A DNA stretch of 64,000 nucleotides from the NCBI RefSeq assembly GCF_002335445.1, contig NZ_BDME01000001.1:434001-498000 (forward strand). The letters are read 5' to 3'. The DNA comes from Lebetimonas natsushimae (GTDB lineage: Bacteria; Campylobacterota; Campylobacteria; Campylobacterales; Nautiliaceae). The notes beneath the pieces were generated by a model, which ran no database searches, had not been told where the DNA came from, and saw only the letters and a program-made list of their open reading frames with translations. Positions 1 through 64,000 of the stretch are shown here, piece after piece (the first letter of the stretch is position 1; each line of letters begins with the position of its first letter). The position numbers were made by a program, and so were the translations under genes.

Positions 1-1
1 G

Positions 2-2254
2 GTCGCGAACACATGGGGTTATGGCGCTATGACAAACCATTTGGGAGATATTCAAAATTCTAAAGCAATTATAATTTTTGGTGCTAACCCAGCAGTTAAC
101 CATCCGGTAGGATTTAAACACATTTTAAAAGCAAAAGAAAGAAATAATGCTACTTTAATTGTAATAGATCCAAGATATACAAAAACTGCTGCAAAAGCAG
201 ACCTTTATGCAAGAATTAGACCGGGTACTGACATTCCATTTATGTACGGTATGCTTCATTTAATATTCAAACACGGCTGGCATGATGAGTCATTCATTAA
301 AGACAGAGTGTTTGGTATGGAACATGTAATAAAAGAAGCAAAAAAATGGACTCCGGAAAAAGTTGCAGATGTAACAGGTGTTGATGTTGATACATTAATT
401 GAAATTACAAGAGCTTATGCTACAAGTAAACCTGGAACATTAATTTGGGCAATGGGTCTAACTCAGCATTCAATTGGTTCATCTAATACAAGAATGGCTC
501 CTATATTACAGCTTTCTTTAGGCAATATGGGTAAATTCGGTGGTGGATGTAACATTTTAAGAGGACATGATAATGTTCAGGGTGCAACAGATATGTGTTG
601 TTTATCACATTCACTTCCTGGATATTACGGATTAAGTGAAGGAAGTTGGAAATATTTTGCACATAACTGGGGAGTTGATTTTAAATGGCTACAAAGAAGA
701 TTTGATACTCCAAAAATGATGCATACAAAAGGATTTACACTTGCTAAATGGTGGCAAGGAGTACTTAGAGAAGAAAAAATTTATCAAAGAACACCAATAA
801 GAGCTCTATGGGTACAAGGAAACGGTATCACTTCAATTGCCCAGACAGCAAAAGTACAACAGGCTCTTGATAAATTGGATTTATTGGTTGTTGCAGAACC
901 GTTTGCAAACGAAGCTGCGGTAATTACAAATAAAAAAGACAATGTTTATATTTTACCAACTGCAACTCAGTTTGAAAGTGAGGGAAGTGTTACTGCTACA
1001 AACAGAACTGCTCAGTGGAGAAGTAAAGTAGTAGATCCACTTTATGAATCTAAAACTGACGAAGAAATTATGTTTGCATTTGCTAAAAAATTCGGTTTTT
1101 ATGATGAATTTGTACGTGGTATGATGATGGGTGTAAGAAACGGAAAAGCCGTAAAAGTTAAAAATACATTCAAATGGCCAGAAGATGCTACAAGAGAAAT
1201 TGCAAGAATTATTAAAACTATCGGTTTAACAGGTTGGACACCTGAGAGACTAAAAAGACATCAGCAAAACTGGCATATGTTTGATGAAGTAACCCTTAAG
1301 GGTATAGGTCCTATGAAAGGCGAATATTACGGATTGCCATGGCCATGCTGGACTGAAGATCACCCTGGAAGCCCAGTATTGTATAACATAGATATTCCAG
1401 TAATGGAAGGTGGAATGGGATTCAGGGCAAGATTCGGTACTGAATATAAAGGTCAGGATTTATTGGCAGGACCTCATGCAACTATTAAAGGTGCAAAAGT
1501 AAAAGGCGGATATCCTGAACTCACAAAAGACAATATTGAAAAAGTTCTTGGTATTAAACTTTCACCAAGAGAAAAAGCTATTATGGGTAAAAACTGGAAA
1601 GTCGACTTAAGCGGTCTTATTGCAAAATATGCTCTTAAAGCAGGAGTTGCACCATACGGTAATGCAAGAGCAAGGGCTTATGTATGGACATTCCCAGATA
1701 AAATCCCAATGCACAGAGAACCGCTTCATACACCAAGATATGATTTGGCTAAAAAATATCCGACATATCCTGATAAAAAGAACCATTACAGGGTTGATAC
1801 AAAATATATGTCAATTCAAAAAACAGATTGGGCAAAAGAATTCCCAATTATTCTTACAACAGGAAGACTTGTTATGTACAGCGGTGCCGGAATTATTGAA
1901 AGAAGTAGTAAATACCTTGCTGCATTGGTTCCTGAAATGTTTGCAAGTATTAACCCAGAACTTGCTTACAAATATGGAATTAAAGACGGTGATATGATTT
2001 GGATCCATTCACCAGAAGGTACAAAGATTAAAGTAAAAGCAAGATTTACTTATGCAGTGGCACCTGATAGGATTTTCTTGCCATATCATTTTGCCGGAAT
2101 TATGCAAGGCGTTGATATGAGCGATAATTATCCAGAAGGAACTAAACCGTATGCGATTGGTGAGAGTGCAAATACAGTAACTAACTATGGATACGATATT
2201 GTTACCCAAATTCCTGAGACAAAAGCCGGATTAGTCCGCATTGAAAAAGCGTAA
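2..2254 (+). CDS. fdhA: Formate dehydrogenase catalytic (alpha) subunit, 5'-truncated by window edge
   Basis: Molybdopterin (Mo or W) oxidoreductase that oxidises formate to CO2 on the periplasmic side. The frame is open from base 2, so the ATG at 29 is internal: the visible start VANTWGYGAMTN aligns with the stretch just after the active-site residue in FdnG/FdhA proteins. About 750 residues are visible of a protein usually over 900. The middle carries the pterin-binding domains (FGANPAVNHPVGF, GQ-rich GGCNILRGHDNVQG) and the end is the C-terminal molydopterin dinucleotide-binding domain (LTTGRLVMYSG... ESANTVTNYGYD). The iron-sulfur N-terminus, Tat signal and the Sec/Cys ligand lie left of the window. 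It is followed by its FeS and cytochrome b subunits. Confidence 0.93.
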   Translation, partial: VANTWGYGAMTNHLGDIQNSKAIIIFGANPAVNHPVGFKHILKAKERNNATLIVIDPRYTKTAAKADLYARIRPGTDIPFMYGMLHLIFKHGWHDESFIKDRVFGMEHVIKEAKKWTPEKVADVTGVDVDTLIEITRAYATSKPGTLIWAMGLTQHSIGSSNTRMAPILQLSLGNMGKFGGGCNILRGHDNVQGATDMCCLSHSLPGYYGLSEGSWKYFAHNWGVDFKWLQRRFDTPKMMHTKGFTLAKWWQGVLREEKIYQRTPIRALWVQGNGITSIAQTAKVQQALDKLDLLVVAEPFANEAAVITNKKDNVYILPTATQFESEGSVTATNRTAQWRSKVVDPLYESKTDEEIMFAFAKKFGFYDEFVRGMMMGVRNGKAVKVKNTFKWPEDATREIARIIKTIGLTGWTPERLKRHQQNWHMFDEVTLKGIGPMKGEYYGLPWPCWTEDHPGSPVLYNIDIPVMEGGMGFRARFGTEYKGQDLLAGPHATIKGAKVKGGYPELTKDNIEKVLGIKLSPREKAIMGKNWKVDLSGLIAKYALKAGVAPYGNARARAYVWTFPDKIPMHREPLHTPRYDLAKKYPTYPDKKNHYRVDTKYMSIQKTDWAKEFPIILTTGRLVMYSGAGIIERSSKYLAALVPEMFASINPELAYKYGIKDGDMIWIHSPEGTKIKVKARFTYAVAPDRIFLPYHFAGIMQGVDMSDNYPEGTKPYAIGESANTVTNYGYDIVTQIPETKAGLVRIEKA

Positions 2255-2264
2255 GGAGTAAGAT

Positions 2265-2861
2265 ATGTATGAATATGCAAGAATGAAATTTTACTGCGAT
2301 GAAGACAGATGTATAGAATGTAATGCCTGTACAATAGCTTGTGCGGAAGCACACGAATTACCTGTGGGCATTCATAGAAGAAAAGTAGTTACATTAAACG
2401 AAGGAATTGAGGGTAAAGAATTTTCCGTATCCATAGCTTGTATGCACTGTACTGATGCACCTTGTTCACAAGTTTGTCCGGTTGATTGTTTTTATATAAG
2501 AGCGGACGGAATAGTTTTGCATGACAAAGATAAATGTATAGGTTGCGGTTATTGCTTATACGCCTGTCCTTTTGGAGCTCCTCAGTTTCCAAGAGACGGA
2601 GCGTTTGGAATTAGGGGAGTTATGGATAAATGTACAATGTGTGCAGGTGGTCCTGCTCCTACTTTTTCTGAAAAAGAGTATCAATTATATGGTCAAAACA
2701 GAATTGCTGAAGGAAAAGTACCTATGTGTGCTGCGGTATGTTCAACTAATGCGTTAATAGTCGGAGATGCTGAAAGCGTTTCTAAAATAAAAAGAGAAAG
2801 AGACGCAGCTAAAGGTAAAGGGCCTATGACTCCATACGGATGGGATCAGGCGTATAAATAA
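2265..2861 (+). CDS. fdhB: Formate dehydrogenase iron-sulfur (beta) subunit
   Basis: Electron-transfer subunit that passes electrons from FdhA to the membrane cytochrome. The 198 residues hold four cysteine clusters typical of the FdnH/FdhB group: CIECNACTIAC near residue 16, CMHCTDAPCSQVCPVDC, CIGCGYCLYACP, and a CTMC ... CAAVC pair, enough for four [4Fe-4S] clusters. It lacks the C-terminal membrane anchor of E. coli FdnH, as in Campylobacter-type enzymes. A strong AAGGAG site sits 8 bases before the ATG; the gene starts 10 bases after fdhA and is clearly cotranscribed. Confidence 0.95.
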   Translation: MYEYARMKFYCDEDRCIECNACTIACAEAHELPVGIHRRKVVTLNEGIEGKEFSVSIACMHCTDAPCSQVCPVDCFYIRADGIVLHDKDKCIGCGYCLYACPFGAPQFPRDGAFGIRGVMDKCTMCAGGPAPTFSEKEYQLYGQNRIAEGKVPMCAAVCSTNALIVGDAESVSKIKRERDAAKGKGPMTPYGWDQAYK

Positions 2862-2870
2862 GGAGTTGTT

Positions 2871-3812
2871 ATGAAAAAATTACCGCTTTTTAGCGTAATA
2901 AGTCTTGGTTTTTTATATGCCGGAGTTGTTCCATTAGTGGAGCCAAATATGGCTCCACAGCATCCTGGAAGTAGACTAATCTCTCCAGAATTAATCGAAG
3001 CAATCCCTTCTTGGCATAAATATGGAGAATTGTTTTTGTATTTGCAGACCCATTGGGTTAAACTTTTATTTTTAATTGTTTTATTGGCAGTTCCTACAGT
3101 TTTTTTGCTTCATTATTTAATTGTAGGTCCTAAAATTTTTTCCCATGAAGGTAGAAAATTTTTAATTTTTCCTACATGGCAGAGAATTATTCACTGGATA
3201 GCTGCTTTAGGATTTATTTTATTAGTCCCTTCAGGATTTTTTATTATTTATGGAAAATATTTTGGAGGCGGTACTCCTATTAGATTTATGAGATATATGC
3301 ACGATATAGGGGCATTTTTATTTGCACTGGTTGTAATTCCTATGACCGTAATGTGGTTTAAAGAAATGCTCCCTCGTCTTTGGGATATTAAATGGATGAT
3401 GATACTTGGAGGATATTTAAGTAAGGAAAAAAGAGAAATTCCTGCAAGTAAATTTAATGCTGGACAGAAAATGTGGTATTGGGTTGCAATGTTTGGCGGA
3501 ATGGTTATGATTATAACAGGTGTTATGATGTATTTTCAGGATTTTGACATAGCCCTCCTTAAAAAACTGAATTTATATCAAATTGATCTGTTAAGATTAG
3601 CCATTATGATTCACTTAGGATTGGCGTTGTTGATTGTTGCGTTCTTTTTTACCCATTTATATATGTCTCTTTTTGCCATTAAAGGTTCAATAGAATCTAT
3701 GATAGATGGTTGTAAAAGTGAAGATGAGCTTAAACATTTACATTCTATTTATTATAAAAAGATTATTAAAGAAGGCAAAGATAAAGAACTTGCCGAAAAA
3801 TGTAAAGATTAA
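2871..3812 (+). CDS. fdhC: Formate dehydrogenase cytochrome b (gamma) subunit
   Basis: Membrane di-heme cytochrome b556 that anchors the dehydrogenase and feeds electrons to the quinone pool. The 313-residue protein has an N-terminal hydrophobic segment (about 5-20) followed by a periplasmic stretch with Trp and Pro, then four or five strong membrane helices from about residue 62. The motif WQRIIHWIAALGF and MIHLGLALLIVAFFFTHLYMS carry the expected heme-ligand histidines. It starts 9 bases after fdhB behind an AAGGAG site and is the last gene of the operon, followed immediately by a terminator hairpin. Confidence 0.93.
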   Translation: MKKLPLFSVISLGFLYAGVVPLVEPNMAPQHPGSRLISPELIEAIPSWHKYGELFLYLQTHWVKLLFLIVLLAVPTVFLLHYLIVGPKIFSHEGRKFLIFPTWQRIIHWIAALGFILLVPSGFFIIYGKYFGGGTPIRFMRYMHDIGAFLFALVVIPMTVMWFKEMLPRLWDIKWMMILGGYLSKEKREIPASKFNAGQKMWYWVAMFGGMVMIITGVMMYFQDFDIALLKKLNLYQIDLLRLAIMIHLGLALLIVAFFFTHLYMSLFAIKGSIESMIDGCKSEDELKHLHSIYYKKIIKEGKDKELAEKCKD

Positions 3813-3848
3813 AACAGACTAATTTTTTAGTCTGTTTATTTTTATTGC
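3813..3848 (+). terminator. Intrinsic terminator of the fdh operon
   Basis: Directly after the fdhC stop codon a perfect 10-bp hairpin, AACAGACTAA / TTAGTCTGTT with a four-T loop (3813-3836), runs into a T-rich tract. It separates the dehydrogenase operon from the tungstate importer operon. Confidence 0.9.
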
Positions 3849-3873
3849 TTTTTTGGATTTGTCTCATTAAAAA

Positions 3874-3954
3874 TATGCAAAAAATGCATAAAAAAATATG
3901 CTTTTTTGTCATATAAAAAACAATTTTGTTTTTTTTTATGCAGTAAAATATGCA
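3874..3954 (+). promoter_or_regulatory. Array of TATGC(A) boxes upstream of wtpA, candidate operator
   Basis: The 130-base gap before wtpA holds a perfect inverted repeat, TATGCA-N5-TGCATA, at 3874-3890. Further TATGC boxes follow at 3897-3901, 3937-3942 and 3949-3954. The repeated hexamer and the palindrome are seen directly; that they bind a metal-responsive repressor of the ModE/TupR kind is inference from the adjacent oxyanion importer. The last box overlaps an in-frame ATG at 3950, one reason to prefer a later start for wtpA. Confidence 0.5.
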
Positions 3955-3976
3955 AAATTTCCATAAAAGGGAAAGA

Positions 3977-4927
3977 GTGAAAAAAATGTTAATTGCACTA
4001 GCAGCTTTGGTTTTGTTTGCAAAAGAGCAGATAGTTGTATTTCATGCGGGAAGTCTGAGTGTTCCGTTTTCGCAGATTGAACAAAAGTTTGAAAAAAAAT
4101 ATCCCCAGTATGATGTTGTAAGGGAAGCGGCCGGGAGCAGGGCGTGTGCCAGAAAAATTACAGATCTGCACCGCAGGGCTGATGTAATGGCGAGTGCTGA
4201 TTATAAGGTAATTGATAATTTATTAAGACCAAATTATGCTAAATTTAATGCATTATTTGCAACAAATGAAATGATTATAGCATATACTCCGCATTCAAAA
4301 TATGCCGATAAAATTAATTCAAATAACTGGATGGATATTTTGCTAAAACCTGGTGTAAAAGTGGGACATTCAAATCCTAATTTGGACCCGTGCGGTTACA
4401 GGGCAATGATTGTAGCTAAACTTGCTGGGATTTATTACAACAGACCAAAATTTTTTGATGAATTGTTTGGTTATGGGGATAGTTATGAAAACGGAGAGGA
4501 AAATAGAAATAAAGTTGTAGTCAGACCAAAAGAGACAGATTTATTAGGTTTACTTGAAGCCGGAGCATTTGATTATCTCTTTATTTATAAATCTGTTGCA
4601 ATGCAGCATCATTTAAAATATATTACATTGCCTCCTCAAATTAATTTAGGGGATAAAAAATATGCCTCCTTTTATAAAAAAGCAAGTTTCAAAATTACAG
4701 GCAAAAAACCCGGAACTTATATTGTAAAAAGAGGTGCTCCTATGGTTTATGGGATTACAGTTGTTGAAAATAAAAAAGAAGGACTCCCTCCTCATGAAAA
4801 AGGTGCTGTTTTATTTGTAAAATATCTACTTTCTCCAGAAGGTCAGGCAATAATGAAAAAAAACGGCCAGGGTGTGATTAATCCGCCTATAATTGAGGGA
4901 GATGATAATATATTAAAAAAATATTAA
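3977..4927 (+). CDS. wtpA: Tungstate/molybdate ABC transporter, periplasmic binding protein (WtpA family)
   Basis: Solute-binding protein capturing tungstate or molybdate for import. The mature part starts IVVFHAGSLSVPF and carries the WtpA hallmarks GSRACARKI, ADVMASADY, FATNEMIIAYT and LDPCGYRAMI. I place the start at the GTG at 3977 (preceded by AAAGGGAAAG), which gives a compact signal peptide of two lysines and a hydrophobic stretch ending FA. The ATG at 3950 adds nine charged residues and lies inside an operator-like repeat; an ATG at 3986 is also possible. WtpA is best known from Archaea and is a different family from the TupA/ModA proteins. It leads the wtpA-61aa-wtpC-wtpB operon. Confidence 0.9.
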   Translation: MKKMLIALAALVLFAKEQIVVFHAGSLSVPFSQIEQKFEKKYPQYDVVREAAGSRACARKITDLHRRADVMASADYKVIDNLLRPNYAKFNALFATNEMIIAYTPHSKYADKINSNNWMDILLKPGVKVGHSNPNLDPCGYRAMIVAKLAGIYYNRPKFFDELFGYGDSYENGEENRNKVVVRPKETDLLGLLEAGAFDYLFIYKSVAMQHHLKYITLPPQINLGDKKYASFYKKASFKITGKKPGTYIVKRGAPMVYGITVVENKKEGLPPHEKGAVLFVKYLLSPEGQAIMKKNGQGVINPPIIEGDDNILKKY

Positions 4928-4937
4928 AGGAGACAAA

Positions 4938-5123
4938 ATGTTTATAGAATTAAATGACAGGGTTTACATCAATTTAAATAAAATTACAAGAATTAAAATA
5001 GATGAAGTACAGGATGGTATAAGGGTTAGATTTTATGAAGGAAACGACCAGGTTGCAAAATCTCAAAGATTTGAGAGTGTAAAAGAAGCAAAAGAATGGA
5101 TTAAAAATAAACTTTTAGGATAA
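4938..5123 (+). CDS. Small conserved-looking protein inside the wtp operon, function unknown
   Basis: A 61-residue soluble protein between wtpA and wtpC, with its own AAAGGAG site, 10 bases after wtpA and 2 bases before wtpC. The sequence alternates hydrophobic and polar residues as expected for a small beta sheet (FIELNDRVYINLNKITRIKI, then IRVRFYEG) and ends in a basic amphipathic helix (SVKEAKEWIKNKLLG). No signal peptide, cysteines or known metal motif is visible. Its position suggests a role in oxyanion uptake or its control, but I do not recognise the family. Confidence 0.75.
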   Translation: MFIELNDRVYINLNKITRIKIDEVQDGIRVRFYEGNDQVAKSQRFESVKEAKEWIKNKLLG

Positions 5124-5125
5124 AT

Positions 5126-6097
5126 ATGCTAAAACTTGAAAATATTTTTTTAAAAAAAGGCGATTTTATTTTAAATCAGATTTCGTTTGATGTAAAAGAT
5201 AATGAATATGTTGTAATACTTGGAAAAACAGGAAGCGGGAAGACTCTGCTTCTTGAATCCATAGCCGGTTTTCATAAAATTGAAGGGAAAATTTATTTTA
5301 ATGATAAAGATGTTACAAACTTTGCTCCTGAAAAAAGAAATTTTGGATTTTTGTATCAGGATTTTCAACTTTTTAGAAATTTAAATGTTGAAAAAAATAT
5401 CCGTTTTTCAGAAAAATTTAAAGGAAAAGATAAAAAATTATTTGATGATTTAGTAGATTTCTTAAATTTAAAACATCTTTTGAAAAGGGATGTTTTAAGT
5501 TTAAGCGGAGGGGAAAAACAGAGGATTGCACTTGCAAGGGCGATATATTCAAGACCTAAAATACTGCTTTTGGATGAGCCTTTAAGTGCGATTGACCCGA
5601 CTCTGAGAAATGAGATTATGAAAAATTTAAAACAGCTGCCTGAAAGATATAACATTTCTGTAATTCATGTAACGCATAATTTCAGGGAAGCTTCTTACTT
5701 AGCTGACAAAATAGGAATAATTTTAAAAGGGAAGCTTTTACAGTTTGATGATGCCGCTCAGGTTTTAAATTCTCCTGCTTCTTTGGAAGTTGCCAAATTT
5801 TTAGGGTTTAAAAATATTTTTGAGCTCTCAATGTTAGGATTTGAAAATTCACATAAATATTTTTCAATAGATCCTAATTTAATTTATCTCTCAAAAGAAA
5901 AAAAAGATTATGATTACTGTTTTAGTGGCATAGTTGATGAAATAATGGGAATTACCGATCATTACAAAATTTATGTAAATGTTGATGGAAAAATATTTTT
6001 TATAAAGGTTTCAAAAAATTATTTTAAAGAACTTGATATAAAAAAAGGTGATGAAGTTTTTGTATGTTTTAATAAAAAAGATATTGTATTTGTTTAG
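5126..6097 (+). CDS. wtpC: Tungstate/molybdate ABC transporter ATPase
   Basis: Cytoplasmic ATPase driving oxyanion import through WtpB. Walker A GKTGSGKT at residues 33-40, Q-loop YQDFQ near 78, signature LSGGEKQR from 126, Walker B ILLLDEP at 146-152 and the H-loop HVTHNF. Residues from about 255 onward form an accessory C-terminal region like the MOP/TOBE domains found in ModC and WtpC proteins, which bind the transported oxyanion and can gate the transporter. The gene begins 2 bases after the preceding small gene and is followed by the permease. Confidence 0.88.
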   Translation: MLKLENIFLKKGDFILNQISFDVKDNEYVVILGKTGSGKTLLLESIAGFHKIEGKIYFNDKDVTNFAPEKRNFGFLYQDFQLFRNLNVEKNIRFSEKFKGKDKKLFDDLVDFLNLKHLLKRDVLSLSGGEKQRIALARAIYSRPKILLLDEPLSAIDPTLRNEIMKNLKQLPERYNISVIHVTHNFREASYLADKIGIILKGKLLQFDDAAQVLNSPASLEVAKFLGFKNIFELSMLGFENSHKYFSIDPNLIYLSKEKKDYDYCFSGIVDEIMGITDHYKIYVNVDGKIFFIKVSKNYFKELDIKKGDEVFVCFNKKDIVFV

Positions 6098-6105
6098 GAG
6101 GATGG

Positions 6106-6861
6106 ATGAAAAAAGTTTTTATAGTGCTCGGACTTATTATATTACTCTTTTTGACACTTCCGTTATGCAAACTGATTTTTGGTATTTCTTTGAATCAATA
6201 CATTAATACCGTCAACGATAAAGAAGTTATAAATTCCATTTTTTTGACTATGAAAGTTTCATTTTTATCTACTCTTTTTGTTTTTTTTACAGGGGTGCCT
6301 TTAGCGTATCTGATCGCAAGAAACACTTTTTTTGGAAAAAGCGTGCTAGAGAGTATTATAGATATTCCCACAATGGTGCCGCATACTGCGGCTGGTATTG
6401 CACTGCTTATGACATTTGGGAGTGATGGAATTGAAAATTTTTTAGATAAAATAGGTTTAGGGTTTGTTGATTCAACTACCGGTATAATGGCTGCAATGAT
6501 GTTTTTATCGTCCCCGTATCTTATTAATTCCGCAAAAGAGGGATTTAAAAATATTGACCCAAAAATAGAAAATGTGTCTCGTTCGCTTGGGGCTTCTTTT
6601 TTTTATACCTTTGTAAGGGTTGTTTTGCCTCTTGCTAAAAAGGATTTGATAAACGGAATGCTCTTAATGTGGGCTAGGGGACTTGGAGAATTCGGAGCAG
6701 TTGTAATTATTGCTTATCATCCTATGGTTGCGCCTGTTTTGATATATGACAGATTTATAAATTTCGGACTCAATTATTCTGCTCCGGTTGCTGCTTTAAT
6801 GATTGTTCTTTCCATAATTATTTTTTCTGTTATTAGATATCTGAATAATAAATTTTTTTAA
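6106..6861 (+). CDS. wtpB: Tungstate/molybdate ABC transporter permease
   Basis: Integral membrane channel subunit of the importer, 251 residues with about six hydrophobic helices. The ATPase-docking EAA-type loop is visible as SRSLGASFFYTFVRVVLPLA, and the CysT/ModB-type motif ARGLGEFGAVVIIAYHP is near the end. Preceded by AGGAGGATGG eight bases after wtpC; it closes the operon. Confidence 0.88.
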   Translation: MKKVFIVLGLIILLFLTLPLCKLIFGISLNQYINTVNDKEVINSIFLTMKVSFLSTLFVFFTGVPLAYLIARNTFFGKSVLESIIDIPTMVPHTAAGIALLMTFGSDGIENFLDKIGLGFVDSTTGIMAAMMFLSSPYLINSAKEGFKNIDPKIENVSRSLGASFFYTFVRVVLPLAKKDLINGMLLMWARGLGEFGAVVIIAYHPMVAPVLIYDRFINFGLNYSAPVAALMIVLSIIIFSVIRYLNNKFF

Positions 6862-6864
6862 TGA

Positions 6865-6870
6865 TATAAT
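6865..6870 (+). promoter_or_regulatory. Putative -10 element for lepA
   Basis: TATAAT just after the wtpB stop and 20 bases before the lepA ATG. There is no classic -35, as is usual for sigma-70 promoters in this phylum. It implies lepA can be transcribed apart from the wtp operon. Confidence 0.5.
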
Positions 6871-6890
6871 TTCAATAAAAAAGGTATTTA

Positions 6891-8672
6891 ATGCAAGAAA
6901 TTATTAGAAACTTTTCCATTATAGCCCATATTGACCATGGAAAAAGTACACTTGCCGACAGACTTATAGAATTTACCGGAGGAATTAGCGAGAGGGAAAA
7001 AGAAGACCAGCTTCTTGATACAATGGATATAGAAAAAGAGAGGGGAATTACCATAAAAGCCCAAAGTGTAAGGCTTAAATATAAAGGTTACATTTTAAAT
7101 TTAATAGATACTCCGGGGCATGTGGATTTTTCACATGAAGTTAGTAAATCACTAAAAAGCAGCGAGGGTGCACTTCTTGTAGTAGATGCAACTCAGGGGG
7201 TTGAAGCCCAGACTCTTGCAAATGTTTATATGGCGGTTGATAATGATTTGGAAATTATACCTGTTATTAATAAAATAGATTTGCCAAGTGCCGAGCCTGA
7301 AAGGGTAGCGGAAGAGATTGAACAGACTATTGGGATTGATGCAAGCGAAGCAATTTTAGTTAGTGCAAAAACAGGAATTGGAATTGAAGAGCTGCTTGAT
7401 GCAATAATTGAAAGAATTCCAGCCCCTAAAGGTGATGAAAACGCTCCTACAAAAGCACTTATTTATGACAGTTGGTTTGATAATTATCTTGGTGCTATAT
7501 GTTTAGTGAGGGTGTTTGACGGGTCTATAAAAAAAGGGGATGAAGTTTTGGTAATGGGTACAGGTAAAAAACATAAAGTATTGGACCTTTTCTATCCACA
7601 TCCTCTTAAAAAACTGAAAACTGATGAAATTAAAACGGGAGAAGTCGGCGTAGTTGTAATGGGACTTAAAAATGTATCCGATATCAGGGTGGGGGATACC
7701 ATTACAAATGCTAAAAATCCTGCAAGTGAGCCTGCAGCTCCTTTTGAAGAGCCAAAAAGCTTTGTATTTGCAGGGATTTATCCGATTGATACGGATAAAT
7801 ATGACGACCTAAGAGATGCGCTTGAGAAACTCAAACTAAATGATTCATCAATTACATTTGAGCCTGAAACATCTCACGCACTTGGATTTGGATTTAGGGT
7901 TGGATTTTTAGGCTTACTTCATATGGAAGTGGTAAAAGAGAGGCTTGAGAGGGAATTTGGAATAGAGCTTATTGCCACCGCCCCAAGCGTTACATATAAA
8001 GTAAAACTCACAGACGGAAGTGAAATTGAAATTTCAAATCCATCAGACCTGCCGCCTCCTAACAAAATAGATAAAATTTACGAGCCTTATGTAAAAGCTA
8101 CAATCTTGACTCCTAGTGAATATGTGGGGAATTTAATCCAGTTTTTGAATGAAAAAAGGGGAATTCAGCTAAAAATGGATTATCTCTCCCCTGAGAGGGT
8201 TTTGCTTGAGTATGAACTGCCTCTTAATGAAATTGTGACTGATTTTTATGATAAATTAAAAACCTTGACGCGTGGATATGCTAGTTTTGATTATGAGCCT
8301 ATTGGATATAAAGAGGGTGATTTGGTTAAAATGGATATCAGGGTTGCTGGGGAAATTGTGGACGCTTTGAGTGTAATAGTGCCGAAAAACAAGGCTGAGA
8401 GAAAGGGAAGAGAATTAATAAAAGTTATGAAAGAACTAATCCCAAGACAATTATTTGAAGTTGCAATTCAGGCGAGCATCGGAAATAAAATTATTGCACG
8501 TGAAACTGTAAAAGCTCTTAGAAAAGATGTAACGGCGAAATGTTACGGTGGGGATATAAGCAGGAAAAGAAAGCTGCTTGAGAAACAAAAAGAGGGTAAA
8601 AAAAGAATGAAAGCAATAGGAAAAGTGAATATTCCTCAAGAAGCGTTTTTAAGTATTCTAAAAATTGATTAA
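6891..8672 (+). CDS. lepA: Elongation factor 4 (LepA), ribosomal back-translocase GTPase
   Basis: Translational GTPase that acts on stalled or mis-translocated ribosomes. Full length at 593 residues (E. coli 599). G1 motif AHIDHGKST at 12-20, then [16 protein letters not shown] and NKIDLP; domain III-V signatures include [21 protein letters not shown]; the LepA-specific C-terminal domain ends [18 protein letters not shown]. An AAAGG precedes the ATG. The downstream neighbour is convergent, separated by the first copy of the structured repeat. Confidence 0.97.
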
Positions 8673-8682
8673 AAGTGGATAT

Positions 8683-8973
8683 TGACTAAATGATAAAAAT
8701 ATAAAAATAATTTCAAAGATAAAAATATTACAGCTCAATGGCCCATTTTGCTAACGCAACGCTAAAATTTAACTAATAATTGCAAACAGGAGAGCCGTTA
8801 ATAAAACGACAACTGCTTGTCGTTTTTAGGCTCGCACGGCGATGAATTTGTGCAAATTTGCACTTTATACGCCTGTAGCCCTAAGGGCTTGATACAATTT
8901 TTTGAACGCAAAATTTTTGCTAAATTTCGTACGATGTAATATTTTTACTTTTTCGTTATTTAGCCAGTGTCAA
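8683..8973 (+). repeat. Structured repeat element, copy 1 (direct repeat of 12683-12962)
   Basis: This is the whole content of the 304-base gap between lepA and the MFS gene. It shares with the second copy a 20-base left block (AAAGATAAAAATATTACAGC), a central block around GGCGATGAATTTGTGCAAAT, and the right end CGTTATTTAGCCA..GTCAA. The outer ends are imperfect inverted repeats: left TGACTAAATGA, right (reverse complement) TGGCTAAATAACG. A perfect internal 12-bp inverted repeat AAAAATATTACA / TGTAATATTTTT lies further in. It contains no credible ORF. It could be a MITE or the gene of a structured RNA; the exact borders are uncertain by a few bases. Confidence 0.85.
8793..8889 (+). ncRNA. Putative structured RNA core (three-way junction), copy 1
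   Basis: Predicted by hand pairing. A closing helix pairs 8793-8800 with 8882-8889 (one mismatch). Inside it are a perfect 10-bp hairpin AAAACGACAA-CTGC-TTGTCGTTTT (8803-8826) and a second arm ACGGCG/CGCCTGT (8836-8876) capped by GTGCA-AATT-TGCAC (8850-8863). Differences in the second copy keep these helices, mostly as G-U pairs on the + strand. An alternative local hairpin GCCC-TAA-GGGC (8878-8888) competes with the closing helix. Whether it is transcribed is unknown. Confidence 0.5.
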
Positions 8974-8976
8974 AAG

Positions 8977-10092
8977 TTATCCTTTTATTTTAAAAGCAAA
9001 TATAATGCTGATAATTAAGAAAATAAAACTCACAACTCCCACTTTTTCAAGTCCTATCATATCACTTAATACACCTATTGAAAATGTGACAAATGCGGGA
9101 ATTAGGAAAGCTAACATCATATAAACGCCGTTTAGGGCTGTTGAATTTTCATGATGGTGGATAATTGATAACATTACGGGACCTGTGGAGAATAGGCTAA
9201 GACCGAGTAAAATGAGAGGCAAATAAATCAAATGAAAATAGATAAATAGAGGCATTGAAACAATTGCGATTAAAGTAGAAAATATTAAAGTTTTTTTATA
9301 ACCGAATTTATCTCCTATATTACCGGCTAAAAAAGTACCTAAAATTGCAAAAAACTGAAAAAATGAAAGTGAAATATTGGCTTTTGTTAAACTCTCTCCA
9401 ATATGGGTTAAAAAAAGCGGCAAATAAAAAGCAAAAAATATTTTTGCAAAACTTTGAAAAAACATAAATGCTGAAATGGTCAGGAAAAAATTTTTATATT
9501 CCATAAAAATTTTAAAATCGGCTTTTTGTTTTGTTTTTGGTTTAAAATCCCCTTTTATGTCTTTTAGTTTCCACCATAAAAAAGCTGAAGCAAAAAAAGC
9601 AAAAAACACTGTTTTTAACAGTCCTTCAAGTCCCCAAATACTGACAGCGGCCGTTGCTATCAAAGGTGCTATAGTCCTTGCAAGTTCCCCTCCCACCATA
9701 AACATACTCATACCAAAGCCCATTTTAGGTGTAACTTCCTTTACGATACCGGGAGTTGCTATATGGAAAATCTGGGCTGAAATTCCGGCAAGAAATATCA
9801 AAATAAGTAATATTATGTAATTTGGCGCAATTCCTATAAGAGACATAAAAATTGCTGTAATACTTGGTGAGAGTATTGTGAAAATTCTTAAATCTTTTCT
9901 TGAAATTAAAAGTCCCAAATATGGATTAAAAAGTGCGGGTATTCTTCTTATTACATCAAGAATTGAAGCTTCTGTAACATTAAGGCCTAATTTTTGTATT
10001 AAAAGCGGTAATACCGGTGCAAGGAAAGAAGTGTAAATGTCATGTGTTAAATGTGCAAAGGAAAGGAGAAAAACATTAAATTTATTTTTCAT
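8977..10092 (-). CDS. MFS transporter, fosmidomycin-resistance (Fsr)-like
   Basis: Inner-membrane major facilitator protein of 371 residues with about twelve hydrophobic helices. The N-terminus (SFAHLTHDIYTSFLAPVLP) matches the Fsr-like MFS group, and the inter-helix motif GNIGDKFGYKK fits the MFS GxxxDRxGRR signature. The substrate cannot be told from sequence; drug or metabolite export are the usual roles. It is the last gene of the metK-trpB-MFS series on the minus strand, 37 bases after trpB, and its 3' end abuts repeat copy 1. Confidence 0.85.
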   Translation of the reverse strand: MKNKFNVFLLSFAHLTHDIYTSFLAPVLPLLIQKLGLNVTEASILDVIRRIPALFNPYLGLLISRKDLRIFTILSPSITAIFMSLIGIAPNYIILLILIFLAGISAQIFHIATPGIVKEVTPKMGFGMSMFMVGGELARTIAPLIATAAVSIWGLEGLLKTVFFAFFASAFLWWKLKDIKGDFKPKTKQKADFKIFMEYKNFFLTISAFMFFQSFAKIFFAFYLPLFLTHIGESLTKANISLSFFQFFAILGTFLAGNIGDKFGYKKTLIFSTLIAIVSMPLFIYFHLIYLPLILLGLSLFSTGPVMLSIIHHHENSTALNGVYMMLAFLIPAFVTFSIGVLSDMIGLEKVGVVSFIFLIISIIFAFKIKG

Positions 10093-10129
10093 AAATTGCC
10101 TTTTTTTAAGGCGAATTGTAGCAGAAAAA

Positions 10130-11341
10130 TTATAATTTGATGTTTCTTATTCCGTAATTTTCCACTACAAAATCTATATCTTTATCCCCTCTGCCTGAAA
10201 GATTTACTAAAATAGTATCGTTTGGTTTTTCTTTTGCCAGTTTCATAGCAAAAGCAACTGCGTGGGCGCTTTCAAGAGCCGGAATAATACCTTCATACTG
10301 ACTCAAGGCATAAAAAGCATCAACGGTTTCTTCGTCTGTGATTGCCGCTATATTTAATCTTCCGCTTTCTTTTAAAAATGCCTGTTCAGGCCCGACTCCC
10401 GGATAATCAAGTCCGCTTGCTATTGAATATACTGGGGCAGGGTTTCCGTTTTCGTCTTTTAGCATAATTGTATTAAATCCATGAATCACCCCTTCATCCC
10501 CAAACATAAGTGTTGCCGCATGTTCTCCTAGTTTTGTGCCTTTTCCCAAAGGTTCAACTGCATATAATTCCACTTCGTCATCAATAAATCCGCTGAATAT
10601 TCCCATGGCGTTGCTGCCACCTCCTACACAGGCCACAACATTATCCGGTAAAAATCCTGTCATTTCCAAAAACTGCTCTTTTGCCTCAAATCCGACAACA
10701 CTTTGAAAATCTCTTACCATCATTGGAAAAGGATGAGGGCCTACAACACTGCCTATTGCATATAAAGCTGTGTCAAGCTGTTTTACATAACTCTCAAATG
10801 CACTGTCGACCGCTTCTTTTAGTGTTTTGAGTCCATGTGTTGCGGGTACAACTTCAGCCCCTAAAATTTTCATTCTGACAACATTCGGATGCTCTTTTTC
10901 TATATCAACTTCACCCATATGAATTTCACATTCCAACCCGAAATATGCAGCTGCCGTTGCCAGGGCGACTCCGTGCTGGCCTGCCCCTGTTTCGGCTATA
11001 AGCTTTTTTTTGCCCAAATATTTGGCAAGAAGGGCTTCTCCCATGCAGTGGTTTAATTTATGTGCCCCCATATGGTTTAAATCTTCCCTTTTTAAATATA
11101 TCTGGGCTCCTCCTATTGCGTCGGATAATCTTTTCGCATGATATACAGGTGTCGGTCTTCCCTGAAAATGTTTTTGAATTCTTCTGAGTTCGCTTATAAA
11201 ATCGTGGGAGTGTTTAAGTTTAAGGTAAGCTTTTGTAATTTTTTCAAATTCCTCTTTTAAAATATCAGGAATATACGCACCACCAAATCTTCCAAAAAAA
11301 CCTTCACTGTCAGGATATTTTTGTAAATGTGATTTTTTCAT
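10130..11341 (-). CDS. trpB: Tryptophan synthase beta chain (TrpB), unlinked from trpA
   Basis: PLP enzyme joining indole and serine to make tryptophan, 403 residues. It has the N-terminal [13 protein letters not shown], the PLP lysine K95 in [16 protein letters not shown] at 117-124, and the phosphate loop GGGSNAMG. The lysine loop is unusual: [16 protein letters not shown] instead of the common HTGAHKINNALGQALL. There is no trpA or other trp gene beside it, so it may be a stand-alone paralogue. An AAAAGG site precedes the ATG. It lies with metK upstream and the MFS gene downstream. Confidence 0.92.
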
Positions 11342-11384
11342 GGTAAGCCTTTTTTGCTAATTGTAGCAAAAAGAAGGAAAAAAG

Positions 11385-12533
11385 TTAATTTAAATTTAAA
11401 AATTCTTTAATTTCTTCCACTTTGTCTGTTTTTTCCCATGTAAACTCTTCTCTTCCAAAATGCCCGTAAGCTGCTGTTTTTCTGTAAATCGGTTTTAGTA
11501 AATCAAGGGTTTCAATAATTCCTTTTGGAGTTAAATTAAATATTTTTCTAACTGCATCTTCTATTTTTTTCTCATCCACTTTTGCGGTGCCGTGAGTATC
11601 CACATAAATACTGACCGGCTCAACCACACCGATTGCATAAGCAATTTGAACTGTAATTTTTTCAGCTGCCCCAGCTGCAACCAGGTTTTTTGCCACATAT
11701 CTTGCTGCATACGCACCGCTTCTGTCAACTTTTGTCGGGTCTTTTCCACTAAATGCTCCTCCACCATGAGGAGCAGCTCCCCCATAAGTATCTACGATAA
11801 TTTTTCTTCCAGTTAGTCCCGCGTCCCCCTGAGGGCCACCTATTACAAATTTTCCTGTAGGATTTATAAAATATTCTACATTTTTGCTTAGCATACTTGC
11901 AGGGATTACTTTTTTTATAACTTCTTCAATTACTGCTTCTTTTATTTCAGAATAGTTAATATCAGGTTCGTGCTGGGTGGAAACCACCACTTTTTCAACG
12001 CTCACAGGTTTTCCGTTTTGATATTTTACGCTCACTTGTGCCTTACCATCTGGTCTCAGCCACGGAATAATTGCTTCTTTTCTTGCAACTGCAAGTCTTT
12101 TAGTAAGTTTATGTGCAAGCATTATAGGAAGCGGCATAAGTTCAGGTGTTTCAGTACACGCATATCCAAACATCATTCCCTGATCGCCAGCTCCTATTTC
12201 TTCACCTCTTTCAACTCCTTGGCGTATATCAGGGCTTTGTTCCCCGACTCCGTTTAACACTCCGGCGGTTCTGTAATCAAATCCGAACCTTGCATCAGTG
12301 TAACCGATTTCTCTTATAACTTCTCTTGCAATTTCCTGCATTGGGGCATATGTTACGGTTTTAAGTTCACCTGCAATAATACAAAAACCGTTGCTTAAAA
12401 GTGTTTCACAGGCAACTTTTGCGTTTTTATCTCTTTCAATAATGTAATCAAGTATGGCATCACTTATTTGGTCTGCCATTTTATCCGGGTGGCCCTCGGT
12501 TACACTTTCACTGCTAAATAAATATTCCCTCAT
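11385..12533 (-). CDS. metK: S-adenosylmethionine synthase
   Basis: Makes SAM from methionine and ATP; 382 residues, full length. Signature motifs are [16 protein letters not shown] near the start, [25 protein letters not shown] and [22 protein letters not shown]. It is preceded by AAGGAG and by a leader of about 100 bases with a strong hairpin. It is the probable first gene of a metK-trpB-MFS unit; metE lies 1.9 kb away, divergently arranged but on the same strand, so two steps of methionine/SAM supply are close together. Confidence 0.97.
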
Positions 12534-12589
12534 AAATTCTCCTTGTTTAATTTTACATTTTCAATTATTCATTAAATTGCATACTCCTA

Positions 12590-12621
12590 TTTTGAAAGTG
12601 CTAAGACTAGCATTTTCAAAA
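12590..12621 (-). promoter_or_regulatory. metK 5'-leader hairpin
   Basis: On the minus strand TTTTGAAAATGCTA / TAGCACTTTCAAAA form a 13-bp stem with one A-C mismatch and a 4-base loop, about 20 bases downstream of a TATAAT box and 57 bases before the metK ATG. The same bases encode a potential eight-residue peptide, MLVLALSK. A regulatory role (SAM sensing, attenuation or mRNA stability) is inference; it does not match a SAM riboswitch class I can recognise. Confidence 0.45.
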
Positions 12622-12641
12622 GACAAGAATATGCAAATGTA

Positions 12642-12647
12642 ATTATA
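12642..12647 (-). promoter_or_regulatory. Putative -10 element for metK
   Basis: TGTATAAT on the minus strand, an extended -10, roughly 110 bases upstream of the metK ATG, immediately inside the distal arm of the inverted repeat. Confidence 0.55.
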
Positions 12648-12682
12648 CAATTGAAAAATAAAAATGTAAAATTAAAAGGTAC

Positions 12683-12962
12683 TGATTAAATATGTATAAT
12701 TTTAAAATTTTAAAGATAAAAATATTACAGCAGAGTGTGATTTTCCTAAAGTATTACTCAAATTTTGCTAAAGATTGCAAGCAGGAGAAAGGTTGATAAA
12801 ATGACAGCCACTTGTTGTTTTAAGGTTTGTACGGCGACGAATTTGTGCAAATTTGTACTTTATACGCCTATACAACCCAACCTATTAATTACAATTTTTT
12901 AAATGTAAAATTTTTGTTAAATATCAGAGCTTACATTTTTTCCGTTATTTAGTCAGGGTCAA
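12683..12962 (+). repeat. Structured repeat element, copy 2 (direct repeat of 8683-8973)
   Basis: It fills most of the 481-base gap between divergent metK and the chemoreceptor gene. Same orientation and order of blocks as copy 1: AAAGATAAAAATATTACAGC, TTTTGCTAA, ATTGCAAGCAGGAGA, ACGGCGACGAATTTGTGCAA, ACTTTATACGCC, CGTTATTTAGTCA..GTCAA. Ends are again imperfect inverted repeats (TGATTAAATA left, TGACTAAATAACG right in reverse complement). Middle parts have drifted, so the copies are not a recent duplication. No credible ORF. Confidence 0.85.
12790..12883 (+). ncRNA. Putative structured RNA core (three-way junction), copy 2
   Basis: Same architecture as copy 1. The closing helix is AGGTTG (12790-12795) with CAACCT (12878-12883), in which several base pairs differ from copy 1 on both sides yet still pair. 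The first hairpin AAAATGACAG-CCAC-TTGTTGTTTT (12798-12821) keeps 10 pairs by three G-U wobbles. The second arm GGCG/CGCC is capped by GTGCA-AATT-TGTAC (12845-12858), again with a G-U. The wobbles work only in a + strand transcript. Transcription is not shown. Confidence 0.5.
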
Positions 12963-13014
12963 TTTAATTTTTGTTAATTTATGATAAAATTAAAAAAAAA
13001 TTAAAGGGATAAAA

Positions 13015-14184
13015 ATGTTCTTTTCAAAAAAAGATGAATCATGTGATTATTTAAAACGTTTTATTGAAGAAGAATATAAAAAAATATTTTCCGATGACAA
13101 TTTAAATATAGAAGAAAAATTAAAAAAAATTTTAGAAACTAAAGATAATGAAATAGAAGAATGGAGATATTTTAAAACTCATTTTCCTGTTGCTTTTTTT
13201 GTTATTTCTCCTGAGAGAAAAATTATTGAATTTAATAAAGAATTTGAAAAACTGACTGGATTTAACGCTTATGAAATCAGTGGGAAAGGGGGTGCTGAAA
13301 TTTTGTGGCCTCCAAATCCAAGTGAATGCAAAGTCTGTAAATTGGCAATGAAATATTTAAATGAAAGAAAAACCGGAATTGGGACTGCTGAAATTATTAC
13401 AAAAGATGGCAAGAAACTTCCTGTATTCGTTTATGTGGAACCTCTGGTAATTAATGGCAGAGTTACAAAAGTTTTTATAATGCTTAGAGCAAGACTGATG
13501 GATATTAAAGAGAGAAAAGAATATATGCAAAAACAGATTGCTCCTATTAAAGAAATTTTATTGAAAATAGCAAACGGGGATGTAAAAGAGACTCTCACAC
13601 TTGATAAAGACAATGAACTTAAAGAACTGGAAGAACCAATTAATAAAATTATTTTAACATTGAATGATATTGTTTCAAAAATTTTAAAATCGGCTAATAA
13701 TGTAGTTAACATTGCAACTGATACCAAAAAAATTATAAGTGATACCAAAAACTGGAATGAAAACGTTTTTCAGGTTAGACAATCAGAACTTACCAATCAG
13801 GCAGAGAGCTTAGAAACTTCCGTAAAAGAAATTGAAAATATGGTAAATTTAATAAAAGAAATATCAGACCAGACTAATTTATTGGCGCTTAATGCGGCAA
13901 TAGAAGCGGCAAGGGCAGGTGAACACGGAAGGGGATTTGCGGTAGTTGCGGATGAAGTCAGGAAATTGGCTGAGAGAAGTCAAAAATCTACAGATGAAAT
14001 AACAGCAACGATTTCAACTATTAAAAACAATACTGCAAATATGGTTTCAAATATTGAAGAAACAACCAAAGAGGCTTCAACATTGACAGAAAGTTTGGAT
14101 AAAATTGAAGAAAACTTTGACAAAATAGAAGAAGATTCAATGGAATTAAAAAAAGAAGTTGATATATTTAAAATTAATAACTAA
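13015..14184 (+). CDS. Soluble PAS-domain methyl-accepting chemotaxis protein
   Basis: Cytoplasmic chemoreceptor of 389 residues. There is no membrane segment. Residues about 45-160 form a PAS domain ([20 protein letters not shown] ... [20 protein letters not shown]). It carries an unusual CKVC pair in the insert [13 protein letters not shown] that could bind metal or respond to redox. After a helical linker comes the highly conserved receptor tip, [19 protein letters not shown] then [18 protein letters not shown], which contacts CheA/CheW. The signalling domain is short. The 3' end overlaps the next, convergent gene by 11 bases. Confidence 0.9.
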
Positions 14185-14434
14185 CTTCTTTTTTATTTAA
14201 ACATTCTTTTGAAACCTTAGCAATAAAATTTAATACATCTTTATCTTTTTGATGCCAAATAAAAAAATTATAAGGATATCTTGCCTTAATTTTTTCAAAA
14301 ACACATTTGCAATAATTATATTTATCTGGTAAAGAAGAACTTTGTTCACAGGCATGTATAAATTTAAACTGATAATCAAAAGGATAATAATAAGAAAAAA
14401 GAAAAAGAGGAAAAATTAATATAAGTTTTTTCAT
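14174..14434 (-). CDS. Small secreted cysteine-containing protein, unknown function
   Basis: 86 residues beginning with a signal peptide ([16 protein letters not shown]). The mature part holds four cysteines in the arrangement [11 protein letters not shown], which could make two disulfides in the periplasm, followed by YPYNFFIW. I recall similar short exported proteins in many bacteria but no function. It starts at the metE stop (overlap of 4 bases) so is probably co-transcribed with metE. Confidence 0.7.
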
Positions 14435-16677
14435 AAACTCTTTCTAACTTCTATTGTGGCATCAACCATATTTTTTAAAGACGGTCTAACTTCTTCCCAT
14501 TTTCTTGTTTTAAGTCCGCAGTCAGGGTTAATCCATACTTTTTCTTTTGGCAATACTTCTAAAATAGCCTTAATTTGTTCAACTATTTCTTCTTTGCTTG
14601 GAATTCTTGGGCTGTGAATATCATACACTCCTGGTCCGATTTCACCTTTATACCCTCTTTCTTTAAAGATTTTAAGCAGTGAATTGTCACTTCTTGCATT
14701 TTCAATTGAGATAACGTCTGCATCCATATCTTCAATTGCATCCATAATATCACTGAATTCAGAATAACACATATGAGTATGGATTTGAGTTTCTGGTTTT
14801 ACAGAACTTGTTGTAATTCTAAAAGATGTAATAGCCCAGTCTTCATAATCTTTTCTTTTTTCATTTCTAAGCGGATATCCTTCCCTTAGTGCCGCTTCAT
14901 CAACCTGGATTACTTTAATTCCTGCAGCTTCAAGCGCTTCAACTTCATCTCTTATTGCAATAGCCATCTGATAAGCTGTAACTCTTTTATCCTGGTCGTC
15001 CCTTACAAAAGACCAGTTTAGCATTGTAACAGGACCTGTTAGCATTCCTTTCATAGGTTTTTCTGTTAGGCTTTGAGCGTATGTAATCCATTCAACTGTC
15101 ATATCTTTAGGTCTAGAAACATCTCCGTAAATTAGAGGCGGTTTTACACATCTGCTTCCGTAACTTTGAACCCATCCGTTTTGTGAAAATGCAACACCGC
15201 TTAGCTGTTCACCGAAATATTCAACCATGTCATTTCTTTCAAATTCACCGTGAACCAATACATCAAGTCCGATTTGTTCCTGGAATTCAACACAGTCTTT
15301 AATCATTTCTTTAATTTTTGTTTTATATTCTTCTTCACTGATTACACCGTTTTTATAATCGCGTCTAAGTTTTCTAAGTTCCGGTGTTTGAGGGAAGCTT
15401 CCTATTGTTGTTGTAGGTAGTATTGGATATTTTAGGTTTTCATGCTGAAGTTTGATTCTCTCTTCAAAAGGCACGCTTCTGTGTTTATCTTTTTCAGTTA
15501 AGTTTGATACTCTGTCTTGGACTACAGGGTCATGAATTTTGCTTGAAGTTTTTCTTGTAGCAATTGCTTCTTTGTTTCCTTCAAATACTTCTTTTTCGTA
15601 TTCACTTAAAGCTTCATCTCTAAACAATTTATCAATAACTCTTATTTCATCAAGTTTTTCAAGTGCGTAGCTTATCCATGATTTGATATCTTCATCCATT
15701 TTTGTTTCATATTTTAATGTATATGGCACATGTAACAATGAACAGCTGCTTCCTACTAAGATATTGTTTTTATCATATCCTTCTGCAAGACCTTTAAGGA
15801 ATGCCACTGATTTTTCAATATCATTTACCCACACATTTCTTCCGTTAACAATTCCGATTCCTACTTTTTTACCAGATTCAATTAAAGTTTTAATAGAATT
15901 TTCACTTCCGTGTACGAAATCTAAAAACATTCCTTCAATTGGAGTTGTTGCCAAAACTTCATTTGCTTCGTTTGAATGTTCAAAATAAGTTGCTACAAAA
16001 TTGCCTTTACCGATTCTCTCATATACTTTTTTTAATATTTCCAAATCTTTTTTTGTAGGATTTGTTACAAAATATGGCTCGTCAAATTGAATTACCAAAT
16101 TGCTATCTAGTGCTTTAATTTCTTTAATTAATTCTTCATATACAGGGATTAATTTTTCAATTACTTCATATTCATCACCATCAACTTTACTAAGTTTTAC
16201 GAAAGTAACAGGTCCTATTAAATTTACTTTTGGGGTAATTCCAAGAGTTTTAATTTCATTGTATTCTTCTTTAATTTTTGTAATATCAACTTTAAAATCC
16301 ATATTAGCATTAATTTCTGGAACAATATAATGATAGTTTGTATTAAACCATTTTGTCATTTCAAGTGCTTTATGAGTTTTATCCCCTCTTGCCATTGCAA
16401 AATATCTGTCCATACAGTTTTCAATGTCTTTATAATTTTCCGGAATTGCATTTAAAATTACGCTCATGTCAAGCATATTGTCATAAAAAGAAAAATCATT
16501 AATTGATATTAAATCAATACCGGCATTTTTTTGATAAACCCAGTGTCTAATTCTTAGCTCACTTGCAGTTTTTTGAAGGTCTTCTTTGCTTGATTTACCA
16601 GCCCAGTAACTCTCAAGCGCTTTTTTGAGCTCTCTTTGTTCCCCGATTCTTGGGAAGCCAATTACATATGTTGCCAT
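14431..16677 (-). CDS. metE: Cobalamin-independent methionine synthase
   Basis: Transfers methyl from 5-methyltetrahydrofolate (triglutamate) to homocysteine, making methionine without B12. 748 residues, full length, two TIM-barrel domains. The zinc site residues appear as HTHMCYSEF and NPDCGLKTRKW in the C-terminal barrel, with VHGEFERNDMVEYFGEQL and the substrate motif GLDVLVHGEFE. The N-terminal MATYVIGFPRIGEQRELKKA sets the start. The gene leads a small unit with the secreted protein downstream; metK lies beyond the chemoreceptor gene. Confidence 0.96.
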   Translation of the reverse strand: MATYVIGFPRIGEQRELKKALESYWAGKSSKEDLQKTASELRIRHWVYQKNAGIDLISINDFSFYDNMLDMSVILNAIPENYKDIENCMDRYFAMARGDKTHKALEMTKWFNTNYHYIVPEINANMDFKVDITKIKEEYNEIKTLGITPKVNLIGPVTFVKLSKVDGDEYEVIEKLIPVYEELIKEIKALDSNLVIQFDEPYFVTNPTKKDLEILKKVYERIGKGNFVATYFEHSNEANEVLATTPIEGMFLDFVHGSENSIKTLIESGKKVGIGIVNGRNVWVNDIEKSVAFLKGLAEGYDKNNILVGSSCSLLHVPYTLKYETKMDEDIKSWISYALEKLDEIRVIDKLFRDEALSEYEKEVFEGNKEAIATRKTSSKIHDPVVQDRVSNLTEKDKHRSVPFEERIKLQHENLKYPILPTTTIGSFPQTPELRKLRRDYKNGVISEEEYKTKIKEMIKDCVEFQEQIGLDVLVHGEFERNDMVEYFGEQLSGVAFSQNGWVQSYGSRCVKPPLIYGDVSRPKDMTVEWITYAQSLTEKPMKGMLTGPVTMLNWSFVRDDQDKRVTAYQMAIAIRDEVEALEAAGIKVIQVDEAALREGYPLRNEKRKDYEDWAITSFRITTSSVKPETQIHTHMCYSEFSDIMDAIEDMDADVISIENARSDNSLLKIFKERGYKGEIGPGVYDIHSPRIPSKEEIVEQIKAILEVLPKEKVWINPDCGLKTRKWEEVRPSLKNMVDATIEVRKSL

Positions 16678-16710
16678 TTGTATCCTTTTTTAAGCGCAAT
16701 TATAACAAAA

Positions 16711-17754
16711 TTATTTTACTTCTTTAAAAGATGTATCCACTTTATAAAGTTTTGTTTTGTAATTTATCTGGTTTTCAAATATATATATATGAAAATCATT
16801 CATATAAAACATATCTTCAGCGTTTTGCATATTATATATTTTATTGACAAGTATATCGGTTGCATAATTTAACCAGTTGTATTTTATATCGCTGTTTAAA
16901 AGAGTTGCATAGTCGTTGATTTCTAAAGGAGGATTTATAATGGAATTTGCAATTATCAGTTTTTCCCTGTCTTTTTTTTGTGTTAAAAATATAATCGCAG
17001 GTGAATAGCAAAGCTGCGGTGAAAAAACTAAAAACGGTTCAATTTCTTTTGATGTTATGGTGGACAAAACCTGTGCGCTTTTTGATATGTCGGTATTTAA
17101 TATTGTAAATGAATTGTTTAAATCATTATAGTTTATATCAGGAAAATAGAAATTTCTTACAAAAAAAGGATTTTTTGTTTCATAATATAAAAGTTTTTTT
17201 GAAATCTGATTGTTTTGCGATATGGTAAAAAGTCTGTCATTTATAAAATTATTAAATAAATTAATCTGGTCTTTAAAATTTAAACCACCGAAATAAACAT
17301 TTTCAAATGTCTGGTTAAAATCGTTTTTGTTAAAAGTCGGTATAAAAAAAGTTTTGTTATAATCACCAAAAGTTAAGATTTTTGATTTGTTTGTTTCGAT
17401 ATCAATAATATAATTTTGTGGAATGGCTGAGATATTAATATCATTATTATATAAGGAAATATTAAAATCCACTCCTTTTTGAATCAGATAGACATTTATT
17501 GAATTAACAATTGAAGGCAGATATTTAAAAAATTTTTGTTTATCAACAATTAATGCAAAAGATACCTTTGAATTTTGTGAATAAAAATTTTCATTAAATA
17601 TTTCTATGTTTTCAGTAATATTTTTTTCTTTTTTTTCCATATCAGCTGAAATGTTTTTTTCAGTGTTATTAATATCCACTAAAATAGGTGATTCAAAATC
17701 AAGTGTTTGTGCCAAAAGAAGGGTGCCTACAATTAAAAAAAATATTTTTTTCAT
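16711..17754 (-). CDS. Exported hypothetical protein
   Basis: 347 residues with an N-terminal signal peptide (KKIFFLIVGTLLLAQ) and an Asn/Lys-rich linker. The body (SFALIVDKQKFFKYLPSIV ... VDFNISLYN, then PFLVFSPQLC) has the alternating strand/helix look of periplasmic-binding-like folds such as LppC/LpoA, but the resemblance is weak and I do not assign a function. It is asparagine-rich, in line with the base composition. It follows udg with a 4-base overlap and ends 33 bases before the metE start. Confidence 0.75.
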   Translation of the reverse strand: MKKIFFLIVGTLLLAQTLDFESPILVDINNTEKNISADMEKKEKNITENIEIFNENFYSQNSKVSFALIVDKQKFFKYLPSIVNSINVYLIQKGVDFNISLYNNDINISAIPQNYIIDIETNKSKILTFGDYNKTFFIPTFNKNDFNQTFENVYFGGLNFKDQINLFNNFINDRLFTISQNNQISKKLLYYETKNPFFVRNFYFPDINYNDLNNSFTILNTDISKSAQVLSTITSKEIEPFLVFSPQLCYSPAIIFLTQKKDREKLIIANSIINPPLEINDYATLLNSDIKYNWLNYATDILVNKIYNMQNAEDMFYMNDFHIYIFENQINYKTKLYKVDTSFKEVK

Positions 17755-18395
17755 AACAGACTCTTTATTAAAAGAAAATCTTTATAAGCTTCTTTCTTTG
17801 CAGAGGGGTTTCTTAGCAGGTAACTTGGGTGAAAAGTAGGAATCACTTTTTTCTCCTTGTATTCAAATATCTGTCCTCTGACCTTGGAAATCGGCATATC
17901 TATATCCATCAGATACATAAATGCCGTTTTACCAAGACAGACTAAAATCTCGGGATTTATTATATCAATTTGTTTAAGCAGGTACGGTTTGCAAGTCTGG
18001 GCTTCTTCTATAGTAGGGACCCTGTTGTTCGGGGGTCTGCATTTTACTATATTTCCAATGTAAACATCTTCACGGGTTAGTTCTAAAACATTTAAAATAA
18101 TTTTAGTCAAAAGTTTTCCCGCCCTTCCGACAAAAGGGCGGCCTGTTTTGTCTTCCTCAGCCCCGGGTCCTTCACCTATAAACATAAGATGTGCATTTGG
18201 ATTTCCTTCTCCAAACACTACATGGGTTCTTGTTTTGCTTAAGTCGCAAAGAGTGCAGTTTAGGCATATTTTTTTGAGTTCTTCCAATTCATTTGGCATT
18301 GTGTTATTATTTTCATTTGATTGAAAACCTTCAAAATATTCCACACCGGCTTCTTTTAATTTGTAAAGATGTTTTAATTTAATAAGGTTTTTCAC
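17751..18395 (-). CDS. Family 4 uracil-DNA glycosylase ([4Fe-4S])
   Basis: Removes uracil from DNA, starting base excision repair; the family is typical of thermophiles and many bacteria. 214 residues. Cluster cysteines: CLNCTLC at 44-50, KCRPPNNR and QTCKPYLL. Active-site motifs are GEGPGAEEDKTGRPFVGRAG and HPSYLLRNP. The first 30 residues are not typical of the family, and an internal ATG near residue 33 could be an alternative start. It overlaps the mscS-type gene upstream by 17 bases and shares its operon. Confidence 0.92.
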   Translation of the reverse strand: MKNLIKLKHLYKLKEAGVEYFEGFQSNENNNTMPNELEELKKICLNCTLCDLSKTRTHVVFGEGNPNAHLMFIGEGPGAEEDKTGRPFVGRAGKLLTKIILNVLELTREDVYIGNIVKCRPPNNRVPTIEEAQTCKPYLLKQIDIINPEILVCLGKTAFMYLMDIDMPISKVRGQIFEYKEKKVIPTFHPSYLLRNPSAKKEAYKDFLLIKSLL

Positions 18396-19875
18396 TTATT
18401 TCCTTTTGAATATTAATTTCACCGTTAATTTTATATGTAGGATAAGTGATTTTAATATCTTTTTCTTTTAGCAGGGCATCTAATATTTCTCCTGAAATCT
18501 GGCTTCTGTAAGCCATAGGAGAAGAGGATATTACCAGATACCATGCACTTATTCTGATACCGTTTTCTTCTATCAATGTAAATACTCTGGGATCCAGATT
18601 GTATGATTTAAAATTATATTCAATTTTTAATCTTTGCATTCTGGATTTTGTTGCTGCAACCTGTCTTTTTGTCTGGTTTATTAAAATGTTTTTAATTATA
18701 TCGGCTGCTTTCTTATAATTTGAATCAAATGTGAGTGTAATATCTATACCGTCCCATACGGTTGCAAGACGTTTATGTGTATAGTTGAAAATAGGATTGT
18801 TAAATATCACATTGTTTGGTACAAAAACTATTCTTCCCGCACGTCTGTTTTTATGATAAGTGGTATATGTTACATCTTCATATATTACAATTCTTGTAAG
18901 TGTAATATCAATAACATCACCCACAATTTGGACATTTCCGTTTTGCAGATATATTTTAACCCTGTCCCCGACTTTAATATTGCCGTTTACCATAATTACA
19001 AACCAGCCGAACATATTCATAAACCAGTCTTTCATAGCAATTGCGATACCGGCTGAGATGAATCCTAAAATAGTGATTATATATGTGGCGTTGTTTATGT
19101 AAAAAAGGAGTGAGGTTAAAGCGATAATAAATATTGTGAGAATATTGATAATTTTATTTGATAAATACAGATTTTCTTCTTTGATATATTTTTTCATTAT
19201 TAGTTTTAAAATAAATGAAAAAATTATTAAAAATATAATTATTCCTATTAAAATAACTAGTTTGTTAATTTGATTTTTAATTTCTTTTTTGATTTTCTCT
19301 TTTTGAGATAAAATAAATGTTTTTAGGGTTTCAAGCTTTTTTTTGTAAATGGTGTCTATTAACTCAAAATCTTTTATCATATTTTCGAGCTGAGTGTCTT
19401 TTATTTTTAATTTTTTTTCCAGAGTGTATAATTCTTTTAATTTATTCAAAGTGTCTTTAAATTCTTCATATGTTTGAATGTTTTGATTTAAAATATTTTT
19501 TATCTGTTTTTCATAATTTATCGCTGAAAATATTTCAAAAGGATTTTCTATTTTAGGGGCTTTTGGTATGTTTTTTAGTTTTATTAAGGTATTAAAGATA
19601 TTTTCGTTTTCTTTTAGCAAATCAAGTTGGGTTTGAACTGTTAGAAGTTTTTGTTTGTATCTATGTGGATTTCTTCTTGCAAGATATTTTAATTTGTTAT
19701 ATTTATCTTGCAATTTTTGATAATCAATATAATTTTTATAAGATAAATAAAATGAATTATTTGAAAGTTCCTTTTGGATTTTTGAAATCTGCTGTTTTGT
19801 TAAATTAATTTCAGTAGTGTTTGTTTCATTTGCAAATAAAAAAATAAAAGAAAAAATTAAAAAAAATATTTTCAT
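18379..19875 (-). CDS. MscS-family mechanosensitive channel with periplasmic coiled-coil domain
   Basis: 498 residues: signal peptide (1-14), a long Lys/Glu-rich helical periplasmic region (about 20-190), three membrane helices between about 200 and 285, and the MscS beta domain (GDRVKIYLQNGNVQIVGDVI ... VFVPNNVIFNNPIFNY). The pore helix includes GISAGIAIAMKDWFMNMFGW-like small residues. It releases solutes on osmotic downshock. The gene overlaps aroB upstream by 4 bases; the order tgt, COG3400, aroB, mscS is familiar from Campylobacter genomes. Confidence 0.88.
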   Translation of the reverse strand: MKIFFLIFSFIFLFANETNTTEINLTKQQISKIQKELSNNSFYLSYKNYIDYQKLQDKYNKLKYLARRNPHRYKQKLLTVQTQLDLLKENENIFNTLIKLKNIPKAPKIENPFEIFSAINYEKQIKNILNQNIQTYEEFKDTLNKLKELYTLEKKLKIKDTQLENMIKDFELIDTIYKKKLETLKTFILSQKEKIKKEIKNQINKLVILIGIIIFLIIFSFILKLIMKKYIKEENLYLSNKIINILTIFIIALTSLLFYINNATYIITILGFISAGIAIAMKDWFMNMFGWFVIMVNGNIKVGDRVKIYLQNGNVQIVGDVIDITLTRIVIYEDVTYTTYHKNRRAGRIVFVPNNVIFNNPIFNYTHKRLATVWDGIDITLTFDSNYKKAADIIKNILINQTKRQVAATKSRMQRLKIEYNFKSYNLDPRVFTLIEENGIRISAWYLVISSSPMAYRSQISGEILDALLKEKDIKITYPTYKINGEINIQKEISEKPY

Positions 19876-20894
19876 TTAAATTTCCTTAAAACTTCTAAAA
19901 GAATCTCTTTATTCAAATTTTGCACAATTTTATATTTTCCGATATGTTCTGGTATTATAAATTTGATTTTATTGTTCATTGTTTTTTTGTCTGCAAAAAA
20001 GTGTTCGTAAAACTCTTCTTCATCTTTTATTTTGAAACTTGTAGGTAAATCGTATTTTTTAAGAAGTTTTTTAATTCTTTCATTTTCCTCCCGGGTTAAA
20101 TATCCAAGGGCGATTGATAACTCATTTGCCATAATCATCCCGATGGCAACCGCTTCTCCGTGAAGATATGTTTTGTAATTAGTAAGATTTTCTATTACGT
20201 GTCCAAAGGTGTGTCCGTAATTTAACACGCTTCTTATACCTCTTTCTTTTTCATCCTGATTTACCACATTAGCTTTAATTTCCACGCTTCTTTTTATAAT
20301 TTCTTCAATACTTAAAGCCTCTTTTTCTAATTTTTCAAAAAATTCCTTGTCAAACATAACTGCCATTTTAATAACCTCAGCCATTCCGGCTGCAAATTCC
20401 CTTTTTGGAAGGGTTGAAAGGAAATGGGTGTCAATATATACGGCTTCCGGTTGATAAAAGCTTCCTATTAAATTTTTTCCGTATTTATTATTAATTCCTG
20501 TTTTACCTCCAACTGAAGAGTCAACCATTGCAAGAAGAGTGGTCGGAATTTGAATAAATTTGATTCCCCTTAAAAAAATTGATGCGCAAAATCCGCTCAT
20601 ATCTCCTATCACTCCTCCCCCAAATGCAATAATTACAGAATTTCTGTCATATTTTGCGTCAAAAAGCCTATCAAGCGCGTATTCTATGCTCTCATAATTT
20701 TTATACTCCTCACCGTCTGGCAGTGTTATAATTATTAGTTCTTTTGTTTTTAAATGATTTAGCAGGTAATTTAAATGATATCCCGCCACTGTGGGATTTG
20801 TGATAATTGCAACTTTTGTATCCAAATCAATATCAGGCAATTTATCTATTAAAATATCATAAGTTTTATTTGGTGTGTCTATTGTGACTTTCAT
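19872..20894 (-). CDS. aroB: 3-dehydroquinate synthase
   Basis: Second step of the shikimate pathway: NAD-dependent cyclisation of DAHP to 3-dehydroquinate. 340 residues, full length. Visible motifs are PDGEEYKNYES, GGGVIGDMSGFCAS, IPTTLLAMVDSSVGGKTGIN and the metal-ligand histidines in LNYGHTFGHVIE and YLHGEAVAIGM. It starts 8 bases after the upstream TrkA-domain gene and overlaps mscS by 4. Confidence 0.97.
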   Translation of the reverse strand: MKVTIDTPNKTYDILIDKLPDIDLDTKVAIITNPTVAGYHLNYLLNHLKTKELIIITLPDGEEYKNYESIEYALDRLFDAKYDRNSVIIAFGGGVIGDMSGFCASIFLRGIKFIQIPTTLLAMVDSSVGGKTGINNKYGKNLIGSFYQPEAVYIDTHFLSTLPKREFAAGMAEVIKMAVMFDKEFFEKLEKEALSIEEIIKRSVEIKANVVNQDEKERGIRSVLNYGHTFGHVIENLTNYKTYLHGEAVAIGMIMANELSIALGYLTREENERIKKLLKKYDLPTSFKIKDEEEFYEHFFADKKTMNNKIKFIIPEHIGKYKIVQNLNKEILLEVLRKFK

Positions 20895-20902
20895 ATTTCT
20901 CC

Positions 20903-22288
20903 TTATTTAATTGGTATTAAAAACTGGTTGAATTTATCAAGCATTATATATGCATTTTCTATTTTTGGATGGATTATTTCTGTAATTTTTGGAACCGGCG
21001 GTTTGATAAACGGTTCTATTAAACATATATTTTGTCTTTTTAACAATTTTAAAACAGGGTTTTTTTGAGTTTTTGTAAATGAAATGTTTTTAAAATTATA
21101 TACTTTTGCAAATTTTTTAAGATATTCTTTTAATTCGTTTAAGTCTTTTGTTTCATTGGTCGGTTCCAAAAAATTTATCCCGAGATTTAACTGAAAAGAG
21201 AGGTCAAATAAAGCGGGGGCGATTCTGTCAAGCATTTTGTGTTGAAGCAAGACGACAAATTCTATGCATTTTTTAACTGATTCACTTCCCTGTTTAAAAA
21301 TAGGTGTTTTTATTTCAAAAAAGGTTTTTTTGTATTTGTAAAAATATTCGTTGTTTGTAACAATTAAACCTATGCTGTATTTTTCAATATCATTTTTTAA
21401 AGTTGAAATATAATCATTTGAAAAATAATCTGTGTAAATATCTATGTTTTTAAATTTAAAGAGTTTATAAAGTTTAAAGTTTAAGGTAGGGTTTATTATC
21501 TTGATTATTAATTTTTTGTTTTTTAATTTTCTGTGTAAAAAAAGAGCGGATTTTAATAGATTTGAAATCATTTTTTGATTAAGCTGCATATCCAGTAACA
21601 GATAAATGTTTTGTCCGTATGGTGCCGGAAATGCTCCAAGATTTTTCTTGCTTTCTATAAAAAAGGATTTTAATCTTTCAGGTTCTCCTATAAGAAGCAG
21701 TTTGTCGTTTGGAAGTATAAGGGTGTGTCTGTTTGGTATTATGAATTTATTTTCCCTATAAATTACGGCAATTTTTATATTTTTCCATCTTTCTATAAAA
21801 GAGGGCGTTTTGTATGTAAATATTGAATGTGGGGGAATTTCCACTTCTAAAATTTCACCGATTCCAAGACCGATGTCCCTTGCAAAAAGTGGAACATCGG
21901 GAAGATGGTCTAATATTTTATTTGTGATTAATTCGATATTGTCAATTATTTCAATGTTGTTTTGAAATGGAATATTGATGTTTTTCCAGAATTTAACAAA
22001 AACGATGGATGAAAAATTTTTAATTTTATTGATTACAAATTCAGCTTCAATTTTATTTTTAATAAATATTATTATTTTATTTATATCTTTGTAAAAAATT
22101 GATTTGTATATGTCAAATGCAAAAAAAGAAATTTTATAGTAAAAAAAATTGTCCTTTTCAATTTTTACAATATCTTCTTCTTTTTCATATATAATATAAT
22201 ATTCGGCTTCTTTTATATAAGAAGAGGCTATTTTTTCTATTAAAATTTTGGATTCTTTACATCCGGCAAAAATTACTATTTTATTCAA
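20903..22288 (-). CDS. TrkA-type NAD-binding/RCK-like protein (COG3400-like)
   Basis: 461-residue soluble protein. The N-terminus (KIVIFAGCKESKILIEKI) resembles a degenerate Rossmann fold. Residues about 140-215 form a TrkA-C-like ligand domain (LGIGEILEVEIPPHS ... NKFIIPNRHTLILPNDKLLLIGEPERL). The rest is alpha/beta without recognisable motifs. This family sits beside aroB and tgt across Campylobacterota; a regulatory role in ion transport is plausible but unproven. No channel or transporter gene is adjacent. Confidence 0.72.
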   Translation of the reverse strand: MNKIVIFAGCKESKILIEKIASSYIKEAEYYIIYEKEEDIVKIEKDNFFYYKISFFAFDIYKSIFYKDINKIIIFIKNKIEAEFVINKIKNFSSIVFVKFWKNINIPFQNNIEIIDNIELITNKILDHLPDVPLFARDIGLGIGEILEVEIPPHSIFTYKTPSFIERWKNIKIAVIYRENKFIIPNRHTLILPNDKLLLIGEPERLKSFFIESKKNLGAFPAPYGQNIYLLLDMQLNQKMISNLLKSALFLHRKLKNKKLIIKIINPTLNFKLYKLFKFKNIDIYTDYFSNDYISTLKNDIEKYSIGLIVTNNEYFYKYKKTFFEIKTPIFKQGSESVKKCIEFVVLLQHKMLDRIAPALFDLSFQLNLGINFLEPTNETKDLNELKEYLKKFAKVYNFKNISFTKTQKNPVLKLLKRQNICLIEPFIKPPVPKITEIIHPKIENAYIMLDKFNQFLIPIK

Positions 22289-22330
22289 GCATAACCTTTG
22301 ATAAAATTTCGAGAATTATAACATATAATA

Positions 22331-22366
22331 AAAATGTAAAAATGGATAATGGAAAATGGAAAATTT
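22331..22366 (+). repeat. Low-complexity motif family, intergenic copy
   Basis: Tandem imperfect units of the form ATGGATAATGGAAAATGGAAAA just upstream of the tgt promoter. Same family as motifs at 28866, 32202, 37601, 40792, 43410, 43512 and 60108. Confidence 0.6.
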
Positions 22367-22369
22367 ATG

Positions 22370-22393
22370 TATAATAAATCTTAATCGGTTAAG
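22370..22393 (+). promoter_or_regulatory. tgt promoter -10 and small leader hairpin
   Basis: Extended -10 TGTATAAT (TATAAT at 22370-22375) followed at 22380-22393 by a short stem CTTAA-TCGG-TTAAG, 16 bases before the tgt ATG. I see no preQ1 riboswitch signature. Confidence 0.45.
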
Positions 22394-22400
22394 AAATTAA

Positions 22401-24561
<2,161 letters not shown>

Positions 24562-24562
<1 letters not shown>

Positions 24563-25404
24563 TATGTTCTAAATTTTATTGGTAATTCTTTAAATTCTAA
24601 ATTTTTTTTACTTTTTAATACATTTAAGTTTTTGTCTATTGTAAGAATGTAATCTGTTTCCGCACCCATATTGTCGGTGGAAACAGCATATATTATGATA
24701 TTATCGTTTTTAATACTAACTTTATTTACATAATCATCCATTCCCAGATCTATCCTTCTGGCTTTTGTGATTTTTCCATTTTTATTAATTAAAATAATTA
24801 AAATATCATCATTTGTAAATGAAATATTGCCTACCACCAAAATTTTATTATCATATGGAGTAATAAATTTTGCCAATTCTTTTTTTGTAGAAGCAATTTT
24901 GCTAAAAACGGATGTGTTTTTATAAATATATATATCGGATTTTGTTTTTTTATTAAATACGTTAATTGCCGAATAAATATTATTTTTATCTACAAAAAAA
25001 TCTGCAGGCATGGAATATTTTTTACCTAAATAAACTGTTTTTAGCAGGGAAAAGCTGTTTAATGAAAAATCTAAAATAACGGGTTTTTGTTTTATATTAT
25101 CATATCCGAGTAAATAAAAATGGTCATTGTTAATTAAATATTTTTTTGGTTCAATTAGAGTTTTTATAATTTTTTTTGAAATCAGGTTATAGTTTTTATC
25201 CAGTTTATTTATACTTATTCCGTTTGATTCTGTTTTTGAAAAATAATAATATTTTTTGTAAAAAATTAGGTTGTCACCGGTAATTCCATAATTTTTCAGC
25301 AGTTTTATATCATTGTTCGGATTTATTTTTACCTGCGGTTGATTTTGAACGCATCCAATAAAAAAAGAAATTACTGCAATTAATATTAATTTTACATTTT
25401 TCAT
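24562..25404 (-). CDS. Putative lipoprotein, beta-propeller-like
   Basis: 280 residues with a lipoprotein signal (KLILIAVISFFIGC, lipobox cysteine about 18). The mature part consists of repeated beta-strand-rich segments with Asn/Asp turns (NDHFYLLGYDNIK, NNIYSAINVFNKK, NKILVVGNISFTNDD, NIIIYAVSTDN), consistent with a propeller. No catalytic motif is seen. It is coupled to the PilZ gene and follows rsmD by 11 bases. Confidence 0.75.
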
Positions 25405-25415
25405 TTTATTCTTCC

Positions 25416-26003
25416 TTATTCATAATAAGTTACGCTGCTTTTACCGAATTTTTTTGTTTTGATTTTTTGGTATTTTCCAAGGTTTTCGGGAAAATCGTAA
25501 TTGGTTTGATGTTCGATTATTACTTTTTCCACGTTAATTTTTGGAAGCTGTTTTATAAGAGTTTGTACTTTATCATAAATATCTTCAAAACCTTCCCTTA
25601 TTGCAAAAGGAGGGTCAAAATAAAAAAACGCTTTTTCTTTGTTTCTTTTAAGTTCTTCAATTACATCCCAGATAGTTTCAAAACTGTCACCCAAAATAAT
25701 CTGACATTTTTTTATATCTTCTTCTTTTAATGAGTCTATATTTTTTTTCAAAACTTTTGCGGCTTCCGGGTCTTTTTCTAAAAAGTATGCCCTGTTTGCA
25801 CCTCTGCTTACAGCCTCAAGACCGATGCTTCCGACTCCGCTGAATACCTCAACCCAGTTTGAATCAGGTACTTCCCACTGCAGGGTGTTAAATACACTTT
25901 CTTTAAGTATGTTTTTTGTGCTTCTTGTAGTCTCTTTGTTTCCCATGAACAGTTTTTTACCTCTGTATTTTCCCCCTATTATTTTAATATTACTCTTTTC
26001 CAT
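25416..26003 (-). CDS. rsmD: 16S rRNA (guanine-966-N2) methyltransferase
   Basis: SAM-dependent methylation of G966 in 16S rRNA. 195 residues with GGKYRGKKLFMGNKETTRST at the start, the SAM loop VEVFSGVGSIGLEAVSRGA and the catalytic DPPF in FFYFDPPFAIREG. Preceded by an overlapping 99-residue gene (14 bases of overlap). Confidence 0.94.
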   Translation of the reverse strand: MEKSNIKIIGGKYRGKKLFMGNKETTRSTKNILKESVFNTLQWEVPDSNWVEVFSGVGSIGLEAVSRGANRAYFLEKDPEAAKVLKKNIDSLKEEDIKKCQIILGDSFETIWDVIEELKRNKEKAFFYFDPPFAIREGFEDIYDKVQTLIKQLPKINVEKVIIEHQTNYDFPENLGKYQKIKTKKFGKSSVTYYE

Positions 26004-26289
26004 AATGCTCCTTGATTAATTTTATTAACTTATTTTTAAAATCTTCTAAAAGAAAATCCAGTTTTTCATCAAAAGATTCTGTTTTTACGTTTTTGATATT
26101 TAAAATTTTTTCCAATTGTAATAAAAGCGATGTTTTTGTAAAAGGCTTTTTAATGTCTTTTCCAATAATAATACCGTTTTTTTCCGGATTGTCTGTTATA
26201 ATTATTCCGTTTTCATTTAAATAATCTTTTAAAAAATATTCCAATGTGTATTGCAAAAGAGGGGAATCACAATCTACTTTTAGTTTCAA
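25990..26289 (-). CDS. Hypothetical protein upstream of rsmD
   Basis: 99-residue acidic, soluble protein. It resembles a receiver-like or Rossmann half (VDCDSPLLQYTLEYFLKDYL, then GIIITDN..KNGIIIGKDI) followed by a charged helix. Not recognised. Its 3' end overlaps rsmD by 14 bases, which supports coexpression and reality as a gene. Confidence 0.7.
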   Translation of the reverse strand: MKLKVDCDSPLLQYTLEYFLKDYLNENGIIITDNPEKNGIIIGKDIKKPFTKTSLLLQLEKILNIKNVKTESFDEKLDFLLEDFKNKLIKLIKEHYGKE

Positions 26290-26336
26290 TTAAAACCTTT
26301 TTTATAATTTTAGCATAAATTTTTTATTAAAATAGT

Positions 26337-26345
26337 CGATATAAT
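26337..26345 (+). promoter_or_regulatory. Putative flagellar promoter (-10) for flaG-fliD-fliS
   Basis: CGATATAAT 27 bases before the flaG ATG, with TAAATTTTT about 13 bases upstream. CGATA is the core of FliA (sigma-28) -10 elements in Campylobacter, but TATAAT within the same bases also fits sigma-70, so the factor cannot be told. Confidence 0.4.
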
Positions 26346-26371
26346 TATAGATAATTTTAAGGGGTTGAAAA

Positions 26372-26773
26372 ATGGATATTTTTTCTTCTATAAAAAACAA
26401 TGCGCAAAAAATTTACAATTATGACAGCTTAAATCAACATTCAAATAGGGTTGCGCTTCAAAAAATTGATGAATTGGCAAAAAATGACGATGAAAAAACT
26501 TTAACCCAAAAAGTTCAGGCTCAAGATAAAAAAATTGAAAAAAAAGAGCTTAAAAAAGAATTACAAAAAGTAGTGGAAGAACTTAACAAGGCTTTAAATC
26601 CTTTAAACACTTCTTTAAAGTTTAAATTTAATGATAAAATAGATTTTTTGACTGTACAAGTTGTAGATACTAAAACAAATGAAACTATAAGGGAATTTCC
26701 TCCAAAGGAGGCGTTAAGACTAATGGAAAAAATGAGAGAGATAGTAGGGATGCTATTTGATAAAAAAGGATAA
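26372..26773 (+). CDS. flaG: FlaG family flagellar protein
   Basis: 133 residues; the C-terminal FlaG domain is clear (NTSLKFKFNDKIDFLTVQVV, TIREFPPKEALRLMEKMREI). FlaG influences filament length and always sits beside fliD in Campylobacterota. The N-terminal half is low-complexity and charged. Two bases separate it from fliD. Confidence 0.9.
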   Translation: MDIFSSIKNNAQKIYNYDSLNQHSNRVALQKIDELAKNDDEKTLTQKVQAQDKKIEKKELKKELQKVVEELNKALNPLNTSLKFKFNDKIDFLTVQVVDTKTNETIREFPPKEALRLMEKMREIVGMLFDKKG

Positions 26774-26775
26774 AA

Positions 26776-28479
26776 ATGGGCGATTTTGGAAGTTTAAGCT
26801 CACTGGGAATCGGTAGTGGGGTTTTAACAGCAGATGTAATTGATAAATTAAAAAATGCTGATAAAGAAATAATGGTAAAACCGATTGAAACTAAACTAAA
26901 TTTAATTAAAAAAAAAGAAAAAGCTTTAAGTGAATTTCAGTCAATCGGTGCTATTGTAAAAGGCGATATTTTAGATTTGGCAAGCGGGGCTGTTTTTGCA
27001 AAAGTAAACACAAATATTAGCGGTAGCAGTGTAAGTGTAACGGCAAATGACGGGGTAAAACCTCAAAATTTTAATATAAATGTAAATCAGCTCGCCCAAA
27101 ACGATGTTTATGAGTCAAAAGGTTTTGCAAACAGCGATACAATAATAAATACAAGCGGAGGTGATAAAACTTTAGCAATAGGGGTAGGTGATGTAACTTC
27201 TACTATTACTCTAAAATCAGGTGCTACTCTTGATGATTTAAAAAATGCAATAAATAATGCTGATATAGGAATCACTGCTTCTATCATTGATACAGGTATT
27301 GGGGATAATCCTTATAAACTTATTTTAAAAGCCGATGATACCGGGGCAGATAATATAATTAAATTTAATTATTCAGGGATTGATGATTTGGGGCTTAATG
27401 CCATTAATTATACATCAGCCGCTTTTGATTCAGATACTGAGAGTGTAAATAATTCAGGTGCCACTCAAAAATTTAAAGTTACGGTAAATGGAACTGAATA
27501 TTCTATGGATGTAACAGACGGAGAAACTGTCAGTGATTTCATTAATGCTTTGAATAATGGGGATTTAAAAGACAGTGAGGGTAATTCTTTAGGTATAAAA
27601 ACTTCTTTTGATAACGGACATATTAAATTTAATATAGAAGCTATTGGCGATATTTCAATAGATGATACAAATCTTCTTACAGATTTTAATAATAATACCG
27701 ATTTTACAAATACAAACAGAATTCAAAAAGCCGACGATGCCGATTTTACTTATAACGGTGTTGAAATTCACAGAGGTTCCAATAAAATAGAAGATTTAAT
27801 TCCCGGGGTTACAATAAATCTTAATTCTACAGGCAAGTCAACCGTTGAAATCAAATCAAATATTGATGAAATTACAAAATCAATTCAGAAATTTGTCGCT
27901 GATTATAATAAAATGATTTCAAATCTCCAAAATCTTACAGCTTATGACAAAGACAGCGGCAATGTCGGACTGTTTCAGGGAGAGAGTGAATTTACAACCC
28001 TAAGCAGTGATTTTTATTCCGATATTTTTGGAGTTGTGTTGAGCGATAAGGGGGAAAGGGCTGACAGAAATGGTAACAAATATACCACAGATATAACTTT
28101 TACGGCAACTGATATAGGGTTTGATTACAACAGAACAGGTATGATAAGTTTTAACACAGATAAATTCAAAGAGGCTTATAATAAAAATCCTGATTTGGTT
28201 GAGCGATTTACAACTACAGCTTTTACAAGATTAAAAACAGATTTTGAATCTAAAATAACAAATGATCACAGTTCTTTAAATCTATTAAATCAAGAACTAA
28301 AAGATGATGAAAAAAGATATAAAGATAGAATTAAAGCTATGAATAAATTTCTTGAAACAAAATATGAAATAATGGCGAAACAGTTTTCAGCATATGACAA
28401 AATGATTAATGAATTTAATGCAAAAAGTCAAAGTTTAACAATGATGATTCAGCAGGCATTAAATTCTAAAAATAAATAA
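26776..28479 (+). CDS. fliD: Flagellar filament cap protein FliD (HAP2)
   Basis: Caps the growing filament and helps flagellin fold. 567 residues: N-terminal D0 motif GIGSGVLTADVIDKLKNADK, a variable surface region rich in Asn, Asp, Thr and Gly (about 80-340) and the conserved C-terminal domain (FVADYNKMISNLQNLTAYDK ... QFSAYDKMINEFN). No cysteines, as in other exported flagellar parts. Confidence 0.94.
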   Translation: MGDFGSLSSLGIGSGVLTADVIDKLKNADKEIMVKPIETKLNLIKKKEKALSEFQSIGAIVKGDILDLASGAVFAKVNTNISGSSVSVTANDGVKPQNFNINVNQLAQNDVYESKGFANSDTIINTSGGDKTLAIGVGDVTSTITLKSGATLDDLKNAINNADIGITASIIDTGIGDNPYKLILKADDTGADNIIKFNYSGIDDLGLNAINYTSAAFDSDTESVNNSGATQKFKVTVNGTEYSMDVTDGETVSDFINALNNGDLKDSEGNSLGIKTSFDNGHIKFNIEAIGDISIDDTNLLTDFNNNTDFTNTNRIQKADDADFTYNGVEIHRGSNKIEDLIPGVTINLNSTGKSTVEIKSNIDEITKSIQKFVADYNKMISNLQNLTAYDKDSGNVGLFQGESEFTTLSSDFYSDIFGVVLSDKGERADRNGNKYTTDITFTATDIGFDYNRTGMISFNTDKFKEAYNKNPDLVERFTTTAFTRLKTDFESKITNDHSSLNLLNQELKDDEKRYKDRIKAMNKFLETKYEIMAKQFSAYDKMINEFNAKSQSLTMMIQQALNSKNK

Positions 28480-28489
28480 AGGATAAATA

Positions 28490-28864
28490 ATGACTTATAA
28501 TAAAGCCCTTGACAGTTATAATCAAATGAATGTGCAGATTGACAAACCTGAAAAATTAATACTTATGCTTTATGAAGGGGCTCTTAGATTCGCTAATTTT
28601 GCAAAAAAAGCTATAAAAGAGGGAAATATAGAAAAAAAGGTTCATTATATAATTAAAGTTTCAAATATTTTTATAGAACTTATCAATTCCCTTGATTTTG
28701 AAAAAGGCGGTAATGTTGCATATTATTTAAACGGGTTATATGCATATCAGCTTGAACTTCTAGCAAAAGCCAATTTAGAAAATAATGAAAAATATTTAGA
28801 TGATGTGATTAGAGTATTAAAAGGGCTTATTGAAGCCTGGAAAGAAGAAACAGGTATAAACTAA
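28490..28864 (+). CDS. fliS: Flagellin export chaperone FliS
   Basis: 124-residue helical chaperone that binds flagellin before export. The family signatures are ALDSYNQMNVQIDKPEKLI, LMLYEGALRFANFAKKAI and the helix LIELINSLDFEKGGNVAYYL. It follows fliD by 10 bases with AAGGAT as ribosome site. Confidence 0.93.
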   Translation: MTYNKALDSYNQMNVQIDKPEKLILMLYEGALRFANFAKKAIKEGNIEKKVHYIIKVSNIFIELINSLDFEKGGNVAYYLNGLYAYQLELLAKANLENNEKYLDDVIRVLKGLIEAWKEETGIN

Positions 28865-28865
28865 T

Positions 28866-28890
28866 AATGAAAAATTGAAAATGAAAAATG
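28866..28890 (+). repeat. Low-complexity motif family, at the start of the fliT-like gene
   Basis: Units ATGAAAAATTGAAAATGAAAA between fliS and the next gene; the ATG of that gene is the last ATG of this motif and no Shine-Dalgarno site is visible. Confidence 0.55.
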
Positions 28891-29136
28891 AAATATTTAA
28901 ATAAATTAAAAGCAGCTGTGATTAATGAAGATATTGAAAAACTTAAAGAATTAATTAAAGAAGAAATTTCTTTTTCTTCTATTGATGAGGCTAAAGAAAT
29001 TAATTTTTATATAAAAATGGCTGTGAATATCTTAGAAAAAGAAAAGGAAAAACTCTCATCTGAAATGCAAAAAATTAAAAAACTTCAAAAATTTAATTTT
29101 GAAAATAAAAAAGATTTGTTTAATTTTAAAATTTAA
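28888..29136 (+). CDS. Small helical protein after fliS, FliT-like by position
   Basis: 82 residues, predicted all-helical and charged (KLKAAVINEDIEKLKELIKE ... NILEKEKEKLSSEMQKIKKL). The size, helical content and place directly after fliS fit a FliT-type export chaperone, but sequence similarity is not obvious. The start codon comes from the low-complexity motif. The 3' end overlaps the convergent crp-type gene by 11 bases. Confidence 0.6.
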   Translation: MKYLNKLKAAVINEDIEKLKELIKEEISFSSIDEAKEINFYIKMAVNILEKEKEKLSSEMQKIKKLQKFNFENKKDLFNFKI

Positions 29137-29761
29137 AGTTTTTTAAACCTTCTATATCTTTTATAATAAATGTTTTGTGATCTTTTTCCAGAAGATTCTT
29201 TTTTATAAGCATATTAATAAAAGTAGAAAGAGTCTGTCTGGTGGTCCCCAAAAAGTTTGCAAATTCGTCTATTGAGCAGTTTAATTTTACTTCAATCCCT
29301 TTTGCTGTTTTTTTTCCTATTTTTTCCGCAGTGGTTGTTAGAAAATTGATAGCTCTTTGGGAACAGGTTGTAAAAGCCAGATCATGAATCAAATCTCTTT
29401 CGATTTTGATTTTATCGGTTATCTCTTTTAATATTAAATTATATAAATTAATATTGTCTATATAATTGATGCATTCTTTGATTGGTATGAAGTATAATTC
29501 ACTTTCTTCTTTTGCTTTTATAATATTTTCTTCGCTGCAAAATGCAATATTGTTTTTATTAAGATAATATAATGTTATTTCTTTATCATTTTTGTATGTC
29601 ACAATTTTTATTTTACCTTTTATAACAATTAAAATTCTGTCATTACAAGGGAAACATATTTCATTTTTTTTAAGATATCTTTTGGGAAATTTTTCAAAAT
29701 AATTAAGTTTTATATATTTTTCTATTTCCGGATTGGGTAACAATATTCTGCAGTTTTGCAT
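29126..29761 (-). CDS. Crp/Fnr-family transcriptional regulator
   Basis: 211 residues: N-terminal cyclic-nucleotide-like sensor barrel (LKKNEICFPCNDRILIVIKG ... ITLYYLNKNNIAFC), a dimer helix, and a winged helix with recognition segment FANFLGTTRQTLSTFINMLI. It has cysteines at about 4, 38, 41 and 75, and more at 132; no Fnr-type N-terminal Cys cluster is visible, so the signal may be a thiol or sulfane-sulfur reaction rather than an FeS cluster, which is inference. It is divergent from a periplasmic rhodanese gene, with a palindrome between them. Confidence 0.88.
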   Translation of the reverse strand: MQNCRILLPNPEIEKYIKLNYFEKFPKRYLKKNEICFPCNDRILIVIKGKIKIVTYKNDKEITLYYLNKNNIAFCSEENIIKAKEESELYFIPIKECINYIDNINLYNLILKEITDKIKIERDLIHDLAFTTCSQRAINFLTTTAEKIGKKTAKGIEVKLNCSIDEFANFLGTTRQTLSTFINMLIKKNLLEKDHKTFIIKDIEGLKNFKF

Positions 29762-29775
29762 AATTTTACCTTTTT

Positions 29776-29791
29776 TGTCAGGGTCCTGACA
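29776..29791. promoter_or_regulatory. Palindromic operator candidate, Crp/Fnr gene and rhodanese
   Basis: TGTCAGG-GT-CCTGACA, perfect 7-bp arms and 2-base centre. It starts 15 bases upstream of the crp-type ATG and overlaps its ribosome-site region; 64 bases before the rhodanese ATG. It is GC-rich within very AT-rich DNA. Binding by the neighbouring regulator is inference. Confidence 0.6.
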
Positions 29792-29854
29792 TTTTTTGTT
29801 TTTATTATGAATTATAATTCATTATGTACAAAAAATCAAATAAAGGAGAAAAAA

Positions 29855-30409
29855 ATGAAAATCGGAAGAATTTTAGGGTTGTCGCTAATAGCTGCTTCTT
29901 TTGTATTTGCACATACTTTTAAATTGGCAGATACTATAAAAGGTGCAGGCCCTATGGTTAAAGAATTTAATGCTGAGTGTCATTATTATGAACAGTTTGT
30001 AAATTACATTACTCCAGATGAGCTAAAAAAATGGATGGATGAAGATAAAGATTTTACTATTGTTGATGTAAGAAGTGTTGATGAAATGAAAGGCGGGGAA
30101 ATAGACTGGCCTGATTATGACGAATATCCAAGAGGTGATGTGGCAATTTATGCTGCAATGGGTGGATTGAAAAAAGATAAGGTTTATGTTTTTGTATGTG
30201 CGACTGGGCACAGGGCGGTACTTGCCGGCGGTGAACTTGTTAAATGGTTTCATTTCCCTAAAAAAAACATATATGTATTAAGAGGCGGAATAAACGGATG
30301 GCTAAACTGTGGATATCCTGTTGTTAACAAAGTTACAGAATTCGGTGGATTTAAAGGTTTGAAAAAAGTTGGAAAAGTAAAAGAACCTGTTATTTTAGAC
30401 CAATTCTAA
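29855..30409 (+). CDS. Periplasmic rhodanese-domain protein
   Basis: 184 residues from the ATG at 29855 (AAAGGAG upstream); a longer frame from 29756 is unlikely because it would include the operator. Signal peptide KIGRILGLSLIAASFVFA. The single rhodanese domain has DVRSVDEMKGGEI and the active loop CATGHR with the persulfide cysteine at 115, then VLRGGINGWLNCGYPVV. Such proteins bind or transfer sulfane sulfur during polysulfide or thiosulfate metabolism. Its pairing with a Crp/Fnr regulator suggests sulfur-responsive control. Confidence 0.87.
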   Translation: MKIGRILGLSLIAASFVFAHTFKLADTIKGAGPMVKEFNAECHYYEQFVNYITPDELKKWMDEDKDFTIVDVRSVDEMKGGEIDWPDYDEYPRGDVAIYAAMGGLKKDKVYVFVCATGHRAVLAGGELVKWFHFPKKNIYVLRGGINGWLNCGYPVVNKVTEFGGFKGLKKVGKVKEPVILDQF

Positions 30410-30410
30410 T

Positions 30411-30430
30411 AATTCCCTTTTTAGGGAATT
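30411..30430. other. Hairpin spanning the convergent rhodanese/ispE junction
   Basis: AATTCCCT-TTTT-AGGGAATT, a perfect 8-bp stem filling the 11-base gap between stops and including the ispE stop codon. Neither strand has a strong T tract after it, so it may block or stabilise transcript ends rather than be a classic terminator. Confidence 0.5.
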
Positions 30431-31158
30431 CTAAAAAAACTGCTCCCGCTTCCGCTGAAAAATCCAAAATCTTTATATCTGTTGAGCTCCGGATAAGCTG
30501 TTAGAGCTGGCATTAATAAATCATTAAGTTCAGTCGGCTTTTTGGTTTTTAATAACTCTTCTGTTGAAATTTTGTCAAAATTAGTATCGGCGGGGTTAAA
30601 AAACTGTTCCTTATAAGTTTTATAAACAAGAGGGGTTGAGCATTCAATCGGAGGGGTAAAAACTTCCAAATTCAAGGCTTTTTCATTAACAGGTTCCACT
30701 ATATCACCTCTTCCGTAAACATTTGCAACATCTGTGTCTGCTAAGAAGAAAGGAACATCGCTTCCTATTTTTTTGCCGATGTCCATTAATTCTTTGGTTG
30801 AAAGGTTTAAATTTGCCTCTTTATTAACAAGAAGTAAAAATGCCGCCGCATCACTGCTGCCTCCACCGAGTCCCGCCATTTCAGGTATGTTTTTATGAAT
30901 TCTGATCTCTTTGCCTATAAACCATTTTTTACTTTCCGGATAAGCCCTGGTAAGTTCTACATAGGCTTTAAATACGGTATTGTCTCTTAAAACACAGTTA
31001 ATATCCCCTACAATGTTAAATTTTTCGGCTTCTTTTATTTCTATTTCGTCGTACAGGTTTTTTACCCTCATAAAGCGAGATTTCAAAAGGTGATAATATC
31101 CATCATGTCCTACTATTTTTAAAAATATATTTACTTTTGCAAATGCTTTAATTTTCAT
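30421..31158 (-). CDS. ispE: 4-diphosphocytidyl-2-C-methyl-D-erythritol kinase
   Basis: ATP-dependent kinase of the MEP isoprenoid pathway (GHMP family). 245 residues, with the start [20 protein letters not shown], the phosphate loop [17 protein letters not shown] and the C-terminal [11 protein letters not shown]. Overlaps csrA by 11 bases; the operon order is uvrD-truB-csrA-ispE. Confidence 0.95.
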
Positions 31159-31375
31159 TGAATACCTTTGAAATTTCTTTTATATCGATATTCTGTTTTG
31201 CTGCTTTTATATTTTCCTCTTTAATGTTTTCAAGAAGTTCGCTTCTTAAAATAGTTAAATTTTTTGGGGCTTCTATTCCAATTTTAACTTGGTTTTTATC
31301 TATTGAGACTATAACAATTTCTATATTGTCTCCGATTTTTATCTTTTCATTTATTTTTCTTGATATTACTAACAT
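31148..31375 (-). CDS. csrA: Carbon storage regulator CsrA
   Basis: 75-residue dimeric RNA-binding protein that binds GGA motifs in leaders and represses translation; in Campylobacterota it controls flagellin and is countered by Fli[21 protein letters not shown] and [18 protein letters not shown] are canonical. Overlaps truB and ispE by 7 and 11 bases, so translation is coupled. Confidence 0.96.
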
Positions 31376-32235
31376 AATTCAATCCTGTTTAAAATATATT
31401 TAATTTCGTCATCAATAATTTCAATAATAGCAAAAAATTTATCATATCTTACAAAATATCTGCCTGTTTTTGTGATTTTAAAATCATTAATGTTTAATTT
31501 TTTACCGAGCATTAGATTATTTATGTTATTTGAATAAAAATTTTCTTTTAAATCCAGATATTCAAGCGGATTTAATTTTTTTTCACATTCATAAAAAAAT
31601 TTTCCTTCATTTACTCTTTCAAGATATGTCAAAGATCCGGCAGTTCCTAATTTTTTAGCAATATCAAATCCAAGGGTTCTTATATAAGTCCCTTCACTTA
31701 CACTTGCTTTAAATGTAACAAAAGGATGAGAATAATTGATAAGTTCTATATCAAAAATTTCTATTTCAATTTTTTTATCCAAAAACTCATTTTCTTTTTT
31801 TTTATTTTCCATTAGTTGATATGCCCTGACGCCGTTTATTTTTTTAGCGGAATATTTGGGCGGCAGTTGGTATTGTTTCCCTTTAAAAGATTCTAAAACT
31901 TCTTTTATTTTTTGGATTTCCAATTTTTGAATAGTTTCAATTTTTTCAATTTTTTCTATATCAAGGGTAGGGGAGTAAGCTCCGAGCATCAAAGTTGCAA
32001 TATAAGTTTTGGGAGTTTTTTTTAAAAATCTGAATAGTTTGGTGTATTGACCGGTTGCAATTATCAGTACACCGCAGGCAAACGGGTCAAGTGTGCCTGA
32101 AAATCCCATTTTTTTGATACCATATTTTCTTTTTAACTGATTTAAAAATTTATTTGAACTGATAAACATTGGTTTTTTAGCTACAAAAAGCATATTATTA
32201 CAATTATTTTCCATTTTCAATTTTCCATTATCCAT
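31369..32235 (-). CDS. truB: tRNA pseudouridine-55 synthase, with repeat-derived N-terminus
   Basis: Makes pseudouridine 55 in the T loop of tRNAs. Catalytic Asp in [20 protein letters not shown], [22 protein letters not shown] and EGTYIRTLG are visible. TruB similarity starts at about residue 15 ([15 protein letters not shown]); the preceding 14 residues, [14 protein letters not shown], are encoded by the dispersed low-complexity motif. The true start may therefore be the ATG at 32193; neither has a convincing ribosome site. Confidence 0.93.
32202..32235 (-). repeat. Low-complexity motif family at the truB start
   Basis: On the minus strand ATGGATAATGGAAAATTGAA and a further unit, reading in frame with truB and adding N, G, K, L, M, E residues. 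It lies between the uvrD stop and the conserved truB start. Confidence 0.65.
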
Positions 32236-32239
32236 TGGA

Positions 32240-34225
32240 TTATGCTTTTTCTACAAAATCACTTAATATTTCCCTGACGCTTCCTCCAAAATCAATTTTA
32301 AGTTTGGTTTTATTGCCAGCTTTATTTATTCCAATAATTCTGCCTGTCCCAAATATCTTATGTTTAACAAGAGTCCCGTTTTTCATAGATGAACTTTCTT
32401 TTAAATTGACCCTCTCACCTCTGATAAGTCCTGCTTCTGTAAGGAATCTGCTTTTTTGAACGTGTGAGCGTGTCCCCCTTACGTATCTGCTTTGGGTAAA
32501 TGAAAGAGTGAGTTTTTTTCTGGCTCTTGTAAATGCCACATATGCGAGGCGTCTTTCTTCTTCTATATCCGCATCATTTAAAGGAAAAAATCCCTCTTCC
32601 ATTCCGATTACAAAAATATAATCAAATTCAAGTCCTTTGCTTGCGTGAATTGTCATAACATTAATCATTTCATCTGTAATTTTATCCTGGTCGCTTTCAA
32701 GGGAGAGTTCATTTAAAAATTCCCTGACGTTTAAATCTTTTTTTTCTCTCATAGTTCCATAAAATTCTTCAACGTTTCTTTTTTTATCTTCATCTTTATA
32801 TGAATTGCTAAAATCTATAACTTCTTCTAAAATTTCAGGAATTTCATCAATATTCTGTTTTGAAAGAAGTTCTATAAAAGATGCGAATTCTTTTAGGGTT
32901 TTAGCCGCTTTTTTGCTCAAAAAATCTAAATTGTCTTCTTTAATAAATTCAATATAGCTTTTGTCGCCTTTAGCAGTTTCTAGTTTTAAAATGGTGGCTT
33001 TTCCTATACCTCTTTTTGGTTTGTTTACTATTCTTTTGAAAGAATATTCGTCATTCGGATTTACTATGAGTCTCAGATAACTTATCAAATCTTTTATTTC
33101 TTCCCTTTCGTAAAATTTCATGCCTCCTACGAGTTTATAAGTTATTCCGTAACTTCTTAGGGCGTCTTCAATTGAGCGTGAGAGTGCGTTAATTCTATAA
33201 AGTACCGCTATTTCTTTAGGCGATACACCGTTTTCTATTAATTTTTTAATTCTTTTGGTAATTTCTTCGCCTTCGGCTATTTCATTATAGCTTGAAATAA
33301 TTTCAACAGCTTCACCATCACCCCGGGCTGAAACCAGTTTTTTCCCGTATCTTTGCTTATTATAGCTGATAAGATTGTTTGCAGCTTCTAGAATTTGATT
33401 TGTTGAGCGGTAATTAATCTGAAGTTTTATAACTTTGGCATTAAATTCTTTTTCAAAATTTAAAATATTTTTATGATTTGCCCCCCTGAATCCGTAAATT
33501 GACTGGTCATCATCACCCACTACGCAGATATTATTATGGTTTTTACATAATTTTTTTAATAAAAGAAGCTGAATTTCATTGGTGTCCTGATATTCATCTA
33601 CCATTATATATTGGTATTTATCTGATGTTTCAGAACATAAATCTTCATTATTATGCAGTATTTCATAAGGTAAAAGCAGTAAATCGTCAAAATCAACCAA
33701 ATTGTTATCGAGCAGATACTGTTGGTATTTATCATATATGTGGGCAAGTTTTTTATAAGTGGTGTCATTTGCAAGGGTGTAAACTTCATCTGGATTTAGG
33801 AAAGAATTTTTATATCTGCTGATTTCCTTGCTTATAAAATTTGCGGGAAGGTCGGTTGAAATTGATTTTATTATTTTTTTCTGGTCGTCAGTGTCAATTA
33901 TTACAAAATTATTATTTCTATTTAATAAATGAATATATAATCTTAAAAACATAAGTCCAAATTTATGAAAAGTAACAAGCAAAGGGGGATGAATAACGTC
34001 TCCCACCATTCTCAGTGCTCTTTCTCTCATTTCGGCGGCAGCTTTGTTTGTAAAGGTAAGGGTTAATGTATTTGCAGGGTCAATCCCAAGAGATAGGAGA
34101 TAAGCAAGTCTGCTGGTTAAAGTTTTGGTTTTTCCGCTTCCGGCTCCCGCAAGTATTAACAATGCTCCGTCAATATGGGTTGCTGCTTCTTTTTGGGCGT
34201 CATTGAGTTCATCTAAAAAATGCAA
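32240..34225 (-). CDS. uvrD: UvrD/PcrA/Rep-type superfamily 1 DNA helicase
   Basis: 3'-5' helicase for repair and replication fork maintenance, 661 residues. Walker A GAGSGKT at 27-33, motif Ia TLTFTNKAAAEMRERA, motif II VDEYQDTN, motif III GDDDQSIYGFRGA, motif IV INYRST, motif V TIHASKGLEFDYIFVIG and motif VI RRLAYVAFTRARKKL are all present. The C-terminal tail (GTLVKHKIFGTGRIIGINK) is the PcrA/UvrD Tudor-like domain that contacts RNA polymerase. Confidence 0.95.
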   Translation of the reverse strand: MHFLDELNDAQKEAATHIDGALLILAGAGSGKTKTLTSRLAYLLSLGIDPANTLTLTFTNKAAAEMRERALRMVGDVIHPPLLVTFHKFGLMFLRLYIHLLNRNNNFVIIDTDDQKKIIKSISTDLPANFISKEISRYKNSFLNPDEVYTLANDTTYKKLAHIYDKYQQYLLDNNLVDFDDLLLLPYEILHNNEDLCSETSDKYQYIMVDEYQDTNEIQLLLLKKLCKNHNNICVVGDDDQSIYGFRGANHKNILNFEKEFNAKVIKLQINYRSTNQILEAANNLISYNKQRYGKKLVSARGDGEAVEIISSYNEIAEGEEITKRIKKLIENGVSPKEIAVLYRINALSRSIEDALRSYGITYKLVGGMKFYEREEIKDLISYLRLIVNPNDEYSFKRIVNKPKRGIGKATILKLETAKGDKSYIEFIKEDNLDFLSKKAAKTLKEFASFIELLSKQNIDEIPEILEEVIDFSNSYKDEDKKRNVEEFYGTMREKKDLNVREFLNELSLESDQDKITDEMINVMTIHASKGLEFDYIFVIGMEEGFFPLNDADIEEERRLAYVAFTRARKKLTLSFTQSRYVRGTRSHVQKSRFLTEAGLIRGERVNLKESSSMKNGTLVKHKIFGTGRIIGINKAGNKTKLKIDFGGSVREILSDFVEKA

Positions 34226-34314
34226 ATTTAACCTTTTTTTATTTATTATAACAAATTTTGAATAATTTAAAAAAATTATTACAATAATAAGTATAAATTA
34301 TTTTTGTTATATGA

Positions 34315-34320
34315 TATAAT
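34315..34320 (+). promoter_or_regulatory. Putative -10 element for the LysR-type gene
   Basis: TATAAT 26 bases before the ATG in a 120-base, almost pure AT gap shared with the divergent uvrD promoter. The gap also holds AATAATTT-N4-AAATTATT, too AT-rich to be called an operator. Confidence 0.45.
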
Positions 34321-34345
34321 TTTTTATTATATTTAAAGGAGAAAA

Positions 34346-35215
34346 ATGAGTATAAAATATCTTGATAAAATATATACTTTTTTAATTATTTATAAAGAAT
34401 CGTCTTTTTCAAAAGCAAGTAAGGTTTTAGGAATTTCCCAGCCGGCTGTTACACAGCAGATTAGAATTTTGGAAGATTATCTGGGGGTGAGTCTTTTTGA
34501 GAGAAAAAAATCAGGGGTTATTCTGACAAAAGAAGGTCAGGAGTTTTTAAAATATGCAAAAGAATTTGAAAAGTTTTTAACTAATTTTGAAAAAAAAATA
34601 AAAGAATTTAAAAATGTGGATACCCCTTTTTTGATCGGGGCTTCTCCTACAGTCGGAAATTACAATCTGCCGGAATGTATCAAATATTTTCAATCTTTAA
34701 TAAATAAAGATATTAATTTAATTATTAAAAGCAATTATGAATTACTGGAAGATGTAGAAAAAAAAGTCCTTGATATGGCTTTTGTAACTAAAAAAAAGAA
34801 AAATTCACTACATTATGAAGAATGGATTGAGGATGAACTGGTTGTATTTTCAAACAGACCGTTACCTGAAAAAATAAATCTGGAAGAACTTAAAAATTAT
34901 AAAATGATATGTCGGGAACCCAATTCTTCTACAAGGGAATTTATTAAAAAAATATTTGAAGCCCAGGAGTTTGAATGTGACACATTAAATATTATCAGTG
35001 TTGTCCATAATTCAACAGCCCTTAAATATACCGTTTTAAATTCACATGACCAGGTAGTGTCTATAATTTCCAAATCTGTAATAAAAGAAGAACTTAGAAA
35101 CAAAAAACTTTTTGCAGCTAAAATCAGAGGTATGAATTTAAAAAGAAAAACGTATATTGCATATAAAGAAAAATCAAAAGAAATAGATGCAATACTTAAT
35201 TTTATTCGTCAATAA
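34346..35215 (+). CDS. LysR-family transcriptional regulator
   Basis: 289 residues with the N-terminal winged helix (SFSKASKVLGISQPAVTQQI, then RILEDYLGVSLFERKKSGV) and a C-terminal periplasmic-binding-like effector domain (PFLIGASPTVGNYNLPECI). The ligand is unknown. No obvious divergent target: the neighbour uvrD is housekeeping. AAAGGAG precedes the ATG. The 3' end overlaps the convergent SspB-like gene by 14 bases. Confidence 0.88.
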   Translation: MSIKYLDKIYTFLIIYKESSFSKASKVLGISQPAVTQQIRILEDYLGVSLFERKKSGVILTKEGQEFLKYAKEFEKFLTNFEKKIKEFKNVDTPFLIGASPTVGNYNLPECIKYFQSLINKDINLIIKSNYELLEDVEKKVLDMAFVTKKKKNSLHYEEWIEDELVVFSNRPLPEKINLEELKNYKMICREPNSSTREFIKKIFEAQEFECDTLNIISVVHNSTALKYTVLNSHDQVVSIISKSVIKEELRNKKLFAAKIRGMNLKRKTYIAYKEKSKEIDAILNFIRQ

Positions 35216-35618
35216 ACTTTTTATTTCGAGGATTCATTGCAAATGGATTTGCCGGTTTTTTGGGTTTAGGAAGAGTGGCTGATAGGTTTATAAAAAGAGG
35301 TGTTTCTTCCTCTGAAATTTGAATAATATTTTCAATGGGTACACTTACCGCACTTCCAAAATTTTCCTCTCCAAAACCTGCTTCAAAAATTAAGATATTG
35401 TCTTTTATATAAGCACTTTCAAGTGTATAATTTGCTAAAGCAAAAATTATTACATCTTTAAATGCGCTTGATATATGTTTTGGCAAAACAGGATTAAATT
35501 CTATACCGTCAAGATTACACAAGATGCTAAACGGTTCGTTAATTTCAAGCAAAAGAGATAAAAGTTCTTTTGCGTGTTTTGTTTTTAATCCCCTAAATTC
35601 TGAATTTTCAATTATCAT
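35202..35618 (-). CDS. SspB-like protein (possible ClpXP adaptor)
   Basis: 138 residues. The core (PFSILCNLDGIEFNPVLPKH ... IFALANYTLESAYIKDNILIFEAGFG then SVPIENIIQISEEETPLFINL) follows the pattern of SspB: an F/ARFGG-type strand, a VSVPxxxIxxI strand, and a Pro-rich flexible tail that in SspB delivers substrates to ClpX. The match is by eye and moderate. It overlaps pepF upstream by 11 bases. Confidence 0.55.
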   Translation of the reverse strand: MIIENSEFRGLKTKHAKELLSLLLEINEPFSILCNLDGIEFNPVLPKHISSAFKDVIIFALANYTLESAYIKDNILIFEAGFGEENFGSAVSVPIENIIQISEEETPLFINLSATLPKPKKPANPFAMNPRNKKFIDE

Positions 35619-37329
35619 CTGTTAGCCTTTGAAAATCATTTAGCATTTCTTTTACAAAATCCATACCCATTTGCCAGAAATTTTCGTCTTCAATGTTTAA
35701 ATTGAATATTTCAAGCTGTTTTTTAGGAGGAGTGCTTCCACCCTGAGAGAGAAATTTAATATATTTTTCTTCAAAATTTTCAAATCCTTCTTTGTATAAT
35801 TTAAACAGTGTCAAAACTAACAGCTGTGCATAGGAATATGCATAGCAATAAAACGGAGAATGGATAAAATGAGGAATATAACTCCACCAGATTTCATAAT
35901 TTTTTGTAAGTATCACACTGCTACCGAACATTTTCTGATTTTCTTCCATCCAGATTTGATTATATTTCTCAGGAGTTAATTCTTCTTCAGAGTGTACTTT
36001 TCTTTCAAAATTTGTAAATACAACCTGTCTAAACAGTGTTGCAAAAATATCTTCTAATTTACTTGCATAAACTCCTATTAATTCATCTTTAGGAAGTGAA
36101 TTTTTTATTTTTTCAAACAGGAGCATTTCTGCAAAAATACTTGCAGTTTCAGCTGTCGTAAGGGGAGTGTCCTGATTTAAATATCCTACTTCTCTTGCCA
36201 GATATTGATGAATGGCATGTCCAAGTTCGTGGGCAAGTGTAAAAACATCTCTCCTTTGGTTTGTGAAATTAAGCAAGACATAAGGATGTGCTTTTGGTGT
36301 GGCTGAGTGTGAAAACGCTCCGCCTCTTTTGCCTTCTTTCGGATATACATCAATCCATTTTTCATCAAACGCTTTTTTTGCTATTTCATAAAAAGTAGGT
36401 GAAAAATCTTTAAACGAACTTAATACCAGTTCTTTTGCCTCTTCAAAGGTTATCTCTTTTTCTTCTATATTAAGTGGGGCATATCTGTCATAATCATACA
36501 ATTTTTCAAGCCCTAATAGTTCTTTTTTAATATTGTAATATTTTTCTACTATCCATGTATTTTCGTTTACTGTATTAATTAGGGCATCAACACTTTTTTT
36601 TGAAACATGGTTACTTAAATGTCTCGGGGCTTCAACATTTTCATATCCTCTAATATCCACATATTCTATTTTCCAGTCTTTTTTAATCTGATTATAAATA
36701 TAGGTTAAAATATGCTGATGAGGTTTTAATCCCAGGGTCAGGCTGATTTGTGCTTTTTTTCTTTCATTCCTATCGGATGAATATAATTTGCTTAAAATCT
36801 CCTCTTCGCTTAAATAAACTCCATCAAAAAAGAATTTAAGTTGGCTTAAGTGTTCGTCAAAAAGTCTGGAAAACGCAGAAGAACTTGTCAGATCTTTTTT
36901 CATTAATATTTTCTCTTCTTTTTCACTGAGTTTATAATAACTCTCTTCCTGGAGGTGAATTAGATAATATTTATAAACCCCAGCATTGTCAATAAATTTT
37001 TGCTGTTTATCTATTGGCAGGTGAATAAATTCAAGTTCGAAAAATACTAAATGCTCTTCCGCTTCTGTTGCAATTTGCTGAAATTTTGCTAAAAAACTAC
37101 CTTTACTTGTATCAGTTGCAAAAATTAAATATATATAAGTTAAACTTCTTCCTATATTTTCTAAAATATCTTCATATTCTTTTACCGCTTCAATAAATTC
37201 CCCGGCTGATAATGTGTATAGTCTGTTTTTATATTTTTTTTCAAATTCCACTGCTTTAAATTTTGCATTTTTTAAAAATTCTTCAGCTTCATTGATTGAA
37301 CTAAAAAGTGCGCTTAAGTCCCAGTTCAT
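35608..37329 (-). CDS. pepF: Oligoendopeptidase F (M3 family)
   Basis: Cytosolic zinc peptidase that degrades oligopeptides. 573 residues; the zinc motif HELGHAIHQYLA is followed by ETASIFAEMLLFEKI with the third ligand. The N-terminal M3 helical domain is complete (WDLSALFSSINEAEEFLKN). It follows the aminotransferase gene by 12 bases. Confidence 0.94.
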   Translation of the reverse strand: MNWDLSALFSSINEAEEFLKNAKFKAVEFEKKYKNRLYTLSAGEFIEAVKEYEDILENIGRSLTYIYLIFATDTSKGSFLAKFQQIATEAEEHLVFFELEFIHLPIDKQQKFIDNAGVYKYYLIHLQEESYYKLSEKEEKILMKKDLTSSSAFSRLFDEHLSQLKFFFDGVYLSEEEILSKLYSSDRNERKKAQISLTLGLKPHQHILTYIYNQIKKDWKIEYVDIRGYENVEAPRHLSNHVSKKSVDALINTVNENTWIVEKYYNIKKELLGLEKLYDYDRYAPLNIEEKEITFEEAKELVLSSFKDFSPTFYEIAKKAFDEKWIDVYPKEGKRGGAFSHSATPKAHPYVLLNFTNQRRDVFTLAHELGHAIHQYLAREVGYLNQDTPLTTAETASIFAEMLLFEKIKNSLPKDELIGVYASKLEDIFATLFRQVVFTNFERKVHSEEELTPEKYNQIWMEENQKMFGSSVILTKNYEIWWSYIPHFIHSPFYCYAYSYAQLLVLTLFKLYKEGFENFEEKYIKFLSQGGSTPPKKQLEIFNLNIEDENFWQMGMDFVKEMLNDFQRLTDDN

Positions 37330-37341
37330 TTATTTCCTTTT

Positions 37342-37923
37342 TTATCTAATTATATCAAATTCGCTTATCTCTTGAAATCCGATTATTGCATTAATCATTG
37401 CCATTTTTTTAAAATAGGGCAGATCATAAACATGAATATTTTCTTCTTTTAAAAATCTCTTATCAAGCAATTCCTGGCGTTTAGTACCTTTTAGTAGTGG
37501 ATATTTTGGAGTTATCCATTCTTTGCCAGTAAAAAATGCAAGATTTGAAATAGTGGTATCTGTAATTAAATTGTTTTTTACTAAAATAAATTCATCAAAA
37601 TTAATGGAGAATGTAGAATGGAGAATGGAAAATTTTTTCCTGTTTTTATATTTAAATGAATAATCAAAACCAATTTTTACAATTTTAAATTTCTTAAATT
37701 TTCTTTCTTTGAGGGGAAAAACTTCAATATTTCTGATACCGTCATAAGAATATGTAATTCGAACCCTTGCATTATCAGTATTATCAAAATTTAACTTTTC
37801 AGTTTTAACTTTTAACTTTTCATTCTTAAAAAAATGTTTAAGTGTTTTTTTCATTCTTTTTAAATGATATTCTAAGTTTTGAATTTTTCCGTTTTTTACT
37901 AAAACTGTTTCTATAAATTCCAT
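37342..37923 (-). CDS. Short class IV aminotransferase (aminodeoxychorismate lyase-like)
   Basis: 193 residues, shorter than the usual 250-280. The C-terminal PLP motif is clear: DEFILVKNNLITDTTISNLA, then WITPKYPLLKGTKRQELLDK. The N-terminal segment MEFIETVLVKNGKIQNLEYH fits PabC-like proteins that pair with short PabB proteins, and such a pabB lies 2.8 kb downstream. Two stretches, NEKLKVKTEKLN and KKFSILHSTFSIN, come from the low-complexity motif; the second lies right after the presumed catalytic-lysine segment KYKNR. Confidence 0.75.
   Translation of the reverse strand: MEFIETVLVKNGKIQNLEYHLKRMKKTLKHFFKNEKLKVKTEKLNFDNTDNARVRITYSYDGIRNIEVFPLKERKFKKFKIVKIGFDYSFKYKNRKKFSILHSTFSINFDEFILVKNNLITDTTISNLAFFTGKEWITPKYPLLKGTKRQELLDKRFLKEENIHVYDLPYFKKMAMINAIIGFQEISEFDIIR
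37601..37637 (+). repeat. Low-complexity motif family inside the aminotransferase gene (opposite orientation)
   Basis: ATGGAGAATGTAGAATGGAG and following units on the + strand, read antisense by the gene as KFSILHSTFSIN. It is the one coding copy seen in the reverse orientation. Confidence 0.6.
37787..37835 (-). repeat. Low-complexity motif family inside the aminotransferase gene (sense orientation)
   Basis: On the minus strand, units like AATGAAAAGTTAAAAGTTAA encode the peptide NEKLKVKTEKLN, an Lys/Glu-rich insertion with no match to the enzyme family. Confidence 0.6.
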
Positions 37924-37982
37924 TTTTGCTCCATTGATTAAAATTTATACAATTTTTTTTGAATATTAAATTTAATTTGCAG

Positions 37983-37988
37983 TATAAT
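37983..37988 (+). promoter_or_regulatory. Putative -10 element for glnA
   Basis: TATAAT 26 bases before the glnA ATG, with a strong ribosome site (AAGGAG). No NtrC/sigma-54 -24/-12 element is visible in the 90-base gap. Confidence 0.5.
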
Positions 37989-38013
37989 ACAAAAAAACAA
38001 GTAAGGAGAGCAA

Positions 38014-39432
38014 ATGAAAATAGCTGAATTTTTAAAAGAGTGTAGAGAAAGTGAAATAGAATTTATTGATTTCAGATTTACAGATATTAAAGGTACATGG
38101 CATCACGTAACTTATGATATTGATTCAATAGACGAAGATACATTTAAAAACGGGTTACCGTTTGACGGTAGTTCAATTCCGGCATGGCAGCCTATTAACG
38201 AATCAGATATGATATTAATGCCTGACCTGGAGGTAGGAACTCATTTTATTGACCCATTTACAGCAGACCCAACAATGGTAGTATTTTGCGATGTTTTAAA
38301 TACAGATTATACTCCATATGAAAAATGTCCTAGAAGTATTGCAAAGCAGGCTCAAAAACATCTTGAAGAAAGCGGTATTGCGGATACTGCATTTTTTGGA
38401 GCTGAAAATGAATTTTTTGTATTTGAGAATGTAAAAATAAGAGACCAAATCAATTCTCAATGCTATTGGGTAGATACACCTGAGGGTGAATGGAATGCTG
38501 ATAATATTGAAGATTATGAATACAATACAGGACATAGACCTGGAACAAAAGGTGGATATTTTCCAGTACCTCCGGTTGATTCTATGATGGATTTAAGAGC
38601 TGAAATGGTTAAAGTTTTAAAAGAAGTGGGACTTGAAACATTTGTGGTTCACCATGAAGTTGCACAAGGTCAAGGTGAAATTGGTGTTAAATTTGGAACT
38701 CTTGTGGAAGCGGCTGATAATGTTCAAAAATTAAAATATGTTGTAAAAATGGTAGCCCATTTAAACGGAAAAACTGCAACATTTATGCCAAAACCGCTTT
38801 ACGGAGATAATGGAAACGGAATGCATACTCACCAGTCTTTATGGAAAGACGGTAAAAATTTATTCTATAAAAAGGGAGAATACGGCAATTTAAGCGATAT
38901 TGCAAGATGGTATATAGGAGGAATTTTCCATCATGCACATGCAGTAGCAGCACTTACAAACGCATCAACAAACTCATATAAAAGATTAATCCCAGGATTT
39001 GAAGCACCGTCAATTTTAACTTTTTCTTCAAGAAACAGAAGTGCAAGCTGTAGAATTCCTTTTGGATCTGGTGAAAAATCAACAAGAATTGAAATGAGAT
39101 TTCCTGACAGTTCTGCAAATCCTTATTTGGCATTTGCAGCAATGCTTATGGCGGGGCTTGACGGAATTAAAAATAAATATGAACCTGTTGGACCAATGGA
39201 TATAGACTTATTTGAATTAACACTTGATGAAATCAGAGAAAAAGGAATCAAACAATTGCCTCATACTTTAAGAGAAGCACTTGAAGCATTAATTGCGGAC
39301 CATGAATTCTTAAAACCGGTATTTACTGAAGATTTCATTCAAACTTATCAGCATTATAAATTTGAAACTCAAGTTTGGCCTGATGAAGCAAGACCTACTG
39401 CATACGAGTTTAAATCAACTTATTCTTGCTAA
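38014..39432 (+). CDS. glnA: Glutamine synthetase type I, lacking the adenylylation tyrosine
   Basis: ATP-dependent assimilation of ammonium into glutamine. 472 residues. Motifs include [47 protein letters not shown], the ATP loop [17 protein letters not shown] and [10 protein letters not shown]. At the position of the E. coli regulatory Tyr397 (NLYDLP) this protein has DLFELT, with Phe at residue 400, so covalent adenylylation is not possible there. As I recall, Helicobacter pylori shows the same change. Confidence 0.96.
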
Positions 39433-39469
39433 TTTCTCCTCTTTTTTCTTTTTTTTATAAAAATTTTGT

Positions 39470-39475
39470 TATAAT
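39470..39475 (+). promoter_or_regulatory. Putative -10 element for the GGDEF response regulator
   Basis: TATAAT after TTTTG, 22 bases before the TTG start codon at 39498. Confidence 0.45.
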
Positions 39476-39497
39476 GAGATAAAAAAGGTATTATTTA

Positions 39498-40691
39498 TTG
39501 AAAATATTAATTTTAGATGATGATGTTGTTTATGGAAAATTAGTTAAAAATTATTTGCAAAAATTTCTTTTATTTGCAGATATTGAACTTGTTACTTCAT
39601 TTAAAGAAGCTAAAAAATATAATGAATATGATTTGTTTATTATTGATTATATGATTCCAGATTGTAAACATATAGAACATATTGAATATTTTTTAAATTT
39701 AAACAAAAAAGTTATTTTAATCACCGCATATGAAAAAGAATTAATTGCGGATGATATTTTAAATAAAGTATTAGATTATGTTTTTAAAGATAATGCTTCT
39801 TTGGTTTATTTAAGAAAATTGATAAACAGAATTTATAAAAATCAGTTTTTTAATGTAATGGTTGTTGATGATTCAGCTGTTGGCAGAAAATCTATTATTA
39901 ACAATTTGGGTTTATTGGGATTTAAAAATATAATTGAAGCAAGAAATGGAATTGAAGCCTTATCTTTATTAAAAAAAGAAAATTTTAATATTATTATTAC
40001 GGATTTGCATATGCCAAAAATGAATGGCTTTGAATTGGTAAAAGAAATCAGAAAAGAAATTCCAATAGAAGAAATACCAATACTTGTTTTATCTTCTGAC
40101 AGTAATAATATGACGTTAATAAAAACACTAAAAATCGGTGCGAATGATTTTATTTTAAAATCTTTTAAAAAAGAGGAATTTTTTATTCGTTTAAATAATC
40201 TTTTAGATATATACGACACATTTAATTTATATAAAACAAAAATGTATATCGACCCGTTAACCGGGGCATATAACAGACTTTATCTAGAAATAATAAAATC
40301 TGAAATTACCAAGTGGTCTAAATATACTGTTATAATGCTGGATATCGACCATTTTAAAAAAGTCAATGATACATACGGCCATTTAAAAGGTGATGCGGTA
40401 TTAAAACATTTTGTTGGGCTGGTTAAATCCAATATAAGAAAAAATGATTATCTGATAAGATACGGAGGGGAGGAATTTTTAATTATTTTACCTGAAGCTG
40501 ATAAAAAAGTTGCCATAAAAATTTTACAAAAAATAAAAGTAAAATCGCTAACATCTGATTTTAATATAAAGTATACTTTTTCTGCCGGTGTAGCTGATGA
40601 AAAAATGGATTTGATTGAAAAAATTAAATTAGCAGATGAGAGATTATACAAGGCAAAAGAAAGTGGAAGAGATAAATTTGTATTGGATTAA
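39498..40691 (+). CDS. Two-receiver response regulator with GGDEF diguanylate cyclase domain
   Basis: 397 residues, started by TTG (AAAGG nine bases upstream). The first receiver (1-115) has acidic cluster DDD 7-9 and phospho-Asp D50. The second (118-240) has DD at 124-125, D169 in IIITDLHMPKMNG and a KS-type lysine. The cyclase domain (about 250-395) has intact GGEEF at 323-327 and the inhibitory-site RxxD (RKND, 314-317) five residues before it, so it should make c-di-GMP and be feedback-limited. The layout resembles PleD. No histidine kinase gene is nearby. The stop interlocks with that of pabB. Confidence 0.92.
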   Translation: MKILILDDDVVYGKLVKNYLQKFLLFADIELVTSFKEAKKYNEYDLFIIDYMIPDCKHIEHIEYFLNLNKKVILITAYEKELIADDILNKVLDYVFKDNASLVYLRKLINRIYKNQFFNVMVVDDSAVGRKSIINNLGLLGFKNIIEARNGIEALSLLKKENFNIIITDLHMPKMNGFELVKEIRKEIPIEEIPILVLSSDSNNMTLIKTLKIGANDFILKSFKKEEFFIRLNNLLDIYDTFNLYKTKMYIDPLTGAYNRLYLEIIKSEITKWSKYTVIMLDIDHFKKVNDTYGHLKGDAVLKHFVGLVKSNIRKNDYLIRYGGEEFLIILPEADKKVAIKILQKIKVKSLTSDFNIKYTFSAGVADEKMDLIEKIKLADERLYKAKESGRDKFVLD

Positions 40692-41614
40692 ACAGGAATA
40701 TAAACTTTGTTTACGAGTTCTTCGTATTCTTTTTTAATATTACTGTCAATTGTAATTCCTCCCCCGCTTTTGTAAATGAATGTTTTTAATTCTTTATTTT
40801 CCATTTTACATTTTTTATTTTCAATATATCTTATAATAACGGCACTGTCCAAAAATGTTTTTTCATCCGTAATTCCAAAAATTCCGGTATAAAATCCTCT
40901 TTTATATCCTTCTACCCTTTTTATGATTTCAACCGTTTTTTTCTTAGGTGTTCCTGAAATAGATCCGGCCGGTAACATTTTTAAAATCATTTCAAGCCAG
41001 TTTTTCTGCCAGTTTTCAAGTGTTGCTTCTATTTCGCTGCTGACCTGCAGCAGTTCTTTATCTCCGGCTTTTATTTTATCTATAAAACGGAATTTATTGA
41101 CTTTTACATTTTTGCCAATTATTCCCAGGTCATTTCTCAGTAAATCCACAACCATCGTATGTTCGGCCATTTCTTTTTGGTTATTTAAAATCAGTTCTTT
41201 TGCCTGTGGAATATGGGCATCTATTGTCCCTTTCATAGGATATGTATAAATTTTATTTCCTTCAATTCTTACGAACCTTTCAGGAGAAAAACAGACAAAT
41301 TTATCTTTAAAATATAATTTAAAAGGTGCCTTTGCAAAATAAAATATTTCAAGCAGATTCCAGCTTGTCTGAATTTCTGTAGGAAATGTGAGATTAAGTA
41401 AATATGTATTTCCCTTTTTTATCTCTTCAATTACTTCGCTAAAAGCTTTTTGATATCTTTCAAAACTTATTGGATTTTTTTTAAAAAGAAGAGTTTTTTT
41501 TTGAGGTTTTTTAGGTAAAAGCTTAAATGCAGGAAAAGAAAAATAGATGTTTTTTAAATTTTTAACATCGTCAATAAAAATATTTCCGTCAAAATCTATT
41601 AAAAAAAATTTCAT
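40688..41614 (-). CDS. pabB: Chorismate-binding enzyme, short PabB-like (aminodeoxychorismate synthase component I)
   Basis: 308 residues, holding only the catalytic chorismate-binding domain (usual PabB about 450). Motifs: GNTYLLNLTFPTEI, CFSPERFVRIEGNKIYTYPM, PMKGTI, EHTMVVDLLRNDLG, LPAGSISGTPKKKTVEII and YKSGGGITIDSNIKKEYEE. The segment NKKCKMENKEL between two conserved strands is a motif-family insertion. It probably works in folate (p-aminobenzoate) synthesis with the class IV aminotransferase at 37342. Its start is 2 bases before the pyrB stop region. Confidence 0.86.
   Translation of the reverse strand: MKFFLIDFDGNIFIDDVKNLKNIYFSFPAFKLLPKKPQKKTLLFKKNPISFERYQKAFSEVIEEIKKGNTYLLNLTFPTEIQTSWNLLEIFYFAKAPFKLYFKDKFVCFSPERFVRIEGNKIYTYPMKGTIDAHIPQAKELILNNQKEMAEHTMVVDLLRNDLGIIGKNVKVNKFRFIDKIKAGDKELLQVSSEIEATLENWQKNWLEMILKMLPAGSISGTPKKKTVEIIKRVEGYKRGFYTGIFGITDEKTFLDSAVIIRYIENKKCKMENKELKTFIYKSGGGITIDSNIKKEYEELVNKVYIPV
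40790..40830 (-). repeat. Low-complexity motif family inside pabB
   Basis: Minus-strand units TTGAAAATAAAAAATGTAAA then ATGGAAAATAAAG, in frame, encode ENKKCKMENKE between the conserved strands IIRYI and TFIYKSGGGI. Confidence 0.65.
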
Positions 41615-41616
41615 TT

Positions 41617-42489
41617 TTAATTTAATAAAAATTTAAGTATTCCCATTCTGACAGCGACTCCGTTTTTAACCTGTTCTAATACCAGACATCTTTCATCTGC
41701 CAAGACTTCATCGTCTATGTCTATGTTTCTGTGAACCGGTCCCGGATGCATTACAAAAATTTTTTTATCTTTGATTAAATCTTTTGTAATTTTAAAATTC
41801 TGGGCATAGTCTTCAAGAGAAGCAAAAGTGGCATTCTGGTGTCTTTCCGTTTGAGTTCTAAGGGAAATTACGGCATCGCTGATTTCAATTGCTTCTTTTA
41901 TATTGTAAGTTGTTTTTAAATTTGTTTTTGGCAAAAACTGTGGAGGTCCCACCAAAATCACGTTTGCGCCAAAACGGGTAAATAATTCAATATCAGAATT
42001 TGCAACACGACTGTTTCTTATATCTCCTACAATTGAGATCGTTTTTCCTTCCAGTGAACCCCATTTTTGCATTAGTGTAAAAAGATCAAGAAGTCCCTGG
42101 GTTGGATGTTGATGAGCTCCGTCACCAGCATTTATAATTGAACATTTTACATAATTTGAGAGTATTTTTGGAACACCTGAGCGGTTATGTCTTACAACAA
42201 TTGCATCAGGCCCCATTGCATCTAGGTTTGCTGCTGTATCATAAAGTGTTTCACCTTTGGATGTAGAGCTTCTGGCAATATCTAGATTCACTACGTCAGC
42301 CCCGAGTCTTTTGGCCGCTATTTCAAATGAACTTCTTGTTCTTGTAGAATTTTCAAAGAAAATATTAATAATTAATTTTCCTTTTAAATCATCTCTTTTC
42401 TTTTCGTCAAAAAAGTTTTTTGCATATGTGAATATTTGTAATATTTCATCTTTGTTTAATTCTTTTGTGTGGGTTAAATGTTTTGACAT
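41617..42489 (-). CDS. pyrB: Aspartate carbamoyltransferase catalytic chain
   Basis: Condenses carbamoyl phosphate with aspartate in pyrimidine synthesis. 290 residues with the carbamoyl phosphate loop [41 protein letters not shown] and [12 protein letters not shown]. No regulatory pyrI follows, as expected for this phylum. Two bases separate it from pabB. Confidence 0.96.
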
Positions 42490-42504
42490 TTAATTCCTTT
42501 TTTG

Positions 42505-42510
42505 TATAAT
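42505..42510 (+). promoter_or_regulatory. Putative extended -10 element for the 32-residue membrane protein gene
   Basis: TGTATAAT with the hexamer at 42505-42510, 30 bases upstream of the ATG and followed by AAAGGAG. Good promoter and ribosome site for such a short gene. Confidence 0.5.
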
Positions 42511-42540
42511 TTTACTATATCTTAAAAAAAAGGAGAAATT

Positions 42541-42639
42541 ATGGATTACGGAGTAGTTTTATCAAGCAGTTTTCTTACAACTATTATATTTATTGTATTA
42601 GTTTATTATTTTATGTTTAAAGCAACACCGGAAAATTAA
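42541..42639 (+). CDS. 32-residue single-pass membrane microprotein
   Basis: Open frame too short for most gene callers: polar start MDYG, a hydrophobic helix of about 20 residues (VVLSSSFLTTIIFIVLVYYF), and a short tail MFKATPEN. It has its own AAAGGAG site six bases before the ATG and an extended -10, and fills a gap otherwise unexplained between divergent pyrB and convergent cmoB. Its stop is interlocked with that of cmoB (TTAA). The size and shape recall accessory subunits such as CcoQ or CydX, but no oxidase gene is near and the identity is unknown. Confidence 0.65.
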   Translation: MDYGVVLSSSFLTTIIFIVLVYYFMFKATPEN

Positions 42640-43538
42640 TTTTTAAGTTTTAAATAAACTCTCAGAGGAGGTGGATACCCCTCTATTGTTCTAGTTTGCT
42701 CTGCATTTAAAAAGTGGTTTAAACTTTCCCCTTCGATCCAGTTGGTTTTTCGCTGTTCTTCAATAGTTGTATATTTTTTACCTAAAAATTTTACATCTTT
42801 GAATTTGGCTTTTTCTATCCAGTTGTATAAAGTTTTTAAAGTAGGGATAAAATACACATTTTTCATTTTTGCATATCTAATAGGACTTAGGGCAATTTCT
42901 TCATCCCCCTCAATAATCAGTGTGTCTAAAATAACTTCACCGTTTTCCTTAAGAGCGATTTTAAGCTCTTTTAGCATGGTTATGGGATCAGGTCTGTGAT
43001 ATAAAACTCCCATGCAGAAAATTACGTCAAATTTTTTATCATATATTGGAATATGTTCAACTCCAAGAAGTTTGTAGGAAATATTACTTTTTATAAATTT
43101 GTTTATAAATTTAAACTGCAGATTAAACAATGCGCTTGGGTCAAATATTTCTATACTTTTAGGATTAAATTCCAACATTCTAAAAGCATAGTATCCGTTG
43201 TTTCCCCCAACATCCAATATTTCTTTATTTTCCAAATTTAAAAAAGGTTTTATAATATTCCATTTAATATAACTTCTCCATTCAGTATCTATAAAAATAT
43301 CGTTTATTTTAAAAGGTCCTTTTCTCCATGGTTTTAGCATTTTGGCAATTTCTAAAATTTCTTTATCATATTTTTTATCCCCTCTTATTTCTATAACATC
43401 ACCAAAATTAATTTTCCATTTTTCATTTTCAATTTTACATTGATTTATTTTTTCATAAATTGGTTTTATATTTTTCCAATTAAACCATTTTTGCCTTTCA
43501 TTTAAGATAGCTTCAATTTTTAATTTTTCACTTTTCAC
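42636..43538 (-). CDS. cmoB: tRNA U34 carboxymethyltransferase
   Basis: Uses carboxy-SAM to complete 5-oxyacetyluridine at tRNA position 34. 300 residues. SAM loop EILDVGGNNGYYAFRMLEFN, the family motifs WRKGPFKINDIFIDTEWRS and FCMGVLYHRPDPITMLKEL are present. The N-terminus MKSEKLKIEA and the internal QCKIENEKWKIN are encoded by the low-complexity motif family. The carboxy-SAM synthase cmoA is not in the window. Confidence 0.93.
   Translation of the reverse strand: MKSEKLKIEAILNERQKWFNWKNIKPIYEKINQCKIENEKWKINFGDVIEIRGDKKYDKEILEIAKMLKPWRKGPFKINDIFIDTEWRSYIKWNIIKPFLNLENKEILDVGGNNGYYAFRMLEFNPKSIEIFDPSALFNLQFKFINKFIKSNISYKLLGVEHIPIYDKKFDVIFCMGVLYHRPDPITMLKELKIALKENGEVILDTLIIEGDEEIALSPIRYAKMKNVYFIPTLKTLYNWIEKAKFKDVKFLGKKYTTIEEQRKTNWIEGESLNHFLNAEQTRTIEGYPPPLRVYLKLKN
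43408..43445 (-). repeat. Low-complexity motif family inside cmoB
   Basis: Minus-strand CAATGTAAAATTGAAAATGA and following unit, in frame, encode QCKIENEKWKIN in the less conserved N-terminal part of CmoB. Confidence 0.65.
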
Positions 43539-43546
43539 TTTTCATT
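43512..43546 (-). repeat. Low-complexity motif family at the cmoB start
   Basis: Minus-strand GAAATGAAAAGTGAAAAGTG and following units contain the cmoB ATG and encode KSEKLKIE. Confidence 0.6.
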
Positions 43547-43549
43547 TCC

Positions 43550-43741
43550 TTAGTTGCAGTCTAAACATATTTTTCTTTTTTTCTTTTTGAAATTATATAT
43601 ATTGTTATCACATTTTTTATAATAAACACCGTATAAATCATAATTTTCGTGACATTCGGGATAATAATTCAGAGAAACTCCCTCTTTATTAACGCAACTG
43701 ATAAAAAAAAGTGCTATTATAATAGTAAGAATAAATTTCAT
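43550..43741 (-). CDS. Small putative lipoprotein, cysteine-rich
   Basis: 63 residues with a lipoprotein signal (KFILTIIIALFFISC, lipobox cysteine at 16) and four further cysteines (PECHENY, YKKCDNN, KICLDCN). The basic tail KKKKRK precedes CLDC. Unknown function; possibly envelope-located and disulfide-bonded. It lies 11 bases upstream of cmoB on the same strand. Confidence 0.65.
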   Translation of the reverse strand: MKFILTIIIALFFISCVNKEGVSLNYYPECHENYDLYGVYYKKCDNNIYNFKKKKRKICLDCN

Positions 43742-43780
43742 AAATAACCTTTTTTATTTAATTATAACAAAAGGACGGAC

Positions 43781-44962
43781 ATGGAAGTGCTTAAAATATT
43801 TAAAAAAATAACAAAAATACCTCATTGCAGTGGAAATACCGGGAAACTTAAAGATTTTATTATTGAATATGCAAAAAATGAGGGTTTTAATGTAGAAACT
43901 GACAAAGCGGGAAATGTTTTGGCTTATTTGGAAAAACCAGTTATTTGCTTACAGTCTCATATAGACATGGTTTGTGTTGGAAATGCACCTGAAATTGAAA
44001 TTGAGAGTGACGGTGAGTGGTTGTGGGCTAAGAATTCCTCACTTGGGGCTGATAACGGAATCGGTGTTGCGATAATGCTAAATCTAATGAAAAAATACAA
44101 AAATGTTGAATATCTTTTTACCAATGATGAGGAAATAGGTCTTATCGGGGCTTTTAATTTAGAGCTGAAAATTAATTCCCCTTATCTTCTTAATCTTGAC
44201 AGTGAGGATGAAAATATCTATATCGGATGTGCAGGTGGAGTTGATGCAATAATTAATTATCCACTTAAAAAAATAAAAAAAAGAGGATATTTGGCTGATG
44301 TTAAAATAGATAACCTGCCGGGTGGTCACAGCGGTGTTGATATTCATAAAAATATACCAAATGCAATTAGCGAATTAGCTTTTGATGTTGAAGAAGTTGT
44401 AGAATTTAGAGGAGGCGAGAGAAGGAATTCAATTCCAAGAAGTGCAAAGGCCAAAGAGTTTTTTGAAAGTGGATTTGGAGAAGAAGTTGATGTTTTTGAT
44501 GATGGATATATTAGATTTTTAAGAAATTTGCCTCATGGGGTATTGGAGTATGATTTTAAATTTAATGTGGTAAGTAAATCTATAAATTTGGCAATTGTGG
44601 AAAATGAAAAAATTATTCTTTCACTCAGGGCGAATTCTAATGAATTGTTAGAAGAAGTCAAAGAATATTTAAAGGCAAAAGCTAAAATAGAGGTTGAGTT
44701 TGAAGGAGAATATCCTGCGTGGAGGCCGGAGATAACTAATTTGGCAAAAATTTTGCAAGAAATAACGCATTATGATTTTAAAGTTATTCATGCGGGACTT
44801 GAATGTGCAGTGCTTAAAAACAAATTCCCTAAAGTTTCTATGGCATCAATCGGTCCTGTTATTGAAAATCCTCATTCTATATATGAAAAGGTAAATGTAA
44901 AATCTATTGAAAAAACACTAAATTCAGTAGAGACGCTGTTACAGAAAGTTACAAAGCGTTAA
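43781..44962 (+). CDS. pepD: M20-family aminoacyl-histidine-type dipeptidase (PepD-like)
   Basis: Dinuclear-zinc peptidase splitting dipeptides, 393 residues, shorter than the roughly 485 of E. coli PepD. Metal ligands are seen in LQSHIDMVC, LGADNGIGVAIML and TNDEEIGLIGAF; substrate motif LPGGHSGVDIHKN; C-terminal HAGLECAV and SIGPVIENPHS. AAAGGAC precedes the ATG. Confidence 0.9.
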   Translation: MEVLKIFKKITKIPHCSGNTGKLKDFIIEYAKNEGFNVETDKAGNVLAYLEKPVICLQSHIDMVCVGNAPEIEIESDGEWLWAKNSSLGADNGIGVAIMLNLMKKYKNVEYLFTNDEEIGLIGAFNLELKINSPYLLNLDSEDENIYIGCAGGVDAIINYPLKKIKKRGYLADVKIDNLPGGHSGVDIHKNIPNAISELAFDVEEVVEFRGGERRNSIPRSAKAKEFFESGFGEEVDVFDDGYIRFLRNLPHGVLEYDFKFNVVSKSINLAIVENEKIILSLRANSNELLEEVKEYLKAKAKIEVEFEGEYPAWRPEITNLAKILQEITHYDFKVIHAGLECAVLKNKFPKVSMASIGPVIENPHSIYEKVNVKSIEKTLNSVETLLQKVTKR

Positions 44963-45043
44963 TTAAAAATTAATAAAAAACGACCTTTTTTATCCGAAGT
45001 AGTATGATAATAATATAAAAGTTAAAAAAAAAAAGGTAAAAAA

Positions 45044-45424
45044 ATGAATATTAACAAAGTTATTTCCGGGTTTTTTTTTATTCTTGCCATGACACTCAAT
45101 TTTGGATTTTTTTATGGAGACCCGACCGCGATAGACCAACACAGTGCGTGGGAGCTGTTTTTTGCAATTATTGTTAATTTGATTGCAACTACTATGAAGC
45201 TTGGAGATAAAACCCAACTTGGTGCGGTTTTGCTTGCAACAAGTCTGGTGGCAGATTTGCAGCTTATACTTTCATCTGTGGTCTGGGCTGTTGCGCTGTA
45301 CGGTTTGAAAGATTTCAATGTTACTACCTCTGTGACAATTGTGTCACTTTCAGGTGGAGCACTTCTTGCAAATATTGTTTCTGTTATTTTGTTTATGGCA
45401 GATACTATTAAATCTAAAAGATAA
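45044..45424 (+). CDS. DUF6394-like membrane protein paired with a K+ channel
   Basis: 126 residues with four hydrophobic helices (roughly 5-25, 36-56, 62-92, 97-120) and conserved-looking polar turns FFYGDPTAIDQHSAWE and MKLGDKTQLGA. I recall this family next to TrkA-domain channels, and here it ends 2 bases before one. An accessory channel subunit is a reasonable inference, not shown. AAAAGG site eight bases upstream. Confidence 0.7.
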   Translation: MNINKVISGFFFILAMTLNFGFFYGDPTAIDQHSAWELFFAIIVNLIATTMKLGDKTQLGAVLLATSLVADLQLILSSVVWAVALYGLKDFNVTTSVTIVSLSGGALLANIVSVILFMADTIKSKR

Positions 45425-45426
45425 CA

Positions 45427-47058
45427 ATGGATAATCAGGTAGTCTGGATTGTTCTTAAAAAATTAAGAACCCCTTTTTTAGTTTTGCTTATTACCTTTTC
45501 TATTTCTATAATCGGTCTTATGTTAATTCCTGCTATTGATGATAAGGGGCATATTTATCATCTAAATTTTTTTGATGCATTTTATTTTGTAAGTTATATG
45601 GCAACTACTATCGGATTTGGTGAAGGGCCTTATGCTTTTACATATCCCCAAAAACTTTGGGTTACTTTTTCAATTTATTTGACTGTAATAGGCTGGTTTT
45701 ATGCAATAGGAACGATTGTTGCGTTAATTCAGGATGAGGCGCTTAAAAAAGCCATTAATCTAAGAAAATTTATAAAACAGGTAAAAACTCTTAGAGAAGA
45801 TTTTTTTATAATTATCGGTTATAACAGGGTTACAAAAGATATAATTAATAATTCTGATTTCAGGTTTGTGGTAATTGATAAAAAAGAAGAAAAAATAGAT
45901 GAACTTAACTTGGAAGATTTTAATCCTGTCGTCCCGGCAATTACAGGTGATGGAACCAACGAAATTATTTTAAAATATGCGGGAATTGAGTCAAAATACT
46001 GCAGAGGAGTAATTTCCTTATTTGAAGACGATGCAAAAAATATGCAAATAGCTACTGTTTGTAAACTTTTGAATCCCAAAATTGATTTAATTGTAAAAGC
46101 GACTTCTAAGAATCAGGAGGATTATTATAAATCTTTGGGCATAAAATATATTATCAATCCATTTAAAATTATTTCTGATAGAATTTATTTAAATATTACA
46201 AAACCTTTCATTTGGCTTTTGGAATTGTGGGCTTTTGGACATAAATTAATTCTTGAGCAAAAAGATCTTTTGCCAAAAGGTAAATATTTAATATGCGGAT
46301 ACGGCAGAATGGGGCATGCATTGGAAGAGGGGCTTAAAATGGCCGGAATTAATTATAACATTTTAAAAATTGAAACCGAGGATTATGTGAGGAAAAAAGG
46401 AAGTGTTATTTTTGGAGATGATGAAGACAGAAGAGTGCTTGAGAGTTATGATGTTAAAAATTCAAATGCAATATTCGCTGCCACAAACAACGACTTGTTA
46501 AATTTGACTATTATCAATAAAGCTAAAAAATTAAATCCAAAAATTTATACGATTGCCAGGGAAAATTCACTTGATGATATTACTATTTTTCAGGCTGCTG
46601 AAATTGACAGAATTTATGTTTTGGAAAAAATTACCGCTGAATATGCGATTACAAGTATTTCAAGACCGTTAGTTGATGCATTTATAAGGAAAGTCAGGGA
46701 AATGGACAACAGCTGGGGTGAGGTAATGGTTAATATGCTGAAAAATATTGCTGGAGAAAGACCTATTTATTATGAAATAACTATAAATGCAGAAAACGCA
46801 TATGCCCTTATGCTAAAACTGAAAAAGAGAAAAATAACTTTAGGAGATATAAGAAAATCCAGGGCAAACAGAAATGAACTTTTGCATATTGTATATTTGC
46901 TGTTAAAAAGGGGAGATAAAATAATTCTTATGCCGGGTTCTGATATGGAAATAAAAGAAAATGATAAATTATTAATAGCTTCAAATAAAGAAAATATAGA
47001 AGATTTTGAATATATTGTGAATAATATTTATGAACTTGATTATGTATTGGGAGAGTGA
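45427..47058 (+). CDS. Two-helix potassium channel with two RCK/TrkA domains and a GFGE filter
   Basis: 543 residues. Membrane helix 1 about 17-36, pore loop with filter TTIGFGEG near residues 60-66, membrane helix 2 about 76-99. Two TrkA-N domains follow: the first (FFIIIGYNRVTKDII) lacks the GxGxxG nucleotide motif; the second keeps it (LICGYGRMGHALEEG). A TrkA-C ligand domain ends the protein. The filter differs from the usual TVGYGD by Phe and Glu. Probably a ligand-gated K+ channel such as MthK/Kch types; direction and gating ligand are unknown. Confidence 0.88.
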   Translation: MDNQVVWIVLKKLRTPFLVLLITFSISIIGLMLIPAIDDKGHIYHLNFFDAFYFVSYMATTIGFGEGPYAFTYPQKLWVTFSIYLTVIGWFYAIGTIVALIQDEALKKAINLRKFIKQVKTLREDFFIIIGYNRVTKDIINNSDFRFVVIDKKEEKIDELNLEDFNPVVPAITGDGTNEIILKYAGIESKYCRGVISLFEDDAKNMQIATVCKLLNPKIDLIVKATSKNQEDYYKSLGIKYIINPFKIISDRIYLNITKPFIWLLELWAFGHKLILEQKDLLPKGKYLICGYGRMGHALEEGLKMAGINYNILKIETEDYVRKKGSVIFGDDEDRRVLESYDVKNSNAIFAATNNDLLNLTIINKAKKLNPKIYTIARENSLDDITIFQAAEIDRIYVLEKITAEYAITSISRPLVDAFIRKVREMDNSWGEVMVNMLKNIAGERPIYYEITINAENAYALMLKLKKRKITLGDIRKSRANRNELLHIVYLLLKRGDKIILMPGSDMEIKENDKLLIASNKENIEDFEYIVNNIYELDYVLGE

Positions 47059-47080
47059 TTAAATTAAAAAAGGAGAAAAA

Positions 47081-47704
47081 ATGGCAACAAAATTATTTGA
47101 AGGATTAAAGGAATTTAAAAAAGGTGATTTTGAAAAACACAAAGAGCTTTTTTCAGAACTCAAAAAAGGTCAAAATCCCCATACTTTTTTTATCGGTTGC
47201 AGTGACAGCAGGGTTGTTCCAAATGTTATTACCAAGGCTCTTCCGGGAGAACTTTTTGTAGTCAGAAATATTGCAAATGTGGTCCCACCTTATAAGGCAA
47301 GCTCAGAGTCGAGTTATAAATGCACAGCAAGTGCTCTTGAATATGCGGTTGAATATTTGGAAGTCAGAAACATAGTGGTTTGCGGGCATAGTAACTGTGG
47401 GGGATTAAAGGCTCTGTTTTATGATGAAAAAAAATTAAACAAACTCCCAATTGTAAAAAGGTGGCTTAGCCTTCTTGACGATGTCAAAAAGAGTGTAGAA
47501 CACATTGAAGACGGGGCATTTAGGGAATGGGAAATAGAACATCTGAATATATTAAAACAGATAGATAATCTTACAACTTATCCCTTTGTGGAAAAACGAT
47601 TTAAAGAAGGAAAATTAAATATTTTCGGATGGTATTATATAATTGAAACAGGGGAGGTTTATAACTATAATTTTGATACTCAGGAATTTGAACTTATAAA
47701 TTAG
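47081..47704 (+). CDS. Beta-class carbonic anhydrase
   Basis: Interconverts CO2 and bicarbonate; useful in a CO2-fixing autotroph. 207 residues, zinc ligands C40 and D42 (IGCSDSRVVP) and the pair in VVCGHSNCGGLKA, with VRNIANVVPPY following. AAAGGAG precedes the ATG. Its TAG stop interlocks with the TAA of the convergent amidase gene over four bases. Confidence 0.95.
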   Translation: MATKLFEGLKEFKKGDFEKHKELFSELKKGQNPHTFFIGCSDSRVVPNVITKALPGELFVVRNIANVVPPYKASSESSYKCTASALEYAVEYLEVRNIVVCGHSNCGGLKALFYDEKKLNKLPIVKRWLSLLDDVKKSVEHIEDGAFREWEIEHLNILKQIDNLTTYPFVEKRFKEGKLNIFGWYYIIETGEVYNYNFDTQEFELIN

Positions 47705-48966
47705 GGATTTTTTTTAAAATAGTTATAAATTCCCGCTGCTATACCTTTAGCAAGTAATTTTTGATAAGCCGGGTTGAATAATCTTTTAGCTTCCACAGGA
47801 TTGGTCAAATAACCGGTTTCTATAAGAATTGCCGGCATTTGAGTACCCACCAGTACCCAAAACGGAGCAGGTCTTACTCCGCCGTCAATTACTTGTTTAT
47901 ATTTTTTTTTGAGAGAATAAAGCATTCCGGCTTGTATGTCAATTGCAAGTTTTTGTGAATCAATAATTCTGTCTCTATTTAAAAATCCTAAAATAACTCT
48001 TTGATCCACATAATTAAGTCCTTTTACTTCTTTGTTTTCTATTTTTGCAACTCTTATTGCCCTGTCATTTCTTGTAGGAGAAAGAAAATAAGTTTCAATT
48101 CCTCTTACTTTTGTATAATGATGAGGAGCAATATTGCAATGAATGGAAATAAACAGATCTGCTTTTTTCTGGTTTGCAAAATGCGTTCTTTCTCTTAACG
48201 GTATAAAATAATCACCGTGTCTTGTCAGATAAACCTTGTAACCCATTTCTTTTAGCTCGCTGTAAAGGTATTTTGCTATTTTTAAAACGGCAATTTTTTC
48301 CATTCTATGTCCGATACCGATACCTCCGCTGTCTTTTCCCCCGTGCCCCGGGTCAATTACTATTACTCTTTGTTTATATGTTTTTGGAATTATTAAAGTC
48401 TGTTTTTGGGTGATTTTTTTATTTAAATAAATGATAAGTTTTTTATTTTCTATTTTATAATTTATTTTTGGGGAATAAATTGCCACTCTTACAATTTTTT
48501 TGTTGAATTGGGCAACTTTTATTTGAATGTTATTAATTTTTTTTGAATACATCTTTGGAATTATTGTATAAGGGATATCAAAAACATGTATTTTTTTTCT
48601 TAATATAAAATGCTTTAGATTATTGGAGGGTAAAGTAATTATAAAAGGATTTGAAGAAATTATTTTTATATATTTTTTCTGAGGTTTATTATTGGGTGTA
48701 ACATGTTCTTTTTCTGTTTTTGTTAGAACTTTTGATTTCTGGGTTAGTCTTTTTAATTTATTTTCATATTCTTTTACATTGAAATTTAAATATTTTCCGC
48801 ATTTTATTAAATTTTTAAGGGCGCTAATTTCTTTATTTTTGTTATTGTCTAAGATTGCTGAAATATAAATTCTCTGATATTCATAATAATCCTTATATGC
48901 ACTGTTTATGGAAGTTGTGTCACATGCGAAAAGAACAGAAAAAAGAAAAACCAGTAAAAATCTCAT
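47701..48966 (-). CDS. amiC: N-acetylmuramoyl-L-alanine amidase (AmiA/B/C type)
   Basis: Periplasmic zinc amidase that splits septal peptidoglycan. 421 residues: signal peptide ([15 protein letters not shown]), a helical N-terminal region, an AMIN-like beta domain (about 105-190) and the Amidase_3 domain from about 200. Zinc and catalytic residues are in VIDPGHGGKDSGGIG, MEKIAVLKI, LFISIHCNIAPHHY and ILIETGYLTNPVEA. A probable partner of the EnvC-like protein and FtsEX encoded 5-8 kb away. Overlaps the next gene by 4 bases. Confidence 0.92.
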   Translation of the reverse strand: MRFLLVFLFSVLFACDTTSINSAYKDYYEYQRIYISAILDNNKNKEISALKNLIKCGKYLNFNVKEYENKLKRLTQKSKVLTKTEKEHVTPNNKPQKKYIKIISSNPFIITLPSNNLKHFILRKKIHVFDIPYTIIPKMYSKKINNIQIKVAQFNKKIVRVAIYSPKINYKIENKKLIIYLNKKITQKQTLIIPKTYKQRVIVIDPGHGGKDSGGIGIGHRMEKIAVLKIAKYLYSELKEMGYKVYLTRHGDYFIPLRERTHFANQKKADLFISIHCNIAPHHYTKVRGIETYFLSPTRNDRAIRVAKIENKEVKGLNYVDQRVILGFLNRDRIIDSQKLAIDIQAGMLYSLKKKYKQVIDGGVRPAPFWVLVGTQMPAILIETGYLTNPVEAKRLFNPAYQKLLAKGIAAGIYNYFKKNP

Positions 48967-50054
48967 TCGCCAATCAATTCTTTTATTAAATCTTTTACAT
49001 GCATTAGTTTATCTGCTTTGTATGCGTAAGCCCCGCTGAAGTAAAGACCGAGTTCCTCATCTCCAAGATATGCGTCTGCAAGTCTGTCTGCAATGCAGTA
49101 TCCGACTTTCTTTGCCTCTTCACCTCTGTGACAAGGAAAAACACAGTTTGAAATACATTTTATTTTTGGCCCCTCTTTTTTTTCAACTTTTTTTATAAGT
49201 TTTGTTCTAATTCCGCGTGCCGGATATCCCACCGGAGATTTCATTAAAATAATATCTTCTTTTTTTGCATTTAATAAAATTTGTTTAAACACATCGCTTG
49301 CATCACATTCGTATGTTAATGCAAATCTTGTCCCCATCTGAACTCCGTCTGCCCCGAGGGATAGAAATTTTTCAATATCTTTTTTATCCCAAATTCCGCC
49401 TGCAGCAATTACAGGAATGTTTTTGTCCCATTTATCAACTTCTTCCCTTACATCAGGCACTAAATTTTCCAGCTGGTTTTCTTCTTTAAAACAATCTTCA
49501 TATTTAAAGCCCTGGTGTCCTCCGCTTAAAGGTCCTTCTACTATTACCGCATCAGGTATTCTTTTGTATCGTTTTTCCCATCTTCTTGCAATCAGTCTAA
49601 AAGCCCTTCCTGTGGATACTATAGGCACTAACGCAACATCGGGAAAATCTTTTGTGTATTCCGGCATATCGGTTGGAAGTCCGGCTCCTGTGATAATTAT
49701 ATTGGCTCCCGCAATGCAGGCATCTGTTACCACTCTTCCATAATCATTAATGGCATATAGCACATTTGCACCAAGAGGTGCATCTCCGCATATTTTTCTT
49801 GCATTTTCAAAAATTTTAATTAAAGCCTCTTTTGAATAAAAGTTTTTTTCACTTACAGGTCTACCCTCAACCAGTTCTTTTGCATATTTTTTATTTTCAT
49901 AATATCCGGTTCCGACAGCACTGACTACCCCGAGTCCGCCTTCTTTACTTACATTCCCGGCCAGTTTGTCCCAGCTTATGCCAAGTCCCATACCACCTTG
50001 AATAATCGGGTATTTAATTTCCCATTTTCCTATTTTTAAAGGTTTTAGTTTCAT
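48963..50054 (-). CDS. Nitronate monooxygenase/2-nitropropane dioxygenase-like flavoprotein
   Basis: FMN-binding TIM barrel of 363 residues. Start [20 protein letters not shown], phosphate-binding [20 protein letters not shown] then [14 protein letters not shown] cysteine group near the end ([14 protein letters not shown]) is typical of the variant found in this phylum. The true substrate is uncertain; related proteins act in fatty acid or nitronate metabolism. Overlaps tyrS and the amidase gene by 4 bases each. Confidence 0.85.
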
Positions 50055-51262
50055 TTAATTCTCACTTTTGCAAATTTTCTTTTTCCGATTTGTAAAATAT
50101 ATTCTTTCCCGCTTTCCAAGTTTATATCAGCGGAATTTATTTTTTCCTGGTTGATTCTGACAGCCCCGCCTTTTATGTGGCGTCTCGCTTCACTTTTGGA
50201 AGAGGCAAGTTTTGCAGCAACCAGTGCATCAACTATGTTCATTGGCTCCATTTCAAATTCAGGAATATCTTCGGGAATTTTGTTTTGTTTATGAACCCTG
50301 TCAAAATGTTCTTTTGCCTTCTCTCCTGCGCCTTTGCCATGGAATCTGTCCACTATTTCAATAGCGAGCATTTCTTTTATCTCTTTTGGATTTCTTCCGT
50401 TTTTAACATCACTCTTTAATTTTTCAATTTCTTGTAAACTTTTATCGCTGAGTAAATCATACCACTCCCACATCAACTCGTCTGAAATTGATAAAACTTT
50501 TGCAAATATTGTATTGGCATCTTCAGTGATACCGATATAATTTCCAAGAGATTTACTCATTTTGTTAATTCCGTCAAGCCCGATAAGTAAAGGCATCATA
50601 ATTACACTTTGCTCTTTCCCCACATTATAAACCCTTTGAAGGTACCTTCCCATAAGAAGGTTGAATTTTTGGTCGGTTCCTCCGATTTCTATATCGCTTT
50701 TAAGCGCAACACTGTCATATCCCTGAAGTAGAGGATAAATAAATTCGCTGATGGCAATTGGAGTGTTTGATTTAAATCTTTTTTCAAAATCATCCCTCTC
50801 TAGCATTCTTGCAACCGTATAAGTAGTGGTCAGTTCCACTATTCCTTTTGCCCCCAATGCATTTAGCCATTTTGAATTGAATACAACTTCTGTTTTGTCT
50901 TTGTCTAGAATTTTGAAAACCTGTTCTTTATATGTTTTGGCATTCTCTTCAACTTCTTTTGGTGTTAACATTTTTCTTGTTTTGTTTTTACCTGTTGGGT
51001 CTCCTATTTGCGCTGTAAAATCACCTATCAAAAACTGGACTATAGCTCCGTATTTTTGAAATATTTTTAATTTTTGAAGTAAAACAGTGTGGCCTAAATG
51101 CAAATCAGGTGCAGTTGGGTCAAATCCTGCTTTTATTGTGAAATTTTCACCTTTTTCAAAATAGTTTTTAACAAGCTCTTTTATTCTCTCTTCCCCGATA
51201 ATTTCACTTGAGCCTCTTTTTATCTCTTTTAGTGCATTCTCAACTTTTTGATTAATATCCAT
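50051..51262 (-). CDS. tyrS: Tyrosyl-tRNA synthetase
   Basis: 403 residues, class I synthetase of the TyrRS-Z type. HIGH-like motif [16 protein letters not shown] in [13 protein letters not shown], tyrosine-pocket motif [20 protein letters not shown], and a C-terminal S4 RNA-binding domain ([20 protein letters not shown]). Full length. Confidence 0.96.
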
Positions 51263-51289
51263 CTTTTAAACTCTCCTTTTTGCTTTACA

Positions 51290-53410
51290 CTATTTATTAT
51301 AAGCGTCATTTTTTGATACAAATTCTATTATCGGATAAATTTTTCCTATTTTTTCTTTTATTGTATCAAAAATTTTTTTATCAAATTCTATTTCCACCCT
51401 GCAGTGATTGGATTCTTCTCCCAAATTGATTGAATGGATAAATACATTGAATTTATTTAATAAATTGATAAACTTGGCAAGTTCGCCTTTTTTGTTCGGC
51501 ATGCTTACAACTAATATATATCTGTTTTGCCCTTTTTTTACCCATTCAACAAATACTGCCTTATCAATTTTATTTTCCGCATTATTACAAAATCTGTGAT
51601 GGATTTCAACTTCTTTTTTATGTAAAAGTCCTAAAATTTTATCTCCGTATTTCGGATGGCAGCAGTAATTAAATGAAATATCGTTTATGTGTTTGTTTGA
51701 AAGAATTCTTATATTTCCGAAAATATATTCTTTTAATTTAATATTTTTGAAATATAAAACATTTCTTTTTTTGAGAGTTTTATATATTCTTTTAACAACT
51801 TCTTTCAAAAAGTTTTCATCGTCAACTATTTTTCCAATATTTTCACATAAATTGTTGGCTTTAATTAATGCCCTTATTTTAATGGCATCTAAATCAAAAA
51901 TACCCTTTAAAATAGCAATGGCAAGTTTTCTGTTTATCTCTTTTTCTTTTTGGTTACATAGTCTTTTTTGTTCATATTTTGCCTTGCTGGTTTTTAATGA
52001 ATTTATCCAGCTGCATCTAGGAATTACTTTGTCTCCGGTAATTATATTTACAATATCACCGGTTTTTAGTTCTGTTAAAAGTGATACTTTTTCTTTATTT
52101 ACATAGGCTTCTTTTGCCCTGTTTCCTATATCGGTATGAACCGCATATGCAAAATCAAGGGCTGTTGCACCGCGCGGCAGGGTAAATGTTTCAAATTTAG
52201 GTGAATATACCACAATATCCTCACTGAATAAATCATTTTTGGCAAGTTCGTAAAAATCTTCCACATTTTCATTAAATTTTAAATTCTCAAGCCATTTTAC
52301 ATTCGGAAGGTCGGTATTCAGTTTATATTTCCAGTGGGCCGCTATTCCAAATTCGGCTTTTTTATCCATTTCCTGGGTTCTTATCTGTGTTTCAATAATA
52401 GAGTTTCCGTCATATACCGTAGTGTGCAGGGTCTGATATCCGTTTTCTTTTGGAATGGCTATGTAATCTTTAAATCTGCTGATAAGTGGTCTGAAATTTA
52501 GATGTATAATTCCTAGTGTTTCATAACATTCAAGGGGTTCTTTTACTATAATTCTCACAGCCAGTAAATCAAGCACTTCTTCAATAGAAATACCTTTCCT
52601 CTGCATTTTCAAAAAAATGGAATAGTAATGTTTTATCCTGCTTTTTATTTCAAATTCGCTTTTTAAAAAACCGTTTTTCAGCATCAATTCTTCTATTTTG
52701 GATATAAAATTATTAAGTTTTTCATAAAAGATTTCTTTATTTGCCTTTATATATTCATCAATTTTTTTATATTCTTCTGGCAGCAGATATTTAAAAGATA
52801 AATCTTCAAGCAGGTTTTTAAGTGTTGCAATTCCGAGCCTGTGGGCGATTGGTGCGTAAACGACAAGTGTTTCTTCTGCTATTCTTTTCTGTTTATGTGG
52901 CGGCAGGGCTGATAGAGTCAGCATATTATGAAGTCTGTCACATAGTTTTATAATCAAAACCCTTATGTCATTAACGGAGGTTAATATCATTTTTCTAAAA
53001 GTCAAGGCAGATTTTGCAAGTTTTTCATTTGAAGTGGAAGGAACGAGGGAATTTCCTCTGATTTCCACTATTTTAGTAAGACCTTCCACCAATTCCGCCA
53101 CTTCGCTTCCAAATTCGTCTTTTATATAATAAATAGTATAAGGTGTGTCTTCTACGACATCATGCAGTATTGCCGCGACAATCGGCACTTCTTCATTTAA
53201 AAAATAGGCAGTAATTGCGGCAACCAAAATAGGGTGTATTACATAATCTTCACCGCTTTTTCTTTTTTGGCCTGCATGGGCTTTTACGGCAAATTCGATT
53301 GCCTTTTTAATTAACGGGGTATCTTTTTTTGATAATAAAAGTTTTTTTGCACTTTCAGTGTCTTTAATATTTTTTATGTTTTCAACGAGTTTTAGAAAAT
53401 CTTCTCTCAA
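51290..53410 (-). CDS. spoT: Bifunctional (p)ppGpp synthetase/hydrolase (Rel/SpoT)
   Basis: Stringent-response enzyme, 706 residues. The hydrolase HD domain has HAGQKRKSGEDYVIHP and H83-D84 in AAILHDVVEDTPY; the synthetase domain has LLAVRIIV, DYIAIPKENGYQTLHTTVY and QIRTQEMDKKAEFGIAAHWK; then TGS (FTLPRGATALDFAYAVHTDI) and a C-terminal ACT domain. Both active sites look intact, as in the single RSH protein of Campylobacterota. Overlaps rpoZ by 4 bases. Confidence 0.95.
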   Translation of the reverse strand: MREDFLKLVENIKNIKDTESAKKLLLSKKDTPLIKKAIEFAVKAHAGQKRKSGEDYVIHPILVAAITAYFLNEEVPIVAAILHDVVEDTPYTIYYIKDEFGSEVAELVEGLTKIVEIRGNSLVPSTSNEKLAKSALTFRKMILTSVNDIRVLIIKLCDRLHNMLTLSALPPHKQKRIAEETLVVYAPIAHRLGIATLKNLLEDLSFKYLLPEEYKKIDEYIKANKEIFYEKLNNFISKIEELMLKNGFLKSEFEIKSRIKHYYSIFLKMQRKGISIEEVLDLLAVRIIVKEPLECYETLGIIHLNFRPLISRFKDYIAIPKENGYQTLHTTVYDGNSIIETQIRTQEMDKKAEFGIAAHWKYKLNTDLPNVKWLENLKFNENVEDFYELAKNDLFSEDIVVYSPKFETFTLPRGATALDFAYAVHTDIGNRAKEAYVNKEKVSLLTELKTGDIVNIITGDKVIPRCSWINSLKTSKAKYEQKRLCNQKEKEINRKLAIAILKGIFDLDAIKIRALIKANNLCENIGKIVDDENFLKEVVKRIYKTLKKRNVLYFKNIKLKEYIFGNIRILSNKHINDISFNYCCHPKYGDKILGLLHKKEVEIHHRFCNNAENKIDKAVFVEWVKKGQNRYILVVSMPNKKGELAKFINLLNKFNVFIHSINLGEESNHCRVEIEFDKKIFDTIKEKIGKIYPIIEFVSKNDAYNK

Positions 53411-53610
53411 ACTTCTTTAACCTTTACTTTACCTTTTGCTATTTCAAGCACAGCAATTTCTGTATATTGCATGTTTTTTTTAGGAAGTTCCACAAGAGGT
53501 TTTGCTCCGTTCATAAGTTCTTTTACTCTTTTTGCTACTGCCTGTGAAAGCAGGAATCTGTCATAATTTACTTTTTCTAGTGCTTCAGCATTGATTTGTT
53601 CTATTCTCAT
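53407..53610 (-). CDS. rpoZ: RNA polymerase omega subunit
   Basis: 67 residues; MRIEQINAEALEKVNYDRFL and SQAVAKRVKELMNGAKPLVE match omega. In other bacteria omega is part of a ppGpp binding site on RNA polymerase, and here the gene is translationally coupled to spoT. Follows pyrH by 2 bases. Confidence 0.93.
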   Translation of the reverse strand: MRIEQINAEALEKVNYDRFLLSQAVAKRVKELMNGAKPLVELPKKNMQYTEIAVLEIAKGKVKVKEV

Positions 53611-53612
53611 TT

Positions 53613-54359
<747 letters not shown>

Positions 54360-54393
54360 TTATCATATTTAATATTTTTGCACAAAATCAAAA

Positions 54394-55536
54394 TTATTTT
54401 AAATTAATAACCTGAAGCGGGTTGATTGCTCTGTCTTTATATGTGACTTCAAATTCCAGAGAATTGTTCACCCTTGCGATAATCTGACCTTTTTTTACGA
54501 AACTACCTTTTTTGATAAGAGGAGAAATTTTAGATAAGTTTGCATAAACACTGAATAAATTATTTTTATGTTTAATAAAAATAATTTTTTTATCTCCAAC
54601 TTTTCCGATATAAATAACTTTTCCCGGGAAAATTGCTCTGATGAGTGCATTTGGCCGGGTTTTAATGGTAATGGAATCATTATAAATTCTGATTTTATAA
54701 ATTGGGTCTATGTATGAGCCGAATTTTTTAATTACCGTTCCTTTTACAGGGGGTATTGTTTTTGGACCTCTGTATCTGGTAACTTTTGGTTTTATATAGG
54801 CACTTCCTACTTTTTTAACAGTTATAGGTTTTGCAGGAATATTTACAGTTATTTCTTTTTTATGTTTTATTATTTTGAATTCTGCCAGTTTTTGTTGCAG
54901 TTTTTTTTGTTTTTTTAACATATTTTCAAGTTTTGTTTTATATATTCGTTTTTGTTTTTTTAAATTTTTTAATATTTTAAGCTGTTTTTGTTTAAGGGTT
55001 AATAATTCTTTTTTCTTTTTTTCAAGTTCTTTTTTTTGGTTGTTGATAGTGTTTATTTTTTGGTTTACTTCTTTGATGCTTTGCTGTGTTATTTTATTTT
55101 CTTCTATTAAAGATTTGATTTTTTTAGCATATTTTTTTAAAATTTTTTCAGTTAATGCCGTATAAATTAAATCATTTAACGTATTTATCTGTTTGCTGTT
55201 TATATAATAATTTTGTGCTATAAAAGAAATTATTTCTTTATTAATTGATTTTTGTTTATTTAAAAGTCCTTTTTTTAAATCATTTAATTCATTTAATATT
55301 TTATTGGAACTTTTTAAAGAAGTCTGAAGAATTCCAATCTGTTTGTTTAAAATATTTATTTGGGTATTGATGTTATTTAATTTTTTTTGTGTATTTATTA
55401 TATTTTTTGCTAATAAATCTAATTTTAAATTCATTTTTTTAATTGTATATTTTGTGGTGGTTAATTCTTTTTTTGTTTTTGAGAGTGTATTGGCATTTAG
55501 TAAAACTATTAAAAAAATAATTAGAAAAAATCTCAT
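54394..55536 (-). CDS. EnvC-like septal protein with coiled coil and degenerate LytM (M23) domain
   Basis: 380 residues: signal peptide (RFFLIIFLIVLLNA), long coiled coil (about 20-235, rich in K, L, N, I) and a C-terminal LytM domain (PPVKGTVIKKFGSYIDP ... FSVYANLSKI ... GSFVKKGQIIARVNN). The M23 zinc ligands are missing: no HxxxD near the start of the domain and LEFEV where HLHFE is expected. That is the pattern of EnvC-type amidase activators, not peptidases. It follows ftsX with a 4-base overlap, so it probably bridges FtsEX to the amidase encoded at 47701. Confidence 0.87.
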   Translation of the reverse strand: MRFFLIIFLIVLLNANTLSKTKKELTTTKYTIKKMNLKLDLLAKNIINTQKKLNNINTQINILNKQIGILQTSLKSSNKILNELNDLKKGLLNKQKSINKEIISFIAQNYYINSKQINTLNDLIYTALTEKILKKYAKKIKSLIEENKITQQSIKEVNQKINTINNQKKELEKKKKELLTLKQKQLKILKNLKKQKRIYKTKLENMLKKQKKLQQKLAEFKIIKHKKEITVNIPAKPITVKKVGSAYIKPKVTRYRGPKTIPPVKGTVIKKFGSYIDPIYKIRIYNDSITIKTRPNALIRAIFPGKVIYIGKVGDKKIIFIKHKNNLFSVYANLSKISPLIKKGSFVKKGQIIARVNNSLEFEVTYKDRAINPLQVINLK

Positions 55537-56318
55537 TTTTTCCTTCCAATAATTACTATCATAGAGGAAAAAATTGATATTATTAAGGAAACTGAAAATA
55601 GTTTCAATAATGTATCTGCATAATCAATATTAAAATCTATGGAGAGATCTTTTATTATTTCATTAAAAATTGATGAATTAATGAAATAATAAATAAATAT
55701 AGCCGTTATTAAAAATGAAACAAATGAATCAATAAAAGCTATTTTGAACAGTGCGGCACCTTTAAACCAAAAAGGAGCCCCGAAGAGTTCCATTATGTAC
55801 ATTCTTTCGCTGTGCTCGAATTTCCATACTTCAAGCTGTTTGATAATAAGTAAAAATCCAAGGATTCCGACTATTATCATAAATGCGTTTGAAATTATTT
55901 TCAGTAAAAACAATAAATTGTATATTTTTGTCTGAGTGCTTCTGTATGTCAAAACCCTTTTTATAAAAGGAAGGTTTGAGAGATGGTTTTCTATCTGTTT
56001 TAGTCTGGATGGGCTTGGGAGGGTTTTTAATTTTACAGAATAAAAATATGGAAATTTTATATTGCTAAAATCTATATTTTGAAAGTTACGTTTTAATTTT
56101 TGAATATAACCGTCTATATTGATAGACTCTATTTTTTCCACTTCTTTTATGTTTAATTTATCAATGGGTTTGTCGCTTACAACAGCTATTGAATAATTAT
56201 TTACGATATTTTTCTGGTATTTTTGCAAAATTTCTGAAAATGTAATATACAAAAATACACTAAAAAGTATTGAAACCAGGGCTAAAATTAAACTTATATG
56301 ACTTTTAAGAGAGTTCAT
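55533..56318 (-). CDS. ftsX: Cell division protein FtsX
   Basis: ABC permease-like protein of 261 residues that, with FtsE, signals across the membrane to switch on wall hydrolases. First membrane helix about 10-30, then a periplasmic loop (about 31-130), then three helices (about 140-165, 185-215, 235-256). Overlaps ftsE by 14 bases and the EnvC-like gene by 4. Confidence 0.85.
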   Translation of the reverse strand: MNSLKSHISLILALVSILFSVFLYITFSEILQKYQKNIVNNYSIAVVSDKPIDKLNIKEVEKIESINIDGYIQKLKRNFQNIDFSNIKFPYFYSVKLKTLPSPSRLKQIENHLSNLPFIKRVLTYRSTQTKIYNLLFLLKIISNAFMIIVGILGFLLIIKQLEVWKFEHSERMYIMELFGAPFWFKGAALFKIAFIDSFVSFLITAIFIYYFINSSIFNEIIKDLSIDFNIDYADTLLKLFSVSLIISIFSSMIVIIGRKK

Positions 56319-56970
56319 AAACGCTGCCTTTTTCTAAATGAATATGTTTGTATTCTATATTAAAAGTCTGGGGTAGTGAGTGAGAAGCAATTACAATTGT
56401 AATTCCAAGTTTGTTTGCCATTATAAAAAGCTCCATTACCAGGTTTGCTGAATATTCATCAAGTCCTGAAATTGGCTCGTCTGCCAAAATCATTACCGGT
56501 TCGTGTATTATAGCCCTTGCAATTGCCGCCCTTTGCTGCTCACCTCCACTTAGCTCCAGCGGAAATTTGTCAGCTTTATGTGAAAGTTTTACTTTTGAGA
56601 GCATATGCATGGCTTTTTCTTCAGCTTCATTTTTTGAAAATCCCGCAATTAATAATGGAAGTGAAACATTTTTCAATATATTCCATTCAGGGATTAATTT
56701 AAAATCCTGAAAAACTACTCCTAAATATCTCCTAAGTTCCGAAAGTTTAGATTTTCTAATTTTATGTAATTCATATCCCCCGATATTTAAAAAACCTCCT
56801 GCTGGTTTGATTTCTCCATACATTGATTTGATTAAAGTGCTTTTCCCACTCCCGCTTACACCTGTTAAAAATACGAATTCTCCGCTGTTTATGGAAAAGT
56901 TGGCGTTTTTTATAACGATTTCATTTTTGTATCCGAGAGTCAAATTTTTTGCCAAAACCAGTTTACCCAT
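56305..56970 (-). CDS. ftsE: Cell division ATP-binding protein FtsE
   Basis: 221-residue ABC ATPase. Walker A GVSGSGKST, Q-loop VVFQDFKLIPEWN, signature LSGGEQQRAAIARAI and Walker B MILADEPISGLD are intact, so ATP turnover should be possible. Pairs with FtsX; overlaps trmB by 8 bases. Confidence 0.93.
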   Translation of the reverse strand: MGKLVLAKNLTLGYKNEIVIKNANFSINSGEFVFLTGVSGSGKSTLIKSMYGEIKPAGGFLNIGGYELHKIRKSKLSELRRYLGVVFQDFKLIPEWNILKNVSLPLLIAGFSKNEAEEKAMHMLSKVKLSHKADKFPLELSGGEQQRAAIARAIIHEPVMILADEPISGLDEYSANLVMELFIMANKLGITIVIASHSLPQTFNIEYKHIHLEKGSVYELS

Positions 56971-58066
56971 TAAAAAGCCTTTTTAATTCCTTGTGTGCTA
57001 GATAATTATCTTTAATTGGAGCCGGCATTTTAAAATATACTGGATTTTCTTTGTTTAAAATATAAACATGTTCTGGTCTGTTGAAATTTCCTAAAGTCAG
57101 CCGTATTAATTCTTCATTTTCATTTATTTTAAAAACTTTTTCTATATGAATTACAAAATTATCATAAATTTTAGGTTTAAAATCAAGATTACGCAGTTTA
57201 GTATCAAAACTGAAATCGAATTCTTCTTTTAGATCAGGCGATTTTTCATGATTAATCATATAAATATCATAAATATTTTTGTTCATTCTTTTCCATCTGT
57301 CTTCATATTTGCTGGAAACTGCATAGGGTATGTTTTTTTTCACATTAAGTTCTATTTTTTTAAAATTTAAAAATTCGTTTAATGAATAGTTAAAATAATT
57401 TTCACTGTCTGTTCTTAAATGTAAAAATCCGTTTTCTTTTAGTGTTCTGATGGATTCAGAGATAAAGTCTTTATTTATTACCCGTCTGTGGGGTTTTTTA
57501 TCCCAAGGGACAGGAAAATGAACATAAATGGCTTCAAGCTGGTTTGAAGGAATTTTACTGAGGATAATTCTCGCATCATGGTTTAAAATTCTTACGTTTT
57601 CTATACCTTCTAAACTGAGTCTTTTTAAAACCTGTTCAATTGAAGGTTTGTGAATTTCAATTCCCAAAATTGTTTTATTTGGGTTTTCTTTTGCAAGATA
57701 TAAAAGGTGTCTTCCGCTTCCAAATCCGACCTCTATAATGTCAATATTGCTTAAATCATCAGTAATGTTTATTAAATTCTTATTAGGCAGTTTTTCTTTA
57801 ATTCCGTTTATATTTTCAAAAATAATATTGGCATTATGTAATTTTGTAAAAGCCAAATAGACTTTCTTTATTTCACTGATTATCGGTCTTGTTATTTTGT
57901 CATATTTTATTAAAAAGCCTTGGTCTTTTTTTATGATTTTAATTAAAAATTTTGCAGATTCTGTTTTTACCCCTATTAAGTTTTCCGCCTGAAAGAGAAA
58001 CTCTACATCGTTTAATTTTTGCGGATAATGTATGTCTTTTAAATTGTCGATTACAATATGCGGCAT
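56963..58066 (-). CDS. trmB: tRNA (guanine-46-N7) methyltransferase with extra N- and C-terminal regions
   Basis: 367 residues against about 240 in E. coli. The catalytic core sits at roughly 125-285: VEVGFGSGRHLLYLAKENPN, LGIEIHKPSIEQVL, and the signature FPVPWDKKPHRRVI. The first 120 residues form an added domain (beta-rich, starting PHIVIDNLKDIHY) and the last 80 another. Long TrmB proteins of this sort are usual in Campylobacterota. Shares its first base with the end of the upstream gene. Confidence 0.9.
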   Translation of the reverse strand: MPHIVIDNLKDIHYPQKLNDVEFLFQAENLIGVKTESAKFLIKIIKKDQGFLIKYDKITRPIISEIKKVYLAFTKLHNANIIFENINGIKEKLPNKNLINITDDLSNIDIIEVGFGSGRHLLYLAKENPNKTILGIEIHKPSIEQVLKRLSLEGIENVRILNHDARIILSKIPSNQLEAIYVHFPVPWDKKPHRRVINKDFISESIRTLKENGFLHLRTDSENYFNYSLNEFLNFKKIELNVKKNIPYAVSSKYEDRWKRMNKNIYDIYMINHEKSPDLKEEFDFSFDTKLRNLDFKPKIYDNFVIHIEKVFKINENEELIRLTLGNFNRPEHVYILNKENPVYFKMPAPIKDNYLAHKELKRLFNG

Positions 58067-59253
58067 TAAAAAGAAACCTCCACTTCGGTAGGTTTCGAAA
58101 TAAGGCCGTACTTGTCTATTGCATAAATTTTATAAGTTACGGAATGTTTTTTATCTATTTCTTTATCCAAAAATCTGTTTCCGTTTACAAGATATTTTTG
58201 TTCTTTTTTATTCAAAATATTTCCCAACTCTTTTACTACCAGATATTTAACAGCCCTGTTGTCGGGAGAATTCATAATAAATTCCACGCCGTTGTCTGTA
58301 ACATTTGTAGATACAATCGGTTTTGCAGGTATATCAAGCGTTTTTCCCATAACCTCAGGTGTTTTGTCAAGCAGCGATTCTGTCTGATGAATACTCACAG
58401 CCGTTACTTTATAATATTCGGTATCCCCGTCTTTATCAATTTTATCAATATAGAAAGTGTTTTTAGTTTTTGCAATCGGAACAAAAATTAAAAATTTTTT
58501 CTTATATATTTTATAATAAGCGGCATCTTTAACCGGAGTCCAAGAAATTTGAATTTTTTTAGGCAGATCAACAGTTGCTTTTACATTCATTACAACAGGA
58601 GGCTTTGGATAAGTGGAAATGGTGAGCTCTTGAGATGGTGCAGAATATAAATCATCAAAAGTTACAGCAATGATTCTGTATTTGTAAATTTTACCGTCAA
58701 CCAGACCTTTGTCAATGTATTCCACATTGTATCTCGGTTTTAGTGTCGCTATATTTTCCCATTTTGCTTTTTCATCGTTGAATCTTTGAATAATATATGA
58801 ATTTACCCTTTCATTTGGATGGGGTCTGAATATTATTTTAACTTCACCTTTTGTTAAACGTTTTATTTCAAGAGGTATTACCGGAGCTACTGTCGGAAGG
58901 GTTTTTTGTTCGGTTTCTACCGCAAGGGATGGAATTTTGTTTTTATCAAATGTTGCAATTCTGTATCTGTATAAAGTATTAGGTTTTAAGTCTGTATCAA
59001 CATATAATGTTTGATAAGGGTCTTTTAATGTGATAATTTTGCCCCATTTTTTTGTTTTAAAATCAAATTTTTGTATAAAATACCCTTTTATTCCTTTTAC
59101 AGCATTCCATTTAAGTGCCATTGCGTTTCTGTCAGGATACGCCTTGAAATTTGTAACTTTCGGGAGGTTTGGGTTTGATTTAGGTGCAGGTTTATTTATC
59201 GCACATCCGGTTATAATCATTAAAGATATCAGCAATAGAACCCATTTTTTCAT
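58066..59253 (-). CDS. Fibronectin type III-repeat lipoprotein
   Basis: 396 residues from the ATG at 59253, which has AAAAGGA upstream and gives a proper lipoprotein signal (KKWVLLLISLMIITGC, lipobox cysteine at 17); a longer frame to 59304 would put 17 residues before the signal. Four FN3-like repeats of about 90 residues follow, each with W or Y cores (ALKWNAVKGIKGYFIQKFD, NTLYRYRIATFD; KAKWENIATLKPRY; QISWTPVKDAAYYKIYKK; VTYKIYAIDKYG). Probably an outer-membrane or periplasmic binding scaffold. It overlaps rluD by 62 bases. Confidence 0.85.
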   Translation of the reverse strand: MKKWVLLLISLMIITGCAINKPAPKSNPNLPKVTNFKAYPDRNAMALKWNAVKGIKGYFIQKFDFKTKKWGKIITLKDPYQTLYVDTDLKPNTLYRYRIATFDKNKIPSLAVETEQKTLPTVAPVIPLEIKRLTKGEVKIIFRPHPNERVNSYIIQRFNDEKAKWENIATLKPRYNVEYIDKGLVDGKIYKYRIIAVTFDDLYSAPSQELTISTYPKPPVVMNVKATVDLPKKIQISWTPVKDAAYYKIYKKKFLIFVPIAKTKNTFYIDKIDKDGDTEYYKVTAVSIHQTESLLDKTPEVMGKTLDIPAKPIVSTNVTDNGVEFIMNSPDNRAVKYLVVKELGNILNKKEQKYLVNGNRFLDKEIDKKHSVTYKIYAIDKYGLISKPTEVEVSF

Positions 59254-60133
59254 AATTAAATCCTTTTGGTAAATTCTTTTTAAAATCATCAAATATTGGT
59301 GCAATTATACTAAGTTTTTGACCGTTTGGGTGAGTAAAATATAATTCATATGCGTGAAGCATAACTCTTGGTGTCTGATTTTTGGCCCCGTATGTGCTGT
59401 CTCCTATAATATATCTTCCAAGGCGTGTTAAATGAACCCTTATCTGATGGGTTCTTCCTGTAAAAAGTTTTGCAGCGGTTAAATTTTCAAAAACAGGTAC
59501 AAAAAGAGTTTTAGCTTCTTTGCCGTTATTTACAACTGCCATTTTAATTCTGTTTTTTGGATTTCTCCCTATGGGGGCTTCAACGCATTTTGCTTCTTTA
59601 ATGGGTGCATTTAAAAGCATTAAATAATATCTCCCCATGGATTTGTCTTTAAGCTGGCTGCTTAAAAACTCATGGGTTTTATTATTTTTTGCAATAACAA
59701 GCGCTCCGCTTGTTTCTTTGTCTATTCTGTGAACTATCCCGAATCTTTCTTCCCCCGCAATTGTTGAGAGTGAATAATTATTTTGTTTCAGCCAGTCAAC
59801 AAGGGTCGGCTCTTTCACGCTTGGTGCGGGATGGACGACAATTCCGGGAGGTTTGTTAATAATAAGCAAATCTTCATCTTCGTATAAAACAGGTATGTCA
59901 AAATCGGCTTTTTGTGTCTTTTTTTCTGTAACTTCCGGCAAAATTACTTCAATTTTGTCATTTCTTTTGAGTTTAATTCCCCCTTTTTTTGCTATGTTTT
60001 CATTTATTTTAACAAATCCTTTTTTTATCAATGCTTCAATCTGGTTTCTTGAAACATTTAATTTCTCAGTTAAAAATTTATCAAGTCTAATTTCTTTATC
60101 AGCAATGAAATTCAATAATTTTCCATTATCCAT
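59192..60133 (-). CDS. rluD: RluD-family 23S rRNA pseudouridine synthase
   Basis: 313 residues. N-terminal S4 domain (RLDKFLTEKLNVSRNQIEAL), catalytic Asp in HRIDKETSGALVIAKN, and the family motif FTGRTHQIRVHLTRLGRYI then GDSTYGAK. The start MDNGKLL comes from the low-complexity motif; conserved sequence begins at about residue 8. It ends inside the start of the FN3 lipoprotein gene, a large 62-base overlap. Confidence 0.92.
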   Translation of the reverse strand: MDNGKLLNFIADKEIRLDKFLTEKLNVSRNQIEALIKKGFVKINENIAKKGGIKLKRNDKIEVILPEVTEKKTQKADFDIPVLYEDEDLLIINKPPGIVVHPAPSVKEPTLVDWLKQNNYSLSTIAGEERFGIVHRIDKETSGALVIAKNNKTHEFLSSQLKDKSMGRYYLMLLNAPIKEAKCVEAPIGRNPKNRIKMAVVNNGKEAKTLFVPVFENLTAAKLFTGRTHQIRVHLTRLGRYIIGDSTYGAKNQTPRVMLHAYELYFTHPNGQKLSIIAPIFDDFKKNLPKGFNYEKMGSIADIFNDYNRMCDK

Positions 60134-60150
60134 TCTACATATTCCATTTT
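60108..60150 (-). repeat. Low-complexity motif family at the rluD start
   Basis: Minus-strand AAATGGAATATGTAGAATGG followed by ATAATGGAAAATTATT; contains the rluD ATG and the rluD leader. Confidence 0.6.
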
Positions 60151-60170
60151 TTTAATTATTTTATCAAAAC

Positions 60171-60199
60171 TTGACAAAAAAATTAATTTTAATTAAAAT
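60171..60199 (+). promoter_or_regulatory. Sigma-70-type promoter for rho
   Basis: TTGACA at 60171-60176, a 17-base spacer and TAAAAT at 60194-60199, an almost textbook promoter 42 bases upstream of the rho ATG and unusual here in having a clear -35. Confidence 0.7.
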
Positions 60200-60240
60200 C
60201 TCGAAAACTGCAAATAAACTACTACGCTACAAGGATATTA

Positions 60241-61578
60241 ATGGAAAATCAAAACAGTGTTACCACTAATACTGGTAATAACAATAATCATACAAACACT
60301 AAACAAAGAACCCACATACCTGTTGAAGGCTATACTATAGAAGAACTTAGAAGTATGCCAACAGACGAGCTTATTAAAATAGCGAATGAATTGGGAGTTG
60401 AAAATCCTCAGGAGTATAAAAGACAGGATTTAATGTTTGAAATTTTAAAAACCCAGGTTGCAAAAGGCGGATATCTGCTTTTTACCGGTATTTTGGAAGT
60501 AATGCCTGACGGATATGGATTTTTAAGAAGCATTGGCGGAAATTTTGAAAATTCTGTAAATGATGTTTATGTATCACAGACTCAAATTAGAAGATTTGCT
60601 CTCAGAACCGGTGATATAGTAACAGGACAGGTTAGACCTCCGAAAGATCAGGAAAAATATTATGCCTTACTTAAAATAGAGGCCATTAACTATATGCCGC
60701 CTGATGATGCCAAAAAAAGACCTCTTTTTGACAACCTTACACCTTTATATCCAAACGAAAAAATAAAACTTGAATATGAACCGACTAAACTAACAGGAAG
60801 AGTTCTTGATTTGTTTGCACCTATCGGAAAAGGGCAGAGGGGATTAATAGTTGCGCCTCCAAGAAGTGGTAAAACGGAACTTTTAAAAGAAATAGCACAC
60901 GGAGTTACAAAAAACCACCCTGAAATTGAACTTATGGTATTACTTATTGATGAAAGACCGGAAGAAGTTACAGATATGCAAAGAAGCGTAAAAGGTGAGG
61001 TTTTCAGTTCAACTTTTGACAAACCAGCCCAAAATCATGTAAGAGTTGCCGAGCTTGTAATAGAAAAAGCCAAAAGAATGGTTGAAATGGGAAAAGATGT
61101 TGTAATTTTGCTTGATTCCATTACAAGACTTGCAAGGGCTTACAATACCGTAACTCCAGCAAGCGGCAAGGTACTTAGCGGTGGGGTTGATGCAAATGCG
61201 CTTCATAAACCGAAAAGATTTTTCGGTGCAGCAAGAAATATAGAAGAGGGCGGAAGTCTTACTATTATAGCAACAGCACTTATCGATACAGGTTCAAAAA
61301 TGGATGAGGTAATTTTTGAAGAATTTAAAGGTACAGGTAATATGGAGGCTGTGCTTAGCCGCAGAATTGCGGACAGAAGAATTTATCCGGCAATTGATCT
61401 GCTTAAATCAGGAACAAGAAAAGAAGAATTACTACTTACTCCGGAAGAACTTGCAAAAGTATGGGCTATCAGAAATATAATAAGTGAAATGGATGAAATA
61501 GAAGCTTTGAAACTTATGTATTCAAAAATGCTTAAAACCAAAAATAATCAGGAATTTTTAAGCGTTATCAACGAATAA
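60241..61578 (+). CDS. rho: Transcription termination factor Rho
   Basis: Hexameric RNA helicase that ends transcripts. 445 residues: an Asn/Thr-rich start (about 1-25), the N-terminal RNA-binding domain ([20 protein letters not shown]) and the ATPase core with Walker [16 protein letters not shown], Walker [19 protein letters not shown]-loop [20 protein letters not shown] and R-loop. RSGKT replaces the usual KAGKT. Stop overlaps the murI start (TAATG). With several convergent genes overlapping and few intrinsic terminators visible, Rho may carry much of the termination load. Confidence 0.96.
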
Positions 61579-62318
61579 TGAAATGCGGGGTATTTGACAG
61601 CGGAATAGGGGGGCTGAGTGTTGCTTCTTCTATTTTAAAAGCAAAACTTTTTGATGAAATAATTTATTACGGAGATACAGCAAGGGTTCCTTATGGAAAC
61701 AAAAACGAATCCACAATAATACGATATTCCCTTGAAGCTATGGAATTTTTGAAAAATTTTAATATCGATTTTTTGGTTGTTGCCTGCAATACCGCAAGCG
61801 CCACTGCAATAGACGAGCTTAAAAAAGAAGCCCCTTTTCCTGTGGTTGGGGTGATAGAAGCCGGAGTCAAGGCGGTTGAAAATGAAGATAAAAATTCAAG
61901 TATATTATTAATCGGGACAAAGAGGACTATTAAGTCAAAAAAATATGAAAAATTTTTAAGAGAAAAAGGCTTTAAAAATATTATTTCCATTGCAACGCCT
62001 CTTTTTGTCCCTTTGGTGGAAGAGGGGATAACAGAGGGTAAAATAGTAAATGAAATATTTGATCTTTATTTTAAAAATATTGATAGAAAAAAAATAGATA
62101 TTGTAATTCTCGGCTGTACACATTATCCTTTTTTATCAAATTCACTTCAAAAATATTTTCCCAATGCAAAACTTATCCACTCAGGTCAGGCTATAGTGGA
62201 ACTTTTAAAAAACGAATATAATTTAACTCCTAAAAAATCCACTTCAATCAACTTCCTTGCAAGCGACGATCCTCAACATTTAAGACAAAAAGCAAAAGAA
62301 TGGCTGAATATTGACTGA
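61578..62318 (+). CDS. murI: Glutamate racemase
   Basis: Supplies D-glutamate for peptidoglycan. 246 residues; the two catalytic cysteines are in VVACNTASATA and ILGCTHYPFL, with FDSGIGGLSV and GDTARVPYGNK at the start. Translationally coupled to rho by a one-base overlap. Confidence 0.95.
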   Translation: MKCGVFDSGIGGLSVASSILKAKLFDEIIYYGDTARVPYGNKNESTIIRYSLEAMEFLKNFNIDFLVVACNTASATAIDELKKEAPFPVVGVIEAGVKAVENEDKNSSILLIGTKRTIKSKKYEKFLREKGFKNIISIATPLFVPLVEEGITEGKIVNEIFDLYFKNIDRKKIDIVILGCTHYPFLSNSLQKYFPNAKLIHSGQAIVELLKNEYNLTPKKSTSINFLASDDPQHLRQKAKEWLNID

Positions 62319-62328
62319 AAATTTGTGA

Positions 62329-62334
62329 TATAAT
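62329..62334 (+). promoter_or_regulatory. Putative -10 element for the secreted protein gene
   Basis: TATAAT preceded by TGTGA, 40 bases before the ATG at 62374; AAGGGAAA serves as ribosome site. Confidence 0.45.
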
Positions 62335-62373
62335 GATATAAGAATTAATTTTTCTGTAATAAAAGGGAAAAAT

Positions 62374-64000
62374 ATGAGGAAATTTTTTATATTGTTTTTT
62401 TTATTTATGAATATTTATGCAGGTATTAATTTTCATTTTGATAAAGAAAAAGATTTTACAATCGTAAATAAAAATCCAAAATTTCAATATTTACCAGGTG
62501 ATATTACTATAATAGGTAACACTGTTTTATGTCCTAAAGATTCAAACGGTAATTGTAAAAGTGATGTAAATAACAATAATTCAAATGCTGAATTAAATTT
62601 AAAATATATAGATATAGATAACAATCCAGATACTAATGATTCTTCCCAAGCAACTCTTTCCATTCCTAACGGTACACATATTGTATGGGCAGGTCTATTT
62701 ATACAGGGATATTTGCATGATTATAATGATGCTGATGATGAGAATGCAATTCAAACTTATATAAAAAATAAATTTAATAATAATCATTTAAAAATAAAAA
62801 CCCCGTTTTTTAATCATTATCATAATTTGAGTTTAAATAAAGTAAATGTTTACTTAATGCCTAATTATGATTGGAGCGGAAATCTTGTTGGCTATACTTA
62901 CGGATTTTTAAAAAAAATCACTAGTCTTTTTAAAGATCATAATTCTGCTGCAGAAGTAAATGGTGTATACAGGTTGGCTAATATATTGGCTCAGGAAGGC
63001 AGAACATTTAATAATTCAGACGGATTAGGAAATTTCGGTGCTTGGACTTTGGTAGTGATTTATGAAGAAGACGATCTAGAAAATGGAAATTTACCTTATA
63101 AGGCTATCCAAGTTTTTAATGGATATAAAAAAGTTTCGACAGAAGATATAGATGTAACAGTTTCTGGTTTTTATACTCCTAAATCTGGTCAAATAAGTTC
63201 AAAATTGATAATGTTTGCCGGAGAAGGAGATAAATATATCAGTGGGGATTATTTTGCTATTGAAGGACAAAAATTAACTGATGGAAATTTAAACAGTGAG
63301 AATAACTTTTTTAATTCAAGTATATCAAATAATATTCAAAGAAATCCTTCATTAATTAATAATCAGGGAATTGATATTCATCAGTTGGATATAAGTAATT
63401 ATTTAACAAATTCTCAAACATCAGCTACTTTTACTTTTGGAACAAATGGTGATTATTATTTCCCTTCTTTGCTTGCATTTTCTACAAATATTTATGTTCC
63501 AAAATTTTGCTATGACTATGCATATTCCCAAAACGGAATTTTTTTTACTGAGCCTTATGTCCCAGGTGTTTCACCAAGACTTGTGGGTATTGTAAATCAT
63601 GATCCGAATCAGCCTGTTAAACTTTCTGTTTATATAAAATCACAAGAGAACAGTGACATTATTGCAAAAGACACTAATTTTTCATTGTTTGATATTAACA
63701 CTTCTCAAGTTGATGTTGATCCGGATGAAATTTATGTATATAAAAGTGAAGATGCTAATCTTTCAAAAGTAGAAGCCAATATAACTACTGATGGAAATGA
63801 AACAAATGTTACTGATATTCCTTTAGGCGATATTGATTCTGTCGTTAGCAGATATATTTATATGAATTTTATTCCTGAAACCACTGATTTAAATATGTCA
63901 ATAAACGGTGTATTAAATTATATTATGCATATTACCACACCTAGTGGTAAAACTGTTGTATTTCCGGGGAAACCGTTATATTTAAAAAATTTGCCGATAT
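62374..64000 (+). CDS. Large secreted/surface protein, 3'-truncated by window edge
   Basis: Open for 542 codons to the window end. Signal peptide RKFFILFFLFMNIYA then a mature part rich in Asn, Asp, Ser, Thr and Tyr. Visible segments: TLSIPNGTHIVWAGLFIQGY, GAWTLVVIYEEDD, then KAIQVFNGYKK, GEGDKYISGD and later FTEPYVPGVSPRLVG. The combination of an Ala-Trp-x-x-Val-Val-Tyr strand, an x-V-F-x-G-Y/F strand and GEGD resembles the N-terminal module of large extracellular proteins with DUF11- or Cna-B-type repeats; this is recollection, not a search result. Likely a surface adhesin or a structural protein; few cysteines (three or so). Confidence 0.8.
   Translation, partial: MRKFFILFFLFMNIYAGINFHFDKEKDFTIVNKNPKFQYLPGDITIIGNTVLCPKDSNGNCKSDVNNNNSNAELNLKYIDIDNNPDTNDSSQATLSIPNGTHIVWAGLFIQGYLHDYNDADDENAIQTYIKNKFNNNHLKIKTPFFNHYHNLSLNKVNVYLMPNYDWSGNLVGYTYGFLKKITSLFKDHNSAAEVNGVYRLANILAQEGRTFNNSDGLGNFGAWTLVVIYEEDDLENGNLPYKAIQVFNGYKKVSTEDIDVTVSGFYTPKSGQISSKLIMFAGEGDKYISGDYFAIEGQKLTDGNLNSENNFFNSSISNNIQRNPSLINNQGIDIHQLDISNYLTNSQTSATFTFGTNGDYYFPSLLAFSTNIYVPKFCYDYAYSQNGIFFTEPYVPGVSPRLVGIVNHDPNQPVKLSVYIKSQENSDIIAKDTNFSLFDINTSQVDVDPDEIYVYKSEDANLSKVEANITTDGNETNVTDIPLGDIDSVVSRYIYMNFIPETTDLNMSINGVLNYIMHITTPSGKTVVFPGKPLYLKNLPI

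Follow-up and report, generated by a model that had tools for sequence, protein, structure and literature searches.

Results and Discussion

A Divergent Gene Pair and Its Relatives

How is a divergent pair of genes, one for a Crp/Fnr regulator and the other for a periplasmic rhodanese, controlled in Lebetimonas natsushimae, and to what signal would the regulator respond? The pair lies within the 64,000-nucleotide stretch of DNA that we have analyzed (referred to below as the window), and an earlier note on this DNA placed between the two genes a shared gap of 94 bases containing a perfect palindrome. The genes and the palindrome are as described there, while the gap is 93 bases long (29762-29854), with the rhodanese starting at ATG 29855, a start that is backed by an alignment of orthologues. 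The gap contains another perfect palindrome, missed by the earlier note, which is included among the features that follow.

29126-29761, minus strand: gene for the CooA-like Crp/Fnr regulator (211 aa; HTH_Crp_2 above cut-off, CooA the best PDB match)
29776-29791, no strand: operator 1, TGTCAGGGTCCTGACA (TGTCAGG-GT-CCTGACA; two perfect 7-bp arms with a 2-bp spacer; half-sites TGTCA-N6-TGACA)
29807-29822, no strand: palindrome 2, ATGAATTATAATTCAT (perfect; core TGAATTATAATTCA at 29808-29821; overlaps both -10 boxes)
29811-29839, minus strand: predicted regulator promoter, TTGATT-N17-TATAAT (10/12 consensus match; predicted start near 29804)
29813-29818, plus strand: predicted rhodanese -10 box, TATAAT, placed by its spacing to operator 1 (predicted start near 29825)
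29855-30409, plus strand: gene for the Sud-like periplasmic rhodanese (184 aa; PF00581 3.9e-10, Sud 1qxn 4.4e-13)

The rhodanese begins with what is, by eye, a signal peptide, and its closest solved relative is Sud of Wolinella succinogenes, from which it differs in the active-site loop (CATGHRA as opposed to CKTAARA in Sud), in the addition of N- and C-terminal extensions and in an extra conserved Cys; a Cys in the N-terminal extension is kept in all seven orthologues. A role as a periplasmic sulfur carrier of the Sud type is probable. In Nautilia a Sud-like protein is named as a polysulfide carrier (PMC2628731, PMC10092268).

The regulator matches PF13545 (HTH_Crp_2) at 6.9e-11, with 42.4 bits against a cut-off of 27, and its nearest solved relatives are the CooA proteins of R. 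rubrum and C. hydrogenoformans (2hkx, 6.7e-21; 1ft9, 3.5e-15), apart from which the Campylobacterota proteins are grouped, on long branches, in a tree. Relatives are found in 31 of the 199 genomes of the order, giving 33 matches, of which 31 were examined for recognition helix and site and two, for which no locus was fetched, were left out. A search of genome contigs with the regulator returned a single match that is distant and partial, and a search of plasmids returned none. In each of the seven closest relatives, all from the window's own family, the rhodanese gene is adjacent and divergent, and these seven rhodanese-linked regulators are set apart by a single branch in all 200 bootstrap trees (100%; branch support 93/94). 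More distant relatives adjoin genes that are, by sequence, formate dehydrogenase-like, of the hyf-type hydrogenase kind, or other; the formate dehydrogenase-like gene is interrupted after 139 codons, a pattern such as selenocysteine would give. In genome G135 (L095) a rhodanese has the same neighbors as in the window, flagellar-type genes on one side and an ispE-like gene on the other, and the regulator and both palindromes are absent.

Operator 1 and the Recognition Helix

Perfect 7-bp palindromes with spacers of 0-8 number 153 in the 64 kb of the window, or 0.22 per 93 bp, and one of them is nothing unusual in itself, so that the case for operator 1 rests on comparison; those with G+C-rich arms are rarer, with 8 entries listed for the 64 kb, some of them nested. 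The recognition helix of the regulator reads RQTLS, close to the RQTTS or RQTVS of CooA, and 14 of the 31 relatives examined are of the RQTxS class. Within 450 bp upstream of 12 of these 14 we find TGTC-N8-GACA, in ten cases as an exact TGTCA-N6-TGACA, while the same pattern is absent upstream of all 15 relatives with RQSxS (five) or other helices (ten), and control patterns are absent upstream of all 31. Two relatives with RQRFS show TGTAA-N6-TGACA at the same spacing. The published CooA consensus, TGTCGGCNNGCCGACA (PMC545781), has the same outer half-sites, TGTC...GACA, as operator 1. Recognition of TGTCA-N6-TGACA by the CooA-like regulator is supported by this agreement between helix and site, and operator 1 is very probably the regulator's own operator, common to both divergent genes.

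The palindrome is kept exactly in four of the seven relatives with the same gene pair, differs by one mismatch, with the spacing unchanged, in two more, and is broken in one; the absence from such relatives that the earlier note would have counted against its idea is seen in that one case of seven. The closest relative, G088, keeps both genes and palindrome 2 and has lost operator 1 together with its spacing; the exact site is absent throughout that genome. At one locus (L014) the regulator is preceded by tandem TGTCGCAAAACTGACA and TGTCGCAAATCTGACA and by further TGTC half-sites, where single sites are found elsewhere.

In the window's own 1.64-Mb genome TGTCA-N6-TGACA occurs exactly at a single place (none for the reversed control). 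The link to polysulfide reductase (psr) or sqr genes that the earlier note suggested looking for through further copies was therefore not found. Allowing up to one mismatch to operator 1 gives 40 places as against 29 for the control, near background, and only three of the 40 besides the gap lie outside open reading frames (preceding one prepilin-like gene, one HrcA-like gene and one whose start resembles a signal peptide); a larger regulon of operator 1 in this genome was rejected on these grounds. Also rejected as a target was the near-match TGTCAGGGACCTTACA, which falls inside a hydrogenase small-subunit-like gene (L122). Upstream of ten rhodaneses that do not adjoin the regulator there is no exact site for either palindrome, and one-mismatch sites precede three of them, two of which belong to genomes with no regulator detected (G146, G113). 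The second rhodanese of G048 (L101) has TGTAATTTTATTGACA and then TGAATTATAATTTG upstream, close to the regulator-linked site of that genome, and is possibly a second target.

Promoter Geometry

In all 14 loci that carry the site a TA...T hexamer starts exactly 21 bp past it, and for any other gap between 10 and 34 such a hexamer is present in at most five of the 14; this constancy does not amount to 14 independent events as the loci share ancestry. Two loci without TGTC-N8-GACA, L004 and L150, are left out of the count, the second of which has, by eye, CGTCTTTTATATGACA (2 mismatches) followed 21 bp on by TATTAT. The spacing places the center of operator 1 at -41.5 from the predicted rhodanese start. 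A center at -41.5 is the class II activator position, as for CRP and Fnr, and the rhodanese gene is therefore probably activated by the regulator, to judge from this geometry. On the opposite strand the predicted regulator promoter is the best sigma-70-like promoter for that gene, in a region (29700-30500) where 5 promoter-like sites are found as compared with 3.5 in shuffled sequences. Operator 1 lies downstream of the predicted start, which suggests that the regulator represses its own gene. The earlier proposal that the palindrome serves to repress the regulator gene and to control the rhodanese can thus be sharpened: a shared operator is very probable, control of the rhodanese becomes activation from -41.5, and autorepression is plausible.

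Two readings would deprive operator 1 of any role in binding. The background frequency of perfect palindromes in the window and the one-mismatch matches in the genome, which barely exceed background, would both be in keeping with a chance inverted repeat, a reading that we consider very improbable as the site recurs according to helix class and at a fixed spacing. Alternatively, the palindrome, with TTTTTT after it and a place among the terminator-like sequences (1 as against 0.5 in shuffles), could be the hairpin of an intrinsic terminator on the plus strand. The nearest upstream gene on that strand, however, ends at 29136 and is separated from the palindrome by more than 600 bp, a span that includes the regulator gene. 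Orthologous loci differ in the inner bases of the site but agree in its TGTCA half-sites and in the distance of 21 bp to the -10 box, making a terminator exceedingly improbable. We regard it as likely that a CooA-like regulator acts through operator 1 with a class II activation geometry for the rhodanese, an assessment that excludes the nature of the signal.

The Signal

The regulator has seven cysteines, at positions 4, 36, 39, 75, 97, 133 and 162, and inspection by eye shows no N-terminal cluster of the Fnr type, only Cys4 being near the N-terminus; this agrees with the earlier description of several cysteines and no such cluster. Cys4, Cys75 and Cys162 are invariant in all seven rhodanese-linked regulators, in which the pair Cys36 and Cys39 is not conserved as a whole. 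Six invariant positions, C75 and C162 among them, are missing from nine RQTxS sisters, and the total number of cysteines is 6-7 in the rhodanese-linked clade as opposed to 2-3 in these sisters. The three invariant cysteines, two of them missing from the sisters, lend some weight to thiol or persulfide sensing, and our best guess for the signal, made from sequence comparison, is a cysteine-based redox or sulfane-sulfur input through Cys4, Cys75 and Cys162, a heme-based input ranking only slightly lower.

With the same operator and the same activation, the regulator might instead sense a gas or redox state through heme, as CooA does, an appreciable possibility that we nevertheless place below even. 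CooA is the nearest solved family, its heme ligands being given as Pro2/Cys75/His77 or Ala2/His82 in the part of the PgRsp paper that treats them (PMC6955866), and a Cys coincides with CooA Cys75 or falls one residue from it in all seven rhodanese-linked proteins; alignments differ by one residue here, pairing Cys75 of the regulator with either Cys75 or Met76 of CooA. Moreover, a His is kept at the CooA ligand position in two sisters linked to formate dehydrogenase (G015 and G088b), and CooA-like PgRsp binds heme, with single changes of Cys76, Met78 or His85 leaving its spectra unchanged, as stated in the same part of that paper. On the other hand, the equivalent of His77, a ligand in R. rubrum CooA, is missing in all seven rhodanese-linked proteins, Pro2 is present in one of the seven, and no CO dehydrogenase scores above cut-off in any of 15 genomes. 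The predicted target here is a rhodanese and not CO dehydrogenase. Matches of 26-38 bits, which cover part of the CO dehydrogenase model in frames of 444-516 aa, are as would be expected of hybrid cluster protein, and CO metabolism was rejected.

Palindrome 2

The core of palindrome 2, TGAATTATAATTCA, carries TATAAT on each strand, and exact copies in the 21 genomes of the family number 17 (none for the reversed control), all confined to three loci. Seven are in the gap between regulator and rhodanese, in every one of the seven regulator-linked rhodanese loci; seven more, in 5 genomes, lie between the gene of a zinc-ribbon helix-turn-helix (HTH) protein and a transport gene, which is nikM-like in four genomes and a periplasmic binding-protein gene in G088; and three are upstream of a DUF3373 gene. 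The second copy in the window's own genome falls between hypF/zinc-ribbon HTH genes and nikMN-, further transport- and hypBCDE-like genes, where names beyond CbiM, PDGLE and HypF were assigned by inspection of sequence.

Palindrome 2 could be nothing other than the symmetric -10 element of a bidirectional promoter, with no separate regulator bound. Such an element would look much like this, with TATAAT boxes that overlap on the two strands and a divergent gene on either side, and cores resembling ATTATAAT are also seen in tetR/hypA gaps of the family. Yet no copy of TGAATTATAATTCA is found beyond the three loci in 21 genomes, the copy at the own nickel locus is 31 bp from one gene and more than 200 bp from the other, and each of the copies before the DUF3373 (porin) gene is accompanied by a second TGAAT-N4-ATTCA, the two starting 23 bp apart in three genomes (L085, L086, L087). 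We consider a mere -10 element unlikely, if by no means negligible.

Three candidate readers of palindrome 2 were considered and rejected. NikR (PF08753, NikR_C) is detected in none of the 21 family genomes as compared with 5 of 14 control genomes. The TetR protein of the hydrogenase cluster has a match in 20 of the 21 (one, in G168, weak), and TGAAT-N4-ATTCA is present at none of the 19 tetR loci examined. As for the zinc-ribbon HTH protein, it is not detected in G113 and G146, which have the palindrome, and in G048 and G033 it is present with no palindrome adjacent.

Two of these proteins are of note in themselves. The zinc-ribbon HTH protein (210 aa; L151:1821-2453, minus strand; near C1:768 kb in the own genome) adjoins hypF and nickel/hyp genes, has relatives in 95 of the order's 199 genomes, matches no Pfam family above cut-off, and is possibly an undescribed hydrogenase/nickel regulator. 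In the family the TetR-type gene (L159:1531-2109; near C1:757 kb in the own genome) diverges from a hypA-like gene and precedes genes for [NiFe]-hydrogenase-like subunits. Its relatives in G037 and G121 are divergent from a rhodanese, with TGAATATTCATTCA between the two genes in G037.

Relation to Known Systems and Significance

Taken together, a regulator-operator-target unit of a CooA-like kind, with the geometry of an activator, is well supported by the comparisons. Other regulators bear comparison with it. PgRsp of Porphyromonas gingivalis is described as a CooA-like, autoregulated Crp/Fnr protein of a possibly separate family (PMC6955866); it is linked to oxidative stress and not to a rhodanese, and is likened to the regulator here by description only. 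PsrR of Wolinella succinogenes controls psrABC of sulfur respiration and belongs to the AraC family as opposed to Crp/Fnr, according to the relevant section of a review of respiratory regulation in Campylobacterota (PMC6682613), in which a text term search did not return the word CooA. Searches among open-licence papers, including ones for a persulfide-sensing Crp/Fnr protein with a rhodanese and for CooA with formate hydrogenlyase, gave no report of the regulator or of the locus.

The gap may be pictured as a two-input divergent promoter. A regulator dimer at -41.5 would touch RNA polymerase and activate the rhodanese in class II fashion, and the same bound dimer, being downstream of the regulator's predicted start, would limit regulator synthesis. 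A second DNA-binding protein may sit on TGAATTATAATTCA over both -10 boxes and would tie the gene pair to genes of nickel uptake and hydrogenase maturation. With the rhodanese probably a Sud-like carrier, such a circuit would tune sulfur/polysulfide handling to respiratory conditions.

A more ambitious scenario, which we offer as speculation and think improbable as a whole, is that a formate/hydrogen-linked CooA-like heme activator became a cysteine-based sulfane-sulfur sensor, the His being lost and the clade-specific Cys75 and Cys162 joining Cys4, while its target became a polysulfide carrier and palindrome 2 came to join the supply of sulfur in the periplasm with nickel uptake and the maturation of hydrogenase in these sulfur-respiring, hydrogen-oxidizing vent bacteria.

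For the Campylobacterota the results provide an operator and a promoter geometry, both defined and open to test, for one group of CooA-like regulators. A single genome, G088, holds sister regulators that share a type of recognition helix and differ in sensor residues and neighbors (formate dehydrogenase, hydrogenase, rhodanese), so that a change of ligand in a Crp/Fnr sensor becomes directly testable, and palindrome 2, common to both loci, would link the sulfur carrier with the nickel/hydrogenase genes.
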